A stretch of DNA of 64,000 nucleotides, taken from positions 310,001-374,000 of the forward strand of contig LGYU01000009.1 in NCBI GenBank assembly GCA_001302245.1. Reading direction: 5' to 3'. The stretch comes from Chitinophagaceae bacterium PMP191F (GTDB lineage: Bacteria > Bacteroidota > Bacteroidia > Chitinophagales > Chitinophagaceae). Position numbers and translations under genes: made by a program. Below the pieces are notes generated by a model that had not been told where the DNA came from, ran no database searches, and was given only the letters and a program-made list of their open reading frames with translations. This document shows, one piece after another, positions 1 to 64,000 of the stretch (the first letter of the stretch is position 1; every line of letters begins with the position of its first letter).

Positions 1-1
1 C

Positions 2-2089
2 AACGATGTGCGCAGTGAATATGCTGATGAGAACGAGGATGACTTTGATGAAGAGAAAAAATATTCACAGCAAAAATCTCGTCCCGCAGGAAACACCAAA
101 AGTAAAACGCCGGTGTTAGACAACTTCGGCCGTGATATAACCAGATTGGCAGAAAGCGGAGCCCTTGATCCCATTGTGGGCAGAGAGGCTGAAATTGAAA
201 GGGTATCACAGATCCTTTCACGCCGCAAAAAGAACAATCCGATCCTGATCGGTGAACCGGGTGTAGGTAAAACAGCCATCGTAGAAGGGCTGGCACTGCG
301 CATCGTTCAGCGTAAGGTATCGCGCGTACTGTTCGACAAACGTGTTATTTCGCTTGACCTAGCTGCTCTGGTGGCAGGTACCAAGTACCGCGGACAGTTT
401 GAAGAGCGTATGAAAGCCATTATGAATGAACTGGAAAAGAACCGTGATGTGATCCTGTTCATTGATGAGATCCATACTATTGTTGGTGCCGGTGGTGCCA
501 GCGGTTCACTGGATGCTTCCAACATCTTTAAACCCGCCCTGGCAAGAGGTGAGTTGCAATGCATCGGTGCCTCTACACTGGATGAATACCGCATGTATAT
601 CGAGAAAGACGGTGCATTGGATCGTCGTTTCCAGAAAGTGATGGTAGAACCACCAAGTGTGGACGAAACCATCCAGATATTGAACAATATCAAATCCAAA
701 TACGAGGATTATCACAACGTTACATACAACCAGGAAGCCATTGATGCCTGCGTTAAGCTGAGTGACCGTTACATTACCGACAGGTTGCTGCCCGACAAAG
801 CCATCGACGTGATGGATGAAGTAGGTGCACGCGTTCACCTGAAGAACATCAACGTACCGAAAGAGATCCTGGATCTGGAGAAAAAGATTGAAGACGTTAA
901 AGTAGAAAAGAATAAAGTAGTGAAGAGTCAGAAATTTGAAGAGGCTGCTTCATTGCGTGATACTGAAAAACGTTTACAGGAAGAGTTGGAAAAAGCCAAA
1001 GCAGGCTGGGAAGAAGAAAGCAAACACAAGCGTTATCCCATTGATGAAGATGCGATAGCTGAAGTGGTGAGCATGATGACCGGTATTCCTGTAAAACGCA
1101 TGGTGCAGGCTGAAACAGAGAAACTGCGCAACATGGCCGAAGAAATGAAAGGCATGGTAGTAGGACAGGATGAAGCGATTGTGAAAGTGGTAAAAGCCAT
1201 TCAGCGCAACCGTGTTGGTCTGAAAGATCCTAAAAAACCTATCGGAACCTTTATCTTCCTTGGTCCTACAGGTGTAGGTAAAACAGAGTTGGCAAGAGCG
1301 CTGGCCCGTCATATGTTCGATTCAGAAGATGCGCTGATCCGCATTGATATGAGTGAATACATGGAGAAATTTACGGTAAGCCGTTTGATCGGTGCACCTC
1401 CCGGATATGTAGGCTATGAAGAAGGTGGACAGCTGACAGAAAGAGTACGTCGCAAACCTTACTCTGTAATTCTGCTGGACGAGATCGAAAAAGCACACCC
1501 CGATATTTACAATATCCTGTTGCAGGTATTGGACGATGGTCAGTTAACTGACGGTTTGGGGCGCAAAGTTGATTTCAAGAACACGATGATCATCATGACC
1601 TCCAACATCGGTGTGCGCCAGTTGAAAGATTTTGGTGAAGGTGTGGGTTTTGCTACCGCAGCACGTACACAGAATGCTGATGAAAACAACAAAGCGGTGA
1701 TTGAAAAAGCGCTGAAGAGAACCTTCTCGCCTGAGTTCCTCAACCGTATTGATGATGTGATCATCTTCAATTCACTTTCAAAAGATAATATCTTCAACAT
1801 TATTGATATCCTGATGAAAGGTGTAACCAAAAGGCTTTCCAACCTTGGATTCACACTGGAGCTGACAGAAGAAGCAAAAAGCTTTATTGCAGACAAAGGA
1901 TACGATCAGCAGTTTGGTGCACGTCCGCTGCACAGGGCCATTCAGAAATACCTGGAAGATCCTCTGGCTGAAGAGATCCTGAACCTGCATATCAAACAGG
2001 GTGATGTACTGATGGCAGACCTGGATAAGGAAAATTCCAAGATCAGGTTTACACTGAAGGAATCAACCAAACAGGCTTCAGAAGCATAA
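2..2089 (+). CDS. clpC: ATP-dependent Clp protease ATP-binding subunit ClpC (5'-truncated)
   Basis: AAA+ unfoldase that feeds proteins to ClpP. The reading frame is open to the window edge, so the start and the N-terminal Clp repeat domain lie outside. What is visible: an acidic linker (about residues 1-35), first AAA+ module with Walker A GEPGVGKT near residue 82 and Walker B ILFIDEIH near 148, a UVR-type coiled segment ([15 protein letters not shown]) that separates ClpC from ClpB, then the second AAA+ module with [11 protein letters not shown] near 419, [12 protein letters not shown] near 490, and the C-terminal D2-small domain. The apparent GTG at base 8 is an internal valine, not a start. 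A strong hairpin terminator follows about 70 bases after the stop. Assignment is secure; ClpC is preferred over ClpA/B because of the UVR motif and short middle domain. Confidence 0.96.
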
Positions 2090-2159
2090 TTTTTTCCCGG
2101 TGAGGGAACAGAGTTGAAATAGATCAATAAGTACGATATTCATTTAAGAGAAAATACTT

Positions 2160-2187
2160 AAGTCCCGCTATTTGGCGGGACTTTTTA
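2160..2187 (+). terminator. Rho-independent terminator of clpC
   Basis: Perfect 9-bp stem AAGTCCCGC / GCGGGACTT (2160-2168 with 2175-2183), a 6-base loop, and a run of T to 2187. It lies 70 bases after the clpC stop codon. Confidence 0.92.
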
Positions 2188-2224
2188 TTGATGTGTACAC
2201 ACCATTTTTTCTATATCTCCGTTA

Positions 2225-2421
2225 TAAAAAAGAGAGTCCCTTGGTTACATCTCCCGTACAGGCCGTAGCATTTTCGCAATGCTGATCCCCTGTAAACGGA
2301 ACATTGTTTTAAATCCAATGCTTACGAAAAGAACCCAGGAAACTCACACGTAGTGAGTCCTCATGTTGTACCACTACATAATTACAAATGCCGCAGTTTT
2401 AATTGCGGCATTTGCTTTTTT
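2225..2421 (+). ncRNA. Candidate structured small RNA, family not recognised
   Basis: No convincing ORF here, but the + strand folds into consecutive stems. One is a composite stem: CCG 2254-2256 with CGG 2297-2299, and TACAGG 2257-2262 with CCTGTA 2289-2294, separated by an AA bulge. It encloses AGCATT/AATGCT (2267-2272/2278-2283) capped by TTCGC. Then come CATTG/CAATG (2302-2306/2316-2320), ACTCAC/GTGAGT (2342-2347/2353-2358) and a strong terminator (2386-2421). A weak promoter (TTG at 2188, TATATCTC at 2212) would start it near 2225. A 6S-like or other housekeeping or regulatory RNA is possible; I cannot assign a family from the sequence alone. Confidence 0.42.
2386..2421 (+). terminator. 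Rho-independent terminator of the candidate small RNA
   Basis: 10-bp stem AAATGCCGCA / TGCGGCATTT (2386-2395 with 2404-2413), loop of 8, then GC and a run of six T. No coding gene precedes it after the clpC terminator, so it must end some other transcript, which supports the RNA gene upstream. Confidence 0.85.
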
Positions 2422-2478
2422 AAAGTGGTCACAGGGTTTTATGCTTGATGAACAATCTGCGGTATAAAAAATCACGGG

Positions 2479-2769
2479 TTACGATTTCCCCCACGCATCG
2501 TCCTGTATATGTCTGCAACATCTTTTCAGTTCCTTGTACAGAAAATGATGCAGCGGTGGCGTAACATCATTAAAATAGTTGCCTTCCCATAATTGGGCAA
2601 ACAGGTATTCTACAGCCAGTGTTGACAGCTCTGGATTTCTGACAATAGTATATGCCAGTAACAATAGGTCTTCGGAATAATCATTAGACAATTGCACAAA
2701 CGCATCGGCATCTTTGTCTTTCAATCGCTGCAACAGAAGCATCTGTTGATTAAAATCAGTAGTGTTCAT
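2479..2769 (-). CDS. Small protein resembling ECF sigma-factor region 2 only
   Basis: The 96-residue protein from the ATG at 2769 reads like the start of an ECF sigma factor: KDKDADAFVQLSNDYSE, then LLLAYTIVRNPELSTLAVEYLFAQLWEG matching the usual region-2 pattern of a helix plus an acidic 'A-E-D-x-x-Q-E-V-F-x-x-LW' helix. The protein ends at HIQDDAWGKS, before any region 4. The frame is open upstream to 2910, but that part overlaps a terminator hairpin and is unlike any sigma factor, so the internal start is preferred. It could be a decayed sigma factor, an anti-sigma decoy or a stand-alone helical protein. It follows ompA-like 2983-4248 on the same strand but is separated from it by a terminator. 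Confidence 0.6.
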   Translation of the reverse strand: MNTTDFNQQMLLLQRLKDKDADAFVQLSNDYSEDLLLLAYTIVRNPELSTLAVEYLFAQLWEGNYFNDVTPPLHHFLYKELKRCCRHIQDDAWGKS

Positions 2770-2902
2770 ACGCACAGATACGATGAATGGTTCTGTATAT
2801 ACAGGCTTATGTAAGGTGCAACCTGTAATAATTATATCGTCACAGTTCACAGGCTTAAGGTTTAATGACAATGGTGTAAGACTGTGATATAAATACTGTA
2901 CA

Positions 2903-2933
2903 AAAACCATGGCGGGAGGACGAAACTCCCGCC
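2903..2933 (-). terminator. Terminator downstream of the OmpA-family gene
   Basis: 8-bp GC-rich stem GGCGGGAG / CTCCCGCC (2911-2918 with 2926-2933). Read on the minus strand it is followed by ATGGTTTTT (A-run at 2904-2908 on the plus strand). It separates the OmpA gene from the small sigma-like ORF. Confidence 0.8.
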
Positions 2934-2982
2934 CGGTGTTTTTCTAAACTCTGACTACAACTACTACTAAATCTCAAAAAAA

Positions 2983-4248
2983 TCAGTACTTCAGTTTCAG
3001 GATCACCCGCCTGTTCTGTGCACGGCCTGCAGCCGTTTTATTATCAGCCACGGGATTTTCCTGTCCGTACCCGGTAGCAGTGATGCGGGCGGCATCAATG
3101 CCTTTTCCAGTTAAATATTGTTGAACAGATTTTGCGCGGTTTTCACTCAGCACCAGGTTTTTGTCAGCTTTACCGGTATTGTCGGTATAACCTTCAATAG
3201 CCATCTTCATTGCTGTATCTGCTTTCATCAATACAGCAATTTCATCCAGTCCTTTAAATGATTTGCTAAGCAGTTTGTGACTGCCTGTAGCGAAATACAG
3301 GTGTTGTGCGGCAAACTCTGCTTTTTTCTTTACTTCTTCTTTTACTTCAGGACAACCGTTGTTGGCAGCAGTACCTGGCAGATCGGGACATTTATCTTCT
3401 TCATCATTCACACCGTCTTTATCACGATCGGGTACGGGGCATCCCTGATAGCGGGCAACACCTTTTACATTGGGACATTTATCTTCCTCGTCATTAATGC
3501 CATCGCCATCGGTATCAGGAATAGGGCATCCCTGGTAACGTGCCAGCCCTTTCTGGTCAGGACATTTATCATCTTTGTCGGCAATGCCATCGCCATCTCT
3601 GTCGGGACAGCCATTTAGTTGCACCAGGCCGGCAACATCAGGACATGCATCCAGGCTATCAGGTACACCGTCTTTATCTCTGTCCTTTACTTCCTGTACT
3701 ACCGGTAAAGGAGGTAAAGGTTTAGGAGTTTCTTTTTGTTTGGGAGCGCTGATGGTTTGTGTAAAACCCAGTGAATAGAACATGTTGTTGTCCAGGCGTG
3801 AACTGTTCATGCTGACACGATAGTTGGCCTGTAAAAAAATATAACCATCACTTTGTGTATTCAGTTGCAGACCACCACCCAGCGGCACATAACCGCTCCA
3901 GGCAGTACCATAATTGCCGATACCTACACCGGCAGTAATGAATGGAGAGAAAACATGCTCATCGTTAATAGGACGGGCATGTAAAGAGCCTTCAAATTCG
4001 TTGGTATAGTCAGACTTAGAGCCTGTTTTGCTGTAATCTGTAAACAAACCATTATAGCGTAAAGAGAAATCGATCTTTTTGGTGATACCTTTCCAGTACA
4101 TTACAGAAAAACCGGGATCTACTTTCCCGATCTTGGGTACAGAGGCCGAAAAATCAACCAGGTTGGCACTGAAACCTATTACCGATGGTTTCTGTGCATA
4201 CGTGACAAGTGTTGACATTAATAAGAAGCCTGTTAAAACTCTTTTCAT
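2983..4248 (-). CDS. OmpA-family outer membrane protein with thrombospondin type 3 repeats
   Basis: Predicted outer-membrane protein anchored to peptidoglycan. In order: signal peptide (residues 1-18, cleavage near VTYA-Q), an N-terminal beta-barrel-like region to about 175, a proline-rich spacer, four calcium-binding-type repeats with the D-x-D-x-D-G and CPD pattern (about 189-300; for example DRDGDGIADKDDKCPD), then a C-terminal OmpA domain with GYTDNTG and NRAKSVQQYL, the peptidoglycan-contact region. 421 residues is usual for this Bacteroidota architecture. It is divergent from the ECF sigma gene at 4726; the shared upstream region carries two operator-like palindromes. Family call secure; specific role unknown. 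Confidence 0.92.
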   Translation of the reverse strand: MKRVLTGFLLMSTLVTYAQKPSVIGFSANLVDFSASVPKIGKVDPGFSVMYWKGITKKIDFSLRYNGLFTDYSKTGSKSDYTNEFEGSLHARPINDEHVFSPFITAGVGIGNYGTAWSGYVPLGGGLQLNTQSDGYIFLQANYRVSMNSSRLDNNMFYSLGFTQTISAPKQKETPKPLPPLPVVQEVKDRDKDGVPDSLDACPDVAGLVQLNGCPDRDGDGIADKDDKCPDQKGLARYQGCPIPDTDGDGINDEEDKCPNVKGVARYQGCPVPDRDKDGVNDEEDKCPDLPGTAANNGCPEVKEEVKKKAEFAAQHLYFATGSHKLLSKSFKGLDEIAVLMKADTAMKMAIEGYTDNTGKADKNLVLSENRAKSVQQYLTGKGIDAARITATGYGQENPVADNKTAAGRAQNRRVILKLKY

Positions 4249-4463
4249 AAATAATTACTACTGTTTATCTTTTTGGTTAAAAAACGCATAGCTATAACGG
4301 GTAGTTCAGTCAATGCTGAACCACAATACAATACCGTCTGAGCAAGGCCTTACCAGCCGGCAATTACAATAAGTTTTGAGGAAAAGGTAAGCACAGCTAA
4401 CAATCGTCCGGGTAAGAACCCGGTATGAACAAAGTATTTGAACAGATAGACCGTGAAAGGAAA

Positions 4464-4476
4464 GCAAACGTTTCGC
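4464..4476. promoter_or_regulatory. Imperfect palindrome, LacI-type operator-like
   Basis: GCAAACGTTTCGC shares ten bases (GCAAACGTTT) with the perfect palindrome at 4651-4662. The central CG flanked by AAA/TTT is the usual core of LacI/GalR-family operators. Factor unknown. Confidence 0.4.
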
Positions 4477-4650
4477 GTGGTAAATATTTTTTTTTACTTT
4501 TTTATTTTTTGTATCTTTTTTATAGCAATTACAGGGCAGCATTACATGCAATAAAGATTGTGTTTCAACGGTATCGATAACATTGGTTCAACAATGATTA
4601 TATTGGTATATAGCCTTACAGCACAGCGTTTCAGCGATTGTATAATTTAT

Positions 4651-4662
4651 GCAAACGTTTGC
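4651..4662. promoter_or_regulatory. Perfect 12-bp palindrome, LacI-type operator-like
   Basis: GCAAACGTTTGC reads the same on both strands and lies 63 bases upstream of the ECF sigma start codon. With the related site at 4464 it could form a pair about 187 bases apart in the shared control region. No LacI-family gene lies in the window. Confidence 0.5.
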
Positions 4663-4725
4663 CTGAAAATGGGTATAAATGTCTGTGGGCTGGTACATCT
4701 TTTAAATTAATCAGATATTTGCCTT

Positions 4726-5283
4726 ATGGAACCCCTGCGCAACGCCCCGCCTTTTTTTGAGGTCTTAGCTCAAAAAGCTGCAAAAGGCGATAATCACGCT
4801 TTTCAGCAGCTATACGATTCAATCGCCGGCAAGATGTATAGTTTATGTCTTCGGTATGCCGGTAATACCAATGATGCCAATGACTGTTTCCAGGAAGGAT
4901 TTGTAAAGCTGTACCGGCATCTCGCCGCTTATCGTGGTGAAGGCTCGTTTGAAGGATGGGCCAGAACCATCTTTGTGGGCGTATGTATTGATTACATGCG
5001 AAAGAAAAAGAACTTCCTGTCGGTAGTAACCGATGGGCTGGAAGTTTTTGCCGACAACCTTTCAGGGTATGATAAGCTTAATAACGAAGATCTGATGAAG
5101 CTGATCCGCAAGCTGCCTGACGGATACAGGGCTGTCATTAACCTGAACCTGGTGGAAGGATATAACCACAAGGAAATAGGAGAGATGCTGAACATTTCCG
5201 AAGAAGGAAGCCGTTCGCAATTGTACCGGGCAAGAGTAAGCCTGCAAAAATTATTAAAAGAAACCAATGGCCAATCGATCTGA
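4726..5283 (+). CDS. ECF-family RNA polymerase sigma factor
   Basis: Alternative sigma factor, 185 residues, the usual ECF length. Region 2 spans about residues 20-96 (AFQQLYDSIAGKMYSLCLRY, then NDCFQEGFVKLYRHL and GSFEGWARTIFVGVCIDYMR). Region 4 spans about 125-178 with LPDGYRAVINLNLVEGYNH and a helix-turn-helix HKEIGEMLNISEEGSRSQLY. It overlaps the next gene by 17 bases, so sigma factor and putative anti-sigma factor are translationally coupled. It is closely similar in motifs to the sigma factor at 58717-59295. Target promoters cannot be told from the sequence. Confidence 0.95.
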   Translation: MEPLRNAPPFFEVLAQKAAKGDNHAFQQLYDSIAGKMYSLCLRYAGNTNDANDCFQEGFVKLYRHLAAYRGEGSFEGWARTIFVGVCIDYMRKKKNFLSVVTDGLEVFADNLSGYDKLNNEDLMKLIRKLPDGYRAVINLNLVEGYNHKEIGEMLNISEEGSRSQLYRARVSLQKLLKETNGQSI

Positions 5284-6166
5284 TATATTCAGCCGGTTAC
5301 AGAGCTATGAAGTGTCACCTCCACAGGAGGCATTTCAGTTGTTGCAGAACAGGCTGCTTGCAGAGAATGCGGCTGTTGTGCAGGAAGGTGTCTGGCATGG
5401 TTTGCAGCAACTCAGCATTTCTCCTCCGGAAATATTGCAGGAAAAGATCACGCAGGCAATTGCCGCATTGCCATCATTGATCTGTCTGCAGCAGGTAGCC
5501 ATACTGCCGCCAACTGGTGTATCTGCACACATACAACAGCAACTGTTCCCCGGAAAGAAACAAACTGGTAAACAATGGCTGCAGGCACGCTGGATAGCTG
5601 CTGCTTGTTTAGTGCTGGCACTGGCAGGCTGGGGCATATATTATCTTGGTACGGTAAAACAAACCTTACCTGTTCAGCAACCTGTGGTACAGGCTCCGGT
5701 TGCAACACCCCGATCACAGATAGCAGAACAACCTGCAGACAGCAATGCTGCTATTGTAAAGAAAGTATTGCCGCAATACAAAGACTACGATAACAACAGT
5801 AATGTAAACTTCTTTAAGAATAACCGTTTTAAAACAGAAGGCGCCTTCATCACAATCACCGATAATGATTTTGTGGTAACATTTGCCAGTTTCAGTTATG
5901 ATGAACTGCCTGCATTTTTAACCAGCGAAGAAAATAAGGAACAGTTTATCAGGTTGGATCAGTACAGCTATTTTACCATTTCTGAAAATATGGTAGCTAT
6001 GCTGAAGAAAATGTACCAGACAAAATCAAAAGGTACTCCTACCCGTAGAGCACGTAAGGAAAAAGAAAAGCTGGAGCAATGGAAAAAAGCAGACGAAAAA
6101 CGGTTTGATCTGCAAAAAGGTAACCCGCTGGACCCGATTGACCTGGGTGATTTCCTGTTTAAATAA
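5267..6166 (+). CDS. Putative membrane-bound anti-sigma factor
   Basis: 299-residue single-pass protein, judged an anti-sigma factor from its 17-base overlap with the upstream ECF gene and from its topology. The N-terminal cytoplasmic part has repeated short motifs: YEVSPPQEAFQLL (about 14-26), LSISPPEILQEKI (49-61) and VAILPPTGVSAHI (77-89). A transmembrane helix follows (about 109-128, WIAAACLVLALAGWGIYYLG), then a soluble extracytoplasmic domain ending in a basic, lysine-rich region. No zinc-binding HxxxCxxC motif of classic anti-sigma proteins is present. The same motif pattern occurs in 57855-58745 beside the second sigma factor. No name is offered; function inferred from context. Confidence 0.7.
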   Translation: MANRSDIFSRLQSYEVSPPQEAFQLLQNRLLAENAAVVQEGVWHGLQQLSISPPEILQEKITQAIAALPSLICLQQVAILPPTGVSAHIQQQLFPGKKQTGKQWLQARWIAAACLVLALAGWGIYYLGTVKQTLPVQQPVVQAPVATPRSQIAEQPADSNAAIVKKVLPQYKDYDNNSNVNFFKNNRFKTEGAFITITDNDFVVTFASFSYDELPAFLTSEENKEQFIRLDQYSYFTISENMVAMLKKMYQTKSKGTPTRRARKEKEKLEQWKKADEKRFDLQKGNPLDPIDLGDFLFK

Positions 6167-6178
6167 TCAGAACCTATC

Positions 6179-6841
6179 ATGCATGTATATCGCTGTCAAT
6201 TGTATATGTTTTTCCTGTTGTGCCTGGCATTACAGGTAAACGCTCAATCTGCCAATGCTACTGCAGATGTGCAGGCTGATCTTACTGTTTCATATACCAT
6301 TGCTGTAAAAGGGAAAAGAAGCAATACCGGTATGGGCGAAGCTTATTCCGGTGGTACCAAAACGCTTTTTGTGAGCAATGAAGTGGTACGCCTGCGGCAG
6401 ATCAACATGATGCGTATGCAGAATATCTTTATTCTGCCTCCCGGCAATGAACGGCGCAAAGCGGTTATTGTAAAAGAATCCGGTAAGGATAAATACAAAA
6501 CCTATCTCGATGCCGCACAGTGGAAGCAATACAACCAGAAATATGAAGGTGCTACCTGTCAGTTAAGTGAAGGATATGTAACCATCGCAGGCTATGCCTG
6601 TCATAAGGCAATCATTAAATTAACGGACGGCCGTTTCATTACCGCTTATTATACTACATTATTACCACACACTGCAGCCGCTGTTGCTGAACCTGCCTTT
6701 GCCTGTGTACCGGGGCTGGTTTTGAAATATGAATACCGGTATAAGAAAAATAGTATCACTTACACTGCAACGTCTGTCAGCCGTCAGCCAATTGATCAGA
6801 ATATTCTGCGCGTTCCTTCCAAGGGGTATGTGGTGAAATGA
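6179..6841 (+). CDS. Secreted GLPGLI-like protein
   Basis: Signal peptide (MFFLLCLALQVNAQS; the true start may be the internal ATG at 6206) followed by a beta-rich domain of about 190 residues. The order of elements, YTIAVKG, then GYACHKAIIKLTDGRFITAYYTT, then a compact hydrophobic PGLVLKYEY segment, resembles the Bacteroidota GLPGLI/DUF4412 group. It lies 12 bases after the anti-sigma gene on the same strand, so it probably belongs to that operon and may be a sensed or regulated envelope protein. It shares its layout with 52353-53012 (IAGYKCVKAEAKLTDG...PLEYEL). Biochemical role unknown. Confidence 0.65.
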   Translation: MHVYRCQLYMFFLLCLALQVNAQSANATADVQADLTVSYTIAVKGKRSNTGMGEAYSGGTKTLFVSNEVVRLRQINMMRMQNIFILPPGNERRKAVIVKESGKDKYKTYLDAAQWKQYNQKYEGATCQLSEGYVTIAGYACHKAIIKLTDGRFITAYYTTLLPHTAAAVAEPAFACVPGLVLKYEYRYKKNSITYTATSVSRQPIDQNILRVPSKGYVVK

Positions 6842-6850
6842 GGGGAATTT

Positions 6851-7120
6851 GAAAATGGGTAGCCCGATTGCTTGATGGTTGAATGGTTGGATTGTGGGGG
6901 TACATGAAGTCGGATGTCTGAAATCAGAAAAGGCACAAGAGGCAAGGAACAAGGTTCAAGGCGAAGAGAAGGTTGAAGAAGCTACGAGCTTTGAGCTACG
7001 AGTGGTGGCTAATACAGTATGAAGGGTTGAAAAGTTGATAAGGGAATAGCCAACTGTTTTTGCGTTAATTAGGTTGAGGGCAAAAACAGCAACGATCACT
7101 CACGATTGACGATTCACGAC
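6851..7120. repeat. Dispersed intergenic repeat cluster, copy 1
   Basis: Holds three recurring modules: GATTG...GATGGTTGAATGG (about 6856-6896), GCTACGAGCTTTGAGCTACG (about 6981-7003), and GATTGACGATTCACGACC near 7104. Related modules recur at 31498-31800, 36652-36780 and 61005-61165. No ORF. Confidence 0.65.
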
Positions 7121-7121
7121 C

Positions 7122-8261
7122 CTAATCCGGATAGTCCCGCGTCAGGATGTTCATATACTCATCGATCACTTTTTCAATACTGAACCTGCGGATCACCAGT
7201 AAACGGCCCTGTTTGCCCATGTGCAGGCGATCTTCTGTAGACAGGTTGATCATTCTCTCCATCTTATCGGCCAGGTCGAACGGGTCATGCATTTTGCAGA
7301 AGAAACCGGTAATGTTGTTCTGCACTACTTCCTTACAGCCGCGATTTACAGACGTGATGATGGGCATTTCCATACTGGCAGCTTCCATCAGGCAGCGGGG
7401 AATACCTTCGTTATAAAAAGAGGGGAATACAAAACAATCAGCCTGCGTTAACCAGTGACGTACATCTTTGGCAAAACCTTTATAGTGTACGAGACCTTCT
7501 TTTTCCCAGTTGTCGAGATCTTCCTGGGTAATGGAGTCCGGGTGGTGTTTTTCAAAAAAACCGATGAGCAGGAACTGAACGTCGTAATTCTTTTTCTTCA
7601 GAATGCGGGCTGCGTCTGCATACAGACGAATACCTTTGCTTTTGAGCAAACGTGTGCTCATGATGAATGTAAAAGGCTGCTCACGTGGTTTTCGTTTGGC
7701 AGGGTAGAAATGCTCAGTATTAACACCTTCGCCAGGCAATACCTTTACATTCCTGATGTGTACGATCTTTTCGCTGATGAAAACCTTGGCGTCTTCATTA
7801 TTCAGGAACCATACTTCGCGGGTTTTACGTAATGCTTTTTTGTACAGCAGTTTTACAATCCGGTACAGCAGGTTCTTGCGTGCAAAAGGATAACCCAGCC
7901 CGGTGATCACCGCTACAGAAGGAATGCCGGTAGCAGCGGCAGCCAATGAACCGTAAATATTCGGTTTGGCTACATAGTGAAAGATAAAATCAGGCCGGTG
8001 TATGCGGTAAAGCTGTTTTAGCTGACGATAAAAGAAAAGATCGCGGAAAGGATTTTCAGTTTTGTTATCAAAATGAAGCGGAATAAACCGGCAACCGCTG
8101 GCTGTAATTTCGGAAGAATATTCATCATCAGGTGCCATTACCAGCACGCGATAACCTTCGGACAGCAGGTGCCTGATAACATCCATGCGGAAATTATACA
8201 CTGACCACGCGCTGTTGGATACGAAAGCTATCAGTTTATCACAAGTGCGGTATTGCTGCAT
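7122..8261 (-). CDS. Glycosyltransferase family 4 (GT-B fold)
   Basis: 379-residue retaining GT-B enzyme, likely using a nucleotide sugar to extend a surface glycan. N-terminal acceptor domain contains SEGYRVLVMAPDDEYSSEI and the loop FHYVAKPNIYG; the C-terminal domain has VKVLPGEGVNTEHFYP and the donor-site E-x7-E motif in NEGIPRCLMEAASMEMPI followed by ITGFFCKMHDP. No transmembrane segment. It is divergent from the multi-pass membrane gene at 8335, 73 bases away, which may work in the same pathway. Substrate cannot be deduced. Confidence 0.9.
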   Translation of the reverse strand: MQQYRTCDKLIAFVSNSAWSVYNFRMDVIRHLLSEGYRVLVMAPDDEYSSEITASGCRFIPLHFDNKTENPFRDLFFYRQLKQLYRIHRPDFIFHYVAKPNIYGSLAAAATGIPSVAVITGLGYPFARKNLLYRIVKLLYKKALRKTREVWFLNNEDAKVFISEKIVHIRNVKVLPGEGVNTEHFYPAKRKPREQPFTFIMSTRLLKSKGIRLYADAARILKKKNYDVQFLLIGFFEKHHPDSITQEDLDNWEKEGLVHYKGFAKDVRHWLTQADCFVFPSFYNEGIPRCLMEAASMEMPIITSVNRGCKEVVQNNITGFFCKMHDPFDLADKMERMINLSTEDRLHMGKQGRLLVIRRFSIEKVIDEYMNILTRDYPD

Positions 8262-8334
8262 CCGTTATTATTGGTGTCAAATTTATAGATTTGATGCGGA
8301 ATTAGCTATAAACCATTGAATCCGCGTTGATTTT

Positions 8335-9597
8335 ATGCTCACCTTGATCCTGTTTACTGTTTACACAATATTGCTGGTATATGGCTGGTACAGGTTGGTG
8401 CGACGTGCTGCCGTGCCGCTGTCAGCCGGTGAAACAGCACTGGCCATGGCTGTTAAAATAGCAATGGGGTGTTTATATGGCTATATCTTTTGGCATTACT
8501 ATCAGGGCGATGACACCTGGCAATACCACCACGATTCGCTGGAAGAATACGATAAACTGCTGCACCATACAAAACAGTTCTTTTATGAGCTAACCCCTGC
8601 TTCTGCCATTGAAAGCGGCAATACCGCACTGGAAAAACTGCAGGTATATGTAATGAACCTGGAGTACCGGATAACGGTGAAGTTGCTGGGTGTATTCAAC
8701 ATTTTCAGCCGGGGCAGTTACTATATAAACGTAATATTGTTCAACGGCATTGTTTTCTGGGGGCACTACTGGTTATTCAGCCTGTTGGTGACCTTGTTTC
8801 CGGCCAAACGTAAGTGGCTGTACATGGCTGTTTTCCTGTTGCCTGCACCTTTGTTCTGGCTCAGTGGCATACGTGCCGATGGATTCTTGCTTTTTTTTAC
8901 CACACTTATTTTTCTGCATACCTACCGCTGGCTGCACCTGCAAAAAAGCTGGTCTGTACTATGGATATTGTTGGGATTGATAGGTTTATGGCTTTTTCGC
9001 ACAGTGATGGTAGGATTGGTCATTCCACCGGTAGTAGCCTGGTATCTTACTGTAAAGGCAAAACGACAGGCAGCACTGGCTTTTGCAAGTGTATATAGCA
9101 TTGGCATTGTGCTGTTTTTTGGCACCAGCTTATTACCGGGCCCGGTGAGTCTGCCAAAGGTAATTGCCGGTCGGCAGGCTGCCTATTTCGCACTGCAAGC
9201 CAATACCCGGGTGCCACTGGATACATTGCAGCCTACGGTTATCAGCTATGCAAAGGTGTTGCCGCAGGCCGTCAATAACACTTTCCTGGAGCCTTATCCA
9301 TGGAAGGCCAAGGGATTATTGCAGATTGCCACATCGCTGGATAACCTGTTGCTGCTGGGACTAGCTATAGCTCTTTTCTGGCTTCGTAGTCCTGCCTGGA
9401 AACAGTCTTTAGCACATCCTGTTTGTATTTCCCTCCTTTGTTTTGCTATATCCCTTTACCTGCTGATCGGTTACATGGTGCCTTTTCCGGGTGCCATTGC
9501 CCGGTATAAGATCATCGGGTCGTTACTTCTGTATTGTCTGGTAGTGATCGCTGCCCGTAAGCGAGATGTTAATGAAACGAATTATGAAAAAAAATAA
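8335..9597 (+). CDS. Polytopic membrane protein of unknown function
   Basis: 420 residues with about ten hydrophobic spans (for example LTLILFTVYTILLVYGWY at the start and LLLLGLAIALFWL near the end). An early extracytoplasmic loop holds YYQGDDTWQYHHDS, an acidic/aromatic cluster reminiscent of the acidic first loop of GT-C glycosyltransferases, but I see no definite family motif. The neighbouring glycosyltransferase on the opposite strand makes a role in cell-surface glycan or lipid modification plausible. Confident as a gene, not as to function. Confidence 0.8.
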   Translation: MLTLILFTVYTILLVYGWYRLVRRAAVPLSAGETALAMAVKIAMGCLYGYIFWHYYQGDDTWQYHHDSLEEYDKLLHHTKQFFYELTPASAIESGNTALEKLQVYVMNLEYRITVKLLGVFNIFSRGSYYINVILFNGIVFWGHYWLFSLLVTLFPAKRKWLYMAVFLLPAPLFWLSGIRADGFLLFFTTLIFLHTYRWLHLQKSWSVLWILLGLIGLWLFRTVMVGLVIPPVVAWYLTVKAKRQAALAFASVYSIGIVLFFGTSLLPGPVSLPKVIAGRQAAYFALQANTRVPLDTLQPTVISYAKVLPQAVNNTFLEPYPWKAKGLLQIATSLDNLLLLGLAIALFWLRSPAWKQSLAHPVCISLLCFAISLYLLIGYMVPFPGAIARYKIIGSLLLYCLVVIAARKRDVNETNYEKK

Positions 9598-9693
9598 TAT
9601 TTTGTTATTTGGCCGAAATTGAGTATTTTATTGAATAATAATCAGTGAGATACCAGTTTTTTCACATTTTGTCCAATATTATTGTATCACAGG

Positions 9694-9709
9694 TTAAAAA
9701 ATTTTTTAA
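9694..9709. promoter_or_regulatory. Perfect AT palindrome upstream of glnN
   Basis: TTAAAAAATTTTTTAA is a 16-bp perfect palindrome, 46 bases before the glutamine synthetase start codon. It could be an operator or just an A/T tract; base composition makes chance occurrence easier than for GC-containing palindromes. Confidence 0.3.
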
Positions 9710-9755
9710 ACTGCCTATTTCTCGTTTATTTGCACACACTTAAAATTGTTGTTTA

Positions 9756-11951
9756 ATGGAATCTTTACGTTTTAAAGCAATCAACGACCTCACTGTTAAC
9801 CCAAGCGGCGTGACTGTAGAAGGTTCTGCCAAAATTACCGGCATCTTCGGGGAGAATGTATTTACCCTGAAAACGGCCCGCGAATTCTTAAGTGATGAAG
9901 CATATAAAAGCCTGCTGGCTTCTATTAAAGGAAGCAAGAAAATTGACCGCGTGATGGCAAACCAGATCTCTGCCGGATTGCGTCAATGGGCTGAAAGCAA
10001 AGGCGTAAGCCATTTCACCCACTGGTTTCAACCATTAACCGGTACTACTGCTGAAAAGCATGATTCGTTTTTCACCATTAAGGGTGATGGTACACCTATT
10101 GAGCAATTTGAAGGTGATGCATTAATACAACAGGAGCCTGACGCTTCTTCTTTCCCCAGCGGCGGTATCCGTGCTACTTTCGAGGCCCGTGGTTATACTG
10201 CATGGGATCCTTCTTCTCCTGCCTTTATTATGGAGATCGGTTATGGAAAAACATTGTGTATACCTACCATCTTCGTTTCTTATACCGGTGAAACGCTGGA
10301 CTATAAAGCTCCGCTGCTGAAATCACTGGAAACACTGAACAAAGCTGCTTTAGACGTATGTCATTATTTCGATAAAAATGTTACCAAAGTAACTGCTACC
10401 CTGGGTTGGGAACAGGAGTACTTTGTAATTGACGAGGCGCTGTTCAATGCACGTCCTGACCTGGTAATGGCTGGTCGTACTGTATTTGGTCATGAGCCTG
10501 CAAAAGGCCAGCAACTGGAAGATCACTATTTCGGTTCTATTCCTGAAAGAGTGTATGCTTTCATGCGCGATTTTGAAACTGAATCATACAAACTGGGTGT
10601 TCCTTTAAGAACCCGTCACAACGAGGTGGCTCCTGCACAGTTTGAGTGTGCACCCATCTATGAAGAAGTAAGTGTGGCAGTGGATCACAACACCCTGTTG
10701 ATGGATATCATGGATCGTGTGGCACGTCGTCACAGACTGCGCGTGTTACTGCACGAAAAACCGTTTGCCGGCATCAATGGCAGCGGTAAGCACAACAACT
10801 GGAGTATGGCTACCGATACCGGCGTAAACCTGCTTGCTCCCGGTAAAACTCCCAAGACCAACCTGATGTTCCTGACGTTCTTCGTGAACACCATCAAGGC
10901 GGTACATGATTATTCTGACATCCTGCGTGCTGCTATTGCATCAGCGGGTAATGATCATCGCCTGGGTGCAAATGAAGCACCTCCAGCCATCATTTCTGTA
11001 TTCATTGGTCAATACCTGTACAAAGTGCTGGCTGATGTTAAAGAACGGGTAGGTGGTAAATTTGATGAGCAGGACGAAGCGATCCTGAAACTGGATCTGC
11101 ACCGCAGTATTCCTGAACTGTTGCTTGATAATACTGATCGTAACCGTACTTCTCCTTTTGCGTTCACCGGTAATAAATTCGAGTTCCGTGCAGTAGGCTC
11201 CAGTGCTAACTGTGCCAACGCAATGACCTCTCTGAATACCATCATGGCAGAAACACTGAAGAAATTCAAAAAAGATGTGGACGCCCTGATTGAAAAAGGT
11301 GAGAAAAAAGAGATCGCTATCATGCATGTTATCCGCGAGTATGTGGTAAGCAGCGAAAAAGTATTGTTTGAAGGTGACGGTTACAGCGACGAATGGCACC
11401 ATGAAGCTGAAAGACGTGGTTTGCCTAACGTACGCACTACACCGCTGGCGCTGGATGCTATGGTGACAGACAAAGCAAAACACCTGTTTGAAAGCAATAA
11501 CGTACTGAGCCATGTAGAGCTGGAAGCACGTCATGAAATAGAACTGGAAAAATATATCAAACGTGTACAGATTGAAAGCCGTATTATGGGCGAATTGTGC
11601 ACCAGTCATATTTTACCTGCTGCTATCAAATACCAGAACCTGTTGGTAAGCAATATCAAAGGTTTGAAAGAAGTGGGACTGCCGGAAAGCAGTTATGCAA
11701 ACCAGAAAGCGATCCTGGAAAAAATATCAGAACACATCAATAAAGTGAGTGCCCTGGTAGAAAAAATGATCGAAGCACGCAAGACCTGCAATGCCATGAC
11801 CGATACCCGCACCAAGGCTATCGCTTACCAGAGCCAGGTAAAAGACGCGTACTTTGACGCCATCCGCTACAGCGTAGACAAACTGGAACTGCTGGTAGCT
11901 GATGATTACTGGGTACTGCCCAAATATCGTGAAATGTTGTTCCTGAGATAG
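9756..11951 (+). CDS. glnN: Glutamine synthetase type III
   Basis: Makes glutamine from glutamate, ammonia and ATP in the cytosol. The 731-residue length and the N-terminal block FPSGGIRATFEARGYTAWDP identify the long type III form (GSIII) typical of Bacteroidota. Catalytic core segments visible: GWEQEYFVIDEALF (glutamate/metal site), RHNEVAPAQFECAPIYEE, and KPFAGINGSGKHNNWSM (ATP/ammonia loop), then DNTDRNRTSPFAFTGNKFEFR. It stands alone with its own terminator, so is probably controlled by nitrogen status; a 16-bp palindrome lies upstream. Confidence 0.96.
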   Translation: MESLRFKAINDLTVNPSGVTVEGSAKITGIFGENVFTLKTAREFLSDEAYKSLLASIKGSKKIDRVMANQISAGLRQWAESKGVSHFTHWFQPLTGTTAEKHDSFFTIKGDGTPIEQFEGDALIQQEPDASSFPSGGIRATFEARGYTAWDPSSPAFIMEIGYGKTLCIPTIFVSYTGETLDYKAPLLKSLETLNKAALDVCHYFDKNVTKVTATLGWEQEYFVIDEALFNARPDLVMAGRTVFGHEPAKGQQLEDHYFGSIPERVYAFMRDFETESYKLGVPLRTRHNEVAPAQFECAPIYEEVSVAVDHNTLLMDIMDRVARRHRLRVLLHEKPFAGINGSGKHNNWSMATDTGVNLLAPGKTPKTNLMFLTFFVNTIKAVHDYSDILRAAIASAGNDHRLGANEAPPAIISVFIGQYLYKVLADVKERVGGKFDEQDEAILKLDLHRSIPELLLDNTDRNRTSPFAFTGNKFEFRAVGSSANCANAMTSLNTIMAETLKKFKKDVDALIEKGEKKEIAIMHVIREYVVSSEKVLFEGDGYSDEWHHEAERRGLPNVRTTPLALDAMVTDKAKHLFESNNVLSHVELEARHEIELEKYIKRVQIESRIMGELCTSHILPAAIKYQNLLVSNIKGLKEVGLPESSYANQKAILEKISEHINKVSALVEKMIEARKTCNAMTDTRTKAIAYQSQVKDAYFDAIRYSVDKLELLVADDYWVLPKYREMLFLR

Positions 11952-11990
11952 TGAATGGAGAATAGTCAATGGTGAATAGTGAATTAGTTA
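11949..11990. repeat. Dispersed intergenic repeat, short copy
   Basis: Runs of GTGAATGGAGAATAGTCAAT and GGTGAATAGTGAATTA right after the glnN stop match the 'gaatggtcaatagtgaatgg' module at 31500-31540 and 61015-61030. Confidence 0.5.
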
Positions 11991-12032
11991 CTATTGCATT
12001 GAAAATTCTTACCGGAACTTAAATCATACAAG

Positions 12033-12069
12033 AGCCTCTTCTGCTGACCCGGAAGAGGCTTTTGCTTTT
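12033..12069 (+). terminator. Terminator of glnN
   Basis: Stem AGCCTCTTC / GAAGAGGCT (12033-12041 with 12052-12060), 10-base loop, followed by TTTGCTTTT. Confidence 0.85.
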
Positions 12070-12175
12070 AGCCAGTTTGCAGATAGCTAATTGCTGTTAT
12101 TGATTGATGCGATCGGGTTTATTGATCTGTTTGGTAAATTGTTTGAGGCAGGTAGTTATACAGCGGAAGAATGGA

Positions 12176-12466
12176 TTAATTGTTTTTGACCCTTTGTGCT
12201 TCCCGTAAATATGCGACGAGCATGAGTGCGGAAAAGATAAGTAACAGGTAGTTGTTATTGGTAATAAAACTATAGGTGCCGCCTGTAAGAAATAGTATTG
12301 TAAAGAAAAGATAGACATTACGCATGTCATATTTGTGAGCTGTAAAAATGTAATCGATATCTTCCTGAGTGAACCCTTTGTTTTCCAGTTCCTCAATAAT
12401 TTCACCCTGGGGTTCGCCTTTTTTCAGCCGTGTTTTGATCTCGTTTATTTTTTGAGGTGTAACCAT
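12176..12466 (-). CDS. Small membrane protein of unknown function
   Basis: About 96 residues from the ATG at 12466 (a start at 12496 would add ten). A charged helical N-terminal part (MVTPQKINEIKTRLKKGEPQ, then IIEELENKGFTQEDIDYIF, a helix-turn-helix-like or SHOCT-like segment) precedes two transmembrane helices (NVYLFFTILFLTGGTYSFI and LLLIFSALMLVAYL). Ends in basic RVKNN. Not recognised; likely a small inner-membrane protein. Confidence 0.6.
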   Translation of the reverse strand: MVTPQKINEIKTRLKKGEPQGEIIEELENKGFTQEDIDYIFTAHKYDMRNVYLFFTILFLTGGTYSFITNNNYLLLIFSALMLVAYLREAQRVKNN

Positions 12467-12496
12467 AGGAGTAAATATAGATAAAATATGGAGCAA

Positions 12497-12831
12497 CCTG
12501 TCTTACGAAGCCGGTTTGTAGCTTGTATGCGTCGGGTTTCCCATTCCCTGGTAGTGTTATTACCTTTATCCTCATCTCTTTTGACCCTTGTGCCTTCAAT
12601 ACGGTTTCCCGTACTATTGATACTAACTGTTTAAGTACATTAGAACCCGGATTCAGGACCTGAGAATATAAAAATTGACTTTCCTCAAATAAATGATGTA
12701 GGAGGGCAATTGTTTTTGTTTGCCTGAAACTTCGAGTATATTTAATGTTAGTACAATTTCATCCAGCCAGGCAGGGTTACCTGAAGACGGTAGCTGATTT
12801 TTTATTATTAAACCTCTAAAAAAACTGCGCT
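12497..12831. other. Intergenic region before the HsdR-N gene
   Basis: 335 bases without a supported gene. The last 120 bases carry the probable promoter of the next gene (12715-12744). Nothing else recognised. Confidence 0.6.
12715..12744 (+). promoter_or_regulatory. Probable Bacteroidota-type promoter of the HsdR-N gene
   Basis: TTTG (12715-12718), 18-base spacer, TATATTTA (12737-12744), one mismatch from TAnnTTTG. Start would fall near 12750, about 80 bases before the ATG at 12832. Confidence 0.5.
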
Positions 12832-13641
12832 ATGCTTTCACCTGCCAAGAAAAGCAAGCTGTTGCTGGCTTTAAAAAACTACCGGAAGAAATTCCTGGAA
12901 CGTGATCTGACAGAACTGGATGAATCGGGTACCCGCCTGATGATCAATAGTTTTCTGTCGGAAGTATTGGATTACCTGCCTATAGAAGAGATCAGAACGG
13001 AATATATGATCAAAGGTACCTATGCTGATTACATGATCCAGATGGGCGGTATACGTCATTTTCTGATAGAAGTAAAAGCCTATTCGTTACAGTTATCTGA
13101 AAAACACCTGCGCCAGGCAGTGAACTATGGCGCCAATGAAGGCATTGAATGGGCATTGCTGACCAATGGGAAACAGTTTGACTTTTACAAGATCATTTTC
13201 GGTCAGCCTATCGGAGAGAGAAAGATCTTTTCAGTTGATCTTAGTAATGCAGCCAGTCTTAAACATGATGCCGAACTTATACAATACCTGCACAAAGAGG
13301 CCGTATTAAAGAAAAGTCTGAAACAACTGTGGAGCAGGTGTGAAGCGCTGGACCCCGTGAATGTGGCGGGCATTATCTATTCAAAAGAAGTACTGACCGT
13401 AATTAAAAAGCTGGTAAAGAATAAATACTGTGAGAAATGTGATGACGAAGAGATCGTAAAATCATTGAATCGCATTGTACAGGAAAAGATAGACCCGGAT
13501 GTTATAAAACCCTATAAAACGGGCAAAGCCCAGACCAAAACAAAGAAAGCTACAAAATCTGGTGAAGCAATAGTACATGTGCCTGTAGTGGATATTACGG
13601 TAACGGATAGCGAGAGCGGACAGGAAGCTGTGTTGGGGTGA
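12832..13641 (+). CDS. Stand-alone type I restriction HsdR N-terminal (PD-(D/E)xK) domain protein
   Basis: 269 residues. Residues about 30-140 match the N-terminal nuclease domain of type I restriction R subunits: TRLMINSFLSEVLDYLP, then D66 in KGTYADYMIQ and E80-V-K82 in FLIEVKAYSLQL, the PD-(D/E)xK triad, then QAVNYGANEGIEWALLTNG. There is no helicase part; the C-terminus is basic and ends in a low-complexity tail. No modification or specificity subunit is nearby. It sits directly before the CRISPR locus and is convergent with the tracrRNA, whose terminator begins within 15 bases of its stop. Base composition is like the host's. Such solitary HSDR_N_2 proteins are widespread and of unknown role. 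Confidence 0.82.
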   Translation: MLSPAKKSKLLLALKNYRKKFLERDLTELDESGTRLMINSFLSEVLDYLPIEEIRTEYMIKGTYADYMIQMGGIRHFLIEVKAYSLQLSEKHLRQAVNYGANEGIEWALLTNGKQFDFYKIIFGQPIGERKIFSVDLSNAASLKHDAELIQYLHKEAVLKKSLKQLWSRCEALDPVNVAGIIYSKEVLTVIKKLVKNKYCEKCDDEEIVKSLNRIVQEKIDPDVIKPYKTGKAQTKTKKATKSGEAIVHVPVVDITVTDSESGQEAVLG

Positions 13642-13647
13642 GGAAAT

Positions 13648-13718
13648 AAAAAAGTCCCACAGAGTTTGCGGGACAAAAGAGTTATCACTCTTCGGCTTAT
13701 AGCCTTGTTGTGATTTGC
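13648..13718 (-). ncRNA. tracrRNA of the type II-C CRISPR system
   Basis: Read on the minus strand from 13718: GCAAATCACAAC is exactly complementary to the first 12 bases of the minus-strand repeat (GTTGTGATTTGC). Next come a nexus hairpin GGCT-ATA-AGCC (13694-13704), a 6-bp hairpin AAGAGT-GATA-ACTCTT (13677-13692), and a terminator stem GTCCCGC / GTGGGAC (13654-13674) followed by six T. This is the standard anti-repeat, nexus, terminator order of tracrRNAs. Bases upstream of 13718 could add about six more pairs to the repeat after a small internal loop if transcription starts earlier. About 71 nt long, divergent from cas9. Directly read; not tested by expression. Confidence 0.9.
13654..13674 (-). 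terminator. tracrRNA terminator hairpin
   Basis: 7-bp stem with one G-U pair, loop AAACTCT, then T-run at 13648-13653 on the minus strand. It also lies 13 bases after the stop of the convergent HsdR-N gene. Confidence 0.88.
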
Positions 13719-13722
13719 AAAA

Positions 13723-13753
13723 CAAATATAGTAAACAAAAAATTGAAACCAAA
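13723..13753 (-). promoter_or_regulatory. tracrRNA promoter (Bacteroidota consensus)
   Basis: On the minus strand TTTG (13753-13750), a 19-base spacer and TATATTTG (13730-13723) match the Bacteroidota primary sigma consensus TTTG...TAnnTTTG exactly. Transcription would begin about five to seven bases on, at or just before the anti-repeat at 13718. Confidence 0.82.
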
Positions 13754-13759
13754 TAAAAA

Positions 13760-16700
13760 ATGGCAAAAATTTTAGGACTTGACTTGGGAACTAATTCTAT
13801 TGGCTGGTCTATAAGAGAAACTGATAGCAATAGCCGAATGGAGTATTATCAGGTCTATTTTAGAGAACTATTGGAGAAAATTAAAGAAACCCAATCTATA
13901 CTTGATAATGAAATTATAGACTATGGTGTAGTCGTCTTTCAAAAAGGTGTTGGTGAAGGTAAATCAGGAGAATTTTCATTAGCAGCGGAACGTAGAAAAA
14001 ACAGAAGTAAACGCAGGCTATACAATGCTAAACGGTATCGGAAATGGGAATTGCTTAAAGTGTTGATTGAAAACTGGATGTGTCCGCTCACAATGGAAGA
14101 GCTTCGTTTGTGGAGTATTGGAAATTGGCAGGAGGTGGGTGGAAGGAAAAAGAATACAGGAAGAATTTATCCTTTAGGCAATGAGGCCTTTCAAAAGTGG
14201 CTAGCTTTTGATCCCGAGTATTTTGGAGAAAAGGAAATCTCGGAGAATGGAAAAGTCATTCGAAAAAATCCTTATGACCTGCGTTTTGAATTGATTAGCT
14301 CAGAAGAAACGAACGACTTTGCTAAAAAACAAAAAGTCGGCAGAGCTTTGTATCATTTGGCGCAGAGGCGTGGCTTTAAGTCGAGCCGAAAAAGCGGCAA
14401 ATCTACTTATGCAGAAAATGCTGAATTGGAAAAACTAAAGCAGAGAAACCCCGATTTTCAGATTACGATGCTTGCTAAAGAAAAATTGGAAAATGGTAAA
14501 CGTTTTCGAGCAAGCGGGGTTATTCAGCGTAGGTATTTTGAAGATGAGTTTTATGCCATCTGCCAAAAGCAAAACATTAGTGATGAACTAACAGCGAAGT
14601 TTTATAAAGCTATTTATTTCGTTCGCCCACTCCGTTCACAAAAAGGCTTGGTAGGTAATTGTACATTTGAAAAAGGCAAAGCAAGAATTCCTGTAAGTCA
14701 TCCGAAATTTGAGGAATTCAGGGCACTCCAATTCATCAACAATATCAAATGGCGGGAAGTTGGCACACAAACTTATGAAGCCATTCCTATCTCATTGAAG
14801 AAAAATATTTTTGAAGAACTATTTTTCCGAAAGCTAACGAGTGGGAAAAACAAAGGGAAAACTATTACTGAAACTTATTTCAAATTTGATGAGATTGTTG
14901 AAAAATATTCGGAAAATGAGAAATATGAATTCAACTACAAAAATAAGCCTAATATTTCCACCTGCCCTACTATTGCAGTTCTTATGAATGTGTTTGATGC
15001 TGAATGGGAAAACAAATTTATCGCAGATGAAAACAGTTACGGCATCAATTGGGAAGGTTTGTCTATCAGCTATACTGTTAAATACGGTATAAAAGAAGGA
15101 GAAAATCGGAAACTAGAAGTAGATGAGATTTGGCATTTGCTGTTTGATTACATTCAAACCAAAGATAATGCGGAAGAACTCGAAGTGTTTTGCAAAAATG
15201 TGTTCGGATTTGATCCTGATAAAGCAAGAGCATTTGCTGAAATAGACATTCAGCAAGGGTATGGCTCGTTAAGCTATAAAGCCATTTCTAAAATCCTTCC
15301 TTTTTTACAAAGTGGATTTGTTTATCCTGAAGCTGTTTTGTTTGCCAATTTGAAAAAAGTTTTGGGCGACACGTTTGAGGTTAACAAAGTGCAGGCGAAG
15401 AGAATCATTGACGATGCCATAAAAGAAACATCAGCAATCAAGGAAAAACGGAATATAGTCAATGGGTTGATTCAGCAGTTTTTTGCCGAACATAATACCA
15501 ACCGAGCTAAAGGCATCGATAATACGATTAAAGAAATGGCAGCTCAGGATACGCTGAACAAACTGAAAAAATACTTTGGCGAAAGTGATTGGAACAAAAA
15601 AACTGAAACTGAGCAAAGGTTGTGGGAAGATGAAATTCTGAACTTGTATTTAAAATTTCTTGAAGGAAAACAGATTAAAGAAGAAAAGGCATCTGTACAG
15701 TTGGGCAAAAATCCTGAAATAGATTACTATAAGCTGCCCCGTGTGGACGAATCGATTAAGCAATGTTTAAAAGCATCTTTTAATTTGCCGGATGATAGAT
15801 TGAGACATCTGTATCATCCATCAGATATTGAAATGTATCCTAGGTCGAAAAGCGAAATAGAAGTAAGAATTAATGGCGTTGAGCAGTTTGTAAAACAATT
15901 GGAAAGTCCGCAGCCTCCATCAAGGGGGTGGAAAAATCCTATGGTTATGCGAACACTCCACGAGTTGCGTCATTTGCTCAACTGCCTTTTGAGAATAGGA
16001 AAGATTGACTACGAAACCAAAGTGGTAGTGGAAATGGCGAGGGAGTTGAATACTAAAAACTATCGCAAGGCTTATACTGATTGGATCAATGATAGAGATA
16101 ATGAAAATAAGAGTTTCAAGGCAAGCATTCTTGAAGTGTATCAAATAACAGAACCGTCAATTGACGATTACAATAAATTTCGTTCAGCGGTAGAGCAAAT
16201 AGTAAATACAGAATTGATAGAAAATAAAACAACTATTTTTCAGAATAAATATCAAGAGTTTATTGATACATACCTAAACACAATAAAAATTCCTGAAAAC
16301 AATAAAGATGAATTGATGAGCAACGAGTATTATGACTATTTAATGTATTTGATTTTAAATAGAGGGGAGTTTAGGAAAATGCTCAACTTTAAAATTCCTA
16401 ACTCAAATAAGTGGCAAACTCAACTAATAGCAACTTCTTCTAGTTTTGAAAAAAAGTGGAAAGAATTATCTGAAATGCTAACGAAGTATAGATTATGGAA
16501 ACAGCAAAAATTTCAATGTATATACACAGGGCAACAAATTTCATTTACGCAACTTTTTACCGAAAATTATCAGATTGAACACACAATACCACGAAGTATT
16601 TCTTTTGATAGCGAACTCAAAAATCTTACCGTTTGTGATTCTGCTTATAACAACTTTGTAAAAGGCAATTTGTTCCCAACAGAATGCCCGAACTACGAAA

Positions 16701-18294
16701 CAGCGAAAGTATGTAAAACGGTAAAAGGCGATATTACTTGTTTTCCTATCAAAGATAGAGTTGAGGAAAGCATTTTTCCGAAAGTGAAAGAGTTGCATAC
16801 TCGTATTAAAAACTTAGACACAATCAATAAAGGATTGAACGATGAAGAAAAGAAAAATGCTAACATTAGATTAAGATACTATTTGAAATTTGAATTAGAG
16901 TATTGGGAAAGAAAGTTGTTGACATTTACTATAAAAAAAGGTGATTGGAAAGATAGTTGGAAAAACAGTCAATTAGTAGATACACAAATTATCTCAAAAT
17001 ATGCTAAAGCATATTTAAAAAGCATTTTTGAAAAGGTGGATGTACAAAAAGGTTCAATAGTAAATGATTTTAAGAAAATTTATCAAATAAAAGGTGACGG
17101 GCAAAAAGACCGCAGCTGGCACAGTCACCATGCAGTGGATGCCGCAACGCTTACACTTATCCCTGGTTCTGCAAGTCGGGAAGCTATTTTGAAAGAATAT
17201 TACATAGCTCTTGAAAACAAAAAGAAATATCACGCCAAGCCCTATAAAGGTTTTCAAACATCACATCTTTTGGATATAGAAAAAATAATTGTTGTAAATC
17301 ATATTTCACACGATAAAACTATAACAGAATCCTTTAGGAATATCAGAAAAAGAGGCTTTAAAACAGGCTGGGTTGCACAGGGTGATTCAATTAGAGGGAG
17401 GTTACATGAAGAAACATATTTAGGCGCAATAAAGCCTAACGAAGTAAAAGATGAGGGTAAAGCAATTAAGGATCCAATATCTGGGAAATATCTTACCAAA
17501 CAATTAAATGGAAAAGATGTAATTTGGGTGGTTCAGCGAAAGAAGATTGAGGACGTAGATATAGACGTCATTGTAGACGAAGCTTTGAAAGCCCACATTA
17601 AATGGCAATTGGGTAACGGAGTAAAAATAAATGAGGTGAAAGATTTTGCAGGTAATACAATCCGTCATATCCGGTTTAAAAAGTTTTCACCTTCTTATGA
17701 CAAGGCAATACAAGTAAAGCCTCATTTGTTTTCTTCAAAATATGGCCACAAGAATTTCTATTTAGCTAATAATGAAATTAATTATCTATGCCTTCTGTAC
17801 ATAGGAAAGGATAAAAATGGGAAAGAAATTAGAGCATTCAGATTTGTGAATTTATTTGAGTTCTCTAAAATGAAGGACAAGCGAATTAATTTATTGTTTC
17901 ATAATGAAGACTATAATGTCTTTGTTAAAGTTAATCGGAGTAATGAGTACAAGCTTAATATAAAGTGTATTTTGAAAGTCGACCAGAAAGTCATTTTGTA
18001 TAAGAGTTCTATAGAGGAAATTGATAAACAGAACCTTGATAACTATAGGTGTCGAATTTTTAAAATTTATAAATTTAACAACTCTGGTTCTGATTATATT
18101 TTTTTACAGAACATCATTGAAGCCAGAAATGATGATGGATTGATAAAAGCAGGATTTACAAAAGATGGAGACACAGAATTTAAGCCAAAACAATATCAGC
18201 CTCGCTTAAAATTAACGGCAGATAACTTCAACTGCCTTTTTGAAGGAGTTGATTTTGAAATAAAGCCAGATGGAACAATAAAGTGGATTAAATC

Positions 18295-18298
<4 letters not shown>
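13760..18298 (+). CDS. cas9: CRISPR-associated endonuclease Cas9, type II-C
   Basis: RNA-guided DNA nuclease, 1512 residues, in the range of the long Bacteroidota Cas9 proteins. Seen in order: RuvC-I KILGLDLGTNSIGWSI with D8; arginine-rich bridge helix RRKNRSKRRLYNAKRYRKW (about 76-94); recognition lobe; RuvC-II VVVEMARELN with E758; HNH motif YQIEHTIPRSISFD with H941 (Glu rather than Asp precedes it, as is usual in Bacteroidota) and YNNFVKGN; RuvC-III SHHAVDAATLTL with H1124 and D1127; a long C-terminal PAM-interacting region. All catalytic positions are intact. The gene is far more AT-rich than cas1, cas2 or neighbours (sampled rows 20-40% GC against about 53% in a cas1 row). It overlaps cas1 by 4 bases (ATGA). 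Confidence 0.98.
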
Positions 18299-19568
<1,270 letters not shown>

Positions 19569-19610
19569 CCGTGTTGATCTTAAAATGGCAAAACCTGGTT
19601 GACAGGAATA

Positions 19611-19638
19611 AAAAAACGGGTCTTATAACCCGTTTTTT
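19611..19638. terminator. Bidirectional terminator between cas2 and the array
   Basis: Perfect 11-bp inverted repeat AAAAAACGGGT / ACCCGTTTTTT with loop CTTATA. It gives a hairpin with a T-run on both strands, as expected between convergent transcripts (cas operon on plus, array on minus). Confidence 0.88.
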
Positions 19639-19647
19639 TATTCTGTT

Positions 19648-19670
19648 TCCGGCCTCAAATGCAGGCCGGA
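19648..19670. other. Second hairpin in the cas2-array gap (possible leader element)
   Basis: 8-bp stem TCCGGCCT / AGGCCGGA with loop CAAATGC, 20 bases before the first repeat. No T-run. It is in the position where the adaptation-related leader should be if new spacers enter on the cas2 side; it could also reinforce termination of array transcription. Confidence 0.55.
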
Positions 19671-19690
19671 TAAGGGTTTTCTGTAATTCA

Positions 19691-22600
19691 GTTGTGTAAG
19701 AACTAATGTACAGAATAATTGAAAGCAAATCACAACCAATGATATGATGATTCAATGGCCAAATCCGTTGTGTAAGAACTAATGTACAGAATAATTGAAA
19801 GCAAATCACAACTTCTCCACCTATGGGTTTGGTTTTGACATTGTTGTGTAAGAACTAATGTACAGAATAATTGAAAGCAAATCACAACAATGGAAGATGG
19901 TATTCGATATGGTATGGTGTTGTGTAAGAACTAATGTACAGAATAATTGAAAGCAAATCACAACTTGTACATCCCTCCGAATTTCTTCATCACCGTTGTG
20001 TAAGAACTAATGTACAGAATAATTGAAAGCAAATCACAACTTACCCATCGGTATATCTATATCTGCATCAGTTGTGTAAGAACTAATGTACAGAATAATT
20101 GAAAGCAAATCACAACTACTTATTGTGCCCCCTTCGCCAGCACCTGTGTTGTGTAAGAACTAATGTACAGAATAATTGAAAGCAAATCACAACTCCAGTT
20201 ATTGAGGCCATCCATCAAAAAGGTTGTGTAAGAACTAATGTACAGAATAATTGAAAGCAAATCACAACTAAGTCGTCTTTTTGATAAAAACCATTCAGGT
20301 TGTGTAAGAACTAATGTACAGAATAATTGAAAGCAAATCACAACTTTTCCAAGGCGTTCTGCAAGAGATTCGATGTTGTGTAAGAACTAATGTACAGAAT
20401 AATTGAAAGCAAATCACAACTCCATCTTCCACACAAACTTTGGCGGTTCAGTTGTGTAAGAACTAATGTACAGAATAATTGAAAGCAAATCACAACTGAT
20501 CAATGGTTGATGGAGATTGATGATTTGTTGTGTAAGAACTAATGTACAGAATAATTGAAAGCAAATCACAACTTGCCGAGTCCATTGATCTTGAAGAGAG
20601 GTGTTGTGTAAGAACTAATGTACAGAATAATTGAAAGCAAATCACAACTTACGTCAGCAGGTTCAGTCACATGGAATAGTTGTGTAAGAACTAATGTACA
20701 GAATAATTGAAAGCAAATCACAACTAGTTGCACTTGATGCAAAAAATACGAATGGTTGTGTAAGAACTAATGTACAGAATAATTGAAAGCAAATCACAAC
20801 ATGCTATGGGTGGTTTATTTATCCAAAGATGTTGTGTAAGAACTAATGTACAGAATAATTGAAAGCAAATCACAACTTACGGTGGGGTGTAGGTGTTTTA
20901 AATATGTTGTGTAAGAACTAATGTACAGAATAATTGAAAGCAAATCACAACATTAACACGCCGATTATATAGATTTTGAACGTTGTGTAAGAACTAATGT
21001 ACAGAATAATTGAAAGCAAATCACAACAGTACTAACCGGATTGTCACTGGGCGGTGGTGTTGTGTAAGAACTAATGTACAGAATAATTGAAAGCAAATCA
21101 CAACTGGTCGTTGTAATGCCTCCGCCACCGCCACGTTGTGTAAGAACTAATGTACAGAATAATTGAAAGCAAATCACAACATTAGTGAGTTGTTGATTAT
21201 ATTCTTTTACGTTGTGTAAGAACTAATGTACAGAATAATTGAAAGCAAATCACAACTGCGTGGGTTTGATAAAGAAGCGGGAAAATGTTGTGTAAGAACT
21301 AATGTACAGAATAATTGAAAGCAAATCACAACTTATGAAATCATCTCCTAAATTCATTATCTGTTGTGTAAGAACTAATGTACAGAATAATTGAAAGCAA
21401 ATCACAACATTAACGGATCGATTTGGTCGGTTCCAGCTGTTGTGTAAGAACTAATGTACAGAATAATTGAAAGCAAATCACAACTGGTAATTGTTATGGC
21501 TCCTTTCACGCGCTTGTTGTGTAAGAACTAATGTACAGAATAATTGAAAGCAAATCACAACATAGGTGTACTGCAGAATAATCTAATATCAGTTGTGTAA
21601 GAACTAATGTACAGAATAATTGAAAGCAAATCACAACCGTGGTCAAGTTGGTATTGCACTAACAAATGTTGTGTAAGAACTAATGTACAGAATAATTGAA
21701 AGCAAATCACAACTAGCAGCAGTGGTACTATTTTTTCTTCCAGGTTGTGTAAGAACTAATGTACAGAATAATTGAAAGCAAATCACAACTAATGAGACAG
21801 CCCTTCAAATTGAACAATTGTTGTGTAAGAACTAATGTACAGAATAATTGAAAGCAAATCACAACTAATAACCACTTACAACCACCATAACTTCTGTTGT
21901 GTAAGAACTAATGTACAGAATAATTGAAAGCAAATCACAACTCATCCTGTTGTGGTTATGTCGGAGTAAATGTTGTGTAAGAACTAATGTACAGAATAAT
22001 TGAAAGCAAATCACAACACTCATTCGTTTTGATTTAATGAATGCTGTGTTGTGTAAGAACTAATGTACAGAATAATTGAAAGCAAATCACAACTAGTAAT
22101 GTATAATGCCGGAGAAGGGAATTGTTGTGTAAGAACTAATGTACAGAATAATTGAAAGCAAATCACAACTCATCCTGTTGTGGTTATGTCGGAGTAAATG
22201 TTGTGTAAGAACTAATGTACAGAATAATTGAAAGCAAATCACAACAGTACGAATGCTATCGTTTAATGGTTTATTGTTGTGTAAGAACTAATGTACAGAA
22301 TAATTGAAAGCAAATCACAACTACGGCACCAAGGCACTCATATTGAGCTCCGTTGTGTAAGAACTAATGTACAGAATAATTGAAAGCAAATCACAACTGC
22401 TGCGCTTCTGGAACTTTTTCATCCGGAGTTGTGTAAGAACTAATGTACAGAATAATTGAAAGCAAATCACAACTTAATGCGACTAAGGGGGTTAAAAATA
22501 CTGGTTGTGTAAGAACTAATGTACAGAATAATTGAAAGCAAATCACAACTTTTTGGAAGTGTTTGTGCATAATTATACAGTTGTGTAAGAACTAATGTAC

Positions 22601-25356
22601 AGAATAATTGAAAGCAAATCACAACTGCGTGGGTTTGATAAAGAAGCGGGAAAATGTTGTGTAAGAACTAATGTACAGAATAATTGAAAGCAAATCACAA
22701 CTAGTAATGTATAATGCCGGAGAAGGGAATTGTTGTGTAAGAACTAATGTACAGAATAATTGAAAGCAAATCACAACTATAGAACCTATTGATTAAACAA
22801 ACAATCGTTGTGTAAGAACTAATGTACAGAATAATTGAAAGCAAATCACAACATATAGGGGCAGACCTTTCCGAGATAAAAGGTTGTGTAAGAACTAATG
22901 TACAGAATAATTGAAAGCAAATCACAACTGCAAGATGGTAATGCATCTTTACATGACCGTTGTGTAAGAACTAATGTACAGAATAATTGAAAGCAAATCA
23001 CAACTCTACCTGGTCACACCAAACTTCAGGGTCGGTTGTGTAAGAACTAATGTACAGAATAATTGAAAGCAAATCACAACCTGTTGTATTATTCATCTTT
23101 TTGCAAATCTGTTGTGTAAGAACTAATGTACAGAATAATTGAAAGCAAATCACAACTGAAACCAGCGTGTTCCTCGGTTGACTGAGTTGTGTAAGAACTA
23201 ATGTACAGAATAATTGAAAGCAAATCACAACTATTCACATTTGTACCCATCTCCTGCATATGTTGTGTAAGAACTAATGTACAGAATAATTGAAAGCAAA
23301 TCACAACATAATGTGAATTATACAGGTTTTCAATCTAGTTGTGTAAGAACTAATGTACAGAATAATTGAAAGCAAATCACAACTCTTCGACATTAGCGAT
23401 CAACAATTCAAAAGTTGTGTAAGAACTAATGTACAGAATAATTGAAAGCAAATCACAACTCATTCAGCCCATTTTACCCGCGCTTCTATGTTGTGTAAGA
23501 ACTAATGTACAGAATAATTGAAAGCAAATCACAACCGTTGCGTTACCTCAAAGGCCTGGGACTTTTGTTGTGTAAGAACTAATGTACAGAATAATTGAAA
23601 GCAAATCACAACAATGGCAATTCAGTATTCAAAAGCAGTCAGTTGTGTAAGAACTAATGTACAGAATAATTGAAAGCAAATCACAACACAAGATGGTAAT
23701 GCGTCTTTACACGACCGGTTGTGTAAGAACTAATGTACAGAATAATTGAAAGCAAATCACAACACGCGTTAGGTTGTATTGAGTATGCATATGGTTGTGT
23801 AAGAACTAATGTACAGAATAATTGAAAGCAAATCACAACTATGATAGAGTATACACTACTGCTATCGGTGTTGTGTAAGAACTAATGTACAGAATAATTG
23901 AAAGCAAATCACAACTGTTTTCAACCAGTCAAGATCTGCTTGAATGTTGTGTAAGAACTAATGTACAGAATAATTGAAAGCAAATCACAACTAACGGGGG
24001 GCATGTTCGTTTTTTTACTTCGTTGTGTAAGAACTAATGTACAGAATAATTGAAAGCAAATCACAACATAACTTTCTGTCAGCTTATTAAGTTTTTTGTT
24101 GTGTAAGAACTAATGTACAGAATAATTGAAAGCAAATCACAACTATAATGTATGGTATAAGTTCTTGATCAAAGTTGTGTAAGAACTAATGTACAGAATA
24201 ATTGAAAGCAAATCACAACTATATACTGATGGTTGCCTTGATCCTGTGCGTTGTGTAAGAACTAATGTACAGAATAATTGAAAGCAAATCACAACTCCTA
24301 GCGCTTGTGCCGGCAAGTAGATCCAGGTTGTGTAAGAACTAATGTACAGAATAATTGAAAGCAAATCACAACTGGAGCCGGTGATCAACAAAATGGATGA
24401 GGGTTGTGTAAGAACTAATGTACAGAATAATTGAAAGCAAATCACAACTATGGCTATTCTTTGAAGAAAAAGGCCAGGGTTGTGTAAGAACTAATGTACA
24501 GAATAATTGAAAGCAAATCACAACCTATTCTCACCTACTTCCACACCTGTCCAGTTGTGTAAGAACTAATGTACAGAATAATTGAAAGCAAATCACAACT
24601 TTCAATCTTCCGGCAGATATTGGCTGCTTGTTGTGTAAGAACTAATGTACAGAATAATTGAAAGCAAATCACAACTGTTATCCCTTACAATAATACCATA
24701 GAGTAGTTGTGTAAGAACTAATGTACAGAATAATTGAAAGCAAATCACAACTATGAATGCTATGTACTAAACCCGATGATTGTTGTGTAAGAACTAATGT
24801 ACAGAATAATTGAAAGCAAATCACAACTGTGCGCAACATACCCGTGAAACCCTTGTTGTTGTGTAAGAACTAATGTACAGAATAATTGAAAGCAAATCAC
24901 AACTAATAAATTATGACACTCAGAGAAAAGGCGTTGTGTAAGAACTAATGTACAGAATAATTGAAAGCAAATCACAACTGACTGTCTCTGCTACTTTGTG
25001 CGAACGAGGTTGTGTAAGAACTAATGTACAGAATAATTGAAAGCAAATCACAACATACAAGCACAACAAGAGTCTGATAATAAGTTGTGTAAGAACTAAT
25101 GTACAGAATAATTGAAAGCAAATCACAACTGTCGCCTGTTGAAGCCGACAATGTACCCAGTTGTGTAAGAACTAATGTACAGAATAATTGAAAGCAAATC
25201 ACAACCAACGGCAATTGATACAATCGGATTTACTTGTTGTGTAAGAACTAATGTACAGAATAATTGAAAGCAAATCACAACTCTATCACTACAGCATCTG
25301 TTGTTTGTGTGTTGTGCAAGAACTAATGTACAGAATAATTTGAAAGTAAGTTGCAG
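19691..25356 (-). CRISPR. Type II-C CRISPR array: 75 repeats, 74 spacers
   Basis: Repeat of 46 bases, beginning GTTGTGTAAGAACTAATG and ending GAAAGCAAATCACAAC on the plus strand, with 6-base inverted ends GTTGTG/CACAAC. I located repeat starts from 19691 to 25311. All look identical except the last (25311), which has GTTGTGCAAG and a diverged second half, marking the trailer. Spacers are 30 bases, except nine of 29 and five of 31. The tracrRNA anti-repeat matches the minus-strand repeat start, so crRNAs are minus-strand (spacer then GUUGUGAUUUGC). Three spacers occur twice: 21257=22626, 21942=22170, 22094=22702. A degenerate repeat at the transcriptional 5' end and perfect repeats next to cas2 fit what is known of II-C arrays. 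Confidence 0.98.
25311..25356 (-). repeat. Degenerate terminal CRISPR repeat
   Basis: Matches the consensus for about 30 bases with one T-to-C change, has an inserted T (AATAATTTGAAAG), and diverges in the last 14 bases. It is the array end opposite to cas2 and presumably the oldest. Confidence 0.9.
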
Positions 25357-25397
25357 AGGCATTCACACAGACAACATGCTCTTGCATAGTGTGGTGG

Positions 25398-26570
25398 TTA
25401 CATGCTTTTTCTGAAGGCCTCTGTCACATAGGCTGCTGGTTGATATAGAAGAGTTTCGTTTACAGTTAGCTGCGAGTAGTTGTTTTCGTTGGGACGTGGC
25501 ATCTGGATATTGTAGGATGAATAGAGTGTTTGTTGTAGTTTTTTGCCATCGATATTTTTACCCAGTTCAATGCCGTATATATTGGTGCCCCCAGGCAACT
25601 GGCTGATCTTTATGCCAGGTATTTTGTTCAGGCCTGAAAAGATCTCTTCGCCTCTTTTTTTAGCATCCGACAAACGTGTTTCCAATCCCTCCAGCCGGTG
25701 AAGCGCCATGGCTGCATTGGTCCAGTTGCCATACATAGAGCCTCCATGTATTTTGATAAGATGCGGCATTTTATCGATTACAGTTTTATCGCCGCAAAGG
25801 ATGGCGCCCCCGCTGGCACCAAGATATTTATACAAGGAAATATAGATAGTGTCGAAACAGGCTGCATATTCTTTAACAGTATTGCCAGCCCAGGTGGTAG
25901 CCATATAGATCCTGGCACCATCAAGGTGCATCCGGATATTGTTGCTGCGGCAGTAAGTACTGATCTTCCTGATCTCATACAGCGGTACCATTTGCCCATT
26001 ACTTCTGCGTACGGGGTTTTCAATAGACACAACACCGGTGCCGGATGCAAACACTTCTTCATTAGGTATATTTTCCACAGCTTCCTGTAATTGCTGTGCC
26101 GTGAAATAAGGCTCGTTTTTTGCCAAAGGCATCAATCGTTTACCAAATACTGATTGTGCTGCATCGGCTTCATCGCGGTAAACGTGACTGGTATCCTGTA
26201 CAAATACCTTGGTGTTATTACCGCTCAATACAGCAATGGCCATTTGATTGGCCATAGTACCACTGGGCATATAAATAGCTTTTTCTTTACCGGTAATTTC
26301 ACAGAACTTTTTCTCAAGCGCTTCTATTGCGCCGCCAATACCATAGCGGTCTGGTTTAATGGCTGCAGCCGCTTGTACTTTTTGTAACACGTTCAGGTAA
26401 TCATCCGGATCAAACATTTCACCATCTCCCCAGAATTTGATCAGTGGTGTTCCCGGTGCAGTCTGTGGGGTGGATAAACCGGCTGCGTTTGCGGGTATAA
26501 AGGGTGCCAGTACAGGTAAGGTTGCCAGTCCGTACGTTTGCAGAAAGCGTCTTCTGTTAACAGGTGCCAT
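25398..26570 (-). CDS. Threonine aldolase-like PLP enzyme with twin-arginine signal
   Basis: 390 residues from the ATG at 26570; the open frame to 26648 adds a segment without signal character. The N-terminus NRRRFLQTYGLATLPVLAPF is a twin-arginine (Tat) signal, so the folded enzyme is probably exported to the periplasm. The body belongs to the beta-eliminating lyase/threonine aldolase fold type I group: YMPSGTMANQMAI, HLDGARIYMA with the PLP-contacting Asp near 217, and ISLYKYLGASGGAI with the Schiff-base Lys near 248. It probably cleaves a beta-hydroxy amino acid; substrate unknown. Its stop lies about 40 bases from the CRISPR array end with no terminator between, so its transcript may run into the array on the same strand. 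Confidence 0.88.
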   Translation of the reverse strand: MAPVNRRRFLQTYGLATLPVLAPFIPANAAGLSTPQTAPGTPLIKFWGDGEMFDPDDYLNVLQKVQAAAAIKPDRYGIGGAIEALEKKFCEITGKEKAIYMPSGTMANQMAIAVLSGNNTKVFVQDTSHVYRDEADAAQSVFGKRLMPLAKNEPYFTAQQLQEAVENIPNEEVFASGTGVVSIENPVRRSNGQMVPLYEIRKISTYCRSNNIRMHLDGARIYMATTWAGNTVKEYAACFDTIYISLYKYLGASGGAILCGDKTVIDKMPHLIKIHGGSMYGNWTNAAMALHRLEGLETRLSDAKKRGEEIFSGLNKIPGIKISQLPGGTNIYGIELGKNIDGKKLQQTLYSSYNIQMPRPNENNYSQLTVNETLLYQPAAYVTEAFRKSM

Positions 26571-26690
26571 GTTGAAAAGGTTGGTGTTATACAAGCTAAT
26601 ATACTCATAATGCTGTAGAAGAGATGACCCGATAAAGTATGTTAACAAATAAGGGGAGATAGCCTGTTGTCAGTGGGGGATACCAGGATA

Positions 26691-26716
26691 AAAAAGGGCC
26701 GCTGTAAAAGCGGCCC
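26691..26716 (-). terminator. Terminator of the T9SS protein gene 26747-28366
   Basis: 8-bp GC stem GGGCCGCT / AGCGGCCC (26696-26703 with 26709-26716), followed on the minus strand by five T (26695-26691). Confidence 0.88.
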
Positions 26717-26746
26717 GCCGGGTGAGTCAGTAATCGACCTGTATAA

Positions 26747-28366
26747 TTATTTCACTACTTTTTGTACGAAGTTCTGTTCGCCGGCTGTGATATTTACCAT
26801 GTAAACACCGGAAGCAAGTATGCTCAGGTTGTTCAATGATATACGGTTGATGCCAGCCTGTGCCTGTTGTGTGATCCGCTGTATAATGCTGCCGTTGCTG
26901 TTGTACAGGATAATGGTTACGGGTCCTGCTTTGGACAACTCAATATTACAATTGATCTTATCAGTAAACGGATTGGGCTGAACATTGATGGCAACATTGG
27001 CGGTGCTGCCGGCCCGTACGGAAGCAATATTGCTGTAAGTAACTTTACCATCTATATCCACTTCGCGGATGCGATAGTACAAAGTACCTGTAGTAACAAT
27101 ATTGTGGTTGTAATTGTAATTGACCCTGCTGTTGGTGTTGCCGGCTGCCGGTGTTGAACCGATAGTTGTGAAGTCAACACCATTGCGACTGAATTCTATA
27201 TAGAAATTTTGCGTATTGATTTCTGTATATGTACTCCATGATAACTGGGTTGCATTGTTACGGTACACAGCCTGTAGGGGTGAAAGTTCAACCGGTAAGG
27301 TAGTGGTACAGATATCATTAAAACCTCTTGTATTAGTATAGGTGGCTGTGTCGTATGGTGTCATGGAGGTATTTACGAAAAGAAACTGCCTGGTACCATT
27401 GTTAATATTTTGATTAACCTGCAATGGTGCTATATTGCTGATACCGCTGATAGTACCATTGTTGTTGATAGAGCCGCTCACATATAGCTGACTGGGGCCT
27501 TTGAGTGTTCCGTTATTTTGTAAAGCTCCGTTTATACGCAGCTGCGCATTGGAGAAGTTCATGGTAACAGACCCTGCTCCGTTGATGGTGAGTGAGCCCT
27601 GTGTCCACAATAACCCTTCATTACGAACACTGTTGTTAAAGGTAATGCTGTTCCGGAACAACATCTGGTAAAGATTAATGATAGAGTCTCCGCTATTGCT
27701 GTTAAATGTATTCAATACAGATATTTTCCATTGATTGTATACGCGGCCCAAAGCGGTGAAACTACCATTAAAAATAACCTGGCCGGTATTGTTTAATGTA
27801 CAGCCATTGCCAAGGGTCATATTAGAGGCAAAATTTAAAAAGCCTTTATTGGTCAGCACGGTACCTGATTGGTTCAGGTTAGTTGTTGAAGTGAAATGCA
27901 TGCTGCCACAGGCATTATTGGTAACAGTCAATGCAGCATTCTGGTTCCATGCTATCCAGTTAAAGCTCCCATTGTTGATAATAGAAGCTCCGCTGGCCAG
28001 GCTCAGACCGGCAGTGCCCAGTTGTGCTGTTCCGTAATTGGTTAGGGTAGCTGCAAACGAGTTAGCAACCGTGGGGGTAAAGGTACCGCCGTTTTGTACA
28101 ATGATCTGAGAACCGGCGTTGGCAGTAATATTGCCTGTGTAAGCACCATTGTTAATTACTACCATTTTGGCACCGTTGTTCAGGGTAATACTGCTGGTTA
28201 CCGGCAGTGATATACATACTGTCTCGCCACTGTTGTAGGTTCCTCCTGTATTGGATACACTACCTGCGGGGCATTGTGCAGAAGCCTGTATACCTGCATT
28301 ACAGGCGGCTGTCACTAAAAACAAACGAACAATAAAACGAATGGAAAGAATGTTGAAATGTCTCAT
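26747..28366 (-). CDS. Secreted Asn-rich beta-solenoid-like protein with T9SS sorting domain (paralog A)
   Basis: 539 residues from the ATG at 28366 (MRHFNILSIRFIVRLFLV, a signal peptide ending near ASAQ); the 98 residues of open frame before it lack coding character. Next come CPAGSVSNTGGTYNSGETVC and a region of about 300 residues rich in 'NNG' turns (ITLNNGAKMVVINNGAY, GSIINNGSF style) that suggests a right-handed beta-solenoid. Then a linker NFYIEFSRNGVDFTTIGS and a C-terminal type A sorting domain (PNPFTDKINCNIELSKAG ... GVYMVNITAGEQNFVQKVVK), the signal for type IX secretion. It has a tandem paralog at 28722-30317. Likely a surface or extracellular structural or adhesive protein; function not known. 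Confidence 0.85.
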   Translation of the reverse strand: MRHFNILSIRFIVRLFLVTAACNAGIQASAQCPAGSVSNTGGTYNSGETVCISLPVTSSITLNNGAKMVVINNGAYTGNITANAGSQIIVQNGGTFTPTVANSFAATLTNYGTAQLGTAGLSLASGASIINNGSFNWIAWNQNAALTVTNNACGSMHFTSTTNLNQSGTVLTNKGFLNFASNMTLGNGCTLNNTGQVIFNGSFTALGRVYNQWKISVLNTFNSNSGDSIINLYQMLFRNSITFNNSVRNEGLLWTQGSLTINGAGSVTMNFSNAQLRINGALQNNGTLKGPSQLYVSGSINNNGTISGISNIAPLQVNQNINNGTRQFLFVNTSMTPYDTATYTNTRGFNDICTTTLPVELSPLQAVYRNNATQLSWSTYTEINTQNFYIEFSRNGVDFTTIGSTPAAGNTNSRVNYNYNHNIVTTGTLYYRIREVDIDGKVTYSNIASVRAGSTANVAINVQPNPFTDKINCNIELSKAGPVTIILYNSNGSIIQRITQQAQAGINRISLNNLSILASGVYMVNITAGEQNFVQKVVK

Positions 28367-28721
28367 CGAACTAACAGTTTTGAGTAAAGTAATATTCGCT
28401 CTGCTGTTGGTTCTGTATATGTGGAGACACATCGCTTTGCAGCGAATGCAGTTTATGGAGTGGGGTGAGTGATGATGTGGGAGGATTAAGCGTATCCAGG
28501 CATATATAAAAGATAAGGCAGGATCAACTATGCCGGACCTTATTCCACTGTTATATACGTAGCACGTATTAAAAAAGTTTTTTATTAAACAAATGCCCGT
28601 AGAATTTTTACAATACATGATTGCAATCAATAAAATTAAAAAGGGTTGCAGAGGAAGCAACCCTTTTTATTATGAATCCCGGAATAACAATACTGTATAT
28701 TCTGTTGAATTATTTTGAAAC
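28367..28721. other. Intergenic region between T9SS paralogs
   Basis: 355 bases without an ORF of coding character. Contains the terminator of the upstream paralog (28638-28668) and must hold the promoter of paralog A, which I could not place. Confidence 0.6.
28638..28668 (-). terminator. Terminator of T9SS paralog B
   Basis: Perfect 12-bp stem AAAAAGGGTTGC / GCAACCCTTTTT (28638-28649 with 28657-28668), loop AGAGGAA; gives T-runs on both strands. Confidence 0.92.
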
Positions 28722-30317
28722 TTACTTCACCAGCTTCTGAACAACATTTTGATTGCCTGCTGTAATAGAGGCCAGGTAAATGCCTGGTACCAATGCAGTC
28801 AGACCGTTCAGCGAAACCTGGTTGCAGCCTGCCTGTCCCTGTTTAATTACTTTCTGGATCATTCTGCCATTGGCATCATACAATGCTACTGTAACAGGTA
28901 CTGAAGTTTCCAGGGTGATGGTGAAATTGATCTTTTCTGTAAACGGATTTGGGTATACACTGGTAGCTATACCAACAGTACCGGCTATCTTTACAGAAGT
29001 GATATTGCTGTACGTGGTACGTCCGTCTGCATCTACTTCGCGAACACGATAATATAAAGTACCACCTGCAGTAGTGTTGTGTGTGTAATTATAATTAACC
29101 CTGCTGTTGCTGTTACCTGCTGCAGCTACTGAACCGGCTGCTGTAAAATCAACCCCATTGCTGCTGAACTCGATAAAGAAGGCCTGGGTATTGGCTTCAG
29201 TTACAGTATACCATGATAATTGTACAGCTTTGTTCTTGTAGCTGGCCTGCAATGGCGACAGTTCTACCGGCAGGGTAGTGGGACAAATGTCCGGGTTTGC
29301 GTACGTGTTAAAGTAGTTTGTAGTGTCGTAGGCTGTCATAGATGTATTGAGTTGCACGTTTGTACTGGCGTTATTGAGGGTCTGGTTTACCTGTATCTTT
29401 TGTGAACTGCTGATGCCCTGTATCGTATTGTTGTTGGCTGCTGCACCTGCTACATACAACATACCGCTGCTGGTAATAGGTGTATTGTTCATCAGTGCTC
29501 CGGCAATACGTAGCTGCGCATTGGCATTGTTCATTTTTAAAGCTGCAGAACTGTTGAACGTAAGTGAACCACCTACCCAGAACAGCCCTTCATTACGGAT
29601 CTTGGCATCACAGTTAAACCCGGTTTTGAATACCATCTGGTACAGATTGATTACCGAGTCTCCGTTTAAGGCCGTATTACCCAGCATCACCATTTTATAC
29701 TGGTTGTAAATACGTCCGCTGGTGCTGAAACTCCCTTTTACATACAGTACACCACGATTGTTGACGCTGGTACCGCTGCTGATAGTAACATCAGACAGGA
29801 AATTCATTTTACCGTTATTGATGATAGCAGAACCCGAATTGTTCAGGTTGATACTGCTATTGAAATTCATAGTACCGCAGGCACTGTTGGTTACAGTAAC
29901 AGATGTGCTCTGGTTCCATGCGCGCCAGGTCAGGTTGCCATTGTTGGTAACGGAAGCTCCGTTTGTCAATGATATGCCGGATACACCCAACTGGGTAGTA
30001 CCATCATTGGTCAGGGTAGCTGAAAATGTATTGGCCTGGTTGGGCGAAAACTCACCACCTTTCTTCACAATGATCTCCGAACCATTGCGGGCTGTGATAT
30101 TACCTGTAAACTTGCCTCCGCTCACTACCACCATTTTAGAGCCATTATTTAAAGTCACATCTCCGGTTACTGTTGCCGAGATACATACTGTTTCACCGTT
30201 TGTATAAAGACCGGGTGTGTTCGATACGCTGCCTGCCGGGCATTGTGCCTTTGCAGGAATTATAGTAATCAGGGTCAGTACAAAATTGAGAATAGCAATA
30301 GGGTAGAAATGTTTCAT
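28722..30317 (-). CDS. Secreted Asn-rich beta-solenoid-like protein with T9SS sorting domain (paralog B)
   Basis: 531 residues from the ATG at 30317 (MKHFYPIAILNFVLTLITII signal, cleaved near AKAQ). Same plan as paralog A and clearly a tandem duplicate: CPAGSVSNTPGLYTNGETVC, solenoid-like 'NNG/NDG' region (VTLNNGSKMVVVSGGKF), AFFIEFSSNGVDFTAAGS linker and type A sorting domain (YPNPFTEKINFTITLE ... GNQNVVQKLVK). Each gene has its own terminator, so they are probably separate transcripts. Exported through the outer membrane by the type IX system, whose components are not in this window. Confidence 0.85.
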   Translation of the reverse strand: MKHFYPIAILNFVLTLITIIPAKAQCPAGSVSNTPGLYTNGETVCISATVTGDVTLNNGSKMVVVSGGKFTGNITARNGSEIIVKKGGEFSPNQANTFSATLTNDGTTQLGVSGISLTNGASVTNNGNLTWRAWNQSTSVTVTNSACGTMNFNSSINLNNSGSAIINNGKMNFLSDVTISSGTSVNNRGVLYVKGSFSTSGRIYNQYKMVMLGNTALNGDSVINLYQMVFKTGFNCDAKIRNEGLFWVGGSLTFNSSAALKMNNANAQLRIAGALMNNTPITSSGMLYVAGAAANNNTIQGISSSQKIQVNQTLNNASTNVQLNTSMTAYDTTNYFNTYANPDICPTTLPVELSPLQASYKNKAVQLSWYTVTEANTQAFFIEFSSNGVDFTAAGSVAAAGNSNSRVNYNYTHNTTAGGTLYYRVREVDADGRTTYSNITSVKIAGTVGIATSVYPNPFTEKINFTITLETSVPVTVALYDANGRMIQKVIKQGQAGCNQVSLNGLTALVPGIYLASITAGNQNVVQKLVK

Positions 30318-30714
30318 TGGGGGTACGCTTGTTAACTGGCGGCTATTGTCCCAATGTTGAGCCATTTTTAAAACAGGTTATGCCAGAAACAAATAAGTGA
30401 GTTTTTGAATAATTTAAACTGATTGACAAACAGTTGTTTATGTTTGAGTTTAGACATTTCTCAAAAAATCAGACAATACTCGCATCAGGTAATAGATAAG
30501 CGTTTTTGTCCTTTAATGAGAGGGGTATTCTCTTTTTGGGAAAAGAAAAGGTTTGTTGGGATAGCTTTGCAATGAGTTGCAACATAATATGGTACAAAGG
30601 CGGCAAATAAATGAACGGGTGCTGGCATACAAATATTATAGCCAGAAACTGACTACATAACAGTTTTGCAACATCAGTATGTTGATTACAGGAGAAGGTT
30701 AGCCGTAAAAAGGC
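30318..30714. other. Intergenic region, nothing definite
   Basis: 397 AT-rich bases between cmk and T9SS paralog B. A short hairpin GAGA-ggggtat-TCTC (near 30520) and AGCC/GGCT just beyond the cmk stop are visible; no ORF or recognised site. Confidence 0.5.
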
Positions 30715-31392
30715 TTACAGTCTCTCTCTTGTCCAGCGCAGGGCAATATCCAGTTGTTCGCGGATAGTGAGATGAGAATTGTCAAGCTCCAGTGCGTCTT
30801 CTGCTTTGCGCAGGGGACTTACTTCGCGGTGTGAATCAATATAATCACGCATTTCCAGATTGCTGCGTACCTCTTCCATGGTTACGTTGGGATTTTTCTC
30901 GTACAGCTCTTGGTAGCGGCGTTTTACACGGATCTCTTTATCGGCCGTCATGAAGATCTTCAGTTCGGCATGCGGAAATACCACGGTACCAATGTCACGT
31001 CCATCCATTACAATACCTTTACCACTGCCCATCTGTTGCTGCTGATGTACTGCAAATTCGCGTACTTCCTTAATGGCAGCAACATCGCTTACTTTTTCAG
31101 CTACCACCAGGTCCCGGATCAGATATTCCACGTTTTCACCGTTCAGATACATTTCACAATGTCCTGATTTGTGGTTGGATAAAAACTCCAGTTTTATATG
31201 GTGTAAAGCATCTGTTACAGCTTCGGGATGTGTCCAGTCTATATGATTACGCAGAAAATACAGGGTAATGGCGCGATACATAGCACCGCTGTCAATATAC
31301 AGGTATCCTAATTCACGGGCCAGTTGTTTGGCAAGGGTACTTTTACCGCAGGAAGACCAGCCGTCTATTGTAATGATGATTTTTTTCTCCAT
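30715..31392 (-). CDS. cmk: Cytidylate kinase
   Basis: Phosphorylates CMP and dCMP with ATP in pyrimidine nucleotide recycling. From the ATG at 31392 the protein has 225 residues, the family's usual length, and starts MEKKIIITIDGWSSCGKST with the P-loop at 11-19. Further motifs: DSGAMYRAIT (substrate site), MDGRDIGTVVFP and FMTADKEIRVKRRYQEL (lid region). The open frame upstream to 31605 runs through an intergenic repeat and is not part of the gene. Confidence 0.95.
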   Translation of the reverse strand: MEKKIIITIDGWSSCGKSTLAKQLARELGYLYIDSGAMYRAITLYFLRNHIDWTHPEAVTDALHHIKLEFLSNHKSGHCEMYLNGENVEYLIRDLVVAEKVSDVAAIKEVREFAVHQQQQMGSGKGIVMDGRDIGTVVFPHAELKIFMTADKEIRVKRRYQELYEKNPNVTMEEVRSNLEMRDYIDSHREVSPLRKAEDALELDNSHLTIREQLDIALRWTRERL

Positions 31393-31836
31393 GAGTAGGC
31401 TGCAAAAATGGGAAGAAAAGTTGAGAAGGTGAAAAGAATCGTGTGGGGAGAATTTCGGGTTGGGAATCCTGTCCGAATGAATTCGTTCTGGCGGGCGTGA
31501 GTGGTCAGTAGTGATTTGTGAATGGTCAATAGTGAATGGTGAGTACTGGCTGCTGTTCCTGCTTGTAGCTATTTTATGCAAAACAGCAAGACTGCAAAAC
31601 CACAATGATTACCTGACTTTTTAAACCACAAACGAAGGGGCAAAGTAACACGAAAAAAAGAGGCATTAGCTGTTGCCAGCGAGTCCTTGTCAACTTTTCA
31701 ACCATTTATTCCTTGAACCTTTTCAGACCGTAGACTTTTTACTTCGGGTCTATGCATAACAATCAAATTATACAATCATCAAACAATCAGGCAACCATTT
31801 TTTAATTACAACATTCTCAGATTACAATGTCTACAA
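31393..31836. other. Intergenic region made largely of dispersed repeat modules
   Basis: 444 bases. No gene. Holds the repeat modules listed at 31498-31800 and a stretch (about 31623-31655) reading ACCACAAACGAAGGGGCAAA, a degenerate version of the 'accacaaaggcacaaag' sequence often seen between Bacteroidota genes. Confidence 0.6.
31498..31800. repeat. Dispersed intergenic repeat cluster, copy 2
   Basis: GAATGGTCAATAGTGAATGG with GCTGCTGTTCCTGCTTGTAG (31515-31570), and at 31748-31800 the reverse complement of the 'gcctgattg..tgatggttgtatggtttgattgtta' module found at 36660. Confidence 0.6.
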
Positions 31837-32256
31837 TCATAAATGCACCGTCGTTCTGGCCACCGGTTTCCAGGTTTCGTTCAGCAGGCACCAGATATCG
31901 GTAAGAATAAACTGGTCGGGCATACCAATGTAACCGGCCATTGCATACAGGGTGGCGTGGGTTACTACAATGGCGGTTTGTGGATGAATGGTGATGTTTA
32001 CAAAGATCATTTCATAATCATCCAGCGGATAACCTTCCATGGCCAGTTTCAGCCATTCCTCTTTATTGATACAAAGTTTTTTTCTTGTTTTACTGATGTA
32101 GTTGAAGTTGTCGGGCAGTAACTGTTCTAATTGAGTACGGTCCTTATCTTTCCACAGATTGGTCCAATACAGTGTAAGATGCTTGAAATACCGCTCATCG
32201 TAGAGTAGCATCAGTAGTTTGGGGTTGATCAGGTAATAGAGTGTTGCTATCTGCAA
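31837..32256 (-). CDS. NTF2-like small protein (DUF4440/SnoaL type), tentative
   Basis: 139 residues as an open frame; the true start may be the ATG at 32211 (MLLYDERYFKHLTLYWTNLW, 124 residues). The pattern of an N-terminal helix followed by DKDRTQLEQLLPDNFNYIS, then alternating strands TAIVVTHATLYAMAG and FILTDIWCLLNETWKPVART, is that of the NTF2-like cone fold, where such proteins bind small ligands or act as hydrolase-type scaffolds. Lies 53 bases from the glycosyltransferase start-to-stop neighbour on the same strand. Function not assigned. Confidence 0.6.
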   Translation of the reverse strand: MQIATLYYLINPKLLMLLYDERYFKHLTLYWTNLWKDKDRTQLEQLLPDNFNYISKTRKKLCINKEEWLKLAMEGYPLDDYEMIFVNITIHPQTAIVVTHATLYAMAGYIGMPDQFILTDIWCLLNETWKPVARTTVHL

Positions 32257-32309
32257 AATACGAACAAATTCCCCTGTTGATGATCAACGCTTTCAAACAT
32301 AAGATTGTT

Positions 32310-33233
32310 TTAACTAAAAGATAGCTCGGGGAATTTGGTTTGCAGAAATTCCAGGATGCCCGACGATCGGATCTGGTGTTCCCAGGTCCATGATTGCAGA
32401 TCGGGTGATTTGTAAGATGCATTGCTGATCTGCTCCCAGTTAAAATTGGAAAGATCAGGACGCAGGAAAAAATACTGACCGCCATATTGCTGATGGAACT
32501 GGCGCACCCACGCATAATCTGTCGTTACAATAGGCAACATGCAGGCCGCATATTCCAGGAATTTAGTAGAAGTAAGTGCATTGAAAGGCGGAATATCCGG
32601 AATAAAATTGAGTCCAAAACGCGATTGTAATATATAGGTACGCACTTCTGATTTTTCCACTGGTCCGCGGAAAATGATATTGGGGTACTGCCTGTAGCGT
32701 TCCTGCAGTTCTGTGTAGTTTTTACTCAACAGCAATAAGGTCCGGTCTTTAAAACCCGGTTGGGTAAAACACTTCAGCATCGGTTCAGTATTTCTGCGTT
32801 CAGACAGATCACCTATATAAATAAAATCATATTTCTTTTCGGGAGCAGTGACAATAGGGCTTAACCATTCTGGATCAATGCCGATATCCTGGTAAAAAAA
32901 GGGGATCTTGTCGCTGAAGGTAAAAGCCGACCGTACATATTGATTTTTAAACACCCGGCAGTCGGGTTGTGAATTAAAAATACTCTTGTACAGGTTTTTC
33001 CATGAGGCCAGGGGAGGCATGGAGGGGGAAATATATTCATGAATTTTGCAAATGCCTTCCCGGGGTTTGGACAGGTCGGTTCCCATAAAAAACCACTCTA
33101 CCTGCCTGTGTACCAGGCCCAGCTGATCTTTATCTACCACTTCGCACCGGATATTGAACCGCGAAAAAAAAGAAGGATAGCCTTGCAATGCAGGAAGAAA
33201 AGCCTTATTGGTCTGTACAAAAGCAAAAGTCAT
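32310..33233 (-). CDS. Glycosyltransferase-like protein (GT-B, family 1/4 group)
   Basis: 307 residues. The C-terminal half has the pattern of a GT-B donor domain: KYDFIYIGDLSERRNTEPML, LLLLSKNYTELQERYRQYPN, IIFRGPVEKSEVRTYILQSR, then STKFLEYAACMLPIVTTDYAWV, where the Glu in KFLEYAA takes the position of the usual donor-site glutamate. The N-terminal half is short. Cytosolic. Likely adds a sugar to a surface polysaccharide; no polysaccharide cluster adjoins it. Confidence 0.75.
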   Translation of the reverse strand: MTFAFVQTNKAFLPALQGYPSFFSRFNIRCEVVDKDQLGLVHRQVEWFFMGTDLSKPREGICKIHEYISPSMPPLASWKNLYKSIFNSQPDCRVFKNQYVRSAFTFSDKIPFFYQDIGIDPEWLSPIVTAPEKKYDFIYIGDLSERRNTEPMLKCFTQPGFKDRTLLLLSKNYTELQERYRQYPNIIFRGPVEKSEVRTYILQSRFGLNFIPDIPPFNALTSTKFLEYAACMLPIVTTDYAWVRQFHQQYGGQYFFLRPDLSNFNWEQISNASYKSPDLQSWTWEHQIRSSGILEFLQTKFPELSFS

Positions 33234-33284
33234 ACTATAAACAATGTAGGGATAAATTTATAGATAAGATTGCATAGTGCTTTG

Positions 33285-33292
33285 TAATTTTG
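33285..33292 (+). promoter_or_regulatory. Promoter -7 element of purL
   Basis: TAATTTTG matches TAnnTTTG exactly. Start expected near 33298, about 35 bases before the purL ATG. No good -33 element at the usual distance (a TTG lies too close), so only the -7 box is claimed. Confidence 0.55.
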
Positions 33293-33332
33293 CGGCTTCA
33301 TTACCGAATGCTACACTTGAAATAAAAAAATA

Positions 33333-35567
33333 ATGGAAATAACAGCTAAAACAGCGCAGCAACTACGTCTCACCGAAGAAGAATTTGAACTCATTAAACA
33401 AAAATTAGGACGGACCCCCAATTTTACCGAGCTCTGTGCTTTCAGTGGAATGTGGAGCGAGCATTGCAGTTATAAAAATTCCATTAAATGGCTGAAAACA
33501 CTGCCGCGTGAAGGACAGAAAATGCTGGTTAAGGCTGGTGAGGAAAATGCCGGGCTGATGGATATTGGCGATGGATACGGCGTGGTATTTAAAATTGAAT
33601 CACACAATCACCCCTCTGCCATTGAGCCTTTCCAGGGGGCTGCTACCGGCGTAGGTGGTATTCACCGCGATATTTTTACCATGGGCGCAAGGCCTATTGC
33701 GTCGCTGAACTCACTGCGTTTCGGCAACCTGAAAGAGGCAAAAACACAGCATTTGCTGGCAGGTGTGGTACATGGTATTGGTCATTACGGTAACTGTTTT
33801 GGTGTACCAACCGTAGGTGGCGAAATTTATTTTGAACAATGTTATCATACTAACCCGCTGGTAAACGCTATGAGCGTAGGGATTGTGAAAAACGGTGAAA
33901 CCATTTCTGCTACTGCTGAAGGTGTGGGCAATCCCGTATTTTTTGTGGGCTCTGCTACCGGTAAAGACGGTATTGGCGGTGCCTCTTTTGCTTCGGCAGA
34001 CATTACTGCAGAAAGTGCGGAAGAATTACCCGCTGTACAGGTGGGCGATCCGTTCCAGGAGAAAAAGTTGCTGGAAGCCTGTCTGGAAGTAATTAAAACC
34101 GGTGCTGTAGTAGGTATGCAGGATATGGGTGCTGCCGGTATTATCTGCTCTACTGCCGAGATGAGCGCCAAAGGCAAAGTAGGTATGCGCATTGACCTGG
34201 AAAAAGTTCCTACACGTCAGCAGAACATGAAAGCATGGGAACTGCTGCTGAGTGAAAGCCAGGAGCGTATGCTGATGGTGGTAGAAAAAGGAAAAGAAGC
34301 ACTGGTACAGGCTGTATTCGATAAATGGGATCTGCCTTGTTCTGAAATTGGTGAGGTAACAGCCGATGGTAACCTGCAGTTCTTTATGCATGGTGAACTG
34401 GAAGCATTACTGCCTGCAGAGGAACTGGTACTGGGTGGCGGTGCTCCCCAATATACCCGCGAGTTCAAAGAACCCGCCTATCTTGAAAAGATTAAAGCAT
34501 TCAATCCCGATACAGTAGAAGTGCCTGATGATCTGAAAGCAGTGGCTGAACAGATCATTGCTATTCCCAATATTGCCAATAAACGTTGGGTATATGTACA
34601 ATACGACAGCATGGTAGGTACTGGTTCTGCTTCTACCAACGCACCCAGCGATGCTGCTGTGGTAATAGCTAAGCCTACCAACAAAGGGCTGGCATTGACA
34701 ACTGATTGCAACAGTAAATATGTATTTGCTGATCCGTACAAAGGTGGTATGATCGCTGTTGCAGAAGCTGCGCGCAACATTGTATGCAGTGGTGGTCAGC
34801 CGCTGGGCATTACCAACTGTCTGAACTTTGGTAATCCTTACGATCCGGGTGTATATTACCAGTTTGTACAAGCTATTAAAGGAATGGGCGACGCTTGTCG
34901 CGCATTTGATACACCGGTAACAGGTGGCAACGTAAGTTTCTACAACCAGAACCCCGATGGTGCAGTATATCCTACACCCACCATTGGCATGGTGGGATTG
35001 CTGGATAATGTGAATGATAAAATGACGATGGATTTTAAAGCAGCGGGCGATGCCATTTTCCTGATAGGAAAAAGCCGTGCTGATATTAATTCATCCGAAT
35101 ACCTGCATAAAATAAAAGGCGTAGAGTTCAGCGCAGCCCCGCATTTCGACCTGGAAGAAGAACTGGCATTGCAAAAGAAAGTGGCTGAACTGATCAGCGA
35201 AGGTGTGATCGTTTCTGCACATGATGTAAGTGAAGGTGGATTGTTTGTAACGCTGGTAGAAAGTGGCTTTAATCGTGGATTGGGTTTTGATGTGGTAGCA
35301 TCAGACATCAATATCCGTAAAGATGGTTATTGGTTTGGTGAAGCGCAAAGCAGGGTGGTAGTGAGCGTTAAAGCGATACAGGTAGCCGCGTTCAAAAAAC
35401 TGATGGGCGATCATCCTTATGAAGAACTGGGCGAAGTTACTCCGGGCAGCATTGAAGTAGATGGTCTGAACTGGGGTTCTATTGCAGGCTGGAAAGAAAA
35501 ATATGACACAGCCATTGAAAAATTACTGGCTGGTCATGAGTCTGAGCATGCTTTAAGCACGCTGTAG
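33333..35567 (+). CDS. purL: Phosphoribosylformylglycinamidine synthase subunit PurL
   Basis: Fourth step of purine synthesis: converts FGAR to FGAM with ATP and ammonia supplied by PurQ. 744 residues, the small PurL form that needs separate PurS and PurQ. Motifs: FSGMWSEHCSYKNS near 38, KIESHNHPSAIEPFQGAATG with GGIHRDIFTMGARPIA (ATP/substrate site), VGMQDMGAAG, and in the second half TGSASTNAPSDAAVV and DTPVTGGNVSFYNQ. Single gene; other pur genes are not in the window. Confidence 0.97.
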   Translation: MEITAKTAQQLRLTEEEFELIKQKLGRTPNFTELCAFSGMWSEHCSYKNSIKWLKTLPREGQKMLVKAGEENAGLMDIGDGYGVVFKIESHNHPSAIEPFQGAATGVGGIHRDIFTMGARPIASLNSLRFGNLKEAKTQHLLAGVVHGIGHYGNCFGVPTVGGEIYFEQCYHTNPLVNAMSVGIVKNGETISATAEGVGNPVFFVGSATGKDGIGGASFASADITAESAEELPAVQVGDPFQEKKLLEACLEVIKTGAVVGMQDMGAAGIICSTAEMSAKGKVGMRIDLEKVPTRQQNMKAWELLLSESQERMLMVVEKGKEALVQAVFDKWDLPCSEIGEVTADGNLQFFMHGELEALLPAEELVLGGGAPQYTREFKEPAYLEKIKAFNPDTVEVPDDLKAVAEQIIAIPNIANKRWVYVQYDSMVGTGSASTNAPSDAAVVIAKPTNKGLALTTDCNSKYVFADPYKGGMIAVAEAARNIVCSGGQPLGITNCLNFGNPYDPGVYYQFVQAIKGMGDACRAFDTPVTGGNVSFYNQNPDGAVYPTPTIGMVGLLDNVNDKMTMDFKAAGDAIFLIGKSRADINSSEYLHKIKGVEFSAAPHFDLEEELALQKKVAELISEGVIVSAHDVSEGGLFVTLVESGFNRGLGFDVVASDINIRKDGYWFGEAQSRVVVSVKAIQVAAFKKLMGDHPYEELGEVTPGSIEVDGLNWGSIAGWKEKYDTAIEKLLAGHESEHALSTL

Positions 35568-35635
35568 TGATTTGAAAATGTTCAATCGCTTTCCTGGTTT
35601 AATACCTGAAAGCTAATAGCTAAATCTTATTTACA

Positions 35636-36616
35636 GTGACCAAAGATGCCAATATAGTAGTAACAGGTGCTGCCGGTTTTATCGGCAGTTGCATGGTAGG
35701 TTTCCTGAATAAACAGGGATATACCAACCTGGTACTGGTAGATGAATTTGTGCGGGAAGATAAATATCCCAACCTGGAAAACAAGCAGTTCTCCCGCAAG
35801 GTGGACAGGGATGAATTCCTGGAACAACTGAAACTGGACCAGCCACGATTTGATTTTATTTTTCATATAGGTGCCCGTACAGATACCACCGAGTTTGATT
35901 ATGCAATTCACCAGCGGCTGAACGTTGAATATTCACAGCAGCTCTGGCAATATTGTGCTGCACATCATGTACCCATGGTATATGCTTCTTCAGCTGCTAC
36001 TTATGGAGCCGGAGAACTGGGATATGATGATAATCATGAACTGCCTTACCAACTGAAACCATTGAATCCTTATGGCATTTCAAAAAACGAATTTGATAAA
36101 TGGGCTTTGCAGCAAACTTCTGCACCTCCTTTCTGGGCAGGACTGAAGTTCTTTAATGTGTACGGACCTAACGAGTACCATAAAGCGCGCATGGCCAGTG
36201 TGATCTGGCACAGTTTCAACCAGATCAATAAAAATGGTGTGGTAAAGCTGTTTAAATCACATCGCCCTGATTTTAAAGACGGTCAGCAGTTGCGCGATTT
36301 TGTATACGTGAAAGATGTGCTGAAAGTGTGTTACTGGCTGATGCAACAGCAACCAGCTTCCGGTATTTATAACCTGGGTACCGGTAAAGCACGTAGTTTT
36401 GAAGACCTGGTAAAATCTACCTACGCCGGACTGGACAAAACGCCTCAGATTGAGTATATTGACATGCCGGAAGATATTCGCGATAAATACCAGTACTTTA
36501 CCGAAGCCAATATGGACAAACTGGTAAATGCCGGCTATACAGAACCGTTCTATTCATTGGAAGAAGGCATTGATGATTACGTAAGGCATTACCTGGCGAA
36601 AGGAAAGTTTTATTAG
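35636..36616 (+). CDS. rfaD: ADP-L-glycero-D-manno-heptose 6-epimerase
   Basis: SDR-type epimerase of lipopolysaccharide heptose synthesis. 326 residues, starting at a GTG (35636). Glycine-rich NAD(P) motif TGAAGFIGSC at 10-19, catalytic YGISKNEF with the Tyr and Lys of the YxxxK pair, AATYGAG before it, and the family-specific KFFNVYGPNEYHKARMASV and FKDGQQLRDFVYVKDV. Some Bacteroidota members of this group are annotated only as epimerases, but HldD/RfaD is the best reading. Confidence 0.88.
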   Translation: MTKDANIVVTGAAGFIGSCMVGFLNKQGYTNLVLVDEFVREDKYPNLENKQFSRKVDRDEFLEQLKLDQPRFDFIFHIGARTDTTEFDYAIHQRLNVEYSQQLWQYCAAHHVPMVYASSAATYGAGELGYDDNHELPYQLKPLNPYGISKNEFDKWALQQTSAPPFWAGLKFFNVYGPNEYHKARMASVIWHSFNQINKNGVVKLFKSHRPDFKDGQQLRDFVYVKDVLKVCYWLMQQQPASGIYNLGTGKARSFEDLVKSTYAGLDKTPQIEYIDMPEDIRDKYQYFTEANMDKLVNAGYTEPFYSLEEGIDDYVRHYLAKGKFY

Positions 36617-36651
36617 TTTTTAGCAGTTAGTAATACAAGTCCGAAGCTAAT

Positions 36652-36780
36652 TTGAAAATGGATAGCCTGATTGCTCGATGGTTGTATGGTTTGATTGTTA
36701 CAAGCTGCGAGCTTTGAGCTACAAGCCGCGGGCAAATACAGCAGTGTCCATTCACGACTGACTTTTTACATTTCACACAT
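36652..36780. repeat. Dispersed intergenic repeat cluster, copy 3
   Basis: GCCTGATTGCTCGATGGTTG followed by TATGGTTTGATTGTTACAAG, then GCTGCGAGCTTTGAGCTACA and CCATTCACGACTGAC. Closest relative of copy 1 (6851-7120); same order of modules. Confidence 0.65.
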
Positions 36781-36787
36781 TACTACC

Positions 36788-37588
36788 ATGAGCAAAAAAA
36801 TAGCTATCATCGGGGGCGGTAACCTGGGTACAGCCATTGCCGAAGGACTGATCAACAGTGGGTTTTCACTTCCTGCTGATATCAGTATTACCAAACGCAA
36901 TATCAAAACACTGGCACACCTGCAGCTAAAAGGAGTACAGGTATCTGATAATAATGAACAGGCGGTAAGCCAGGCCGGACTGGTGATCCTGGCAGTAAAG
37001 CCCTACCAGGTAGAAGATGTATTGGGTAAACTGAAAGAAGCTCTTGATCCTGCAAGCCATGTGCTGGTATCTGTGGTAACAGGTATTACCATTACCCAGA
37101 TGCAGCAAGTAGTAGGCAAAAAGATGGCAGTGATCCGCGCAATGCCCAATACTGCCATTGCTATTCAGCAAAGCATGACCTGTCTTGCTTCATCCGGCGA
37201 TGCCAGCAAAGAGCAGATGACATTTATTGAAGAAGTGTTCAACCAGTTAGGCCGTGCAGTATGGATCGATGAAAAGCTGATGGATGCTGCTACTGTACTG
37301 GGTGCCTGTGGTACAGCGTATGCCATGCGTTATATCCGGGCCAATATACAGGGCGGTATTGAAATTGGGTTTGATGCAGCTACGGCTACACTCATCGCTG
37401 CACAAACGGTATTGGGTGCAGCGGAACTGTTGTTGAAAAAAGGCTCTCACCCCGAACAGGAAATTGATAAAGTAACTACACCCCGCGGTTGTACCATAGC
37501 AGGACTGAACGAAATGGAGCACCAGGGATTCAGTTCCTCACTCATCAAAGGCATTGTAGCCAGCTACGATAGGATTGCAAAGGATTGA
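36788..37588 (+). CDS. proC: Pyrroline-5-carboxylate reductase
   Basis: Last step of proline synthesis, NAD(P)H-dependent. From the ATG at 36788, 266 residues, usual length. N-terminal Rossmann motif IAIIGGGNLGTAIAEGL, then VILAVKPYQVEDVL, VVTGITITQM, VIRAMPNTAIAI, and the C-terminal signature TPRGCTIAGLNEMEHQGF with a preceding helical dimer domain. The open frame upstream (from 36695) lies in the repeat and is not coding. Confidence 0.95.
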   Translation: MSKKIAIIGGGNLGTAIAEGLINSGFSLPADISITKRNIKTLAHLQLKGVQVSDNNEQAVSQAGLVILAVKPYQVEDVLGKLKEALDPASHVLVSVVTGITITQMQQVVGKKMAVIRAMPNTAIAIQQSMTCLASSGDASKEQMTFIEEVFNQLGRAVWIDEKLMDAATVLGACGTAYAMRYIRANIQGGIEIGFDAATATLIAAQTVLGAAELLLKKGSHPEQEIDKVTTPRGCTIAGLNEMEHQGFSSSLIKGIVASYDRIAKD

Positions 37589-37777
37589 TAATTTTTGACA
37601 TAGCTCAAAAAAACTTGTTAAGGATCAATGATATTGTCATTAAATTAATATGAAGTCTCAGTAAATTTTATCGCAGAAATCAGATTTTTTTTAATAAAAG
37701 ACTGATTTTTCGGGATTTACAATAAAAAAAGAATGCTTTTTAGTAGATATACTATTCCGGCACTTAAAAATGGGGTG

Positions 37778-37785
37778 TATATTTG
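37778..37785 (+). promoter_or_regulatory. Promoter -7 element of the 53-residue ORF
   Basis: TATATTTG matches TAnnTTTG exactly, 61 bases before the ATG at 37847. No clear -33 element. Confidence 0.5.
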
Positions 37786-37846
37786 TGCCTGAAATAAAAA
37801 GGCAACTTCCTGCGTTAATAGGACAGGCGCCCCAAATTCCAAATCT

Positions 37847-38008
37847 ATGAAAAGAGAAAAATTGAGTCTTCTTGTATTGGCTGTTGAAATAGCCGCTATC
37901 ACATTACTGCATTCTGTACGATCAAATCATGAACAGAGTGCCCATAACGATAAAAAAAGTGCCAACTATAGTTTAAATTCAGCAATTACTGTAGTCCCTT
38001 TCAAATAA
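37847..38008 (+). CDS. Small hydrophobic-start protein, 53 residues, unknown
   Basis: MKREKLSLLVLAVEIAAITL is a possible signal or membrane anchor, followed by a polar tail with SANYSLNSAITVVPFK. It has its own promoter element (37778-37785) and a strong terminator 19 bases after the stop, which together favour a real gene. No family recognised. It may be a secreted or membrane micropeptide. Confidence 0.55.
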   Translation: MKREKLSLLVLAVEIAAITLLHSVRSNHEQSAHNDKKSANYSLNSAITVVPFK

Positions 38009-38026
38009 TCAGCAAATTTTGTACAG

Positions 38027-38058
38027 AAAGCCGCCTTGCATCACAAGGCGGCTTTTTT
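38027..38058 (+). terminator. Terminator of the 53-residue ORF
   Basis: Perfect 12-bp stem AAAGCCGCCTTG / CAAGGCGGCTTT (38027-38038 with 38044-38055), loop CATCA, T-run to 38058. Confidence 0.92.
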
Positions 38059-38167
38059 GTTTAATGGCAGTCAGAACTGAGGTTACTGTTTTTTTTGGTG
38101 TTCTTTAACGAAAAGATCCGGTAATACTTTTAATCTTTGACGGAATTGGTAACCAGACAGTGATTGC

Positions 38168-38851
38168 ATGACGAATATTTTACTTACTGAAGACGATAGC
38201 AGGGTAGCTTCTTTTATACAAAAAGGCCTGGAAGAAAATCTTTACCAGGTAAAAGCAGTGCATACGGGTGCCGATGCCATCCAGGAAGCTATGCAATATG
38301 ATTACAACCTGATCATTCTGGACATTATGCTGCCCGACCAAGACGGTTTTGAAGTATGCACGCTGCTGCGGAAAAGAAAAAATACCACGCCCATCCTGAT
38401 GCTGAGTGCCCTTGACACGCCTGAAGAAAAGATCAGGGGATTGCAATGTGGTGCTGACGATTACCTGTCAAAACCTTTCCTGTTTGAAGAACTGTTGGCA
38501 CGCATCAATGCACAATTACGTCGTATTGAGTTTAATCGCGGAATAACAGACTTTCAGCAATATGCCGGTGTGGAGATCAATATTGAAGAACAAAGTGCCA
38601 GCAGGGATGGTAAAGTGTTGCAGTTATCGCCCCGTGAATTTAAGCTGCTGGTATTCCTGATGAAGAACAGGGAAAAAGCACTTTCGCGTATGGCTATTGC
38701 ACAGGCGGTATGGAACATTCATTTCAACTCTACCACCAATACAGTAGATGTGTATATCAACTACCTGCGTAACAAACTGGATAAAGGCTTTTCGCAACCA
38801 TTGATCCACACCGTAAAAGGAAGAGGATACATGCTAAAACAAAAAGATTAA
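38168..38851 (+). CDS. OmpR-family response regulator of the efflux locus
   Basis: 227 residues: receiver domain with D9-D10, phosphoacceptor D52 (LIILDIMLPDQDGFEV) and the Lys of LSKPFLFEELLARI, then an OmpR winged-helix DNA-binding domain (LSPREFKLLVFLMKNREK ... TVDVYINYLRNKLDKG, HTVKGRGYMLK). Its last base is the first of the next ATG, so it is co-translated with the histidine kinase. The operon order with a TolC/adaptor/RND set downstream suggests it controls that pump, in the manner of CusR/CzcR. Confidence 0.95.
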   Translation: MTNILLTEDDSRVASFIQKGLEENLYQVKAVHTGADAIQEAMQYDYNLIILDIMLPDQDGFEVCTLLRKRKNTTPILMLSALDTPEEKIRGLQCGADDYLSKPFLFEELLARINAQLRRIEFNRGITDFQQYAGVEINIEEQSASRDGKVLQLSPREFKLLVFLMKNREKALSRMAIAQAVWNIHFNSTTNTVDVYINYLRNKLDKGFSQPLIHTVKGRGYMLKQKD

Positions 38852-40212
38852 TGAGCCTGCGGAGTAAATTATCGAACCGGACGGCTTTTATTTTTGCTAC
38901 CACGCTTGGTTTTGTATTACTGGGCACTTACCTGCTTTTCCAGCAATATACCCGAGATATGTATTATAAAAAGCTGCTGGGACGTGCCAATACTGCTGCA
39001 TTCTTTTACCTGGAAAAAGATGAGCTTACCAGTCAGAAATACCGTGAAATAGAAGATAAGTACAGGCAAATGACCAATGAGGCTATCCGCCTGTACAATG
39101 CAGATACCTACAGTCTTTTTGTAGACGATACCCTGAATTTTGAATTGCCACAACTGATCCTTCGCGCCATTGTGCACAATGGAACCTATACATTCAGTCT
39201 GGGTAAACGCCAGTTGGCAGGCATCTTTTATAAAGACAATGAAGGCGATTTTATCATTGTTTCATCGGGTATTAACAATACAGGCAATACATCACTGGCC
39301 GTACTGCGCTGGATGCTGATCACCTTTTTTGTATTAGGGCTGGCGCTCAACTATTTTATGACGGGCTGGCTGGCGCGGCAAACATTCAGACCATTTTCCA
39401 ACGCAATACGGAAAGTGAATTCTATTACAGCCGATAACCTGCACACGCGTCTGGATCTGCCTCCCGGTAAACCGGACGAACTGGGCGACCTGATGGTTAC
39501 GTTCAATTATTTTCTTGAACGGCTTGAAAATGGAGTACAGGCACAGCGTAGCTTTTTAAAAAATGCATCACATGAGCTGAGAACGCCCCTGGCCGTCATT
39601 ATTGGTGATATCGAAGTAGCATTGAAAAATCCCCGTGAAAACGCAGAGTACGTACAGTTGCTGGAGTCATTAAAGAAGGATGCATTGCACCTGAAATCAA
39701 TTGTAGAAGGATTACTGATGCTTTCGGGACTGGAAATACAGAAAAAACAACAAATGGAACCGGTACGCATAGATGAAGTGTTGTGGAGTGTACTGGAAAA
39801 AATGGCCATTGAATATCCTGCTGCGCATGTACAGGTAGATTTTGATGGAATGGTACAGTATGAGGATCTGCTTACGGTAAAAGGAAATCGTGAATTGCTG
39901 TTTGTGGTGCTGTCTAACCTGCTGGACAATGCCATTAAATTTTCTGTTCCGCAACCAGTGGATGTAAAAGTAGAAGTGGTCAGCCAGGCATTAGCCATTA
40001 CTATTACTGATACCGGGCCCGGCATAACGGCACAGGAAAAAGACCTTGTATTTGAACTGTTTTACAGAAGTAAGCAAACCCGTCATATTACCGGCAATGG
40101 TATAGGCTTGTATTTAACCCGTCAGATACTGGATCTGCACAGTATTTCTGTTCAGATCAATAACAATCAGCCTTCCGGCACTGTCATCCGGTTGATCTTT
40201 CCTGCGGCATAG
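38851..40212 (+). CDS. Sensor histidine kinase of the efflux locus
   Basis: 453 residues. Two transmembrane helices (about 10-30 and 152-172) enclose a periplasmic sensor of about 120 residues; then HAMP (RPFSNAIRKVNSITADNL), HisKA with phosphoacceptor H241 in NASHELRTPLAVI, and HATPase_c with N-box VVLSNLLDNAIKFS, DTGPGITAQEKDLVFELFYR and GNGIGLYLTRQILD. Partner of the preceding regulator. No metal-binding His or Cys cluster stands out in the sensor part, so the signal is not evident. Confidence 0.94.
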   Translation: MSLRSKLSNRTAFIFATTLGFVLLGTYLLFQQYTRDMYYKKLLGRANTAAFFYLEKDELTSQKYREIEDKYRQMTNEAIRLYNADTYSLFVDDTLNFELPQLILRAIVHNGTYTFSLGKRQLAGIFYKDNEGDFIIVSSGINNTGNTSLAVLRWMLITFFVLGLALNYFMTGWLARQTFRPFSNAIRKVNSITADNLHTRLDLPPGKPDELGDLMVTFNYFLERLENGVQAQRSFLKNASHELRTPLAVIIGDIEVALKNPRENAEYVQLLESLKKDALHLKSIVEGLLMLSGLEIQKKQQMEPVRIDEVLWSVLEKMAIEYPAAHVQVDFDGMVQYEDLLTVKGNRELLFVVLSNLLDNAIKFSVPQPVDVKVEVVSQALAITITDTGPGITAQEKDLVFELFYRSKQTRHITGNGIGLYLTRQILDLHSISVQINNNQPSGTVIRLIFPAA

Positions 40213-40320
40213 ACTTATTGTATTGTAACCCCTTACATTGTTCTCATCATTTTCTAATCTGACCTGAAAGTACCTCTAATGTTGGGCTGATAGTTTTGCG
40301 TCGTGATTACTCAACCTACT

Positions 40321-41622
40321 ATGACACAAAATTATACAAAGCTGCTGAAAAGCTTTTTGCCTGGCATTTTTACTATAGGCATTTATACAGCAACAGCGCA
40401 AAGCTCTGCAGATACATTACGGTACACCTCACAACAGGCAGAAAGTATTTTTTTACAGAATAATCTCCCTTTGCTGGCTGAGAAACTGAACATCGCACAG
40501 GCTGATGCAAAGATCTTACAGGCAAAGGCATGGCCCAATCCCAACTTTAGCCTGAGTGAGGTCCAGTTATTTACCAATTCCACTACGGATGAATCTCCTG
40601 CATTGTTCGGTAACTTCTGGGCCAACCGCACCTTCGCCGCACAGGTGGAACAGCTGGTACATACAGCCGGTAAACGCAAGAAGAATATTATACTGGAAAC
40701 GCGCAACAAGCAACTGGCAGAAAGCTCCTTTACTGATCTGTTACAGGCGCTGAAAGCTGAGTTCAGGCAAGCAGCCTCTGAATTGCTGTACCTGCAGCGA
40801 GTACAGAACGATCTGTTGTATCAGCAATCGGAAGTAAGCACACTGATGCATGCACAGCAGGCGCAATATAAGGAAGGCAATATTTCCCAGACAGAATTGT
40901 ATCGTCTTAAAGCTTTGATGATCTCTTTGCAGGCCGAGGTCAATGATCTTAATGAACAGATGACAGACAGGCAGAAAAGTCTGAAAACACTGATGGCGGT
41001 CAACCCGAAAAGTCACCTGTTGCTGACCGATTCTGTCAACACTACAGCAGCCGCAGTATTCAGACAGCATTCGCTGGACGAACTGATCGATCTGGCTATA
41101 AAACAAAATGCATCCATACTGTCAGCCCGCAATGAAACACAGATCAGCGAAGCGCAATTGGCTATAGAGCGTGCCAACAGGGTACCGGATGTAACACTCA
41201 ACCTGAACTATGACCGCAATGGTAACAATCAGCTTAACTTTTTAGGTGCCGGTTTTGCAGTGGATCTCCCTTTTTTCAATCGCAATAAAGGAAACATTCG
41301 TGCCGCACAGTTAGAAGTACAGAAAAGTGGTTTGATGGAAAAAAATAAGGTGGCAGAAATAAGCAATTCCGTAGTAAAAACATGGCAGGATCTGAACAAG
41401 TCGATTACGCTGTACGAGAGTATTGATAAGGATTATATTGACAAGCTGGGTATAATGACTAAAGGCATCATCCGAAATTTTACGCAACGCAATATGAGCC
41501 TGCTCGAATTTCTCGACTTTTTTGAATCATTCAGAGACAGCAAGGAAAAATATTATGAAGCCATTAAAAATATCAGCCTGAAAAAAGAAGACCTGAACTA
41601 TTTAACAGGGGCTGATCTCTGA
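40321..41622 (+). CDS. TolC-family outer-membrane efflux channel (CzcC-like)
   Basis: 433 residues from the ATG at 40321 (a GTG six codons earlier is less likely). Signal peptide, cleavage near TATAQ-S. Two OEP repeats of long coiled-coil helices: AEKLNIAQADAKILQAKAWP with NPNFSLSEVQLF, and LAIERANRVPDVTLNLNYDR with GAGFAVDLPFFNRNKGNI. This P-x-P-NP pattern is that of the CzcC-type outer-membrane partners of heavy-metal RND pumps. First gene of the pump trio. Confidence 0.9.
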   Translation: MTQNYTKLLKSFLPGIFTIGIYTATAQSSADTLRYTSQQAESIFLQNNLPLLAEKLNIAQADAKILQAKAWPNPNFSLSEVQLFTNSTTDESPALFGNFWANRTFAAQVEQLVHTAGKRKKNIILETRNKQLAESSFTDLLQALKAEFRQAASELLYLQRVQNDLLYQQSEVSTLMHAQQAQYKEGNISQTELYRLKALMISLQAEVNDLNEQMTDRQKSLKTLMAVNPKSHLLLTDSVNTTAAAVFRQHSLDELIDLAIKQNASILSARNETQISEAQLAIERANRVPDVTLNLNYDRNGNNQLNFLGAGFAVDLPFFNRNKGNIRAAQLEVQKSGLMEKNKVAEISNSVVKTWQDLNKSITLYESIDKDYIDKLGIMTKGIIRNFTQRNMSLLEFLDFFESFRDSKEKYYEAIKNISLKKEDLNYLTGADL

Positions 41623-41765
41623 TTGCAGGGGCCGCTGAAACTACCCTGATGAGCCCTCCATGATCACTGTTTGCTATTGTTTAGAGAAGAGCGCAGAATG
41701 ACAGTTGCGGATATATCATGGCGGGGTTCATCTTTTTTAAATCAAAATCAACAAAATATATACTG

Positions 41766-42872
41766 ATGAAGAAGTATTTCCACTGGTGTGGTGTTATGGC
41801 AGCACTGGCTGTACTGAACACTTCCTGCCAGGACAAAGCAGCAGGAACCCCTGCTGCAGAAGCAGAATCACCTTGTGTTATTACCCCTGAACTTAAGCAA
41901 CTGATCAAACTCACTACGCTTACCGCTACTACCATCAATAACGAACTGGAACTGACCGGCAGCATCAGCTACGATCAGGATCATGTGTACCGCTACCAGT
42001 CGCTGGCCAGCGGTGTGATACAGAAAGTATACTTCAATATTGGAGATTATGTACAACGCGGACAGGTGCTGGCAGAAGTGCGTACATCGGAACTGAGCAG
42101 CCAGAAATCAGACCTGCGCAAAGCTGAGGCTGAACTGAAACTTGCGCAGCGACAGCTTACAGCTACCAAAAACCTGCACGATGATGGTGTGGCTTCTGAT
42201 AAAGACCTGCTGGAAGCAGCCAACAATGTAGCGGCGTTGCAAACCGAGATAGACCGTATCCGGGAGACCCTGCAGATCCAGGGTGGAAACCTTGAAAAAA
42301 ATGTATTGATCATCCGCGCCCCGTTAAGTGGTTATGTGGTAGAAAAAAAGATCACCAATGGGTACCAGGTAGATGCTGGTGAAGATGATCTGTTTGTACT
42401 GTCTGATCTGAAAAAAATATGGGTACTGGCCAACGTATATGCCGCACAGCTCGGCATGGTAAAAGCCGGACAGGATGTGGCTATCCGTACCACAGCTTAT
42501 CCTGGAAAAATATTCAAAGGCACCATCAATCGCCTGTCGAATGTATTTGATCCGGAAGAACGGGTAATGAAAGCGATTATTGAGATCAGTAATAACAACC
42601 TGGAGTTAAAACCATCTATGATGGTAAGTGTGAACGTGTTCCAGAAATCCACCCGGCAGGTGGTGGGTATTCCATCATCAGCGGTAATATTTGATAACAA
42701 TACTTATCACGTAGTGGTATATCATAGTGATTGTGATGTGAAGGCAGTGAATATAACCCCAATATCAAGCGATAAACAGTTCTATTATGTAAATAGAGAA
42801 AATGCCTGGGCCAATGATACTATTGTGAGCGAAAATCATTTACTGATCTACAATAAACTGAAAGAAAGATAG
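41766..42872 (+). CDS. RND efflux periplasmic adaptor, lipoprotein (CzcB/CusB-like)
   Basis: 368 residues from the ATG at 41766. Lipobox LNTSC near residue 20 predicts a lipid-anchored protein. Membrane-fusion protein order: LASGVIQKVYFNIGDYVQRG (lipoyl half), alpha-hairpin with SSQKSDLRKAEAELKLAQRQ, second lipoyl half VLIIRAPLSGYVVEKKITNG, then beta-barrel IWVLANVYAAQLGMVKAGQD and membrane-proximal domain. Links the CzcA-type pump to the TolC channel. No His-rich metal tail. Confidence 0.92.
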   Translation: MKKYFHWCGVMAALAVLNTSCQDKAAGTPAAEAESPCVITPELKQLIKLTTLTATTINNELELTGSISYDQDHVYRYQSLASGVIQKVYFNIGDYVQRGQVLAEVRTSELSSQKSDLRKAEAELKLAQRQLTATKNLHDDGVASDKDLLEAANNVAALQTEIDRIRETLQIQGGNLEKNVLIIRAPLSGYVVEKKITNGYQVDAGEDDLFVLSDLKKIWVLANVYAAQLGMVKAGQDVAIRTTAYPGKIFKGTINRLSNVFDPEERVMKAIIEISNNNLELKPSMMVSVNVFQKSTRQVVGIPSSAVIFDNNTYHVVVYHSDCDVKAVNITPISSDKQFYYVNRENAWANDTIVSENHLLIYNKLKER

Positions 42873-42939
42873 ATCGGGGTATTACAACATCGTAATATCA
42901 AACAAAAAAATCAACACAGGTTAGTGCAAATAATATAAC

Positions 42940-45900
42940 ATGACAAAGTTTATTGAAAAGATCGTTGGGTATTCATTGAGAAACCATGTGATCATCCTGT
43001 TCTTTACTTTCCTGCTGGTGGCAGGGGGTATCATAGCAGTTAAGAATACATTGGTAGAAGCTTATCCCGATGTAACCAATACACGTGCACGTATCATTAC
43101 ACAATGGCCTGGCCGAAGTGCAGAGGAGATTGAGAAGTTTGTTACGTTGCCGGTTACACGCGAAATGAGTACCATTCCGGGTAAAACAGATGTGCGTTCT
43201 ATTTCATTATTCGGGTTGTCGGTAGTGACAGTGAATTTCAGGGATGATATCACTGACTTCTATGCGCAGCAATACGCTTCCAACCGTATGCGCAATGTAA
43301 ATCTGCCTGAAGGTGCAGACGCAGAGATTGAGCCTCCGTATGGCGCTACCGGTGAAATATTCAGGTATGTGATCAAGGGTAAGGACAGACCTATCCGGGA
43401 ACTGTCAGCCATTCAGGAGTGGGTAATTGAAAGAGAATTGCTATCTGTGCCCGGCGTGGCAGATGTGGTAAGTTTTGGCGGAGAAGAAAAAAGCTACGAG
43501 ATCAGGGTGAACCCGGTGGAACTGACCAACTATGGTCTTTCCGCACTGGATGTTTTTGAAGCGGTAAGTAAAAGCAATATCAATGTAGGTGGAGATGTGA
43601 TACAGAAAGGAAGCCAGGCTTACGTGGTGCGTGGTATCGGTTTGCTAGACAAAACATCCGATATCGAGAACATTCTCATCACCAATATAAAAAATACACC
43701 TGTACTGGTTAAAAATGTGGCCACGGTAGCCATTACCGGCAAACCGCGTTTAGGTCAGGTAGGATTGAATGATGAAAATGACTTGGTAGAAGGTGTAGTG
43801 GTGATGTTGCGTGGTGAAAACCCCAGCCAGGTAATTGAACGTTTGCGCGAGCGGGTAGCAGATCTGAATAACCGCATACTACCCAAAGATGTACAGATCG
43901 TTCCTTTCCTGGACCGTACAGAACTGGTCGATAAAACCATTACGACAGTTACGCACAACCTGATAGAAGGTATTCTGCTGGTATCTATTGTGGTGTTTGT
44001 TTTCCTGTTTAACTGGCGTACCACAGTGATTGTGGCGTCAGTAATTCCGTTGGCATTTTTATTTGCATTACTGATGCTGCGTATACAGGGATTATCAGCC
44101 AACCTGATCTCTATCGGTGCTGTTGACTTTGGTTTGTTGCTGGAAGGCACACTGGTGATTGTAGAGTATGTGTTTGTAGGAATGGATAAACGGGCGCGGG
44201 AAATGGGAATGCCTGCCTTTAACCTGATGCCGAAAGATGTATTTATCAGCGACAGGGCTAAATCAGTAGGTAAATCAATATTGTTTGCCCAGGTGATTCT
44301 GATCGTAGCATTGTTGCCCATTTTTACCTTTCAGAAAGTAGAAGGAAAAATGTTTTCACCACTGGCCTTTACACTGGGGTATGCTTTGTTGGGTTCACTT
44401 ATCCTTAGCTTAACCTATGTGCCGGTGATGTGCAAATTATTGCTGAGCAAAAATGTACAGGAACGTCAGAATCCTGTAACAGAATGGTGCAGAAAGGCAA
44501 TCTTCGGTATGTTCTCTTTTGTCAGCAGGTATCGCAGGTCTGCAATCATAGGTTTTGTAGTGTTGCTGGGGCTGTGTTTGTTTGGATTCAACAGGTTGGG
44601 CACAGAGTTTATTCCTAAGCTGAATGAAGGCGCTATTTACATCCGCGCTACATTGCCCAATAGTGTAAACCTGGATGAATCAGTACGGCTTACCAAGGAA
44701 ATGAAAGCCAAATTGCGCAGCTTTAAACCTGTCAGTTTTGTGCTTACTCAAACCGGCAGACCCAATGATGGAACGGATCCTACCGGTTTTTTCAATATCG
44801 AGTTTCACGTTCAGTTGAAAGATAAAAAAGAATGGAAAACCCCCATTACCAAAGAAGTGTTGCTGAAACAGATGGAAGATACGCTGAATGTATATCCGGG
44901 TATAGTGTTTGGGTTCAGTCAGCCTATTATGGACAATGTGGAAGAATATGTGGCAGGTGTAAAAAGTTCGTTAGTAGTGAAAGTATATGGTAACGAGCTG
45001 GAAAAACTGGAGCAGACTGCCGATAGTATAGCCGGTGTTATTAAAAATGTTCGGGGAGTAGAAGATATCAATGTATTCCGCAATATAGGTTTGCCCGAAC
45101 TCAGGATCAGTCTCAGTGAGAAAAAAATGGCGCGTTACGGTATCAGTGTGGCTGATGCGCAGGCTGTAGTGGAAATGGCAATTGGTGGTAAAGCAGTTTC
45201 GAAATTTTATGAAGATGATCGCATGTTTGATATCCGCATCCGTTATGATGAACACTTCCGTCGTTCGGAACAGGAGATCCGCAACATACTGGTGCCAGCC
45301 GCAGGAAGTGTGAAAGTGCCGTTGTCTGAAATAGCTGATATCGGTTTTTATACAGGACCAGCATTTATTTACCGCCAGGGCAATAGTCGTTATATCGCAG
45401 TAGGTTTTTCTGTACGTGGCCGCGATCTGGGAGGTACTATTGAGGAGGCGCGTGCAAAAGTTGCTGCCAGTGTAAAACTGCCCTCTTCGTATACACTGGA
45501 ATGGGCAGGGGAGTTTGAAAGTCAGCAACGTGCTACTGCCCGCCTGGCATTTATTGTACCCATTTCATTGCTGCTGATCGCATTCCTGCTATATATCAAT
45601 TTCGGCAACCTGAAAGATATGCTGCTGTCGCTCATTACTGTTCCCTTTGCATTCATCGGTGGTTTTATATCATTATGGATCACCCATACCATATTTGGTA
45701 TTTCGGCTGGTATTGGTTTCATCATCCTGTTTGGTGTGGGTACCATTGACGGTATCATCCTTATCTCTGTAATGAAAAATTATCTCGACCGGGGCAAAGC
45801 ATTACAGGATGCTATTTCCGAAGGTGTGTATGATCGTATACGACCTGTATTCATGATTGCAGTGATGGGGGCATTGGGATTATTGCCTGCTGCCATGTCG

Positions 45901-46050
45901 GCTGGTATGGGATCGGAAATACAAAAGCCCCTTGCTATTATGATCGTAGGTGGGCTGATTGTGTGTATGCTGTTGAGCTTACTGGTATTGCCGCAGGTGT
46001 TTTATTTCGCGTATAGAAAACGTGCTGCGGAGCACAAACGACTTAGTTAG
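42940..46050 (+). CDS. Heavy-metal-type RND efflux pump (CzcA/CusA family)
   Basis: Proton-driven inner-membrane exporter, 1036 residues, 12 predicted transmembrane helices in the 1+5+1+5 RND layout. Starts KIVGYSLRNHVIILFFTFLL, with WPGRSAEEIEKFVTLPVTRE and VNFRDDITDFYAQQYASNRM typical of the HME subgroup. The fourth helix carries AVDFGLLLEGTLVIVEYVF, which has the DFG-x3-(D/E)-G proton-relay motif of divalent-metal pumps. Expected substrates are cations such as Co/Zn/Cd/Cu, but the sequence alone does not fix this. Follows its adaptor by 67 bases. Confidence 0.94.
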   Translation: MTKFIEKIVGYSLRNHVIILFFTFLLVAGGIIAVKNTLVEAYPDVTNTRARIITQWPGRSAEEIEKFVTLPVTREMSTIPGKTDVRSISLFGLSVVTVNFRDDITDFYAQQYASNRMRNVNLPEGADAEIEPPYGATGEIFRYVIKGKDRPIRELSAIQEWVIERELLSVPGVADVVSFGGEEKSYEIRVNPVELTNYGLSALDVFEAVSKSNINVGGDVIQKGSQAYVVRGIGLLDKTSDIENILITNIKNTPVLVKNVATVAITGKPRLGQVGLNDENDLVEGVVVMLRGENPSQVIERLRERVADLNNRILPKDVQIVPFLDRTELVDKTITTVTHNLIEGILLVSIVVFVFLFNWRTTVIVASVIPLAFLFALLMLRIQGLSANLISIGAVDFGLLLEGTLVIVEYVFVGMDKRAREMGMPAFNLMPKDVFISDRAKSVGKSILFAQVILIVALLPIFTFQKVEGKMFSPLAFTLGYALLGSLILSLTYVPVMCKLLLSKNVQERQNPVTEWCRKAIFGMFSFVSRYRRSAIIGFVVLLGLCLFGFNRLGTEFIPKLNEGAIYIRATLPNSVNLDESVRLTKEMKAKLRSFKPVSFVLTQTGRPNDGTDPTGFFNIEFHVQLKDKKEWKTPITKEVLLKQMEDTLNVYPGIVFGFSQPIMDNVEEYVAGVKSSLVVKVYGNELEKLEQTADSIAGVIKNVRGVEDINVFRNIGLPELRISLSEKKMARYGISVADAQAVVEMAIGGKAVSKFYEDDRMFDIRIRYDEHFRRSEQEIRNILVPAAGSVKVPLSEIADIGFYTGPAFIYRQGNSRYIAVGFSVRGRDLGGTIEEARAKVAASVKLPSSYTLEWAGEFESQQRATARLAFIVPISLLLIAFLLYINFGNLKDMLLSLITVPFAFIGGFISLWITHTIFGISAGIGFIILFGVGTIDGIILISVMKNYLDRGKALQDAISEGVYDRIRPVFMIAVMGALGLLPAAMSAGMGSEIQKPLAIMIVGGLIVCMLLSLLVLPQVFYFAYRKRAAEHKRLS

Positions 46051-46140
46051 GTTTAGTTTTGAAATAAGAGTATATCGGGTTTCTTACGGTACTGTTCACT
46101 GTAAGAGCCCGGTTACTCATTTATACAATCCTTTCTGCTT

Positions 46141-47838
46141 ATGAAAAATATATTCTTGTGTCTGATCATCGTTTCCAGTATGCTTGCTGTTTCGCAGTAT
46201 GTAACTGCACAATCTGATTATATTGGTTTGGGAAGTAAACAATACAACCTGCTGAACCGGCTGGATATAAAGTTGAAAGATGACTCTGTGTTGTCGTTCT
46301 CGGCAGCAAAGCCCTACAACCGTAAGATTATTACGCAAAGAATAGAGTATATAGATTCGTTGTACAAAAGTGGCGCTTTACCGGTATCGCTTTCTGCTAT
46401 AGACAGGTATAATATACGTAGCCTGCTTATGAGCAATGCGGAATGGACAAAAGCTTTTGGCGATTCTTTTCATATAAAAAAACCTTTATTCGGGCGTTTT
46501 TTTGTTACGCCCGCACATTTGTATGAAACGTATTCAAAGGATTTTGTGCTGGTCGTTGATCCCGTATGGAACCTGCAGATGGGTAAATCTTCAGATGTGA
46601 AACAAACATTATTTTTCAACACACGCGGAGTCACTGCACGCGGCCGGGTAGGTAATATCGGTTTCTATACTTATCTCACCGACAACCAGGAGCGTGACCC
46701 ACAATTTGTGCAGGATTATGTTGGCAGGCATTATGGGTTACCCGGTGCCGGTTATTACAAAGCTTTTCATAATAATGGTTACGATTATTTTGACGCCCGT
46801 GGCGGTATTGATTTTTCAACTGGTAAATATTGCACCTTCCGTTTTGGGTATGATAAACTGTTTATAGGCGATGGTTACAGAAGTCTTTTTCTGAGCGATT
46901 TCAGCAATAACTACCTGTACCTGCAGATGGATGTACAGATCCGCAGTTTCAGTTACAAATCTGTATATGCAGAATTGATAGCACCATTCAATCCGTCGGC
47001 AGACAGAGATACCGTGCGGTACAAAAACTATATGGCCTTACACCGGTTGGGAATACAGGTGAACCGCTGGTTGAATATAGGGCTGTATGAAAACGTGCTG
47101 TACAACGGGCGTAATGGAATAGAATTAAGTTATCTGAATCCTGTGATCTTCTACCGTTCTATTGAAATGCAACTGGGAAGCGGCAATTCCAAAGCCACTG
47201 TAGGAGTGGATGTAAAAGCAAACGTATCATGTAAACTGCAATGGTATGGCCAGCTTTTGATCGGAGAATTTGTACTGGATGAAATACTGCATTACAACCG
47301 GCATAGCTGGCTCAATAAGCAGGCTGTCCAGGTAGGTGGTAGATATCTTGATGTAGCAGGAGTTAAAAATCTGGATCTGCAGGCAGAAGTAAATATTGTA
47401 CGTCCGTATGTATACCAGCACAACGATAGCGCAACTACGTTTGCACATTACAACACACCGCTGGCACATCCTGCCGGTGCCAATTTCAAAGAACTGGTGG
47501 TAATAGTCAATTATCAGCCGTTTGCCAAAGTATATCTTACCGGTAAATTATTCGGCCGTAAGCAGGGACTGGATTCGGCGGGATATAATATGGGAAGCGA
47601 TATTTTCAGAAGTTACAATAGTCGTCCGCGCAATTACGGTTTGTACACCAGTGTAGGCATTCCGGCTAGCAGTTGGTTGTATTCGCTCGCTGCTTCGTAC
47701 GAAATAGGGGAAAACCTGTTTTTTGATCTCAGTGTCAACCGGCGCAATTACAATGTACAGGGACAGCCGGCACAAACCGCTACTTTTTTCATGGTTGGTT
47801 TACGCCGGAATATTGGTCGCCGGACCTTTGAGTTTTGA
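46141..47838 (+). CDS. Wzi-like outer-membrane beta-barrel protein
   Basis: 565 residues with signal peptide (cleaved near VTAQ-S). The sequence alternates short strands and ends in a phenylalanine (NIGRRTFEF), as outer-membrane barrels do. Motifs such as LFFNTRGVTARGRVGNIGFY, YDYFDARGGIDFS and GYDKLFIGDGYRSLFLSD match the Bacteroidota branch of the capsule-assembly Wzi family. Starts 90 bases after the pump gene on the same strand and may share its transcript, but a role in efflux is not implied. Family call moderate. Confidence 0.75.
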   Translation: MKNIFLCLIIVSSMLAVSQYVTAQSDYIGLGSKQYNLLNRLDIKLKDDSVLSFSAAKPYNRKIITQRIEYIDSLYKSGALPVSLSAIDRYNIRSLLMSNAEWTKAFGDSFHIKKPLFGRFFVTPAHLYETYSKDFVLVVDPVWNLQMGKSSDVKQTLFFNTRGVTARGRVGNIGFYTYLTDNQERDPQFVQDYVGRHYGLPGAGYYKAFHNNGYDYFDARGGIDFSTGKYCTFRFGYDKLFIGDGYRSLFLSDFSNNYLYLQMDVQIRSFSYKSVYAELIAPFNPSADRDTVRYKNYMALHRLGIQVNRWLNIGLYENVLYNGRNGIELSYLNPVIFYRSIEMQLGSGNSKATVGVDVKANVSCKLQWYGQLLIGEFVLDEILHYNRHSWLNKQAVQVGGRYLDVAGVKNLDLQAEVNIVRPYVYQHNDSATTFAHYNTPLAHPAGANFKELVVIVNYQPFAKVYLTGKLFGRKQGLDSAGYNMGSDIFRSYNSRPRNYGLYTSVGIPASSWLYSLAASYEIGENLFFDLSVNRRNYNVQGQPAQTATFFMVGLRRNIGRRTFEF

Positions 47839-48322
47839 TCAATGTACACCTCATTACCGCAGAAAAAGCCCGGAAACCAGATCGTAGTAATAAATATTAC
47901 CTTTTACAGATGATAGCTGTAGCCAGAACAGCTATTGCAAAACAGGGAGGTGCCTATAATAAATTTTAACTGTATTTCATAGCAGCACTTTTCTTAAAAA
48001 TGCACAGCGGTGATGGAAGTTTTCCCCATCTTCAAGGGAAGTTTTTTCCGGTTTAAGTATTTGGCGTAGCTTTGTACGACCTCCGGAAATAATTCTTCGT
48101 TAAGTTTTCTCAGGTCATCATATTTGAACAGAAGTTCATTTTACCAGGATTAACAATCAGTAAAGTAATAAACTCAAGCGTCAGGCCTGTTTAGTGCCGT
48201 GGTTGAATTGATAAAGCGGGTTGTTTTGTGTGTTGTCAATAAACCCGGATTTGAACGCTATTGTTTGTACTTTGCCCTTTTGCTGTTGAAGAACATGTGA
48301 AACAATTAACTATCTGAATATT
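47839..48322. other. Intergenic region before pyrG with a gene remnant
   Basis: 484 bases. A protein-like minus-strand segment lies at 47994-48140 (listed separately). The rest has no ORF; the pyrG promoter should lie in the last 100 bases (TTTG at 48251 and TACTTTG near 48269 are possible elements, spacing poor). Confidence 0.5.
47994..48140 (-). pseudogene. Possible C-terminal remnant of a protein gene
   Basis: Open for 48 codons between stops with protein-like composition (NELLFKYDDLRKLNEELFPE then VVQSYAKYLNRKKLPLKMGK, ending TSITAVHF and stop). There is no ATG, GTG or TTG near its upstream end; the only Met is at position 38. This looks like the end of a decayed gene, but chance cannot be excluded. 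Confidence 0.3.
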
Positions 48323-49975
48323 ATGGCCAAGTACATTTTTGTTACCGGTGGGGTAACGTCATCATTAGGAAAAGGAATTATTGCAGCATCGCTGGCGAAG
48401 TTGCTGCAGGCAAGAGGATTACGCGTTACCATCCAGAAATTTGATCCGTACATCAACGTAGACCCCGGTACATTGAATCCCTATGAGCATGGAGAATGTT
48501 ATGTAACGGAAGACGGTGCCGAAACCGATCTGGATCTTGGTCACTACGAACGTTTTCTCAACATCTTTACTTCTCAGGCCAATAACGTTACAACCGGTCG
48601 TATTTACCAGACAGTAATTAACAAAGAAAGGGAAGGGGCTTATCTCGGTAAAACCGTACAGGTAGTACCGCATATCACCGACGAAATTAAACGCCGCATG
48701 CTGCTGCTTGGACAGCAGAACGAGTATGATATCATCATTACTGAGCTGGGTGGAACTGTAGGTGATATTGAAAGCCTGCCTTTCATAGAGGCATTGCGCC
48801 AGTTGCAGTGGGAATTGCCGGAAGAAGATACCGTAGTATTACATCTTACACTGATCCCTTATCTCAAGGCTGCAAAAGAATTAAAAACAAAACCCACGCA
48901 ACACAGTGTGCGGATGATGAGCCAGGAAGGCGTTCACCCGGATATTATTGTGTGCAGAACTGAAAGACCTTTATCGCAGGAACTGCGCCGCAAAATTGCA
49001 TTGTTCTGTAATGTAAAGCAGGATGCAGTAATTGAAGCAGCCGATGCACCTACCATTTACGAAGTGCCTTTGCTGATGATGCGCGAGAAACTGGATGTTA
49101 CCTGTCTTAAAAAATTAAATCTTCCTTATCAGCAGGAGCCCACGCTTACCCGCTGGAAAGAATTTATCGACAAATTGAAATATCCCAAAAGCCAGGTTAC
49201 CATTGGGCTTATTGGTAAATATATTGAGCTGCAGGATGCTTACAAATCCATCCTGGAAGCTTTTGTACATGCAGGCGCTATCAACGAATGCAAAGTGCAG
49301 GTAGTGAATGTACACAGTGAATTTATTACCGATGAAAATGTATCTGAAAAACTTGGTAGTCTCGACGCGTTGTTGGTAGCACCGGGTTTCGGACACAGGG
49401 GAGTGGAAGGAAAAGTGATCGCTGTCAAATATGCGCGTGAGAATAAATTACCATTCTTTGGTATTTGCCTGGGTATGCAGATGTCTGTTATTGAATACGC
49501 ACGCAATGTGCTGAACCTGAAAGATGCGCATTCCACAGAAATGAACAAACAAACACCCGATCCTGTCATAGACCTGATGGAAGATCAGAAAAATATTACA
49601 GCCAAAGGCGGTACCATGCGTTTGGGAGCATATTCCTGTAAGCTGCAGGAAGGAACCCTGGCTAGCCGTGTATATGATGGTAAAGAGATCATCAGCGAAC
49701 GTCACCGTCATCGCTGGGAATTCAACAACCGCTACCTGGAAGCATTTGAAAAAGCCGGTATGATCGCCAGCGGAAAAAACCCTGAAAGCGGACTGGTGGA
49801 AGTAGTGGAATTACCTGCTCATCCCTTCTTTATAGGTGTGCAATATCACCCCGAACTGAAAAGCACGGTAGAAAATCCGCATCCGCTGTTTGTTGGTTTT
49901 GTAAAAGCAGCTAAAGAATACGCAGAAAAGAAAAGTTCTGTAAAGAACCCGCTGTTGCAAAGCGAAATGATTTAA
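48323..49975 (+). CDS. pyrG: CTP synthase
   Basis: Aminates UTP to CTP using glutamine and ATP. 550 residues, usual length. N-terminal synthetase domain begins KYIFVTGGVTSSLGKGI (P-loop), with KFDPYINVDPGTLNPYEHGE and ITELGGTVGDIESLPFIEA. The C-terminal class I amidotransferase domain has the nucleophile Cys in FFGICLGMQMSVIEYA and the catalytic His-x-Glu in VQYHPELKST. Neighbour of yidC, an arrangement common in Bacteroidota; a strong terminator separates them. Confidence 0.98.
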   Translation: MAKYIFVTGGVTSSLGKGIIAASLAKLLQARGLRVTIQKFDPYINVDPGTLNPYEHGECYVTEDGAETDLDLGHYERFLNIFTSQANNVTTGRIYQTVINKEREGAYLGKTVQVVPHITDEIKRRMLLLGQQNEYDIIITELGGTVGDIESLPFIEALRQLQWELPEEDTVVLHLTLIPYLKAAKELKTKPTQHSVRMMSQEGVHPDIIVCRTERPLSQELRRKIALFCNVKQDAVIEAADAPTIYEVPLLMMREKLDVTCLKKLNLPYQQEPTLTRWKEFIDKLKYPKSQVTIGLIGKYIELQDAYKSILEAFVHAGAINECKVQVVNVHSEFITDENVSEKLGSLDALLVAPGFGHRGVEGKVIAVKYARENKLPFFGICLGMQMSVIEYARNVLNLKDAHSTEMNKQTPDPVIDLMEDQKNITAKGGTMRLGAYSCKLQEGTLASRVYDGKEIISERHRHRWEFNNRYLEAFEKAGMIASGKNPESGLVEVVELPAHPFFIGVQYHPELKSTVENPHPLFVGFVKAAKEYAEKKSSVKNPLLQSEMI

Positions 49976-50001
49976 AGAGCTGAACAGTTATAAAAGACAG
50001 T

Positions 50002-50043
50002 AAAAGAGTCATATAGGTCGGCAGACCGGTATGGCTCTTTTCT
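50002..50043 (+). terminator. Terminator of pyrG
   Basis: 12-bp outer stem AAAAGAGTCATA / TATGGCTCTTTT with one G-U pair, and an inner GGTC/GACC stem; ends in TTTT. Confidence 0.88.
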
Positions 50044-50224
50044 ATTTAACTGATATTTAATGTTTTGATCTGTGCTTTTTTACTGTCTTTGTCGACAAAT
50101 ATAAGGTCAGCTACCGGCAGGCAATTTATAAGAAATGATACAAACCCTTGATTATCTGCAACTCCTATGTGCTGTAAATGAGTTATTTGACCTGTTTTGT
50201 ATCCCTTCCGACTAATTTGCCCCG

Positions 50225-50258
50225 TTTGACAGATTTGACCAGTTTCCGATTATCTTTG
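50225..50258 (+). promoter_or_regulatory. Promoter of yidC
   Basis: TTTG (50225-50228), 22-base spacer, TATCTTTG (50251-50258), an exact TAnnTTTG box. Start near 50264, about 20 bases before the ATG. Confidence 0.7.
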
Positions 50259-50284
50259 CACCTCTTCAAAAAAATGTTGATTAC

Positions 50285-52108
50285 ATGAAAATGGACCGCA
50301 ATACGGTGATAGGCTTTGTGTTACTAGCCGGTTTATTATTTGTTTACCTGTACACTTCTACCAAAAGCAGTCATGAACTGCAGGCTCAGCGTCAGCGCCA
50401 GGAAGATTCCATAGCGCGCGTAAAATTTGTGCAGGATTCTGTTCTGCGTTTGCACGATACAACCAGCAACGTGGTAGTAGCAGACAGCGGCTTTCGCCAG
50501 GTAGTAGCAGAAACACCATTGGTGGTTGAAAACGATGTGCTGAAGATCACTTTCAGCAACAAAGGCGGTCAACCCAAAAGCGTTGAATTGAAAAAATACA
50601 AATCAGGCAAAGACAGCCAGCAGGTAGTGCTGGGTGGTACTGCTTTCGATAAATTCGCTTACAGGATCAATACTGGCAACAACCAGGCTGCTGATATTAC
50701 AGAGCTGTTCTTTCAGCCCGGTACTGTAACAAAAAATGCGGATGGCAGCCAGTTAGTATCTTTTCAGCTTACAGCCAACGGGCAGTCTATTACTCACCAG
50801 TTTGTGGTTCGTAAAGAAGATTATATGATCGACTGGAATGTACAGTTCAACGGTGCAGATCAGTTGCTGGAAAAACAGTCATTCAACCTGGTATGGCAAT
50901 CGCAGCCTATGCAGCACGAAGCTGATGCAGCTTACGAAAAACAGCAGACCACTATAGATTACATAGAAGATGGCAGTTTTGATTACATGATGTCAAAAAC
51001 TGAGCGCAAACTGGAAAAACAGGTACAGTGGGTAAGTGTGGCGCAACAGTTCTTCAACACTACACTGGTAGCTAAAAACGGTTTTACATCCGGTGATATT
51101 AAAGTGGTGCGTAAATCGAATGAAGATACCTCTTCTGGCATTATTGCCAATGTAACCACCACGCTGCAGGCGCAGTTGCCGGTAGGTAAAATTGCATCCA
51201 TGCCGTTGCAGTTGTACTATGGTCCCAACGATTACAAAGTATTAAAACACCAGGCTGCACAGATGGACAAGATCGTGAACCTGGGTCGCGATATGTATGC
51301 TTTTGTACGCCCCATCAACAAATACATTGTGATGCCGGTGTTTGACTTCTTCAAAAGTTTTGTAGGCAGCTTTGGTCTGGTGATTGCATTACTGACCTTG
51401 TTCATCCGTTTGCTTACTTCTCCGCTGGTATATACCAGCTACCTGAGTGGTGCAAAAATGAAAGCACTGCGTCCGGAGATCGATAAACTGAAAGAAAAAT
51501 ATAACAATGATCAGCAACAGGTAGGCGTAGAGCAGATGAAACTGTTCCGTGAAGCTGGTGTAAACCCGTTGGGTGGATGTATACCGGCATTGTTGCAGAT
51601 CCCTATCTTCTTTGCGTTGTATAGTTTCTTTAATTCGAATATCTCGTTGCGTGGTGAAGAGTTTCTGTGGGCACATAACCTGGCGTCTTACGATGTGTTG
51701 TTCCATTTCCCGTTCAATGTATGGGGATTGGGCAATCACCTCAGTTTGTTTACGCTGACTGCTGTGATCACCAGCTTCCTGATCTCATTGTACAACATGA
51801 ACATGACACCTGATCAGAACAACCCGGCATTGAAATACATGCCGTACATTTTCCCGTTCATCCTGCTGTTCGTGTTCAATCGTTTGCCCGCGGCACTTAC
51901 ATGGTATTACACTGTATCGAATCTGATTACGCTGATACTGCAGTTCATTATCCAGAACTATATTATTGATCACGATAAGATCCTGGCTAAGATACAGGAG
52001 AACCGCAGCAAGCCTAAGTCAAAATCCAAATGGCAGGAGCGACTGGAACAGATGCAGGAAACACAACGTCAGGCGCAACAGCAACAGGCTAAAGGTGGAC
52101 GTAAATAA
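50285..52108 (+). CDS. yidC: Membrane protein insertase YidC
   Basis: Inserts proteins into the inner membrane. 607 residues. N-terminal transmembrane helix (TVIGFVLLAGLLFVYLYTST), a long periplasmic beta-supersandwich domain (about 70-340), then the 60KD_IMP core with RLLTSPLVYTSYLSGAKMKA, EAGVNPLGGCIPALLQIPIF and four more helices, and a basic Gln-rich C-terminal tail that probably contacts the ribosome. The first ATG (50285) and the next Met two codons on are both possible. Confidence 0.97.
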   Translation: MKMDRNTVIGFVLLAGLLFVYLYTSTKSSHELQAQRQRQEDSIARVKFVQDSVLRLHDTTSNVVVADSGFRQVVAETPLVVENDVLKITFSNKGGQPKSVELKKYKSGKDSQQVVLGGTAFDKFAYRINTGNNQAADITELFFQPGTVTKNADGSQLVSFQLTANGQSITHQFVVRKEDYMIDWNVQFNGADQLLEKQSFNLVWQSQPMQHEADAAYEKQQTTIDYIEDGSFDYMMSKTERKLEKQVQWVSVAQQFFNTTLVAKNGFTSGDIKVVRKSNEDTSSGIIANVTTTLQAQLPVGKIASMPLQLYYGPNDYKVLKHQAAQMDKIVNLGRDMYAFVRPINKYIVMPVFDFFKSFVGSFGLVIALLTLFIRLLTSPLVYTSYLSGAKMKALRPEIDKLKEKYNNDQQQVGVEQMKLFREAGVNPLGGCIPALLQIPIFFALYSFFNSNISLRGEEFLWAHNLASYDVLFHFPFNVWGLGNHLSLFTLTAVITSFLISLYNMNMTPDQNNPALKYMPYIFPFILLFVFNRLPAALTWYYTVSNLITLILQFIIQNYIIDHDKILAKIQENRSKPKSKSKWQERLEQMQETQRQAQQQQAKGGRK

Positions 52109-52167
52109 TCTGTGTTCAGTAGCTTGTTTCAGGCATAGGTTCAATAAATATTAACATATTTCGTTAA

Positions 52168-52204
52168 AAAGACCTGTCAGTTTAGTGAAAATTGACAGGT
52201 CTTT
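52168..52204 (+). terminator. Terminator of yidC
   Basis: Perfect 12-bp stem AAAGACCTGTCA / TGACAGGTCTTT (52168-52179 with 52193-52204), 13-base loop; the T-run is short. Confidence 0.82.
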
Positions 52205-52352
52205 CCTATTTTAAGCAACTGTTTGCAAAAGGGCTGCATCTTGAAAGCAGGAAATAGCAATGAAGTATCAGGAATTGCGTGACCACGAAATGAGCGTATG
52301 AAGTTCCGCGAAGTCTTCAGAATGCCTTAATAAGCGATCAAACCAACCAATA

Positions 52353-53012
52353 ATGATGAAACGTTTTACCCTTTTATTTATTTGCTGTATTACAACGTGT
52401 TTGCTGGCCTCGGCGCAGCGAAAAGTGTCGGAACTGACACTGGTGTATGATGCATCAGTATCATCCGGAAACACGGAGCCTAAAATGGCAGATGCCTTTG
52501 ATGGTGCTACTACCACTGTGTATCTGAAAGGCAATATGAGTCGTTCTGAAATGGTAAGCGCATTGTTTTCATCTACTACTATCCACGATTCAAAAACAGG
52601 CGCCGCAGTAGTATTGCGTGAAGTAAGCGGACAGAAACTGCTGATCCGTTTAACTGCTGAAAACTGGGCTGAAAAAAATAAGCGTTACAGCGGTATTACA
52701 TTTACCAATACCAGCGATACCAAAACCATTGCCGGTTATAAGTGTGTAAAAGCAGAAGCAAAGCTGACAGACGGCACTTCGTTCACCGTATATTATACTA
52801 CCGATATCATTCCTGAAAATAAGGATTACGACTACCAGTTCAGGAACCTGAACGGCTTACCGCTGGAGTATGAACTGGTGCAGGGAAAACTCACCATTAA
52901 ATACACAGTATCCAAAATAAACCTGAACCCGGTTCCGGCTTCTAAGTTCGACATCCCCAAATCGGGGTACAGGGAACTTACCTACGAAGAGAGCAAAAAG
53001 ATCACCAATTAA
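52353..53012 (+). CDS. Secreted GLPGLI-like protein
   Basis: 219 residues. Signal peptide MMKRFTLLFICCITTCLLAS cleaved near SAQ. Body follows the GLPGLI/DUF4412 plan: ELTLVYDASVSSG, VYLKGNMSRSEM, TFTNTSDTKTIAGYKCVKAE, KLTDGTSFTVYYTTDIIPEN, NLNGLPLEYEL, KYTVSKINLNPVPASKFDIP. It resembles the product at 6179-6841. Probably an envelope protein; function unknown. Monocistronic. Confidence 0.75.
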   Translation: MMKRFTLLFICCITTCLLASAQRKVSELTLVYDASVSSGNTEPKMADAFDGATTTVYLKGNMSRSEMVSALFSSTTIHDSKTGAAVVLREVSGQKLLIRLTAENWAEKNKRYSGITFTNTSDTKTIAGYKCVKAEAKLTDGTSFTVYYTTDIIPENKDYDYQFRNLNGLPLEYELVQGKLTIKYTVSKINLNPVPASKFDIPKSGYRELTYEESKKITN

Positions 53013-53197
53013 GATTAGGCGACTTTGAGTATGGAGTATCTTATAATTTGCCTGGATACAGATTTTGTATGTAAATGCCTCATAATGGATTAACACTTCC
53101 CGCTAGGGGAAAGAATATGCAATGATGGGGAAATAATTCCATATAATGAAACTCCGGGAATTGAACATCCCCCAATTTCTGGATCCAGTCTTAGGTT

Positions 53198-53560
53198 TTA
53201 TCTGTGCAGATTGATCTTTAAATCCAGCAGATTCAGGTTGGATTTGAAAGTGGTCGGCTTGAAAGAGGAAGCCGGGGTAACGTTCATTTTAATCTGCTGC
53301 GGCAAAATATACACCGTATTACCATGCTGATAAGTAACCAGCGTGTTATACGTTACGAGGTTGTTTTTACGCTCGCTGCTCAACAGATTACTACCCATGT
53401 ATGAAGGACCTGATTTCAGGGTGAAACCATTGGTCGTTCTGATAGGGGCAAATTCCGGTTTCAGGGGCTCAGACTTCCTCTTATCACCACCTCCGCTACT
53501 GGCTGCCGCAAAGGCAACCGCCCCAATCATCGCACAACAGATGATTGATTTTTTAAGCAT
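53198..53560 (-). CDS. Small secreted protein of unknown function
   Basis: 120 residues from the ATG at 53560, beginning with a signal peptide (MLKKSIICCAMIGAVAFAAA). The ATG at 53593 would sit almost on the predicted transcription start, so the inner one is preferred. The mature part is basic and has GSNLLSSERKNNLVTYNTLV and NTVYILPQQIKMNV, suggesting a small beta-rich domain. No family recognised. Confidence 0.65.
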   Translation of the reverse strand: MLKKSIICCAMIGAVAFAAASSGGGDKRKSEPLKPEFAPIRTTNGFTLKSGPSYMGSNLLSSERKNNLVTYNTLVTYQHGNTVYILPQQIKMNVTPASSFKPTTFKSNLNLLDLKINLHR

Positions 53561-53601
53561 GTGGTTAAATTTTAGAGTAAAAGTCTTTTGCATAATTTGG
53601 A

Positions 53602-53609
53602 CAAAAATA
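53602..53609 (-). promoter_or_regulatory. Promoter -7 element of the small secreted protein gene
   Basis: Minus-strand TATTTTTG fits TAnnTTTG exactly; start near 53596, giving a leader of about 35 bases before the ATG at 53560. No -33 match. Confidence 0.5.
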
Positions 53610-53851
53610 TCGAAAAAAATTTGGAATTCTTTAACCCTGTCGGAAAAAGTTTAATACTCCTTTAACGATTAAAGATGCAGTAATGTTACAGATTCCACAA
53701 AAAAAGTAACGATTTTCTTTGAAGAATCCGCGTGCAAATCTAATTAATTGATAGTCAGGAAATGCCAGCCGACTTATGCACACATGTCAATAATAAAAAA
53801 TTGGTGGCGCCCCTTTAAAATACTACTTTAGAATAACCACAATTTGAGCGC

Positions 53852-55276
53852 ATGAGAGATAATCCATTCCCACAGGACAAAGACGAGATCAAAAAGTTGG
53901 TAAAACAGTTCCAGAACTTAAAAGCGGGTCGCGGCAATTCCTTCCTGGATGAAGATGCATTTGAAAAGATCATAGACCATTTTGATGATGAAGAAGACCT
54001 TCCGCAGGCATTGGAAGCGGCGGAAATGGGTATTGAGCAGTATCCTTACTCGGCTATGCTGCTGATTAAAAAGGCCGATCTGCTGATTGCTACACGCCGT
54101 TATTATGAAGCCCTCGACATACTGAGCCATGCCGAGTTGCTGGACAGTAATGATATCAATCTCTATATTCTGAAAACAGATGCTTACCTGGCACTGGACC
54201 AGCAGGAGAAAGCGGTACAGTTACTGGAAAGCGCACTGGCTATGTTTGAAGGGCAGGAGCGTATAGAACTGCTGTTTGAACTGGCAGACGTATACGATGA
54301 TTATGAAGAGTTTGACAAGATATTTGACTGCCTGCGACTGATATTGGAACAAGAGCCTGATAATGAAGAGGCATTGTACAAAATATGTTTCTGGACAGAT
54401 TTTACAGGTCGCAATGAAGAAAGTATCAGACTGCATCAGCAGATCATAGACGAATGTCCGTATTGTGAGCTGGCCTGGTTCAACCTGGCAGCCGCTTACC
54501 AGGGACTGAAGTTGTATGAGAAAGCGATTGATGCCTACAAATATGCGGTAGTCATTGATGAGAAGTTTGACTTTGCTTACCGCAATATGGGTGATGCCTA
54601 TATTCGTTTGCGTAAGTACAAAGATGCTATTGAAGTGCTGGAAAAAGTACTGGAGCTGACAAGACCTGAAGATGTGATCTATGAAGCGATTGGGCATTGC
54701 TACGATAAAATGAAGAACTATGCACAGGCACGTTTCTATTATCGTAAAGCATCGCACCTGAGCCAGGAAGACAGCAAACTGTATTACAAAATAGCCTGCA
54801 CCTATATCAACGAACAGCAATGGGTGATGGCTATCAAACAGCTTGAAACCGCTATGCAGTTACACCGCATGCAGCCTGAATACAACCTGGCAATGGGTGA
54901 GTGTAAAATGCAGTTGGGTGAATACAGGGAAGCAATTCAGTATTTCTCAAATGTAGTACGTCAGCGGCCACGCAATGTGTCCAGCTGGCAGGCGCTGATC
55001 CGTTGCCTGTATCATGGTGAATTTTATGAGGAAGCACTGGAGCAGGTAAAAGCAGCTATTGATATTACCGATAAAAAGCCGGTATTTATCTTTTACATGA
55101 GCGCTATTTATTTTGCATTGGGCAAAACCAAAGAAGCCATGCTGCAACTGGAAATAGCCATGAATAAAGCACCCAGGCTGTTGAAGAAGCTGGTGGAACT
55201 GAACCCGGCATTGCTTCGGTTGCAACAGGTAAGTGATCTTGTGGCACGTTATAAACGTAACAAGTCCGGTAAATAA
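53852..55276 (+). CDS. Tetratricopeptide-repeat protein
   Basis: 474 residues, cytoplasmic, made of about ten to twelve TPR-like helix pairs from residue 50 to 455, e.g. AWFNLAAAYQGLKLYEKAID, FAYRNMGDAYIRLRKYKDAI and YNLAMGECKMQLGEYREAIQ. The acidic N-terminus begins RDNPFPQDKDEIKKLVKQFQ. No signal peptide or enzyme domain. A scaffold or adaptor; the pairing with the sulfolactate synthase-like and aroE genes downstream is only positional (373-base gap). Confidence 0.9.
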   Translation: MRDNPFPQDKDEIKKLVKQFQNLKAGRGNSFLDEDAFEKIIDHFDDEEDLPQALEAAEMGIEQYPYSAMLLIKKADLLIATRRYYEALDILSHAELLDSNDINLYILKTDAYLALDQQEKAVQLLESALAMFEGQERIELLFELADVYDDYEEFDKIFDCLRLILEQEPDNEEALYKICFWTDFTGRNEESIRLHQQIIDECPYCELAWFNLAAAYQGLKLYEKAIDAYKYAVVIDEKFDFAYRNMGDAYIRLRKYKDAIEVLEKVLELTRPEDVIYEAIGHCYDKMKNYAQARFYYRKASHLSQEDSKLYYKIACTYINEQQWVMAIKQLETAMQLHRMQPEYNLAMGECKMQLGEYREAIQYFSNVVRQRPRNVSSWQALIRCLYHGEFYEEALEQVKAAIDITDKKPVFIFYMSAIYFALGKTKEAMLQLEIAMNKAPRLLKKLVELNPALLRLQQVSDLVARYKRNKSGK

Positions 55277-55307
55277 CAAAGATATCTAAGTGTTTTTTTG
55301 AATATAT

Positions 55308-55347
55308 CAGCCGCAGGTATGGCATTGCAAATATTGTTCTGCGGCTG
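55308..55347. other. Inverted repeat after the TPR gene
   Basis: Perfect 9-bp stem CAGCCGCAG / CTGCGGCTG with a 22-base loop and no T-run. Lies between the TPR gene and a minus-strand small ORF; perhaps a processing or termination element for either. Confidence 0.5.
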
Positions 55348-55366
55348 TTCCTTGCAACAGGAGGTT

Positions 55367-55519
55367 TTAATTTAAGAATGTTTTAATACGTGCAATAACA
55401 GCGCCTGTTGCCAGTGTTCCATCTACTCCGTTAATGCCGGTTTCATCGTTTTTGTCAGATCTGATGCATGATTGGCAGTCTTTTGACAGGCTGTTGCAGA
55501 TATTGTTATGCCCGGCCAT
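55367..55519 (-). CDS. Possible 50-residue Cys-containing peptide
   Basis: MAGHNNICNSLSKDCQSCIR is followed by a polar stretch with DETGINGVDG and a hydrophobic end ATGAVIARIKTFLN. Three cysteines at 8, 15 and 18 (C-x6-C-x2-C) are grouped near the start. The frame has host-like codon use, but I see no promoter of the usual type and no homologous family. It could be a small secreted or modified peptide, or a chance ORF in a 373-base gap. Confidence 0.3.
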   Translation of the reverse strand: MAGHNNICNSLSKDCQSCIRSDKNDETGINGVDGTLATGAVIARIKTFLN

Positions 55520-55607
55520 AAACGCATGTTTTATTTATTTTTATCGCCGGAAGCAATGTATGGGTATATAGCGGTCGATTGTTCTTACTGCTATAAAAAT
55601 TGTTCCC

Positions 55608-55615
55608 TATTTTTG
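55608..55615 (+). promoter_or_regulatory. Promoter -7 element of the sulfolactate synthase-like gene
   Basis: TATTTTTG followed by CGCC matches TAnnTTTG exactly, 34 bases before the ATG pair at 55650. The nearest TTG upstream is 26 bases away, longer than usual. Confidence 0.5.
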
Positions 55616-55649
55616 CGCCGGTTTAAAAATTATTGTACAAATAATCCAG

Positions 55650-56426
55650 ATGATGAACTTCAACCTCAGCCAGATTCCTGAACGAATTCAGCGCCCCCGC
55701 AGCAATGGTATTACAATGGTGATGGACAAGGGACTCAGTTTTGCAGAAGCTCAGAACTTCTTAAGCGTATCGGAACCACATGTTGACATTGTAAAGCTGG
55801 GTTTTGGAACTTCATTTGTAACTCCCAATCTCCGCAAGAAGATCGAATTATACCAGCAACACAATATTCCTGTTTACTTTGGCGGTACACTGTTTGAAGC
55901 CTTCCTGATCCGCAACCAGTTTGAAGATTATATCAGTGTATGTAAAGACTATGGCATTACCTACATGGAAGTAAGCGACGGCTCTATCACTATTCCTCAC
56001 ACTGAAAAATGTGGTTATATTGAAAAGCTGACCAAGTACGGTACTGTACTGAGTGAAGTGGGTAGTAAAGATGCCGCTCATATTATTCCTCCCTACAAAT
56101 GGATTGAACTGATGCGTGCAGAACTGGAGGCAGGTTCCACATATGTTATTGCAGAGGCCCGCGAAGCAGGTAACGTGGGTATTTACCGCGGTTCAGGTGA
56201 AGTGCGCGAAGGACTGGTACAAGAGATACTGACACAGATACCCGGTGAAAAAATATTGTGGGAAGCGCCGCAGAAAGCGCAACAGTTATACTTTATTGAA
56301 CTGCTGGGCTGCAATGTAAACCTGGGCAATATTGCACCTACCGAAGTTATTCCCCTGGAAGCCATGCGTATTGGTTTACGTGGTGATACATTCAATTTAT
56401 TTCTTGACAAAGTTGTAACTCCATGA
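55650..56426 (+). CDS. Phosphosulfolactate synthase-like protein
   Basis: 258 residues, TIM-barrel of the ComA family, which in methanogens adds sulfite to phosphoenolpyruvate to give phosphosulfolactate. Motifs: GITMVMDKGLSFAEAQ, VDIVKLGFGTSFVTPN, VYFGGTLFEAFLIRNQ, YMEVSDGSITIPHTEK, VIAEAREAGNVGIYRGSGEV, IPLEAMRIGLRGDT. It may start at the first or second Met. It overlaps aroE by 4 bases (ATGA), so they are co-translated. In Bacteroidota, sulfonolipids are plausible end products, but this is inference; no coenzyme M pathway is expected here. Confidence 0.85.
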   Translation: MMNFNLSQIPERIQRPRSNGITMVMDKGLSFAEAQNFLSVSEPHVDIVKLGFGTSFVTPNLRKKIELYQQHNIPVYFGGTLFEAFLIRNQFEDYISVCKDYGITYMEVSDGSITIPHTEKCGYIEKLTKYGTVLSEVGSKDAAHIIPPYKWIELMRAELEAGSTYVIAEAREAGNVGIYRGSGEVREGLVQEILTQIPGEKILWEAPQKAQQLYFIELLGCNVNLGNIAPTEVIPLEAMRIGLRGDTFNLFLDKVVTP

Positions 56427-57178
56427 GGCGTTTCGGCCTGCTAGGCTACCCGCTGAGCCATTCTTTTTCCAAAGGTTATTTTACGGATAAGTTTGTCCGT
56501 GAGCAGATACCCGGATGTGTATATGAAAATTACCCGATCCCGGATATCAGTGAACTGACAGGGATATTGGAGCAGCATACAGATCTGGCCGGACTGAACG
56601 TTACAATTCCCTATAAAGAAAAGGTACTGCCGTTTCTGCATGTGCAGAGTGAAGCAGTGCAACAGGTAGGCGCCTGCAATTGTATTGATATCCGCAATGG
56701 GATACGGACCGGTTACAACACTGATGTTACGGGCTTTGAATTGTCTATGAGTCCCCTGTTGCAACCACATCATCGTAAGGCACTGGTGTTTGGTACGGGC
56801 GGTGCTGCCAAAGCGGTGTACTTTGTATTGCGTAAGTTAGGTATTGAATACCTGGAAGTATCAAGATCCCGCACAAAGAATGATGAAGAACAATCAGCAA
56901 CGCGTATTACGTATGCTGATGTAACATCCGAACTGCTGCAATCATATCATTTGCTGATCAATACTACGCCACTGGGTATGTATCCCAATGTAGATGATTG
57001 TCCTCCGCTTCCATATGAAGCACTTACTCCACAGCATTACCTGTTCGACCTGGTGTATAATCCTGTAGTGACCTTATTCCTGCGGAAAGGTGCCGAACAG
57101 GGCGCACAGGTAAAGAACGGTGCAGATATGCTGGTGATCCAGGCTGAAGAAAGCTGGCGGATCTGGAACAGAGACTAA
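56423..57178 (+). CDS. aroE: Shikimate dehydrogenase
   Basis: Reduces 3-dehydroshikimate to shikimate with NADPH in aromatic amino-acid synthesis. 251 residues. N-terminal substrate part: RRFGLLGYPLSHSFSKGYF, LAGLNVTIPYKEKVLPFL with the catalytic Lys, and RTGYNTDVTGFELS. NADP part: ALVFGTGGAAKAVYFVLRKL, LLINTTPLGMYPN, FDLVYNPVVTLFLRKGAEQG. Overlaps the upstream gene by 4 bases. Confidence 0.95.
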   Translation: MRRFGLLGYPLSHSFSKGYFTDKFVREQIPGCVYENYPIPDISELTGILEQHTDLAGLNVTIPYKEKVLPFLHVQSEAVQQVGACNCIDIRNGIRTGYNTDVTGFELSMSPLLQPHHRKALVFGTGGAAKAVYFVLRKLGIEYLEVSRSRTKNDEEQSATRITYADVTSELLQSYHLLINTTPLGMYPNVDDCPPLPYEALTPQHYLFDLVYNPVVTLFLRKGAEQGAQVKNGADMLVIQAEESWRIWNRD

Positions 57179-57265
57179 TGTGTGATGGATTGCTGATTTT
57201 GAGATTGCGGGATTTAATGATTTTAAACATCTTAACATTACTAAATCTCCCTATCAGAAATTGTT

Positions 57266-57697
57266 TTATGCCAGGAGTTTTTCTTTCACTTCATCGGGTA
57301 CAGCCGTTACTTTTTTCAGATCGTAATTGTAGCAGACCATCCCGGTTTTGGCAATTGCAACGATAACCGTTTTGCTATTGCTTTCTTTTTCCAGCTTGTA
57401 ATACAGGTCGAATGATATTTTAGAAAAATCACCCGCTGCCACGGATACTTTCACCTGGTCGCCGTAAAACAGTTCATTTTTATATTCAATGCCCACATCA
57501 CTCATAATTACACCGGCACCACCCAGATTCAGTTCACCATATCCATAATGTTGTAAAAATTGAACGCGTGCCTCATGGATCATAGAAAGTACGGTATCGT
57601 TACCTACATGTCCGCCATAGTTCAGGTCAGTAATACGAACAGGAATGGTAGTTGAAAATGTAAAGGAGGCGGGAAGTTCTATTTTGATACGGGCCAT
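57266..57697 (-). CDS. Hotdog-fold acyl-CoA thioesterase (4HBT family)
   Basis: 143 residues. Begins with a beta strand and the active-site loop DLNYGGHVGNDTVLSMIHEA, the D-x-N-x-x-GHV-x-N pattern of 4-hydroxybenzoyl-CoA thioesterase-type proteins (YbgC-like), then VQFLQHYGYGELNLGGAGVI and strands LFYGDQVKVSVAAGDFSKIS. It should hydrolyse an acyl-CoA; substrate unknown. Convergent with aroE. Confidence 0.88.
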   Translation of the reverse strand: MARIKIELPASFTFSTTIPVRITDLNYGGHVGNDTVLSMIHEARVQFLQHYGYGELNLGGAGVIMSDVGIEYKNELFYGDQVKVSVAAGDFSKISFDLYYKLEKESNSKTVIVAIAKTGMVCYNYDLKKVTAVPDEVKEKLLA

Positions 57698-57854
57698 AAA
57701 GGGCTGTGTAATTGGTTATTGCTGCAAGATAGGATTAAAGCGGCAATGGTATTCCGCATGCAAAAAATAACCAGTAGTAATAAATAATAACGAAACGCAT
57801 AAAGAAATCCCGATAGTAACTACCCGAAACCCGCAACTCACAAGCAGTAATGGC

Positions 57855-58745
57855 TTACTGATTTTCCTGTAATATATTTTTCAGTTCTACAATGTCCAGG
57901 AAGTTGGTAGCGGAAGGAATGAAGGATATCTGTTGTCTCAGCTTATTGCGCCATTCACGGAAACGGTTTTTCCAGATAATATCTTCCAGGCTGCTGCCTG
58001 GTTCATCATCATTGCTGAAGTTGGTCAGCATACGCAGGAACCGCGCAGAGATGCGTGTCTGTTCCCCATTGGGACCTGTTACTGTAACGTAATCATTATT
58101 GCCTTTGGTTAGGAATTGCTGGTCGAGAATGATATTGCCGTTGCTGTCGCGGATAGGAGGGGCTTCCACTTCAGCAGTATTGTTGCTAACAACAGCAGGT
58201 TGTACGTTCAAGCCTGCATAGCTGATATTGGCAGGCTCATCTGCAAAGAAGGCATGTTCTGCGTCTGTAGCTCGTGAAATGCTGTTCACGGCATGCTGCA
58301 CTATATTCCGCGGACCAGTGGCCGGTATAGCAGCCAGGGCACCTGGCGTAACAGCAGTGGGAGCAACAGGTGTATTGGTGACAGGCGTAGCCGATACAGT
58401 AGCCGAAGTAGAACTGTCTGAATTGTTATAATTGAAAGTGATCCAGGTAATGCCTGCAATGGCGGCGGCAACAGCTGCTGCTATGGTTATTTTCCGAAAG
58501 GGGATAACACTTGCAGGGCGGGGTGGTTCCAGTGCAACATTAATAGACTGCCAGATATCGGCAGGGGGTAATACTTCGTAATTATACAGTTTTTGAGATA
58601 GCTGCATTTCCAATGCATCTGTGCCGGCAGGCAGTTGTGAAGCGATGTGCTCCCACGCTTCCGGTGGAGGCGTTACCTGCAGGTTGTTCAGGTGATGTTG
58701 TGCGGAGCCATGCATATTACCGGGTGTAAGATTTTTTGGTGTCAC
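57855..58745 (-). CDS. Putative membrane-bound anti-sigma factor
   Basis: 296 residues; starts at 58745 (overlapping the sigma gene by 29 bases) or at the Met 10 codons on (58715, just after the sigma stop). Two copies of a short motif in the cytoplasmic part: LNNLQVTPPPEAWEHIASQL (20-39) and LYNYEVLPPADIWQSINVAL (53-72). Then a transmembrane helix (about 86-104, TIAAAVAAAIAGITWITF) and a Thr/Pro/Ala-rich extracytoplasmic part. Same design as 5267-6166, with no zinc-binding anti-sigma motif. Function inferred from partner and topology. Confidence 0.7.
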   Translation of the reverse strand: MTPKNLTPGNMHGSAQHHLNNLQVTPPPEAWEHIASQLPAGTDALEMQLSQKLYNYEVLPPADIWQSINVALEPPRPASVIPFRKITIAAAVAAAIAGITWITFNYNNSDSSTSATVSATPVTNTPVAPTAVTPGALAAIPATGPRNIVQHAVNSISRATDAEHAFFADEPANISYAGLNVQPAVVSNNTAEVEAPPIRDSNGNIILDQQFLTKGNNDYVTVTGPNGEQTRISARFLRMLTNFSNDDEPGSSLEDIIWKNRFREWRNKLRQQISFIPSATNFLDIVELKNILQENQ

Positions 58746-59295
58746 TTAAATATTGACTGATCTTTTTCTGCAGCACAGATTTTGCTCTTGCCAGTTGCGA
58801 TTTGCTGGTGCCTTCGCTGATACCCAGCATTTCACTGATCTCTTTGTGTGAATATCCTTCTACAACATACAGGTTAAATACGGCACGGTAACCTGGCGAC
58901 AGTTCCTGTATAATGTTGATGATATCCTTTTCGGCCAGTGCGTCAATGGCCGAGATGTCGGCATCTTCAATGGTGTTTTCTTCTTTATCGCTCACAGAAG
59001 AAAGCTGTATGGATTTCTTCCGGAAATACTCGATGGAGGTATTGACAAATACACGTCTTATCCAGCCTTCAAAAGAGCCTTCTGCCCTGAAGCGATGCAG
59101 ATTTTTATACACTTTGATAAAGCCTTCCTGCAGTAGATCCCTGGCGTCGTCAGAATTACCCGCATAGCGCAGGCATACGGCATACATTTTAGGAGAAAAA
59201 CGCCTGTACAATTCTTCCTGCATGCGTCTGTCGCCCTCAATACACCCTTTGATTAAGTCGGATTCCGGGATATTATGGTTGCTTTGCTGATCCAA
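58717..59295 (-). CDS. ECF-family RNA polymerase sigma factor
   Basis: 192 residues. Region 2: EELYRRFSPKMYAVCLRYAG, DLLQEGFIKVYKNLHRFRAE, GSFEGWIRRVFVNTSIEYFR. Region 4: LSPGYRAVFNLYVVEGYSHK and helix-turn-helix HKEISEMLGISEGTSKSQLA. Close in sequence to the sigma factor at 4726-5283 (shared CLRYAGN, QEGF, EGSFEGW, HKEI). Lies 29 bases after rdgB on the same strand and overlaps or abuts its anti-sigma gene. Confidence 0.95.
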   Translation of the reverse strand: MDQQSNHNIPESDLIKGCIEGDRRMQEELYRRFSPKMYAVCLRYAGNSDDARDLLQEGFIKVYKNLHRFRAEGSFEGWIRRVFVNTSIEYFRKKSIQLSSVSDKEENTIEDADISAIDALAEKDIINIIQELSPGYRAVFNLYVVEGYSHKEISEMLGISEGTSKSQLARAKSVLQKKISQYLSDTKKSYTR

Positions 59296-59324
59296 ATTTT
59301 GTTTTAAATAATTACTGGTCTTTT

Positions 59325-59915
59325 TCAGGCATCTGCCAGTTGTTGTTGTAAAAATACCACCAGTTTTTCTGCCGCTTTTTTTCGATGGCTGAACAGGTTT
59401 TTCTGCTCAGTGGTCATTTCTGCAAAGGTAAGCATACTGCCTGCCGGTACAAATACAGGGTCGTATCCAAAACCATGCTGCCCTCTTGGGTGGTGAATAA
59501 TTTCCCCTTCACAAACTCCTTCAAAAAGGTATTCCCGACCTTCCCATACCAACGAAATAACGGTGCGGAACCGTGCTTTGCGGTTGGTAGTGTCACCCAG
59601 GTTGGCCAGTAACTTGGCCACATTGCGTTCAAAATTGTTATCATCCCCGGCATAGCGGGCACTTTTAACACCCGGTTCCCCGTTCAGGGCCTCTACTTCC
59701 AGCCCGGAATCATCACTGAAACAGTTTTTTCCGGTGATCTGGTGAATGGTATGTGATTTTTCCGCAGCATTGGCCTCCAGGGTGGCATGTGGTTCAGGAA
59801 TATCAATATTGATGCCCGCATCCTGCAGACTTACCACGTTCAGCAAATGACCAATGGCCACCTGCATTTCTTCCAGCTTGTGTTTATTGTTGGTGGCAAA
59901 AATAAGTGTTGTCAT
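59325..59915 (-). CDS. rdgB: dITP/XTP pyrophosphatase (RdgB/HAM1 family)
   Basis: Removes non-canonical purine nucleotides (dITP, XTP) by cutting to monophosphates. 196 residues, usual length. Motifs: LIFATNNKHKLEEMQVA at the N-terminus, FSDDSGLEVEALNGEPGVKS with the catalytic Asp, GQHGFGYDPVFVP and the Ser-His-Arg-Lys end (NLFSHRKKAAEKL). First gene of an apparent operon rdgB, sigma, anti-sigma. Confidence 0.95.
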   Translation of the reverse strand: MTTLIFATNNKHKLEEMQVAIGHLLNVVSLQDAGINIDIPEPHATLEANAAEKSHTIHQITGKNCFSDDSGLEVEALNGEPGVKSARYAGDDNNFERNVAKLLANLGDTTNRKARFRTVISLVWEGREYLFEGVCEGEIIHHPRGQHGFGYDPVFVPAGSMLTFAEMTTEQKNLFSHRKKAAEKLVVFLQQQLADA

Positions 59916-60006
59916 GGTGGTGCTGTCTTGATAAATATATACGTGTGTACAAAGCTGCGGGTTTATTATTTAGTAACAAAAAACACATGTTTGTGTTAAA
60001 ATTTTA

Positions 60007-60351
60007 TCATGTATTCTTTAGAAAATTACCGTCAATGATCAGCAGCTTTACTCCATTGGCAGACCGTGAGCGGTGTGAACTTAGATTGTCAGAGACCACA
60101 TAGGTCATTCCCCTGGTCAGTGTAAATGTATCACCATTTTGAAGCTCGCTGTCAAATGAACCTTCCAGGCAATGCACAATATGTCCTTTTCTGCACCAAT
60201 GGTCGGCCAGGTAACCGGCAGAATATTCCACAATGCGAATTCTTAATTCCTCAAGCTGTAATGTTTGCCAGAAAGATATGCCTGTTTCTCCGGGGTGTAT
60301 TGCTTTTTCAATTGCATCCCAGTTAATGGTTTGAAAAGAAATATTACTCAT
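60007..60351 (-). CDS. Small cupin protein with DHCW motif
   Basis: 114 residues from the ATG at 60351. The motif YLADHWCRKGHIVHCLEGSF is that of the DHCW-motif cupin proteins, followed by ELQNGDTFTLTRGMTYVVSD and SSHRSRSANGVKLLIIDG, a single conserved beta-barrel with possible metal ligands (His in DHW, His in GHIVH and SSHRS). The open frame upstream lies in non-coding sequence. Metal or ligand unknown. Same strand as the Crp-like gene, 79 bases downstream of it. Confidence 0.85.
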   Translation of the reverse strand: MSNISFQTINWDAIEKAIHPGETGISFWQTLQLEELRIRIVEYSAGYLADHWCRKGHIVHCLEGSFDSELQNGDTFTLTRGMTYVVSDNLSSHRSRSANGVKLLIIDGNFLKNT

Positions 60352-60430
60352 ACTGCCGTAAGATATACAATTAGCCGGTACTAGGCCAACAGGGCAACCT
60401 GTACTGTAAAAAAAGCACAACAGGATGAGA

Positions 60431-60970
60431 TTATTTCCTGTTACGGATCCTGCTGAGTGAAACGGCAGTAATACCCAGGTAAGAAGCAATGTAATGCTGT
60501 GGGATACGTTGCAGCATTTTCGGATAGCTTTTCAGCAGTTCCTCATAGCGTTGCTGCGGTGTGTTCTTAATGCGTGAAAGGAACAGTTTCTGGTACAGGA
60601 TCAATCGCCGGAAGTTATGTTCTTCTATTTGTTTGCGGATAGCAGGGGAGTTGCCGAGTATATATTGGAAATCTTTTTGCGTAATGGTATGAAGAATACA
60701 TGGCTCGATGGTTTCAATCGTAAACAGGCTGGGTTGGCGGGTGCGAAAACTTTCAATGGAAGAAACACCTTCACCTTCAAAAAAGAACTGGAAAGTAACA
60801 TCCTTGCCATTGTTGTTAAACCACAGACGTATACATCCCTTTTCGATATAATATGCTTTGCGTGATATTTCGCCTTCGCGTAACAAAATAGTCCTGGCAG
60901 CAACAGATTGCTGTTTGAACAGATGGCCGAAAGAATGCCATTCGGGATTGTTATCAGGTAAGACAAGCAT
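60431..60970 (-). CDS. Crp/Fnr-family transcriptional regulator
   Basis: 179 residues from the ATG at 60970. Cyclic-nucleotide-binding-type beta-roll: HLFKQQSVAARTILLREGEI, then IEKGCIRLWFNNNGKDVTFQ and FFEGEGVSSIESFRTRQPSL. C-terminal HTH: LKSYPKMLQRIPQHYIASYL and GITAVSLSRIRNRK at the very end. Lacks the arginine and glutamate pair of a cAMP pocket, as is common in Bacteroidota members. Could regulate the cupin gene downstream. Confidence 0.9.
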   Translation of the reverse strand: MLVLPDNNPEWHSFGHLFKQQSVAARTILLREGEISRKAYYIEKGCIRLWFNNNGKDVTFQFFFEGEGVSSIESFRTRQPSLFTIETIEPCILHTITQKDFQYILGNSPAIRKQIEEHNFRRLILYQKLFLSRIKNTPQQRYEELLKSYPKMLQRIPQHYIASYLGITAVSLSRIRNRK

Positions 60971-61004
60971 CCTTAAAGATAAGAGTTTAGGGACGTGAAA
61001 TGTC

Positions 61005-61165
61005 AGTGGTGAGTAGTGAATGGTCAAAGGTGAGTAATGGCTGCTGTATTTAAAAGACGACCAGCAATGAGCTTCGAGCCACTAGCAAAATACAAAGCAT
61101 TCCCAGCCATCTAACAATCAAACAATAGAACCATCCAGCCATTACCCGTAGCTCACTTATAACTT
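61005..61165. repeat. Dispersed intergenic repeat cluster, copy 4
   Basis: GTGAGTAGTGAATGGTCAAA, GCTGCTGTATTTAAAAGACG, GAGCTTCGAGCCACTAGC, and ACAATCAAACAATAGAACCA followed by TCCAGCC (reverse of the 'gatggtt..atggttggattgt' module). Confidence 0.6.
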
Positions 61166-61183
61166 ACTAACTATCGCTGTATC

Positions 61184-62536
61184 TCAGCTTAGCCCCAATC
61201 TTCTCGAAATATTTGACGAAAACACATTTTTAGGATCATACTTATGTTTGATAGCCAGCCATTCGGTGTATTGCGGATACATGGCCTTAAACATAGATTC
61301 GTCTAGCATGGCATCTTTGCCCAGGTACAATCTGCCGCCATATTCCAGTACTTTGGCATCCAGTTTTTTGGTGAATGCCTCCAGGTTTTTAGTTACCGGA
61401 AAGTCAATGGCAAGGGTATACCCTTTGAAAGGAAAAGAAAGAATGCCTTGTCCGTCGCCCATTTTTTTAAATACATTCAGGAATGGGGTACAACCACTAT
61501 CGGCAATCATATTAAGAATGGTGGTCAGGTGTTCTTTGCCGTTGGCTTCAGGAATTACAAACTGGTATTGAATAAAGCCGCGCTTGCCATAACCACGGTT
61601 CCAGTTATTGATAGCATCCAGCGGGAAGAAGAATTTCTCGTAGTGAACAAATACTTTGGGAGAGTTTTGAACGAATGCTATCAGTTTGTTCAGGATACGA
61701 ACGGTCAGTCCGTTCAGTGTAAAATTGGGCATAAAGAAAGGAACGGAGAGTTTGCCTTTCGGATGCACTTTCAGCGGATCGCCTTTCAGCTTTTCCGGCA
61801 GATCGGCCAATGATGCGGCATTGCCCAGTGTCAATACACCACGACCGATATTATCACCTTTGGCCAATGCGTCTATCCAGGCCACGGAATAGTTGTATTC
61901 GTGATCGTACTTCTCCAGTGCGGCCAGCATTTCATCCAGGTTTTTGATCTTAACAGATTTCTGTTTGAAATACGTGGTCTCAATTTTCCGAAGCCTAATA
62001 GTAGCAGTAAGGATAATACCCAGCAGACCCAGTCCGCCGAAGTTGGCCCAGAACAGATCGCTGTTCTCTGTACGGGAAGCTGTTACGGTGCGACCATCTG
62101 CCAGCAATATGGTAAATGAAATAACACAGTTTACAAATGAGCCGTCAATGTGATGCGCTTTGCCGTGGATATCGTTGGCAATAGCTCCGCCGATGGTAAC
62201 GAACTTGGTACCCGGACAGATCATCGGTAACCAGCCTTTGGGAGCAAATACGGAAATGATCTCTTCAAGGCTTACACCTGCCTGACACTCCAATATGCCT
62301 TCGGCTTCATTCCAGGAAAGAAAATGGTTGAATTTAGTACAGGTGGCCACGTAGCGGCCCTGGTTAATGGCCTGGTCGCCGTAACTTCTGCCCAATCCGC
62401 GTGGTACAATATCTTTTTCAGTCAGCAGTTCAGCGATATCCTGTTCAGAGGCGGGTTTTACTTCAATAGATTCAACCATCGGGAAATTGCCCCATCCGGC
62501 AACAGTTGTTTTCTTTCCAGGTAACATACTATTCAA
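61184..62536 (-). CDS. FAD-linked oxidase, DprE1-like
   Basis: 450 residues (start 62536 or Met 4 at 62527). FAD-binding type 4 domain: IVPRGLGRSYGDQAINQGR, FNHFLSWNEAEGILECQAGV, PGTKFVTIGGAIANDIHGKA with HHIDGSFVNCVISF, FGGLGLLGIILTATIRLRKI. The C-terminal half (GKRGFIQYQFVIPEANGKEH, FNPS-like PLDAINNWNRGYGK) follows the oxidoreductase DprE1 pattern, the decaprenylphosphoryl-ribose 2'-oxidase of mycobacteria. In Bacteroidota the substrate is not known and no DprE2 reductase gene is adjacent. Confidence 0.82.
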   Translation of the reverse strand: MNSMLPGKKTTVAGWGNFPMVESIEVKPASEQDIAELLTEKDIVPRGLGRSYGDQAINQGRYVATCTKFNHFLSWNEAEGILECQAGVSLEEIISVFAPKGWLPMICPGTKFVTIGGAIANDIHGKAHHIDGSFVNCVISFTILLADGRTVTASRTENSDLFWANFGGLGLLGIILTATIRLRKIETTYFKQKSVKIKNLDEMLAALEKYDHEYNYSVAWIDALAKGDNIGRGVLTLGNAASLADLPEKLKGDPLKVHPKGKLSVPFFMPNFTLNGLTVRILNKLIAFVQNSPKVFVHYEKFFFPLDAINNWNRGYGKRGFIQYQFVIPEANGKEHLTTILNMIADSGCTPFLNVFKKMGDGQGILSFPFKGYTLAIDFPVTKNLEAFTKKLDAKVLEYGGRLYLGKDAMLDESMFKAMYPQYTEWLAIKHKYDPKNVFSSNISRRLGLS

Positions 62537-62732
62537 TGAATAAGATTAAATAAGGAAACGTTGTATGGGAAGCTAAACGTAAAAAAGGGTATTTATAAGA
62601 TATCAGGCAGTAAAAAGTTGCACAAATATATTAAAAATCGTTGCTTATGCTTCTTCGGTCATATTATAACCGGCTTTTGCAGTAAAAAATGCTTTTATTA
62701 TTTTACCGGGTAATTAAAAAAGACTTCATTAA

Positions 62733-63239
62733 GTGTTTGACGAAACAATATACAGGGAAACGGATATTCATGATATTGCACAGCCGGGCGAAGCTATTGG
62801 TGATACTTTAGTTGTGAGCCTGAAAAAAGAAAAATATGTAACTGCCAATGTGATCCTGCTGGGTGTGTTGGTATTTCTGCTGGTGATCTGCGTACGGGAG
62901 AAGATCCATTTTGCCAGCATTGCTTTAATTATTGCGCTGGTATTATGCTTTTCCGCTTTTCTGCGCAATTATACCAGTCCTGCTGTTGTTTTTTATATTG
63001 ACAGTAATGGCGTGATCATTCATGGAAAAGAAAAACTTCCCTGGCATGCTATTGAACGTGTAGCCCTGCGCAACGATATGCCCGAAGGCCGGGCCGGACA
63101 TATGGTATTTTATTTAAAAGATGGCAGCGTACACACCGCAGCGCTGGATTCCAATATGGACAGATCCATCGGCACTATTGCAGCCTGGATAGTGAAATAT
63201 ACACAACGTCCACAGAGCGATCGTAACGATATAATATAA
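62733..63239 (+). CDS. Small inner-membrane protein of unknown function
   Basis: 168 residues from a GTG start (62733); an in-frame ATG is much further in. N-terminal cytoplasmic part (ETIYRETDIHDIAQPGEAIG), two adjacent transmembrane helices (about 40-80, VILLGVLVFLLVICV and FASIALIIALVLCFSAFL), then a soluble PH-like domain (VVFYIDSNGVIIHGKEKLPW, HMVFYLKDGSVHTAALDSNM). This two-helix plus PH-like plan occurs in several unnamed Bacteroidota families. Confidence 0.75.
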   Translation: MFDETIYRETDIHDIAQPGEAIGDTLVVSLKKEKYVTANVILLGVLVFLLVICVREKIHFASIALIIALVLCFSAFLRNYTSPAVVFYIDSNGVIIHGKEKLPWHAIERVALRNDMPEGRAGHMVFYLKDGSVHTAALDSNMDRSIGTIAAWIVKYTQRPQSDRNDII

Positions 63240-63251
63240 CCGGCTCGGCTA

Positions 63252-63881
63252 CTACAGGTCAAACATCTTTTTCAGACATCCCCATAACAGACCTTTCAAT
63301 TGTTTGCCGCTGGCGGTTTCCTGGTTCAGCTCGTTCAATGGTGGCGTGATCAGGTAGCGTGTACCGGCATATTCCTGTTCTTTGAATTGCGGAAAGCTCA
63401 GGGGTAGATCTATAGCGGTAGGTTCCACGCCCAGTAGCAGTACAAATTTCGGATGTAACTGTTCTTTCAGGGCATTGATCTCGATAGCCTGTGTACTGTT
63501 GTTAAGAATGGCAACATCACCCAGGTTAAGCCGGCAGGCGCCCAGTATTTTAGTGAGAAATTGCAGGTGATTTTCCGGCAAATAGGTTTCGCCGGCAAAA
63601 TCTACGATAATAGACACCTGTTTCTGGTGATTGCCCAGGAATTTGTAGGCAGTACCCAAAGATGGGGGAATGGTGGCTATCGGCGTAGCAACGGGGGCCG
63701 GTTTTTCTGCTACAGGAATGGCTGCAAGTGGTGCTTGTTTTACCGTTTCCGTAGTGGATGGGCGTACCGTTTCTTCTGCCGGTGCCGGTACAAAAACGGC
63801 CGGATTTTCATCTTCAATCAACAGGTTTTTATAAAGATCAGCCATTACCTGGGCTGGTAACTGTATATTTTTTAATGACAT
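63252..63881 (-). CDS. Protein of unknown function, Pro/Ala-rich linker plus globular domain
   Basis: 209 residues from the ATG at 63881 (a Met three codons earlier is possible). N-terminal MSLKNIQLPAQVMADLYKNL, a low-complexity linker (EETVRPSTTETVKQAPLAAI..., about 35-75), then a globular part: FLGNHQKQVSIIVDFAGETY, LTKILGACRLNLGDVAILNN, KFVLLLGVEPTAIDLPLSFP, RYLITPPLNELNQ. The globular part is alternating alpha/beta. Not recognised. Cytosolic. Convergent with the gene at 62733, 12 bases between stops. Confidence 0.75.
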   Translation of the reverse strand: MSLKNIQLPAQVMADLYKNLLIEDENPAVFVPAPAEETVRPSTTETVKQAPLAAIPVAEKPAPVATPIATIPPSLGTAYKFLGNHQKQVSIIVDFAGETYLPENHLQFLTKILGACRLNLGDVAILNNSTQAIEINALKEQLHPKFVLLLGVEPTAIDLPLSFPQFKEQEYAGTRYLITPPLNELNQETASGKQLKGLLWGCLKKMFDL

Positions 63882-63959
63882 ATAGAACAACTCTTTAGAA
63901 CGTAAAATGCAGTGGGTGAGGCTGCAACCGGATCAGTTTTTTGTATCATGACCAGATCA

Positions 63960-63975
63960 ACTAACAATTGTTAGT
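63960..63975. promoter_or_regulatory. Perfect 16-bp palindrome at the window end
   Basis: ACTAACAATTGTTAGT is a perfect inverted repeat, about 80 bases upstream of the minus-strand gene at 63252-63881 and facing whatever gene lies beyond the window. Typical of MarR- or TetR-type operators; factor not known. Confidence 0.5.
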
Positions 63976-64000
63976 AAAAGTTGGCTGGTTTTTTTGTGAC

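What the first reader, a model, noticed from the sequence alone, without database searches (positions are those of the whole stretch)
13648..13753. Complete tracrRNA gene with consensus promoter read directly from sequence
Seen: minus-strand TTTG-N19-TATATTTG, then a 12-nt stretch exactly complementary to the minus-strand repeat start, a nexus hairpin, a second hairpin and a terminator, total about 71 nt. Known: this is the order in all type II tracrRNAs, and the promoter fits the Bacteroidota primary sigma consensus. Inferred: the transcript starts at or a few bases before the anti-repeat, which would make it unusually short on the 5' side (little upper stem).
Basis: partly seen in the sequence, partly recalled or inferred. 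Interest (0 to 1): 0.82.

Follow-up and report, generated by a model that had tools for sequence, protein, structure and literature searches.

The report
Short Cas9 tracrRNA gene with promoter
This is the gene for the small helper RNA of a bacterial CRISPR-Cas9 immune system, and its predicted transcription start falls exactly on the first base that pairs with the guide RNA, a layout that recurs in many relatives and suggests the RNA may be made at its working length without trimming.

Summary
On the minus strand at 13753-13648 lie a perfect Bacteroidota promoter (TTTG-N19-TATATTTG), a 12-nt anti-repeat exactly complementary to the start of the CRISPR repeat, a nexus, a second hairpin and a terminator, divergent from cas9 (cas9-cas1-cas2, 74 identical 46-nt repeats). 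It is a type II-C tracrRNA: 25 relatives were aligned, the terminator stem covaries, and repeat and anti-repeat show a few paired changes. With published geometry (G of TAnnTTTG at -5), +1 is G13718, the first paired base, giving a 71-nt RNA. In 27 of 31 such genes (window included) a box puts +1 within 0-3 nt of the first paired base (shuffles: mean 6.5, maximum 13); in further loci 36 of 55 (shuffles 11.2). Genes with an ATGCC nexus, on 36-nt repeats where arrays were found, start 24-32 nt before the 12-mer in the 8 of 15 rows with a perfect box. So the short 5' side is real but normal for its own subclade. The 46-48-nt repeats also carry promoter-like boxes in the crRNA sense. Best reading: the tracrRNA's 5' end is set by its promoter, with little need for RNase III. 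Transcripts were not measured.

The parts
13750..13753 (-). -33 element TTTG of the tracrRNA promoter
   Evidence: sequence; 19 nt to the -7 box
13723..13730 (-). -7 box TATATTTG (TAnnTTTG); G at 13723 is predicted -5
   Evidence: position relative to the anti-repeat kept in relatives
13718..13718 (-). predicted transcription start (+1), first base paired with the crRNA
   Evidence: box geometry from passages of PMC6847099 and PMC9723704 applied; inference, not measured
13707..13718 (-). anti-repeat GCAAATCACAAC, 12 bp with repeat nt 1-12 GTTGTGATTTGC
13694..13704 (-). nexus hairpin GGCT-ATA-AGCC
   Evidence: all four pairs unchanged in 26 of 26 sequences
13676..13693 (-). second hairpin (7 bp)
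   Evidence: not part of the consensus fold of 26 sequences
13648..13674 (-). intrinsic terminator: 8-bp stem 13674-13654 and six T
   Evidence: in the alignment's 9-pair terminator helix, 6 pairs have two-sided changes
13760..18298 (+). cas9, 1512 aa, divergent from the tracrRNA
   Evidence: TIGR01865 336 bits; HNH_4
18295..19191 (+). cas1
   Evidence: TIGR03639, type II Cas1
19188..19568 (+). cas2
   Evidence: TIGR01573
19691..25281 (-). CRISPR array, 74 identical 46-nt repeats, 73 spacers of 29-31 nt; inferred crRNA sense is the minus strand
   Evidence: sense inferred from the anti-repeat
19703..19710 (-). promoter-like box TACATTAG inside the repeat (repeat nt 27-34, crRNA sense); one of 74 copies
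   Evidence: only 5 of 6 consensus positions
25311..25356 (-). degenerate terminal repeat: tracr-binding part lost (3 of 12 match), box half kept (31 of 34 match)

Best explanation
This is the tracrRNA gene of a type II-C CRISPR-Cas9 system of a Bacteroidota bacterium. RNA polymerase with the primary sigma factor binds TTTG-N19-TATATTTG and starts at about G13718, the first base of the anti-repeat. It stops at the terminator near 13648, giving an RNA of about 71 nt. This RNA pairs through a straight 12-bp helix with the first 12 nt of the repeat in each crRNA, and Cas9 binds the helix, nexus and hairpins. Because the RNA begins at the paired base, its 5' end would be set by the promoter and not by RNase III. 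crRNAs are probably started from promoter-like boxes inside the 46-nt repeats (weaker inference). Shown by sequence: anatomy, conservation, covariation, box position. Inferred: the start site, the absence of trimming, the crRNA promoters, Cas9 binding.
For: Anatomy and significance. Neighbours cas9, cas1, cas2 and array. Terminator covariation: 39 two-sided cells against a shuffled mean of 7.9, 0 of 500 shuffles. Repeat/anti-repeat paired changes at repeat position 8 (2 of 20 systems, which are sisters in the Cas9 tree) and position 10 (1 of 20). Perfect -7 box 2-14 nt before the 12-mer in 18 of 27 genes, shuffled mean 0.83, maximum 5 of 1000. A box of at least 5 of 6 positions puts +1 within 0-3 nt of the first paired base in 27 of 31 (range tested -1 to +4), shuffled mean 6.5, maximum 13 of 1000. 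Further loci: 36 of 55, shuffled mean 11.2, maximum 23 of 400. ATGCC-nexus genes: +1 is 24-32 nt before the 12-mer in all 8 of 15 rows that have a perfect box. Repeat-internal box in crRNA sense in 19 of 19 non-redundant 46-48-nt repeats, opposite sense 1 of 19, shuffled mean 7.3, maximum 15 of 2000.
Against: No transcript data. Shuffles do not correct for shared ancestry. At repeat positions 9 and 10, 9 of 20 systems are unpaired, and at position 12, 3 of 20; I read these as an internal loop and a bulge. The window's own repeat box is imperfect (TACATTAG, 5 of 6). F. johnsoniae promoters avoid G at -10 and -9 (passage of PMC6847099), yet 8 of the 27 tracrRNA boxes have one, and so do many repeat boxes. 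In the ACTTTTC/GCTTTTC subgroup the rule holds in only 3 of 18, and L037, L056, L059 and L096 miss it. A set found by covariance model gave 2 of 21 perfect near boxes (shuffled 0.41) and 6 of 21 at 5 of 6 or better (shuffled 5.6); it is mostly the ATGCC type. Rank correlation of paired extent with box distance is modest (rho 0.51, n = 18), and a laxer measure of extent gave none (rho 0.22). C. jejuni, also with promoters in its repeats, still uses RNase III (passages of PMC3656092).
Confidence: 0.8

Rival explanations
1. The tracrRNA starts further upstream (within or near cas9's first codons) and is trimmed by RNase III to the short form, as in S. pyogenes and in part C. jejuni.
For: The general type II pathway; C. 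jejuni has forms of about 74 and 62 nt (passages of PMC3656092). The ATGCC-nexus genes have a longer paired region and boxes further upstream.
Against: The 25 nt upstream of the anti-repeat add no pairing clearly beyond shuffles. The only perfect -7 box within 13560-13800 on either strand is the one 4 nt before the anti-repeat. Its position relative to the start of pairing is kept in relatives.
Confidence: 0.14
2. The gene is a tracrRNA and starts at 13718, but the crRNA side is still processed by RNase III within the 12-bp duplex or by trimming, so the system is not free of RNase III. (This can be true together with the best explanation.)
For: C. jejuni needs one RNase III cut although each repeat has a promoter (passages of PMC3656092). 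The window's repeat box is weak.
Against: A straight 12-bp helix is short for RNase III (general knowledge, not tested).
Confidence: 0.45
3. The box belongs to cas9 regulation (a shared or divergent control element), and its spacing to the anti-repeat is a by-product of a compact divergent intergenic region.
For: The box lies between cas9 and the tracrRNA, about 30 nt from the cas9 start. No perfect -7 box for cas9 was found on the plus strand in 22 of 23 loci.
Against: The box is oriented for the tracrRNA and shifts with the anti-repeat length: predicted +1 is 0-1 nt from the first paired base in all 10 straight-helix genes with a box and in 14 of 17 GAAA genes with a box.
Confidence: 0.05

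Closest known systems
tracrRNAs of clade X Cas9 orthologs (Gasiunas et al. 2020, PMC7606464; passages seen)
   Same: Repeats of 45-50 bp and a typically fully complementary repeat:anti-repeat duplex without a bulge, as the paper describes for clade X.
   Different: The passages seen do not describe where transcription starts; clade membership of this Cas9 was not tested against its sequences.
Type II-C systems of Campylobacter jejuni and Neisseria meningitidis (PMC3656092 passages; Neisseria as told in passages of PMC5006608)
   Same: Three cas genes; short tracrRNA in C. jejuni; promoters inside the repeats there and promoter-like boxes here.
   Different: The box is the Bacteroidota type, the repeats are 46-48 nt, and the predicted start is the first paired base, so no paired 5' extension is left to cut. 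C. jejuni shows forms of about 74 and 62 nt.
Flavobacterium type II-C systems (PMC8092290 and PMC10309648; passages seen)
   Same: Bacteroidota; repeat-encoded promoter proposed (a TTG 33 or 35 bp before each spacer); tracrRNA near cas9.
   Different: There the tracrRNA's transcription was left for future studies (PMC10309648); here a promoter is predicted and its spacing to the anti-repeat is compared across relatives.
Riemerella anatipestifer type II-C (PMC5006608; passages seen)
   Same: A 16-nt anti-repeat TGAAAGCAATTCACAA upstream of cas9 and 47-nt repeats, like the GAAA subclass here.
   Different: That study reports no promoter in its repeats; the passages seen place no tracrRNA promoter.

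Membership tests
type II-C CRISPR-Cas9 tracrRNA | anti-repeat complementary to the CRISPR repeat, outside the array and near cas9 | tested here: met
   12 of 12 nt, 41 nt before the cas9 start codon; paired changes in 3 of 20 systems
type II-C CRISPR-Cas9 tracrRNA | nexus hairpin, 3' hairpin(s) and an intrinsic terminator | tested here: met
type II-C CRISPR-Cas9 tracrRNA | cas9, cas1 and cas2 without csn2 or cas4 in the locus | tested here: met
   the three genes overlap end to end and lead into the array, leaving no room for another gene of 80 aa or more; csn2 or cas4 elsewhere in the genome was not sought
type II-C CRISPR-Cas9 tracrRNA | expressed and bound by Cas9 with crRNA | not testable with these tools
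   needs RNA and protein experiments
type II-C CRISPR-Cas9 tracrRNA | match to a curated Rfam family (not a defining feature) | tested here: not met
   two matches at E up to 1 in 12000-26000, neither at this gene; tracrRNAs vary too much for this to exclude membership (inference)
II-C with promoters inside the repeats | promoter element in each repeat in the crRNA sense | tested here: inconclusive
   19 of 19 non-redundant repeats at 5 of 6 or better, 5 of 19 perfect; of all 25, one (L051) has none; the window's own is 5 of 6
II-C with promoters inside the repeats | crRNA 5' ends map to those promoters | not testable with these tools
   needs 5'-end RNA-seq
clade X guide RNAs (PMC7606464) | 45-50 bp repeats and a bulge-free duplex | tested here: met
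   46-nt repeat, straight 12 bp; description from passages; placement in the clade itself not tested

The most novel reading that the evidence does not exclude
A large group of Bacteroidota Cas9 systems makes both guide RNAs at working length straight from promoters: the tracrRNA +1 is locked to the first paired base, and the 46-48-nt repeats are long because their 3' part houses a promoter. Relatives with 36-nt repeats keep the longer anti-repeat that suits RNase III. Repeat length, anti-repeat length and promoter position would then change together as one switch between two ways of making guides.
Probability: 0.35. Interest if true: 0.68.

Novelty: new variant of a known kind. Interest (0 to 1): 0.45.

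Why it matters
It gives a testable answer to how tracrRNA is transcribed in Bacteroidota II-C systems, which the F. psychrophilum study left for future work (PMC10309648, passages). It offers a possible reason for their long repeats and predicts which Cas9 systems could work without RNase III. The contrast between two kinds of related systems lets the idea be tested by 5'-end RNA sequencing.

Tried and rejected
Rfam gave no match at this gene. The search for related loci in genome contigs found no relative, so the genome search was used. Plasmids: 4 records with weak Cas9 matches, none with one place covering 80% of the query. Comparison within the genus was not possible: only the own genome is held. 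The array against phages: no match at E up to 0.5. Viral contigs: 0 matches to the tracrRNA core pattern. A lax measure of paired extent gave rho 0.22 and was replaced by a stricter one with rho 0.51; both are reported. A first regex for further rows missed most genes and was repaired. The covariance-model set did not by itself replicate the spacing (2 of 21 perfect near boxes against 0.41 in shuffles; 6 of 21 at 5 of 6 or better against 5.6), because it is mostly the ATGCC type; this is how the contrast was seen. The split of the 55 replication rows into 37 (33 fit) and 18 (3 fit) was made after seeing the data. A cas9 promoter on the plus strand was sought and not found in the window. The second match of the 120-nt query in the own genome is a promoter-like stretch without a tracrRNA core (by eye). 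Protein motif patterns for picking Cas9 worked badly and were replaced by blastp. Rows left out of the Cas9 tree by me: L104, L106, L109, L110, L116-L121, and proteins of 1000 aa or less.

Full report
What is there. The minus strand from 13753 to 13648 reads TTTG, 19 nt, TATATTTG, TTTT, GCAAATCACAAC, AA, a 4-bp nexus, a 7-bp hairpin and an 8-bp terminator stem with six T. The 12-mer is the exact complement of the first 12 nt of the CRISPR repeat as read on the minus strand; outside 19600-30000 it is the longest exact match to the repeat in the window. Simple shuffles of the intergenic sequence reach 12 nt in 6 of 3000, and none of 978 other 118-nt stretches does. The fold has z = -5.16. TTTG-N19-TANNTTTG occurs twice in the window, both strands counted.

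Surroundings. cas9 (13760-18298, plus strand, TIGR01865), cas1 and cas2 overlap end to end, followed by 74 identical 46-nt repeats at 19691-25281 with 73 spacers. This is a type II-C layout. The tracrRNA gene is divergent from cas9 and convergent with an ORF carrying an HSDR_N_2 domain (12832-13641).

Conservation. Cas9 matches at E up to 1e-50 were found in 28 of 394 family genomes, the own genome included, and one more in the class at E up to 1e-120: 28 relatives. Of these, 25 tracrRNA sequences were aligned with the window's. Left out were L042 (gene cut off by its contig end), L041 (none found) and L062 (of the ATGCC type). The nexus is invariant in 26 of 26. The terminator stem has two-sided changes at 6 of 9 pairs, 39 such cells against 7.9 in shuffles, and at most 7 when partners are slid. 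Across 20 systems with a known repeat, repeat position 8 changes with its partner in 2 (L055 and L058, sisters in the tree) and position 10 in 1 (L036); positions 9 and 10 are unpaired in 9 of 20 and position 12 in 3 of 20. A covariance model of these genes has matches at E up to 0.001 in 39 of 395 class genomes (the weaker ones include another tracrRNA type).

Where it starts. In F. johnsoniae the -7 element is T-12 A-11 T-8 T-7 T-6 G-5 (passage of PMC6847099), and F. psychrophilum gives -12 to -5 (passage of PMC9723704). Applied here, G13723 is -5 and +1 is G13718, the first base of the anti-repeat. Among 32 genes of the AAGCC type, the window's included, 31 could be given a first paired base from sequence (L100 could not). 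In 27 of 31 a box of at least 5 of 6 consensus positions puts +1 at 0-3 nt before that base (range tested -1 to +4), 24 of them at 0 or 1; 19 have a perfect box there. Shuffles give 6.5 on average and 13 at most of 1000. Misses are L037, L056, L059 and L096. Two subclasses are seen: a straight 12-bp helix (the window, its four nearest rows in the Cas9 tree, and others), and a helix that continues with GAAA(G) 5' of the 12-mer, in many cases across a U-U by U-U loop. In the second subclass the box lies further upstream, roughly by the length of the extra pairing. Against this, F. johnsoniae promoters avoid G at -10 and -9, and 8 of the 27 boxes have one.

Replication and limits. Of the 80 listed pattern loci, 67 rows were new (12 duplicates and 1 near an end dropped), and 55 could be classified (12 could not). 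36 of 55 fit at 5 of 6 or better (shuffled mean 11.2, maximum 23 of 400) and 25 with a perfect box (0.74, maximum 5). Split afterwards by 12-mer, 33 of 37 fit, but only 3 of 18 of the ACTTTTC/GCTTTTC kind; 13 of those 18 have a perfect box only further upstream. An earlier set found by covariance model did not show the near box. The relatives are not independent draws, and shuffles ignore ancestry.

The contrast. Seven Cas9 proteins beside genes with nexus AAGGCTATATGCC form one side of the Cas9 tree (support 100; L102 is a long branch; I had left out several rows, see Tried and rejected). The six ATGCC loci in which I found an array have 36-nt repeats; two of them (L104, L109) are not in the tree. 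In these six, pairing runs 6-18 nt beyond the 12-mer. In the 8 of 15 rows with a perfect box (L062 and L115 are the same contig) +1 lies 24-32 nt before the 12-mer. So the window's 5' side is short against these genes but ordinary in its own subclade.

Does extra 5' sequence help? Adding 25 nt changes the duplex from -17.4 to -21.2 kcal/mol, reached by 35 of 300 shuffled upstreams; cofold interaction goes from -14.4 to -15.6, reached by 54 of 300. There is no upper stem of note.

The crRNA side. In 25 repeats of 46-48 nt (two beside the other tracrRNA type; 19 after removing near copies), the part after nt 16 holds a TANNTTTG-like box (5 of 6 or better) in the crRNA sense in 19 of 19, in the opposite sense in 1 of 19; shuffles give 7.3, at most 15 of 2000. 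Perfect boxes: 5 of 19, reached once in 2000. Of all 25, L051 alone has none. In 36-nt repeats 1 of 6 has a box, three of the six being near copies. The window's own box is TACATTAG, imperfect. A degenerate repeat at 25311-25356 keeps 31 of 34 nt of the 3' part but 3 of 12 of the tracr-binding part. This agrees with the report that extra repeats in type II-C arrays mutate mostly in their first 15 nt (passages of PMC12080349). Repeat-encoded promoters were already proposed for Flavobacterium (PMC8092290, PMC10309648; passages), and reported absent in Riemerella (PMC5006608, passages).

Mechanism. Most likely the tracrRNA is made from 13718 to about 13648, pairs over 12 bp with each crRNA and loads Cas9, with its 5' end fixed by the promoter. 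Whether RNase III acts on the crRNA is open; C. jejuni uses it once even with promoters in its repeats (passages of PMC3656092).

Novelty. The gene itself is a new member of a known kind. The locking of +1 to the first paired base, and its link to repeat length, would make the group a variant; I did not find it stated in what I saw from the searches. Only open-licence papers were searched, and they were seen as listings or passages, none in full.

Noticed in passing
L039 12921+, L046 4656+, L055 (7051 on the reversed strand), L060 5397+, L097 7875+, L098 (7536 on the reversed strand): A second tracrRNA-like gene of another type (AAGGATTATTC.. body with its own anti-repeat) lies 92-150 nt (545 in L046) downstream of the first, same orientation, in 6 loci. 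The adjacent cas9 resembles the first gene's lineage, and in 5 of these 6 genomes the cas9 matches lie at one place only (G106 has more; G354 is 66% complete). In L039 the second anti-repeat looks decayed and cas9 is split into two frames. It could be a relic of cas9 replacement or a second scaffold in use.
   Followed up: partly
window 13500-13760 and 22 related loci: No perfect TAnnTTTG box for cas9 on the plus strand in 260 nt upstream in 22 of 23 loci; how cas9 is transcribed, across the tracrRNA gene, is unexplained. From the window's box frequency about 2 would be expected by chance, so this is absence, not clear depletion.
   Followed up: partly
window 25282-25356: A 75th, degenerate repeat separated by 29 nt from the last intact one; it keeps the box half and has lost the tracr-binding half.
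   Followed up: yes
window 19691-25281: Of 73 spacers only 70 are distinct, although all 74 repeats are identical.
   Followed up: no
window 12832-13641: ORF of 269 aa with an HSDR_N_2 domain, convergent with the tracrRNA and ending 6 nt from its terminator; by eye the sequence past the terminator in L038 looks similar.
   Followed up: no
L054, L061: The nexus loop carries an inserted stretch of about 13 nt in these two relatives.
   Followed up: no
loci L153, L157, L206, L216, L222 and others with GCTTTTC, ACTTTTC or similar 12-mers: A group with the box further upstream, possibly with a longer anti-repeat; repeats were not compared.
   Followed up: partly
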